From assembly GCA_016198625.1 (NCBI GenBank), contig JACQIH010000002.1, positions 1-12,212 of the forward strand: a stretch of 12,212 bases of DNA, written 5' to 3'. Of this stretch, positions 1 through 12,212 are shown piece after piece (within the stretch, counting starts at the first letter, position 1; every line of letters starts with the position of its first letter). This DNA is from Candidatus Aenigmatarchaeota archaeon. Its GTDB lineage: Archaea > Aenigmatarchaeota > Aenigmatarchaeia > GW2011-AR5. Under the pieces are notes generated by a model. It had not been told where the DNA came from and did no database searches. It saw only the letters and a program-made list of their open reading frames with translations. A program made the position numbers and the translations under genes.

Positions 1-54
1 ACATTACTCAGAGAACGCGGTACGTTTACTTATGACTATAGGGGATGTATTTGA
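1..54 (+). CDS. 3' end of an upstream gene (partial)
   Basis: An open frame runs from the window edge and ends with TGA at 52-54; the readable tail is TLLRERGTFTYDYRGCI. The stop overlaps the ATG at 54 of the giant gene in a TGATG arrangement, typical of translationally coupled operon genes. This overlap is the main reason to believe the frame. Too little is visible to assign a family, and a chance 17-codon open frame cannot be excluded. Confidence 0.4.
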   Translation, partial: TLLRERGTFTYDYRGCI

Positions 55-3000
55 TGCCACCAGAAGAGAAAGAGTTCAAGGATTTGGTACGTCGGCTTAA
101 GAAAGAGATTTTAACTTATGAAAAGCCGGAAGACGCGAAGGAGTATGCTAAACTTCAGTTTATGAAAATAGGCGTGTCTGAAAAAAAGGCGGAAAAAGTT
201 GCGAATGAATTGATTGCAAACTACTGGAAAAAAGGCAAGATAGAAAAAAAGAAAGTGGAAAAAGAAGTTGAAAAGGAAGTAGGCGAAGTACGAAGGAAAG
301 AAGCTAGAAGATCTTGGTCGGTAACCACGGAAGAAGGCTACGAAGAATTTAACAAGGGATGGCTCGCGCTTCAGGAAATAAGACGAGGATTTTATTCTGA
401 CACCCAATGGGAAAAAATGAGCGACAGAATCAAATTGGAATTTTACAAGCATATTGAAGATATACTCAAAAACCCAGGAAAATACAGGGATGACGAAGAC
501 TACGAGACAATAAAAATAGCCTTGGCGAAAAGTTCTGTAAAGGGAATAGAAGGACATCCTGTTGACAAGCTTGAAGAAGCAGCTTTGATGGCAATCGGAG
601 TTCTTAAAAGAGGAAGGCCTACAAGTAAAGGTCCCTTAGGAAGATGGGGCACTGCAAGGGATATATTGACGTATTGGAGTGTACCAGGCCCAAGTCCTTC
701 TCCCAGTCCAAGCCCTTCACCAAGCCCTTCCCCGTCACCCTCCCCAAGTCCATCACCATCTCCCTCACCCTCCCCAAGTCCATCACCGAGTCCATCACCG
801 AGTCCATCACCCATCCCGCCTTTTATATGGACAAAGGAAAAGCTGGCAATCAAGAAAACGCATCCGGAAATAGTCAGGATAGCGGACTGGAAAAAGGACT
901 TTGACAAGGAAAAGGACGACTGGAAGAAGCGCCATGATGCATGGAAAAAGGATATGGACAAATGGAACAGGGAATGGAACGAATACCTGAATAGCCTCGG
1001 TGGTCCTAGCCCGAAGTCGAAACCATTAGACCCTCCAGACGAGCCCCAAGAGCCCCAGCCTCCAAGCGAAGTAGGCGAGAAGGGCTTCCCCACAAAAGGC
1101 CGGGTGCGCGTAAAGGTCGAGATGGAGCCCATAGCAAGGATTTCAGTCCCGGCAGGCAGGGAGCTGATAGTAAAAGTTATTATCCGCTCGTTCAATCCCA
1201 GGCTGGCAGAAGGCGAAAAGCGGGAGTATATTCAAGAAGAAAAATGGGACCCTGTCAAGAAATTTGACCATGAGTTCAAGTTCGACTTGCCACCGGGAAA
1301 TTACTCTGTTACAGTAGAAGTATATACTTCTCTCAAAAGGCTTTTAGGCAAAAAGGGTCCCCAGCCTCTTCTTGTTCTAGGCGTCGGCGAAGTTTCTCAC
1401 GATTACCGCGCGGAGATGTACGGCGGCTACCAGCCGCGAGGCACGGAAATCGGCGATACGGCCGGAAGCTTGCTGAGCCTGGGCGGGATAAGGAAACGGC
1501 TCGGCAAGGAAATAGGCCAGCTTCTCTGGAAGGACCGCACGGCGAATCCTTTCCTGAGGAATGCCGTAAACGCCGGGAAGAAGATGCTCGACGAGGCGGG
1601 CGCCACGGAGTATTCGCGTCTTTTCGAGGGCGTGGGCGGCCTGAAGCAGCGGTACCAGCAGAGATGGCGCGACCTTCAGGGACGGAGAGGCCAGTACCAG
1701 CAGGACCTTGGGCGCCTGCGCGGCCATATCAGGCGTTACGAGAGGCAGTTCGGCGCGCCGCGGTTCGGCGTAAGGCCCAACGACATCATCAACGTTGCGG
1801 GAAGGGCGCTGCAGGATGTTACAGCGTCAGCACAGCTTGAGGCAGCGGGCATAAGGGCGCAGGTAGAGGACCTCATGACCCGCGCCAGGCAGTACCAGGA
1901 AGACCGTGACAATTATTTCACGGAATTCGACAAGGAGCTTCTTGATTTGTCCGCGCGGCTCCGCGATTACCTTAGGGAAAGAGCAAGGACGTTTACCATA
2001 CGCCTCGCGCGCAGGTACAGGTTCCCGATAACGCCGCTTGCTGAAAAACCGAGCGAAGACTTGCCCGAAGGCGCGAAGGACACAATAGCCCTGGACACGG
2101 AACTCAGGGATTATTCGACAAACCTTGCCGAGGATTACGTCAAGCGCGGCAGGACGTTCTTCCACGCGCTGTCCCGCCAGCTGGGCAGGATAGGCGGAGC
2201 CGGCGAGACGTTCGGAGAGACATATTACAACGTAGTCAGAAGCTTGTGGGACCTCATAACAGGGCCGTGGACGATAGCATGGATTTTCGTCGTAATCCAG
2301 CTTTACTTCTCGCTGAACTACATCGGCTACCAGCCCACGCTGCTTTTCTCGATGCCGGCCGCAGGCGCCCTGATGATGTTCTTCATGAACTTCTCGCAGG
2401 TGAAGCGGCCTTTGGACGGCGCTACCCACGCGGGAGTCGGAGCCCTGCTCGGCCAGGGGATTATCATCTTCATGTACGCGCTTGGCATTACGCCGAGCCT
2501 GTGGGGATGGACGTGGTTCGCTGGCATATGGTTCCTCCTCGGCACCATAGGCGCGTTCGAGTTCTATCCTGTCGGAGGGCCGCGCATAATGTTCCAGACA
2601 GCCGTGCTCGTCCTTGTGTTCGGATACCTCGCATTGGGGCCTTACAAGGGCTACTGGGAACTGGTGAAGGACCAGCTCCGCGCGCCGCTGTACACGATAT
2701 ACCTTTCAGCCAAAAGCGCCGTGAGCGACGTCTGGCTGCTCGCTACAAACCCCACTGCTTGGTACGCGAAGCAGCAGGTAATCAACGTGAAGCCCGAGCA
2801 GCCCATATCGTTCCCGATAGAAGTAGAGACAACGCACTTCGGGGCAGAGCCACCCCAGGCCCCTGCCGGGACAGCTTTCTCCACTATTGTTGTCGTCCGC
2901 AACGTGGGCAAGCTCGACGCGCGCGACATCAATATCGAATACGAGTGCAACGAGTGGTGCGACACGCGAGTCGCGAAGCTGCAGCAAACAGACAGGTTCA

Positions 3001-6000
3001 GCGTCATGAGGCCCGGTGAAAGCAACAGCTTCACCATAAACAACATCTTGGCGAAGCGCGCCTCCGGCAGGGAAGCCGAGTTCCGCAGGGCGCGCGTCTT
3101 CTTCAACGTGTCGTACAACTACTCGACGAATTCCTCGCTGAGGGTGGAAGTGATAAGCCAGCAGGAGCTGAACAGGAAGTACCGCGAGCGCGAGGAGGTT
3201 TTCGTGCCAGTGCTCGCGACGGACAAGGCGACCAGCGTGAAGTTCTCTCTCAACGTCGGACCGCAGCCGCTTATCTATAACGGAGGCGCCGCGAACCCCC
3301 GCAACTGCGACGAGGCGGGCGGCACGTGCAGGGAGATGCTCAAAGGCTCGGAGCAGCAATACTACGTTTGCGAGGATGAGGTGACCGGCAAGTCAAGGTG
3401 CCTAGAAAGCTGCCCTTACAACCCGCCGCTCAACAGGGAAAAACTCAAGGAAGGTCCTTACTCGCTCGCGGAATGCCAGGCAAAGGCCGGTCTGGAAGTA
3501 ACCGCACAGCCCGCTGCGCCTGCCGAGACGAGCCCGTGCCCGGGCAATGAAATAAAAACACAGCAGTGCGTGGCCGGCAGCGTATGCTGCAAGAAGCAGG
3601 GCACCGGCCAGCTTCTGGTTTCCGTGAGCAACCGCAGGCCCGACGGCAGGATAGTTCTGAGGAAGGACAGCGAGATATTGATTTACTTCCCTAACTCAAT
3701 CGGCAAGAGCCTGAACTGCAACGGCTGGACGAAGCTGAGAACGGAGAATTTTGTAGAAAAGGATCCTAAAACAGGTCGGGATATTTATAAGTACAGAGAT
3801 AGAGTCCGGGCCGCCGCTGCCCAGGGCAAGGAGCTTGTCGTTTACAGGATGCCGCTGACTGCGGAGATGAAACCCTACGAGTTCCAGACGACGTTCGCGC
3901 TGCTCTGCAACTTTGAGGTAGCGTCCGTGGAAACGGCGCGGACGGACTTCATCATCGCGGAGCTGCCCGAATACATATTCAAGCTCGAGAAAATACTGGA
4001 CGTCCCCGTGACGCCGCCGATAGGCATCCTGTTCGACCCTGACCAGGCGACCTGCAGCCAGTGCGGCGACGGAACGTGGCAGAAATGCAAGCCTGAAAGA
4101 TGCACCGAGCTTTCGGGCAAGGACAAGAAATGCTGGTACGACACAGGCGGCTCGGGCAGCGTTTTCGACAAGGACGGCACCAAGCTCAGCAACCTGTACC
4201 AGAAGATAGCTTCTTACGTAATCCTCGACAGGTGCCGCTCGTGCGGCAAGGTGTTCGAACAGAGCGTGGCGTGCGAGACGTTCTATTACCAGGACGCGTG
4301 CGAGAGGGTAGCGAAAGACCAGTGCAGCCTGAACTGCAAATGGGCCAAGCTCGATGATTTGGCGAGCCGCCCGGGAATAACCCTCACCGATCTGGAGAAG
4401 ACGCAGAACGGCAGATGCGAGGCGAAAACAGGAATAATCGGGGCGCCTGCCAATTACTGCAAGGACCTCGGAGCGAACAAATGGTGCGTGCTGGGCCAGG
4501 GAGCCTGCAACGACGACAAGGAATGCTATCCCGCAGGAAGCGCCCTCGAATGCCGCGACCCGGGCGTCGGAGCAAAGCTATGTTGCAGCAAATATAACAA
4601 GAACGACCCCACCGCCGAAGCGAAATCAAACCAGGAATGCAAGGCAGAGTTTAACAAGGTCAGGCAGCAGGTCATGGCGCCGCCTGCAGGCAAGGCCGCT
4701 GTCGGGGCATGCGACCTTACAAACGTGAATGCGATAAACAGGGAGCAACTGCGCAATTACATCACGACGAACGCGCCGGCTGATTCCATACTTAGGAACG
4801 CGCCGGATGCAATCTACGACGCAGCGACAAGCTCGGGAATCAATCCTGCGTTCCTGCTTGCGCTGGCAGTGCATGAAGGCGCGTGGGGGACTTCCGAAAT
4901 AGCAAAATGCAAGCTGAATACCTTTGGCTGGGGTGCCCAAGAATCCTGCAAAGGTCAGCACTGTACTTCCGACGGTCCGGGTTGCGCTATAAGATTTTCG
5001 ACAGCTAAGGATGGAATAGAGACAGTTTCCAAAGGAATTTACGAGAAATGGCTTTCCCCAACGCCGACCTATCCGCCGCAGCGCGTGAATCTCGACCAGA
5101 TAAGCGGAAATACGCCGCTCACCAACGGCTGGACAATTTACGCCTCGGATAATAATTGGCCGCAGGGCGTCGCGAACAAAATGAGCGAAATATTAGGGGC
5201 AACGTGCAGCCCGACGGCACAGCCCAGCTACGCAGCCGCGCAGCCCGGCGTATCCGCAGCAGCCTTGTCATGGCCCGTGCCGTCCAGCAGCAGCATAAGC
5301 AGCTGCTTCGGGCCGCGGCCCTCGACGAATAGTGTTCATGGAGGCATTGACATTGCAGGAAGCACTGGCGTGCCTGTTCTTGCCGCAGCAGACGGCTATG
5401 TGGAATTTGTCAATACAGATTCCAATGGCTGCAGCGGCGGCGGAATATGCATGAGCGTAAAACATACTGCGGATAGCGTGACTTACTACACGTGGTATCT
5501 GCACCTTAGCAGCATACGGAGCGATTTGCTCTCGGCAACGAAAGACAATCCTATTCGTGTTACAATGGGTGATGAAATAGCGAAGCTCGGCAACACGGGA
5601 GTAAGCCAAGGACCTCACTTGCATTTCGAAATCCGCGACGCCAGCAATAAAGCAAGAGACGGCGCGATCAATCCATGCCTGTTCCTGGACTGCAGGAGCA
5701 AGACCGTTCTCGCGGAAGTCAGCAATCCGCAGGGATGCAACGACGTCAGCCCTGCCCAAGGCTCCGGAGTTACGACAACTTCCATACCGCCGCTGCAGAA
5801 GACATTTTTGCCTGCAACTTTCCTGGGCTCTCCGGATTATTGCTCGACAAAGGCGCAGGACTTCGCCGGGCTGAAATGCAAATCAGGCGAGGGAAGATGC
5901 AAGAGCACGAGCGAGTGCGAAGACAATATTGAAGTGATAACAACTTCTAGCGGCGAGCAAAGGTCTCTTCGACTCGATTGCCGGGATCCGGGAGTCGGCA

Positions 6001-6086
6001 TCAATCTTTGCTGCCTGGAAAAGACAGAAGGGTTTGATTCCGACTTTGTCTGCAGGTCAGACTACAACAGAAATAAAGGAACATAA
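54..6086 (+). CDS. Giant membrane-anchored surface protein with GH73-like and M23 peptidoglycan hydrolase domains
   Basis: About 2010 residues. I chose ATG 54 because it overlaps the upstream stop (TGATG) and has an AGGGGA Shine-Dalgarno-like run at 40-45; ATG 45 is an in-frame alternative, and TGA at 33-35 closes the frame upstream. There is no N-terminal signal peptide. Domains in order: Lys/Glu-rich helices (1-100); Pro-(Ser-Pro)20 spacer (213-253); Trp heptad coil (279-308); Pro-rich linker; beta domain (about 350-445); Gln/Arg-rich helical region (about 500-720); five hydrophobic segments (about 738-862); Ig/CARDB-like domain (about 913-1070) with sequons N1018, N1022 and N1026; Cys-rich and beta segments with CxxC pairs (1070-1535); GH73-like domain (1561-1718) with AVHEGAWGTS, probable catalytic Glu1608, and NTFGWG; M23 domain (1740-1876) with HxxxD (His1762, Asp1766), His1817 and HLH (His1855, His1857), so all expected zinc and catalytic residues are present. 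GH73 enzymes cut glycan strands and M23 enzymes cut peptide cross-links of bacterial murein. Odd segment count and basic loops predict N-inside, C-outside. The function in this cell is inferred: wall attack, or wall opening for a transfer machine. Confidence 0.9.
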   Translation: MPPEEKEFKDLVRRLKKEILTYEKPEDAKEYAKLQFMKIGVSEKKAEKVANELIANYWKKGKIEKKKVEKEVEKEVGEVRRKEARRSWSVTTEEGYEEFNKGWLALQEIRRGFYSDTQWEKMSDRIKLEFYKHIEDILKNPGKYRDDEDYETIKIALAKSSVKGIEGHPVDKLEEAALMAIGVLKRGRPTSKGPLGRWGTARDILTYWSVPGPSPSPSPSPSPSPSPSPSPSPSPSPSPSPSPSPSPSPSPSPIPPFIWTKEKLAIKKTHPEIVRIADWKKDFDKEKDDWKKRHDAWKKDMDKWNREWNEYLNSLGGPSPKSKPLDPPDEPQEPQPPSEVGEKGFPTKGRVRVKVEMEPIARISVPAGRELIVKVIIRSFNPRLAEGEKREYIQEEKWDPVKKFDHEFKFDLPPGNYSVTVEVYTSLKRLLGKKGPQPLLVLGVGEVSHDYRAEMYGGYQPRGTEIGDTAGSLLSLGGIRKRLGKEIGQLLWKDRTANPFLRNAVNAGKKMLDEAGATEYSRLFEGVGGLKQRYQQRWRDLQGRRGQYQQDLGRLRGHIRRYERQFGAPRFGVRPNDIINVAGRALQDVTASAQLEAAGIRAQVEDLMTRARQYQEDRDNYFTEFDKELLDLSARLRDYLRERARTFTIRLARRYRFPITPLAEKPSEDLPEGAKDTIALDTELRDYSTNLAEDYVKRGRTFFHALSRQLGRIGGAGETFGETYYNVVRSLWDLITGPWTIAWIFVVIQLYFSLNYIGYQPTLLFSMPAAGALMMFFMNFSQVKRPLDGATHAGVGALLGQGIIIFMYALGITPSLWGWTWFAGIWFLLGTIGAFEFYPVGGPRIMFQTAVLVLVFGYLALGPYKGYWELVKDQLRAPLYTIYLSAKSAVSDVWLLATNPTAWYAKQQVINVKPEQPISFPIEVETTHFGAEPPQAPAGTAFSTIVVVRNVGKLDARDINIEYECNEWCDTRVAKLQQTDRFSVMRPGESNSFTINNILAKRASGREAEFRRARVFFNVSYNYSTNSSLRVEVISQQELNRKYREREEVFVPVLATDKATSVKFSLNVGPQPLIYNGGAANPRNCDEAGGTCREMLKGSEQQYYVCEDEVTGKSRCLESCPYNPPLNREKLKEGPYSLAECQAKAGLEVTAQPAAPAETSPCPGNEIKTQQCVAGSVCCKKQGTGQLLVSVSNRRPDGRIVLRKDSEILIYFPNSIGKSLNCNGWTKLRTENFVEKDPKTGRDIYKYRDRVRAAAAQGKELVVYRMPLTAEMKPYEFQTTFALLCNFEVASVETARTDFIIAELPEYIFKLEKILDVPVTPPIGILFDPDQATCSQCGDGTWQKCKPERCTELSGKDKKCWYDTGGSGSVFDKDGTKLSNLYQKIASYVILDRCRSCGKVFEQSVACETFYYQDACERVAKDQCSLNCKWAKLDDLASRPGITLTDLEKTQNGRCEAKTGIIGAPANYCKDLGANKWCVLGQGACNDDKECYPAGSALECRDPGVGAKLCCSKYNKNDPTAEAKSNQECKAEFNKVRQQVMAPPAGKAAVGACDLTNVNAINREQLRNYITTNAPADSILRNAPDAIYDAATSSGINPAFLLALAVHEGAWGTSEIAKCKLNTFGWGAQESCKGQHCTSDGPGCAIRFSTAKDGIETVSKGIYEKWLSPTPTYPPQRVNLDQISGNTPLTNGWTIYASDNNWPQGVANKMSEILGATCSPTAQPSYAAAQPGVSAAALSWPVPSSSSISSCFGPRPSTNSVHGGIDIAGSTGVPVLAAADGYVEFVNTDSNGCSGGGICMSVKHTADSVTYYTWYLHLSSIRSDLLSATKDNPIRVTMGDEIAKLGNTGVSQGPHLHFEIRDASNKARDGAINPCLFLDCRSKTVLAEVSNPQGCNDVSPAQGSGVTTTSIPPLQKTFLPATFLGSPDYCSTKAQDFAGLKCKSGEGRCKSTSECEDNIEVITTSSGEQRSLRLDCRDPGVGINLCCLEKTEGFDSDFVCRSDYNRNKGT
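690..812 (+). repeat. (Ser-Pro)20 codon repeat inside the giant gene
   Basis: 41 codons encode Pro followed by 20 Ser-Pro pairs. The DNA uses mixed synonymous codons (TCA, TCC, TCT, AGT, AGC with CCA, CCC, CCT, CCG). A 23-base unit at 735-757 recurs exactly at 765-787, which suggests growth by replication slippage. The product is a stiff extended spacer between the N-terminal helices and the Trp heptad coil. Confidence 0.92.
4455..4586 (+). repeat. Cys-rich module, copy A
   Basis: Residues 1468-1511 start with YC and end with ECRDPGVGAKLCC, spacing seven cysteines over the module. A second copy lies at 5838-6014. This copy is just before the GH73-like domain and runs on into a tail ending near QECKAEFN. 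The pattern suggests a small disulfide-stabilised extracellular fold. Its binding target is unknown. Confidence 0.7.
5838..6014 (+). repeat. Cys-rich module, copy B
   Basis: Residues 1929-1987 start with YC and end with DCRDPGVGINLCC, matching copy A at 4455-4586, with a longer middle loop. It follows the M23 domain and is nearly the end of the protein; the tail FVCRSDYN parallels the tail of copy A. The two copies therefore bracket the lytic domains. Confidence 0.7.
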
Positions 6087-6095
6087 GAAAATTCG

Positions 6096-6659
6096 TCAAG
6101 GCGAGGTTCTCGGCCTGTATGGTGACGAGGTAACAGGGCGGGGATACTTGGTAAGTTTAAGAACTCTTTCTGAACAAACTACAAGCCATCTCTCCTGCTC
6201 GTCGTTAAACTCCCTTGCCTGTAGCTTACATCCTCCTGCTCGAACATCCTGCGTTACATTATTCGTTCTGACCATTACCTGCGAGCGAGGAGGATCGTTT
6301 AATTGGTTTTCAAGTTTTTTCGCGAATCTATCCAGCTCCGCATTTCCTAAATCCTTAACGTCGAAAGTAATTCTTTTGCTGCGAACGGGCCGGTCTCTCG
6401 GGTCACCTTCATCAAAGGTTGTAAGGACCGCTTCTGTGGGACTTAAACGATAAAATTCATGAAATCTTAAGTCCCGGTTAGTAATGTCTATTCCTGGCCT
6501 GCGATAGCTTTGGCGCCATGTATTTATGCCCTCGCGCCCTCCGGCAAGCGGTAAGCCGAAATAAGCACTCGCCCCTGCAAGAGTCCCGCCCAAGGCTAGC
6601 CAGCCCCAATTCCTTCCGACCCAGTGATACAAATTTACTGCAGGCGTATAGATTGGCAT
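6096..6659 (-). CDS. Single-span membrane protein, paralog of its upstream neighbour
   Basis: 187 residues, family not recognised. One hydrophobic segment lies near the N-terminus (about 14-40, with WVGRN before it and AYFGLPLAGG at its end). A soluble domain of roughly 145 residues follows, with a sequon (NNVT) and two cysteines (GGCKL and WLVVC), suggesting it faces outside. The start is ATG 6659, preceded by TGAT with a three-base gap. It begins 13 bases after the stop of the 7200-6673 gene, so the two are probably cotranscribed. Similar elements in both proteins are an M-P start, aromatic-V-x-R-N before the span, a Gly-rich span ending AYxG, an R-I-[TV] strand followed by a Phe/Lys helix, and a CxLxA..F.D motif. 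Its stop lies 9 bases from that of the giant hydrolase gene, which converges on it. Confidence 0.8.
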   Translation of the reverse strand: MPIYTPAVNLYHWVGRNWGWLALGGTLAGASAYFGLPLAGGREGINTWRQSYRRPGIDITNRDLRFHEFYRLSPTEAVLTTFDEGDPRDRPVRSKRITFDVKDLGNAELDRFAKKLENQLNDPPRSQVMVRTNNVTQDVRAGGCKLQAREFNDEQERWLVVCSERVLKLTKYPRPVTSSPYRPRTSP

Positions 6660-6672
6660 ATTATCACATCAA

Positions 6673-7200
6673 CTATCTGCAGGTCCATCTCCCTTCAAAA
6701 GTTCCGTCCCTGGCATAAAAATACCTATTTTTGAAATGAAATGTCAGAGATCCCGCATCAGAAAATGACGCTTCAAGGTCGCATTTTTCAAACTTTTTCG
6801 CAATGTCGCCCGTAGGGTCTTCAAGCGCAACAATTCTCGTTTCCTGGTTGAAACGGCCTCCGCGCGTTGCAATCGCCGGCACATAGCCTTTCTTACCCGG
6901 GGTTCTACCAAAACGACTGTACAGGACCCAGTCATCAGGGTGATTATCAGGCAAGCGCCTAACTGTCCAGGAACCCTGCCACGTGGATGTCCATGCATCT
7001 CTTCTTTCATGCGGCGGCGTGTCCAGAACACCGTACTTCACCTGGCGACCAGCTCCTGAAGCGGGAGGGTAAATGCCTCTCTGCCCGATATACGCGCCGA
7101 CACCGAATGCCAGCAGGCCCGCCACGCCGACAGCTATAAGGGTATTCCTGCTGGCGTTCCTGACGTAGTTCCAAGCCGCGTGTCCGTTTGGCATGCCCAT
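6673..7200 (-). CDS. Single-span membrane protein, paralog of the downstream gene
   Basis: 175 residues from ATG 7200, family not recognised. The frame stays open to an ATG at 7233, but that would place the TATA-like box inside the gene; the box centre lies 20-26 bases upstream of ATG 7200 and ATG 7194, so a leaderless start at one of these is preferred. Starting at 7194 gives MPNGHA, which mirrors the MPIYTP start of the downstream protein. A Gly/Ala-rich span (about 20-42, ending in GAYIG) follows NYVRNASRN. The rest is a soluble domain rich in Trp, Arg and Gly with two cysteines (KCDLEA, RWTCR), likely outside. It is the first gene of a two-gene minus-strand unit diverging from 7255-7791. 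Confidence 0.78.
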   Translation of the reverse strand: MGMPNGHAAWNYVRNASRNTLIAVGVAGLLAFGVGAYIGQRGIYPPASGAGRQVKYGVLDTPPHERRDAWTSTWQGSWTVRRLPDNHPDDWVLYSRFGRTPGKKGYVPAIATRGGRFNQETRIVALEDPTGDIAKKFEKCDLEASFSDAGSLTFHFKNRYFYARDGTFEGRWTCR

Positions 7201-7214
7201 TACTAAGGCAAAAA

Positions 7215-7226
7215 CCTTTAAAAAGA
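7215..7226. promoter_or_regulatory. Shared bidirectional TATA-like box
   Basis: CCTTTAAAAAGA reads as an AT-rich TATA-like element on both strands (TTTAAAAAG forward, CTTTTTAAAGG reverse). Its centre is about 26 bases from ATG 7194 on the left and would place a forward start site near 7247, some 7 bases before ATG 7255. The whole divergent gap is 54 bases, so both transcription units must use this small space. No BRE was assigned with certainty. Confidence 0.6.
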
Positions 7227-7247
7227 TTTTCACTCGTTAGTAATAAC

Positions 7248-7266
7248 TGATTTTATGGCTTTCACT
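7248..7266 (+). repeat. Start-site repeat, copy 1 (TGAT ribosome-binding element plus ATG)
   Basis: TGATTTTATGGCTTTCACT spans the start of the 7255 gene and matches 7902-7920 at 18 of 19 bases. TGAT, three bases before ATG, can pair with the AUCA just upstream of CCUCC at the archaeal 16S rRNA end. The 6659 start has the same TGAT-N3-ATG spacing. Confidence 0.6.
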
Positions 7267-7791
7267 ATACGTTATGAAAGACAACCAAGACAAGCACGAA
7301 ACAGAGAACGTGCGCGGCCGGGAAATGAATACGGACAGCGCCGGTCGCGTTCAGGCGTTGCAGCGGCTTTTGCACTGGGCGCTGTCGCAGCTCTTGGCGG
7401 CCCTGTTTTTGATGCTGAAGTTACCCAATGGTTGGTTAAGGGTCCTTGGGATCTTCTGTGGGCATATCCTCTTTCGATCGGTTCCTGGCTTGCCGCCTAC
7501 GGAGCATATAGACATATTGAGACAAGCCGCACGCCTACGGAGCAGTTCCAAGAGCAAATGCATCACATGCAAAGCGAATATCGGGGCGTGGGGGGTCAGT
7601 TGGAAAAGAGAGTTGCAGCAGTAGAAGAAGCCGTCCGGGGCATGGAACCGAAATACTTGGCGGTAATCAATCAATTAAGAGAAGCTATCTCAGGAAGGCT
7701 CGGAGCCGCGGAAGCGCGGGAAGCGGCCAGGCCAGCCGCTGAAACGCCGCCTGCTTCGGAAGGCACAGGAACGCCTCCGACAAGAACTTAG
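7255..7791 (+). CDS. Two-span membrane protein with C-terminal coiled coil
   Basis: 178 residues, family not recognised. The N-terminus is very basic (residues 6-33, rich in Arg with Gln/Asn), predicted cytosolic. Two hydrophobic segments follow (about 34-56, GVAAAFALGAVAALGG, and about 66-85, around LLWAYPLSIGSWLAAYGAY) with a short acidic connection, giving a hairpin with both ends inside. Residues about 93-155 form a likely coiled coil (EQFQEQMHHMQSEY, then QLEKRVAAVEEAVRGM). The tail is Ala/Pro/Thr-rich and probably disordered. ATG 7255 is preceded by TGAT and by the shared TATA-like box. It is followed in the same direction by 7909-8772. A coiled coil on a membrane hairpin suits a scaffold or assembly factor, but that is only a guess. 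Confidence 0.75.
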   Translation: MAFTIRYERQPRQARNRERARPGNEYGQRRSRSGVAAAFALGAVAALGGPVFDAEVTQWLVKGPWDLLWAYPLSIGSWLAAYGAYRHIETSRTPTEQFQEQMHHMQSEYRGVGGQLEKRVAAVEEAVRGMEPKYLAVINQLREAISGRLGAAEAREAARPAAETPPASEGTGTPPTRT

Positions 7792-7908
7792 TTTTGAATT
7801 CCAGATATCTTGTAGAGAATTCTCAGTTCGCTGGGACCTCTAAATCTGGCCGCACTGGAAGTATTTTTATACTTTCTGGGCTTGTGATTTGTATCTGTAG
7901 ATGATTTT
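7792..7908 (+). promoter_or_regulatory. Intergenic region with promoter for the 287-aa gene
   Basis: The 117-base gap opens with a short T-run (7792-7795) that could be a weak archaeal terminator. TTTTTATA at 7864-7871 is a TATA-like box inside a small inverted repeat (AGTAT at 7860-7864, ATACT at 7869-7873). A start site about 26 bases on would fall near 7894, giving a leader of about 15 bases. Two GAATTC palindromes near 7796 and 7817 have no evident role. Confidence 0.45.
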
Positions 7909-7920
7909 ATGGCTTTGACT
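7902..7920 (+). repeat. Start-site repeat, copy 2
   Basis: TGATTTTATGGCTTTGACT spans the ATG at 7909 and differs from 7248-7266 by one base. It contains the same TGAT element three bases before the start and gives both proteins a related first few residues (MAFT and MALT). Confidence 0.6.
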
Positions 7921-8772
7921 CAATATAGAGGTCGTACGCCCCCGCAGCGTGCAGTCGTAGGAGAGCTTGCAAAGGGGATTTTTGGAGGATTGCTTGCAGG
8001 CCAAGCTGTCGGGAAGATGCAGAAGACCTTTGAACATACAGGCAGGCCGGGAGAATACACCCGGCTATTTCAAGGTATAAAGCAGGAAATGGGGCAAGGA
8101 AATTATGCCAAAGCTCTTGATGACCTTTTATTTCTTGGCTTAAAGGCTCCTGATGACGTTGCCGGAGCAGCGTTTGACGCAGTCGGACTGAATCGGATAT
8201 ACCCCGGGCGCACGGACGAAGAACTAAGGGAAAGAATCAACCGAAATCGCGGGCTTGCAGCATTCAATCTTTGGGTAGATCTTCTTGATTTCGCCCCTGA
8301 AGTTAAGAAACCTATAGATGACCGCTTGCGAGAGGCTCTCAATATCAGGCTTTTCGGATACGATATCGGAGCAAAGGCGCTTCCTGCGCATATCAGCCCC
8401 CTAGACGGCCTCGCGTTCATGGCCACGACCACGCTGAAAGGAACACTCTACTACATGTTTGAAGACCTGTTCAGAGGACGCTTCGGAGATTTTGCAGTCG
8501 AGGCGGTAAGGATGTTCGGGCCTCATGTAGGCGAACATTATATCGGGGATAAGTACAGCGGGTTCTGGCCGGCCAACACATGGCACTGGCTCGGTTGCGA
8601 CATCACGCAATCAGAGCGCGAGGGAGCTTACGGCTATCGGCCGCGTTACTACGCGCCCAGAGGCGGTACTCCGACCCTTCTAGTGCCGCAGCGAAATCTG
8701 GAAATTGAGGTAGCAGAAGAGCTTCTGACAATGGACTTAAAAAGGGCAAGCGACTATTTCAGCAGAAACTAA
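7909..8772 (+). CDS. Hypothetical 287-aa protein
   Basis: Family not recognised. The N-terminal 45 residues include a basic start and a glycine-zipper-like stretch (GIFGGLLAGQAVG, about 24-36) that might associate with membranes; there is no clear long transmembrane helix. Residues 45-150 look helical and charged, with a helical-repeat feel (YAKALDDLLFLGLKAPDDV, then ELRERINRNRG). Residues about 170-235 are aromatic-rich and contain the only cysteine (WLGCD). A Tyr/Arg/Pro-rich stretch and a final acidic helix follow. The start is ATG 7909, with TGAT three bases before it and its own TATA-like box. It converges on the SH3b lipoprotein gene, whose stop is 36 bases away. Conserved-looking starts and position suggest it works with 7255-7791. 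Confidence 0.72.
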   Translation: MALTQYRGRTPPQRAVVGELAKGIFGGLLAGQAVGKMQKTFEHTGRPGEYTRLFQGIKQEMGQGNYAKALDDLLFLGLKAPDDVAGAAFDAVGLNRIYPGRTDEELRERINRNRGLAAFNLWVDLLDFAPEVKKPIDDRLREALNIRLFGYDIGAKALPAHISPLDGLAFMATTTLKGTLYYMFEDLFRGRFGDFAVEAVRMFGPHVGEHYIGDKYSGFWPANTWHWLGCDITQSEREGAYGYRPRYYAPRGGTPTLLVPQRNLEIEVAEELLTMDLKRASDYFSRN

Positions 8773-8773
8773 T

Positions 8774-8808
8774 TTATTTCCCAAAGCCCTTCAGAGCCTG
8801 CTCGGCGC
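8774..8808 (-). other. Possible former C-terminal coding tail of the lipoprotein
   Basis: Directly after the minus-strand stop at 8811-8809, the -1 frame reads QISAEQALKGFGK and stops at 8776-8774, one base short of the convergent gene. This resembles NALKGFG found just before the present stop. Restoring one A in the AAAA run just before the stop would fuse the two. It may reflect a single-base deletion, a sequencing error or programmed -1 frameshifting. Confidence 0.4.
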
Positions 8809-10569
8809 TTATCTGCTTTTCGGCGTGAATCCAAAGCCTTTAAGCGCATTTTCGAACCCGCGATTAACCGTTTCCAAGTCCCTGTTAAGCCTTTCGCGCG
8901 AAGGGCCCACAATCTGCTCGCTTCGCTGGGCTTCCCTTACTGCTGTTTCCTGTCTTAAGAATCTCTCGCCAGCATCCCTGTGACCGCTATATCCTACGTT
9001 TCCTACGATAATATCCATCTGGTCGCCTGATACATTCACTGATCGGATTCCGAGCTCGCGAGCCCGTTCACGAGCCACGTTTTCTGCCTGAACTGGTAAG
9101 TTGGCGGCGAAGGACTGAACGAAAGCAGATGCCAATCCTGATGGAGTGGGAGGCGCTGAAGGGACGTAGATTCCCTGGCTTTGCGCCGAGCGATAAATAA
9201 CTCTTATGTTGTCGTCGCTAAGCCCCTTTGTCGCTCTTCTCATCTCCCCCTGGTACGCTAATCTTTCCTCAGACCGAAGCGATGACGCAACGCTCCTGAA
9301 TTCCCTTAGCAGCTCAAATACGTAATCAACCGAGCCGTACGTAGAAACATCAACATTTTCGAGCATCTTTATAATTCCTGACACGGTTGATTCGTTAATG
9401 CTTCCTATGATCGGGGAATCGGATGAAAACAAGCTGTTTATAAGATATGACGACGCTATACGCCTTCCGTTTCGAGAGAACATAACAGTAGGGTCTCGAA
9501 GCGCATCGATCAAGGCAGCGGAAAAAACCTGCGGGTTGCTCTGAAATCCGTAAAGATTCTTTTTATTACCGCTTTCCATGGAGGCGATTATCTGGTTTTT
9601 CATAGACCGTTGAGAAACAGAATGAGTGTTAAGCCACCAAGAAAGGTTGTTCAATGAATAGGGAACAGGCCTATACACATCAACAACAGGAATCCTGCCG
9701 CGCGAAGTCTCCTTGTAATTTACTGCGACAATTTCCTTTACGCCGTTGTTCATTCTAATTACGGGGATTTCATCGCTTTTTATGACACCCATAGCGTCTG
9801 ACAGAATAGGGCGGGTCCCGGAGTGGAAAGTTAACCTATTGATTTTCATTACCCATTTGCCGCCTTCTTTAGGACCTCCCTTGTACAGAATAACTGCTTC
9901 CAAATCAGGCTTCTCGTCCATGTTTTCCTGCCAGATTCTTTCCCAGTGAGAAAGCTCTTCGGGACCATATACGCTGAAAAAAATATCTGTATCTCTGTAA
10001 GAGATGTCAGCAGGGTAGTAGGCAAAGATCCTATCATTTCTGCCACGGTCCCAAGACACGCCCCTTTTTACTCTGCCTGCAACAAAATAAGCATCGTGTT
10101 CTCCAATCTTTATCGGAACAACATGTTCAAGCTCTGTTCCCGAAATTATTCTTGAGCGACTTCTCAAACGCTCAAGTTGGTCCTCGGAAACCCTTATGTT
10201 AGAATTAACCTGAGACGGCTTAGGCGATGTGGAAGCAGTTTGCTGCGGAGCCTCGTCTATGCTCATTCTGACCCATTTGTCGCCGTAGCTTGCAACGCAT
10301 CCCTTTTCTCCTTTCGGAGTCTTGACAAGATACCAAGGCTCGTTCCCGTCCTTGTAAGGGGAATTACCGGTTATTGTAAGCTTTTCACCCCGTTCCAAAA
10401 CCCTGACAACATCATAATTTGTTCCGCAGTCAGTCCTAAGCCTGACATCTCTTGCAGTCACTTCAGCTGTAAGCGGTTTGGGTTGCTGTGACTGTCTTTG
10501 CCCTGGAGAACATGCTGCCGCGAGCAGCGCGGACATCGCGAGCGTGACGTAAAGAGGAGCGCCTCGCAT
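8809..10569 (-). CDS. Putative lipoprotein with N-terminal bacterial-type SH3 (SH3b) domain
   Basis: 586 residues. The N-terminus has the form of an export signal: a short basic start, a hydrophobic stretch and LLAAAC (Cys20), a plausible though not perfect lipobox. Residues about 35-103 fit the SH3b pattern: VRLRTDCGTNYDVVRVLERG, a WYLVK strand, then GEKGCVASYGDKW. SH3b domains in bacterial cell-wall enzymes often bind peptidoglycan. Two cysteines (48 and 92) may form a disulfide. A Thr/Ser/Pro/Gln linker follows, then about 470 residues of unrecognised sequence, mixed alpha/beta first and helical and charged from about 390 on. A TATA-like box centred 26 bases before ATG 10569 implies a leaderless transcript. 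Base composition is AT-richer than the adjoining DUF63 gene. Its C-terminus may be shortened by a frameshift. It may act at the surface together with the giant hydrolase. Confidence 0.8.
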   Translation of the reverse strand: MRGAPLYVTLAMSALLAAACSPGQRQSQQPKPLTAEVTARDVRLRTDCGTNYDVVRVLERGEKLTITGNSPYKDGNEPWYLVKTPKGEKGCVASYGDKWVRMSIDEAPQQTASTSPKPSQVNSNIRVSEDQLERLRSRSRIISGTELEHVVPIKIGEHDAYFVAGRVKRGVSWDRGRNDRIFAYYPADISYRDTDIFFSVYGPEELSHWERIWQENMDEKPDLEAVILYKGGPKEGGKWVMKINRLTFHSGTRPILSDAMGVIKSDEIPVIRMNNGVKEIVAVNYKETSRGRIPVVDVYRPVPYSLNNLSWWLNTHSVSQRSMKNQIIASMESGNKKNLYGFQSNPQVFSAALIDALRDPTVMFSRNGRRIASSYLINSLFSSDSPIIGSINESTVSGIIKMLENVDVSTYGSVDYVFELLREFRSVASSLRSEERLAYQGEMRRATKGLSDDNIRVIYRSAQSQGIYVPSAPPTPSGLASAFVQSFAANLPVQAENVARERARELGIRSVNVSGDQMDIIVGNVGYSGHRDAGERFLRQETAVREAQRSEQIVGPSRERLNRDLETVNRGFENALKGFGFTPKSR

Positions 10570-10591
10570 AGAAAATATTTCTTCCCGCGCC

Positions 10592-10599
10592 TTTATAAA
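10592..10599 (-). promoter_or_regulatory. TATA-like box of the lipoprotein gene
   Basis: TTTATAAA is centred about 26 bases upstream of ATG 10569, the usual archaeal distance to the transcription start, so the mRNA should begin at or next to the start codon. The box directly abuts the stop codon of the DUF63 gene (10602-10600), so the lipoprotein can be transcribed independently of it. Confidence 0.6.
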
Positions 10600-11478
10600 T
10601 TACACTCCCATTACGATACGGAGCCAGTTCCGCAGGCCCGGGCCCAGGCCGAGAATGAGCACTGCGATTTTCAGGAAGTTTCTTTTTTCAGCCTCGCTTT
10701 TCTCGTGCATCTCCTTGTCGAGATAGTAAAGAACCCCAGCGATGACAGGCAGCTTAAGCACGAAGATGCCAGCGGGACCCAGGACGCTGATGAAAAAGCC
10801 GGCGACAACGTGCTGCTCGAAGTATGGGTAGAACTGCAGCGCGACGAAAGTGGTCGTGGCGTCGAACATGTGCGCGCCGAGCAGCAGCGAATTCTCGACG
10901 CTGAGGACCTTGTCCCTCAGGCCGAAAATATTTTTCTGCCTCGCAATCCATATCAGGAAAAACCACGCAGCGGATATTGTCAGGACAGCGCCCAGCGCGA
11001 AGACGTCTGAAACGCGCAGCTGCAAGAGCAGCAGCACGTTCAGTAGCGCACCTATCGCGAACCAGATTTTATGGTATTCTGTTTTTGTCGTTCGTTGCAA
11101 AAGAAGGGCAAGGGCGAGCGTTGCTGCAGCAATGAAAAATATCGTGATGTAAATCAGCGGGCTTATCAGCAGCAGGTTGCGCGCCGCGCCCGTGGCGTCG
11201 ACGAGGATGAAAGGAGCCAGGAAAGTGTCCAGCAATGACTGCGTCGCTCCGCTCGCTTCCCATAAATCCTCGACGGCGCGCAGGATGCCTCCCATGGCTA
11301 TGTACGGGCTTATCGCAAAGATGAATTTCCTGTCTATCGCGATGCCGAGTTTTTTCAGCCCCTTGTAAGCAAGGAACACGGCGGCGACAAAAAGGACCGC
11401 GTAAGCAGCCGTATTCACGATGTTGTAGCCGGTGTTGTACCTTATGGGGTCGATGAAGTACTGCTCGAAGATGCCCAT
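10600..11478 (-). CDS. DUF63 family multi-pass membrane protein
   Basis: 292 residues, the usual length for DUF63, an archaeal integral membrane family of unknown function. Family signatures in order: an N-terminal YFIDPI followed by GYNIVNT; GGILRAVEDLW after the second hydrophobic stretch; the GAHMFDATTTFVAL region followed by EQHV; and a final GLGPGLRNWLR. About seven or eight hydrophobic segments are visible. ATG 11478 fits the conserved N-terminus. A TATA-like TTTAAA at 11517-11522 would give a leader of about 15 bases. The gene is distinctly GC-rich (40 of 60 bases at 11161-11220). It precedes the lipoprotein gene by 30 bases on the same strand but the latter has its own promoter. As DUF63 is a widespread archaeal family, it may be a core gene bordering an accessory block. 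Confidence 0.92.
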   Translation of the reverse strand: MGIFEQYFIDPIRYNTGYNIVNTAAYAVLFVAAVFLAYKGLKKLGIAIDRKFIFAISPYIAMGGILRAVEDLWEASGATQSLLDTFLAPFILVDATGAARNLLLISPLIYITIFFIAAATLALALLLQRTTKTEYHKIWFAIGALLNVLLLLQLRVSDVFALGAVLTISAAWFFLIWIARQKNIFGLRDKVLSVENSLLLGAHMFDATTTFVALQFYPYFEQHVVAGFFISVLGPAGIFVLKLPVIAGVLYYLDKEMHEKSEAEKRNFLKIAVLILGLGPGLRNWLRIVMGV

Positions 11479-11516
11479 GCTTAAACAAATGAAATGACAA
11501 ATGTAAAAGGTTACGC

Positions 11517-11522
11517 TTTAAA
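11517..11522 (-). promoter_or_regulatory. TATA-like box of the DUF63 gene
   Basis: TTTAAA lies about 40 bases before ATG 11478, predicting a start site near 11493 and a short leader. It sits back to back with the promoter of the toxin-antitoxin pair in a 93-base divergent gap. Confidence 0.45.
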
Positions 11523-11531
11523 CCGATAAGC

Positions 11532-11567
11532 ATTTAAGTAAGAAAGTAAAACTATACTACTGGTGGT
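11532..11567 (+). promoter_or_regulatory. Promoter and ribosome-binding site of the AbrB-PIN pair
   Basis: ATTTAAGT at 11532-11539 is a TATA-like box predicting a start near 11561. GGTGGT at 11562-11567, four bases before ATG 11572, resembles the archaeal GGTGAT element and decides the start in favour of ATG 11572 over the in-frame GTG at 11563. Confidence 0.55.
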
Positions 11568-11571
11568 AATT

Positions 11572-11820
11572 ATGGCCGAGAAGGAAGTTCAGGTAACAAC
11601 TGCATCGGAAAAGGGACAGGTTGTTATACCTCAGGAAATAAGGGCATCCCTTAGAATAAGCCCGGGAACAAAATTCGCTGTATATGGAAAAGGCGATACT
11701 ATTATTTTCAAGCGCCTTGAAGTTCCTACGGCAAAGGACTTTGAGAGTCTGGCCGCATTCGGCAGGAAATTTGCAAAGAAAAAAGGCATAAAGCAGACAG
11801 ATGTGCTTGAGAATGATTAG
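11572..11820 (+). CDS. AbrB/MazE-type antitoxin
   Basis: 82 residues. The N-terminal half fits the AbrB/SpoVT swapped-hairpin DNA-binding domain: VTTASEKGQVVIP, EIRASLRI, PGTKFAVY, then a strand with IIFKRLE (roughly residues 6-50). The C-terminal half is a Lys-rich helix expected to bind and mask the toxin. Such proteins commonly repress their own promoter as a complex with the toxin. The stop overlaps the start of the PIN gene by 8 bases, a standard antitoxin-toxin arrangement. The start is fixed by GGTGGT upstream. Confidence 0.9.
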   Translation: MAEKEVQVTTASEKGQVVIPQEIRASLRISPGTKFAVYGKGDTIIFKRLEVPTAKDFESLAAFGRKFAKKKGIKQTDVLEND

Positions 11821-12127
11821 GGCAGTCCCGGACACAAACATAATAATTTCTGCTGTTTTCTGGAAGGGCAAGCCTTATCAGGTAATTCTTAAGGGTGTAA
11901 AGGGAGATTACGAGCTTGTAACTTCTCCGGAAATAATAGGCGAAGTGGCTGAAAGACTAAGAAACAAATTCAATTTTCCGGAGGATAAAATACAGGAACA
12001 CTTGAACATACTGATGGCATTAACCCATGTCGTTAGACCATCAACTAAACTAGACATCGTAAGGGACAGAAACGACAACAAAATAATTGAGTGTGCAATT
12101 GATGGCGAAGCAAATTTTATTGCATGA
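11813..12127 (+). CDS. PIN-domain toxin ribonuclease, C-terminally truncated
   Basis: 104 residues from ATG 11813. It matches the PIN_3 type of putative toxins: VPDTNIIISAVFWKGKPYQ (Asp7 and Asn9), YELVTSPEIIGEV (Glu44) and DRNDNKIIECA (Asp85, Asp88). PIN toxins are Mg-dependent RNases that need three or four acidic residues. Intact relatives run to about 130-140 residues and continue after the ANFI strand with a GDxxLL motif supplying the last acid. Here the frame stops right after NFIA, so that motif and the C-terminal helix are missing and the protein is probably inactive. The break coincides with the start of the hairpin array at 12121. An alternative upstream start is ATG 11801. The gene overlaps its antitoxin gene by 8 bases. 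Confidence 0.85.
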   Translation: MIRAVPDTNIIISAVFWKGKPYQVILKGVKGDYELVTSPEIIGEVAERLRNKFNFPEDKIQEHLNILMALTHVVRPSTKLDIVRDRNDNKIIECAIDGEANFIA

Positions 12128-12212
12128 AATGCAGTCAATACAACATGGAACTGAAGGTTCCATGTGTACACAAAGACCTTTGGTCTTTGTTGTACTACGG
12201 CTTTTAAGCCGT
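12121..12212 (+). repeat. Array of four consecutive hairpins, possible transposon end
   Basis: Four inverted repeats lie nearly end to end: TGCAT-GAA-ATGCA (12121-12133); ACATGGAAC with GTTCCATGT (12143-12165); a 13-bp stem with a TTT loop and a single unpaired T at 12191 (12166-12195); and ACGGCT with AGCCGT (12197-12212), which may extend past the edge. They start where the PIN gene is broken. Subterminal hairpins, one with an extrahelical T, are typical of IS200/IS605-family ends; no transposase is visible in the window. The array could also be the structured end of a noncoding RNA. Confidence 0.7.

Follow-up and report, generated by a model that had tools for sequence, protein, structure and literature searches.

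Why would an archaeon carry, in one membrane-bound protein, two enzymes of the kind that cut bacterial cell walls? The question is raised by a contig of 12,212 bases (the window below means this whole stretch of DNA), half of which is a single open reading frame on the forward strand (45-6086). A preliminary description of the window had placed both enzyme domains within one polypeptide, and the open reading frame analysis bears this out, with the protein encoded by the single frame 54-6086 (+). It comprises 2010 residues from the ATG at 54 or 2013 from the ATG at 45; the former is the likelier start, because GGGG stands at 41-44 and the relative P0006 aligns from there (judged by eye). Residue numbers below are counted from nucleotide 45. 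The parts of the giant protein, and two genes encoded on the opposite strand, are as follows.

54-6086, forward strand: giant scaffold-plus-hydrolase protein (open reading frame, Pfam and start-site inspection)
54-2255, forward strand: N-terminal part, predicted to be cytoplasmic from the inferred topology, containing the Pro-Ser tract
687-815, forward strand: (Pro-Ser)n tract, read from the sequence
2256-2642, forward strand: membrane bundle of probably five spans with the GPY motif at its end (hydropathy, alignment A1, AlphaFold2 model)
2814-4022, forward strand: Ig-like beta-sandwich, predicted extracytoplasmic, in segments of about 2814-3161 and 3603-4022 with a Cys-rich loop inserted
4053-4724, forward strand: Cys-rich stalk, including copy 1 of a Cys module (about 4437-4670)
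4809-5186, forward strand: GH73 domain (Glucosaminidase, PF01832), predicted catalytic Glu codon at 4875-4877
5334-5645, forward strand: Peptidase_M23 domain (PF01551), HxxxD, H and HxH intact
5817-6077, forward strand: second copy of the Cys module, at the C-terminus; 53% identity with the last part of a same-genus relative that has a differing hydrolase
8809-10569, reverse strand: putative lipoprotein with LAAAC near its start and an SH3_3 (bacterial SH3) domain at about 10294-10446
10600-11478, reverse strand: DUF63 membrane protein (Pfam; BLAST cluster at 16 of the 31 loci compared)

The contig is C32 of a 508-kb, 88-contig metagenome-assembled genome (MAG) of Aenigmatarchaeota type (DPANN), estimated to be 56% complete. 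The nearest named relative of the giant protein is a hypothetical protein of Ca. Aenigmarchaeota. A first search for loci in named genomes was empty; a second, with alignment A2, yielded 16, of which 11 are titled Ca. Aenigmatarchaeota, four 'archaeon' (GW2011_AR5 included) and one Ca. Nanohalarchaeota. The window's DUF63 protein is 74% identical to the DUF63 protein that follows the scaffold in a same-genus relative. Archaeal SSU rRNA was searched for and not found in the window's MAG at its 56% completeness. A bacterial contig or a mis-binned gene was rejected on the strength of the named loci, one of them on a 918-kb contig, and of the shared DUF63 protein, and the archaeal origin supposed in the preliminary description is thereby supported.

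Pfam, run on the 2013 residues with E-values up to 0.1, returned two families, both above their curated cut-offs: Glucosaminidase at aa 1589-1714 (E = 2.1e-8, 35.3 bits against a cut-off of 30.2) and Peptidase_M23 at aa 1764-1867 (E = 1.9e-18, 66.8 bits against 28.7). The expected motifs were located at residue 1610 (HEGAWG) for GH73 and at 1765 (HGGID), 1818 (YLHLS) and 1858 (HLHFE) for M23, where HxxxD, the middle His and HxH are presumably the functional residues of the family. The Glu of HEGAWGTS aligns with the Glu of ALESNWGRS in the solved glucosaminidases 7pj3/4q2w (phmmer, a weak alignment with E = 0.005); we take the Glu before the WG motif to be the catalytic residue of a GH73 domain. 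Thus the two domains first read from their motifs both hold. Structure prediction had been suggested at the same time. The M23 domain models as an M23 fold, with pLDDT >90 over most of its length and matches to LytM (2b0p_A, TMt 0.85) and 7qrl_C (E = 2.5e-10). The GH73 part gave a low-confidence model (10-residue pLDDT means of at most 77 in its first 60 residues and <50 over residues 64-150), and because it modelled poorly its assignment rests on the profile, the motif and the weak alignment. Pfam detected no SLT domain in the giant protein or in the window's genome, and no wall-binding domain within the giant protein itself. Of 856 tip relatives 120 were listed, and among those with a name the M23 carriers are bacterial, many of them Paenibacillus. 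In base composition, the tip has a third-position GC content (GC3) of 0.56-0.58 against 0.77 in the scaffold; since the N-terminus is as low (0.55), composition is indecisive and offers no proof of recent foreign acquisition of the tip.

Where would these enzymes act? Five membrane spans had been proposed from the letters. A strict-threshold hydropathy scan found three. In the AlphaFold2 model (pTM 0.48), helices run over aa 741-759, 764-781 and 791-812, with a long one at 822-864; if the latter is read as two spans, the total is probably five. The number thus stands as probable, short of proof. The N-terminal part shows no signal peptide by eye and holds no cysteine; in all, the first 967 residues contain none, and 54 follow from residue 968 onward. 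The same asymmetry was found in the 28 family members in which the GPY motif could be placed, several of which end at a contig edge: 0-3 cysteines precede the motif and 2-54 follow it, with more after than before in each. The simplest reading is that the protein crosses the membrane an odd number of times, probably five, and that its Cys-rich side faces outward. Because cysteines are absent up to residue 967 and abundant beyond it, the C-terminus is very probably extracellular, and we are confident that the tip is displayed outside the cell. That the protein is membrane-anchored with its enzymes outside, as first supposed, is therefore backed by both the membrane bundle and the one-sided cysteine distribution.

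The body of the protein belongs to a conserved archaeal scaffold family whose C-terminal tip varies, so that the hydrolase pair is one of several tips; this lay beyond the reach of the preliminary description. With the membrane and Ig-like core as query (aa 491-1332), matches were found in 37 of 156 genomes of the phylum, including 26 of the 31 genomes in the order to which the window belongs. When 24 cores were combined into a profile, it matched 135 of 392 genomes. The matches are strong (E = 1e-73 or better) in those 26 order genomes, weak and in the Ig-like part in two more, and weaker still in many class genomes and in 28 genomes outside the phylum (places are those among the matches listed). 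Many of these weaker matches cover the Ig-like region only, and some include part of the membrane bundle. The GPY motif that closes the bundle is invariant in alignment A1. In structure comparison many unrelated Ig-like domains, with archaeal fusexin among them, resemble the Ig-like part; we took these as a common fold only and set aside any fold-based identity for the scaffold. The membrane bundle gave no informative match in that comparison, a result of little weight.

We read the part beyond the scaffold in the 26 order genomes and scanned 20 of the tails with Pfam. Domains of murein-hydrolase type were found in 15 of the 26, none was recognised in 10, and one is unclear (G066, E = 0.057). 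Five families (SLT, GH73, M23, VanY and Amidase_2) occur in eight arrangements:

GH73 + M23: the window
SLT alone: eight genomes (G064, G056, G057, G058, G071, G062, G063, G060)
SLT + esterase: G067
SLT + M23: G065
M23 + SLT: G077
SLT + Amidase_2: G075
GH73 + VanY: G072
M23 alone: G083

The database protein P0007 adds a tip with SLT + VanY. SLT and GH73 domains cut glycan strands, M23 and VanY cut peptide stems or bridges, and Amidase_2 splits sugar from peptide. Eleven of the 15 hydrolase tips have at least one hydrolase above the Pfam cut-off. The other four (G064, G063, G060 and the SLT of G067) were assigned with a family-internal profile at E = 3e-9 to 5e-4, values that assume 20,000 sequences, with a domain E of only 0.005 in G063; in a genome-wide Pfam search SLT had no match in G063, G064 or G067 and fell below the cut-off in G060. 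That profile was built from eight of 14 intended tips (six were without the required motif), and it gave L041 an E of only 0.02 and did not list L051, though both pass Pfam. The SLT of P0002, absent by Pfam, likewise comes from this profile (E = 1e-4). Of the ten order tips without a recognised hydrolase, five were scanned with Pfam and the rest were judged by eye and by genome-wide searches for M23, SLT and GH73. At class level, 19 giants were fetched: one carries GH73 and four SLT, all above cut-off, and the other 14 showed no hydrolase by eye or in the genome-wide searches, nor did four further class-level proteins by eye. In G116, a class-level genome additional to these 19, an SLT match lies in the same 732-aa frame as the scaffold match.

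A difference in tips is also seen within the window's own genus. The window protein and its relative G064/P0001 share 69% identity in the core alignment; BLAST gives 56% over aa 413-1079, and the two align again at aa 1188-1459 (44%) and 1925-2011 (53%). Between residues 1459 and 1925 the sole significant match to G064/P0001 is a second copy of the terminal Cys module. GH73 and M23 in the one protein and an SLT-like domain in the other occupy the same place between matching Cys-rich flanks. Similar Cys modules were noted by eye in class members without a recognised hydrolase, and they may be binding or spacer modules. On a quick scaffold tree of 47 rows (one unlabelled; deep branches weak), the SLT state requires five changes, three of these forced by well-supported branches, and the 'no hydrolase' state seven, four of them forced. 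Tip states cluster on the tree: all together they require 12-13 changes, compared with a mean of 21.7 for shuffled labels; because 12 states cannot be placed with fewer than 11, this total mainly reflects the number of kinds. The tips have thus been largely inherited and have also changed several times.

Which polymer would such tips cut? The bonds that SLT, GH73, M23, VanY and Amidase_2 cut meet in one polymer, peptidoglycan, and murein is in all likelihood the substrate. Synthesis of murein by the organism itself was considered and rejected: no transpeptidase match was found in any of the 31 order genomes, eight of which are at least 90% complete (the control was positive in 10 of 14 known genomes). 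Mur_ligase_M was detected in seven of the 31 and in neither the window's MAG (56% complete) nor the same-genus relative (90%); the control for this family was also positive in two archaea, so that it is not murein-specific. Because the order has no detected transpeptidase, and the window's MAG and its genus-mate no Mur_ligase_M, the substrate would be another cell's wall, most likely a bacterium's, in keeping with the original proposal that the enzymes act on the walls of other cells. Across the phylum, M23 is carried by 56, SLT by 46 and GH73 by 11 of the 156 genomes. For SLT this compares with five of 80 other archaeal genomes, a non-random set drawn from 236 outside the phylum (28 with a scaffold-profile match and 52 without); three of the five are among the 28 (G165, G285, G325).

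Pseudomurein, or another polymer of an archaeal host's wall, would be a different target. SLT, GH73, VanY and Amidase_2 act on bonds to MurNAc or D-Ala, and pseudomurein contains neither, which leaves this reading a slim chance. What speaks for it is that all cultivated DPANN are reported to grow on archaeal hosts (PMC11291902).

If the wall is bacterial, the enzymes may open it in living cells or digest it in dead ones. The latter is the main rival: the scaffold would be a surface structure of general use in the phylum, and its add-on hydrolases would scavenge the murein of dead bacteria as food, with no attack on live cells. Because no hydrolase is recognised in ten of the 26 members from the order and in 14 of the 19 from the class, the scaffold appears to have a job that is independent of hydrolases, and how common such members are counts in favour of scavenging; the Discussion of PMC12352652 leaves room for this possibility in archaeal hydrolases. 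Against it, an enzyme tethered to the membrane would make a poor forager, and the pairing of strand cutters with peptide cutters (GH73 + M23, SLT + M23, GH73 + VanY, SLT + Amidase_2) would suit the opening of an intact wall. On balance we consider scavenging unlikely, though by no means negligible. We lean instead towards an arm that is anchored in the membrane, has a changeable tip and breaches the walls of bacteria, a reading made from sequence for which the Pfam-level tips and the same-genus pair are the main support. That the enzymes work on a touching bacterium while still attached to the cell, and are not released, likewise seems to us the somewhat better bet; proteolytic release of the tip enzymes is conceivable. 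The purpose would be feeding or attachment.

The neighbourhood of the scaffold bears on two further explanations. Across 31 loci, the recurrent clusters include DUF63 (16 loci) and, as judged by eye, a beta-rich protein with one span (13) and a coiled-coil protein (9). Eighteen loci have between one and five smaller proteins (58 in total) that are linked to the scaffold by sequence, sharing a stretch similar to its Ig-like part; 43 of the 58 have a lipobox-like motif by a loose pattern run with no chance control, some of them doubtful (e.g. at position 2 or 66). The window's genome has relatives of these lipoprotein-like genes on another contig, C86. The putative lipoprotein of the window itself falls in no cluster with other loci; bacterial SH3 domains can bind walls in other proteins, and with its SH3_3 domain it is a possible accessory. 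When 62 of the 148 listed neighbours were scanned, none of the 25 families listed (of 97) matched more than two.

Wall breaching for transfer, one of the roles first suggested, finds little support here. In that case the giant would belong to a conjugation-like or type IV secretion machine, acting as VirB1/PrgK plus channel protein. Gram-positive VirB1-type proteins can indeed combine two wall hydrolases, according to PMC12102498, and type II secretion F-type domains occur, among the families listed, in two of the 62 neighbours scanned. The coupling protein (PF02534), however, was matched in only two of 31 order genomes, both times by a short and marginal match (19.6 and 17.8 bits, or 20.1 with neighbours, against a cut-off of 20.1), and in the window's incomplete MAG not at all. 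VirB4 is not among the 25 of 97 families listed for the 62 scanned neighbours, and the recurrent neighbours that were characterised are DUF63, small lipoprotein-like, one-span beta-rich and coiled-coil proteins. Type IV secretion machinery was set aside on the marginal coupling-protein matches in the 31 order genomes, and we regard this explanation as quite improbable.

A wall-entry protein of a virus or provirus, lodged in archaeal genomes, is the other. Virion-associated lysins also combine wall-hydrolase domains. No relative was found in viral contigs, in one pattern-plus-tblastn scan of limited sensitivity, and a viral origin was rejected on this result; moreover, 26 of the 31 order genomes carry the scaffold, some scaffolds lie on contigs as long as 918, 399 and 346 kb, and the DUF63 cluster is present at 16 of the 31 loci. 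With this distribution, a viral origin seems barely plausible.

Returning to the wall-breaching arm, its working can be sketched as follows. The arm would be held in the surface of the Aenigmatarchaeota cell by its large cytoplasmic portion together with about five spans, and the Ig-like sandwich and the Cys-rich modules would form a stalk outside it. At the far end, the glucosaminidase would cut the glycan strands and the M23 endopeptidase the peptide cross-links of bacterial peptidoglycan, so that the arm could reach a touching bacterium and open its wall locally. Probable partners of the scaffold are the small lipoprotein-like proteins encoded nearby, in which its Ig-like part recurs; DUF63 is perhaps another. 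Keeping the scaffold while the tip changes over evolution would fit adaptation to different bacterial partners or prey.

Giant murein enzymes in DPANN are already known. The closest in kind is fam00969, described in PMC8204110 as giant murein-like lytic transglycosylases of Pacearchaeota and Woesearchaeota with a proposed action on bacterial hosts; it shares with the window protein the DPANN lineage, very large size, predicted extracellular location and a wall-degrading domain. It differs in phylum and in having a transglycosylase where the window has GH73 + M23 (relatives of the window protein have SLT), and the part of that paper available to us describes no varying tips on a polytopic scaffold. 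Large lytic transglycosylases are likewise carried by 'vampiristic' Woesearchaeota MAGs (PMC9723730) and by three DPANN MAGs of oxygen-deficient zones (PMC10936187), as far as the accessible portions of these papers go. The Woesearchaeota case resembles that of the window in that a DPANN archaeon is predicted to use a wall enzyme for predation; its enzymes are of one class (GH23), with no scaffold family described in that portion, which also reports homologues of a pore-forming toxin gene in Aenigmarchaeota, among others. A nanohaloarchaeon with autolysin-like proteins is mentioned in PMC11291902.

For the enzyme families themselves, PMC12352652 provides a precedent in Woldo (M23) and Danwoldo (glucosaminidase) of Halogranum salarium, which kill a bacterium. 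Those two are found in the culture supernatant and have PG-binding domains, whereas the window protein unites both families in one membrane-anchored polypeptide with no Pfam wall-binding domain. The modular definition given there, a catalytic and a wall-binding domain in one protein, accordingly does not describe it, SH3_3 being in a separate neighbour. The VirB1/PrgK/TraG hydrolases of Gram-positive type IV secretion, as presented in PMC12102498, are likewise multi-domain and open the wall locally, but on another scaffold; the window protein is presumed to act on another cell's wall, in an order without a convincing coupling protein. A polytopic scaffold with varying tips in Aenigmatarchaeota may thus be new: none was described in the open-licence papers that the searches listed, which were judged mostly by titles and the starts of abstracts and are weak evidence of absence.

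We know of no identified host of Aenigmatarchaeota. More tentatively still, the order may live on bacteria by means of a new surface apparatus composed of the scaffold, its lipoprotein-like partners and DUF63, with tips matched to the wall of the current host and opening it locally for uptake of its contents, and with hydrolase-free members using it on partners without murein; this is a possibility that we would rate below even chances. A scaffold that conserves its body and bears differing bacterial-wall enzymes points directly, and in a way that can be tested, to bacteria as partners, and the type of tip may foretell which type of wall is involved. The locus, with its giant arm, lipoprotein-like neighbours and DUF63, is now available for experiments, as is a set of archaeal enzymes with a possible action on the walls of bacteria.

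The tip of the giant membrane-anchored arm pairs a GH73 (Glucosaminidase) domain with an M23 domain, and both types of domain were also found in proteins other than the arm. The window's own genome encodes a second M23 protein:

G000:C6:2340-2678 (loci L002 and L166): M23 match, in a frame of 176 aa

Across the phylum, M23 matches recurred in frames of approximately 135-180 aa. At a locus in another genome (L159, G076:C16), M23 and Glucosaminidase matches both fell within one frame of 1232 aa, which gave no match to the scaffold profile; this frame is perhaps a second, unrelated giant carrying the same enzyme pair as the arm. A match to SLT, a lytic transglycosylase-type tip domain, was located at G073:C6:85305-85601, within a long open frame of 3646 aa. 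At locus L052 (G072:C38), the scaffold is shared between two reading frames of 924 and 1034 aa, taken here as found, without joining; the split may be either a true break or an assembly error.

Within and around the arm, the window contains:

687-815: imperfect tandem repeats encoding a (Pro-Ser)n tract in the arm's predicted cytoplasmic part
8809-10569 (-): neighbour of the arm, encoding a putative lipoprotein that carries SH3_3, a bacterial SH3 domain
11563-12127 (+): overlapping MazE-like and PIN_3 genes, adjoining the membrane protein gene DUF63

For the putative lipoprotein, the neighbour genes of the same-genus relative gave no BLAST match. The overlapping MazE-like and PIN_3 genes resemble a toxin-antitoxin pair.

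Finally, the GH73 part of a 528-aa database protein encoded on a 1.8-kb contig (P0009) is 59% identical to that of the window. Its N-terminal start is signal-peptide-like, and the protein is possibly a secreted version of the window's tip.
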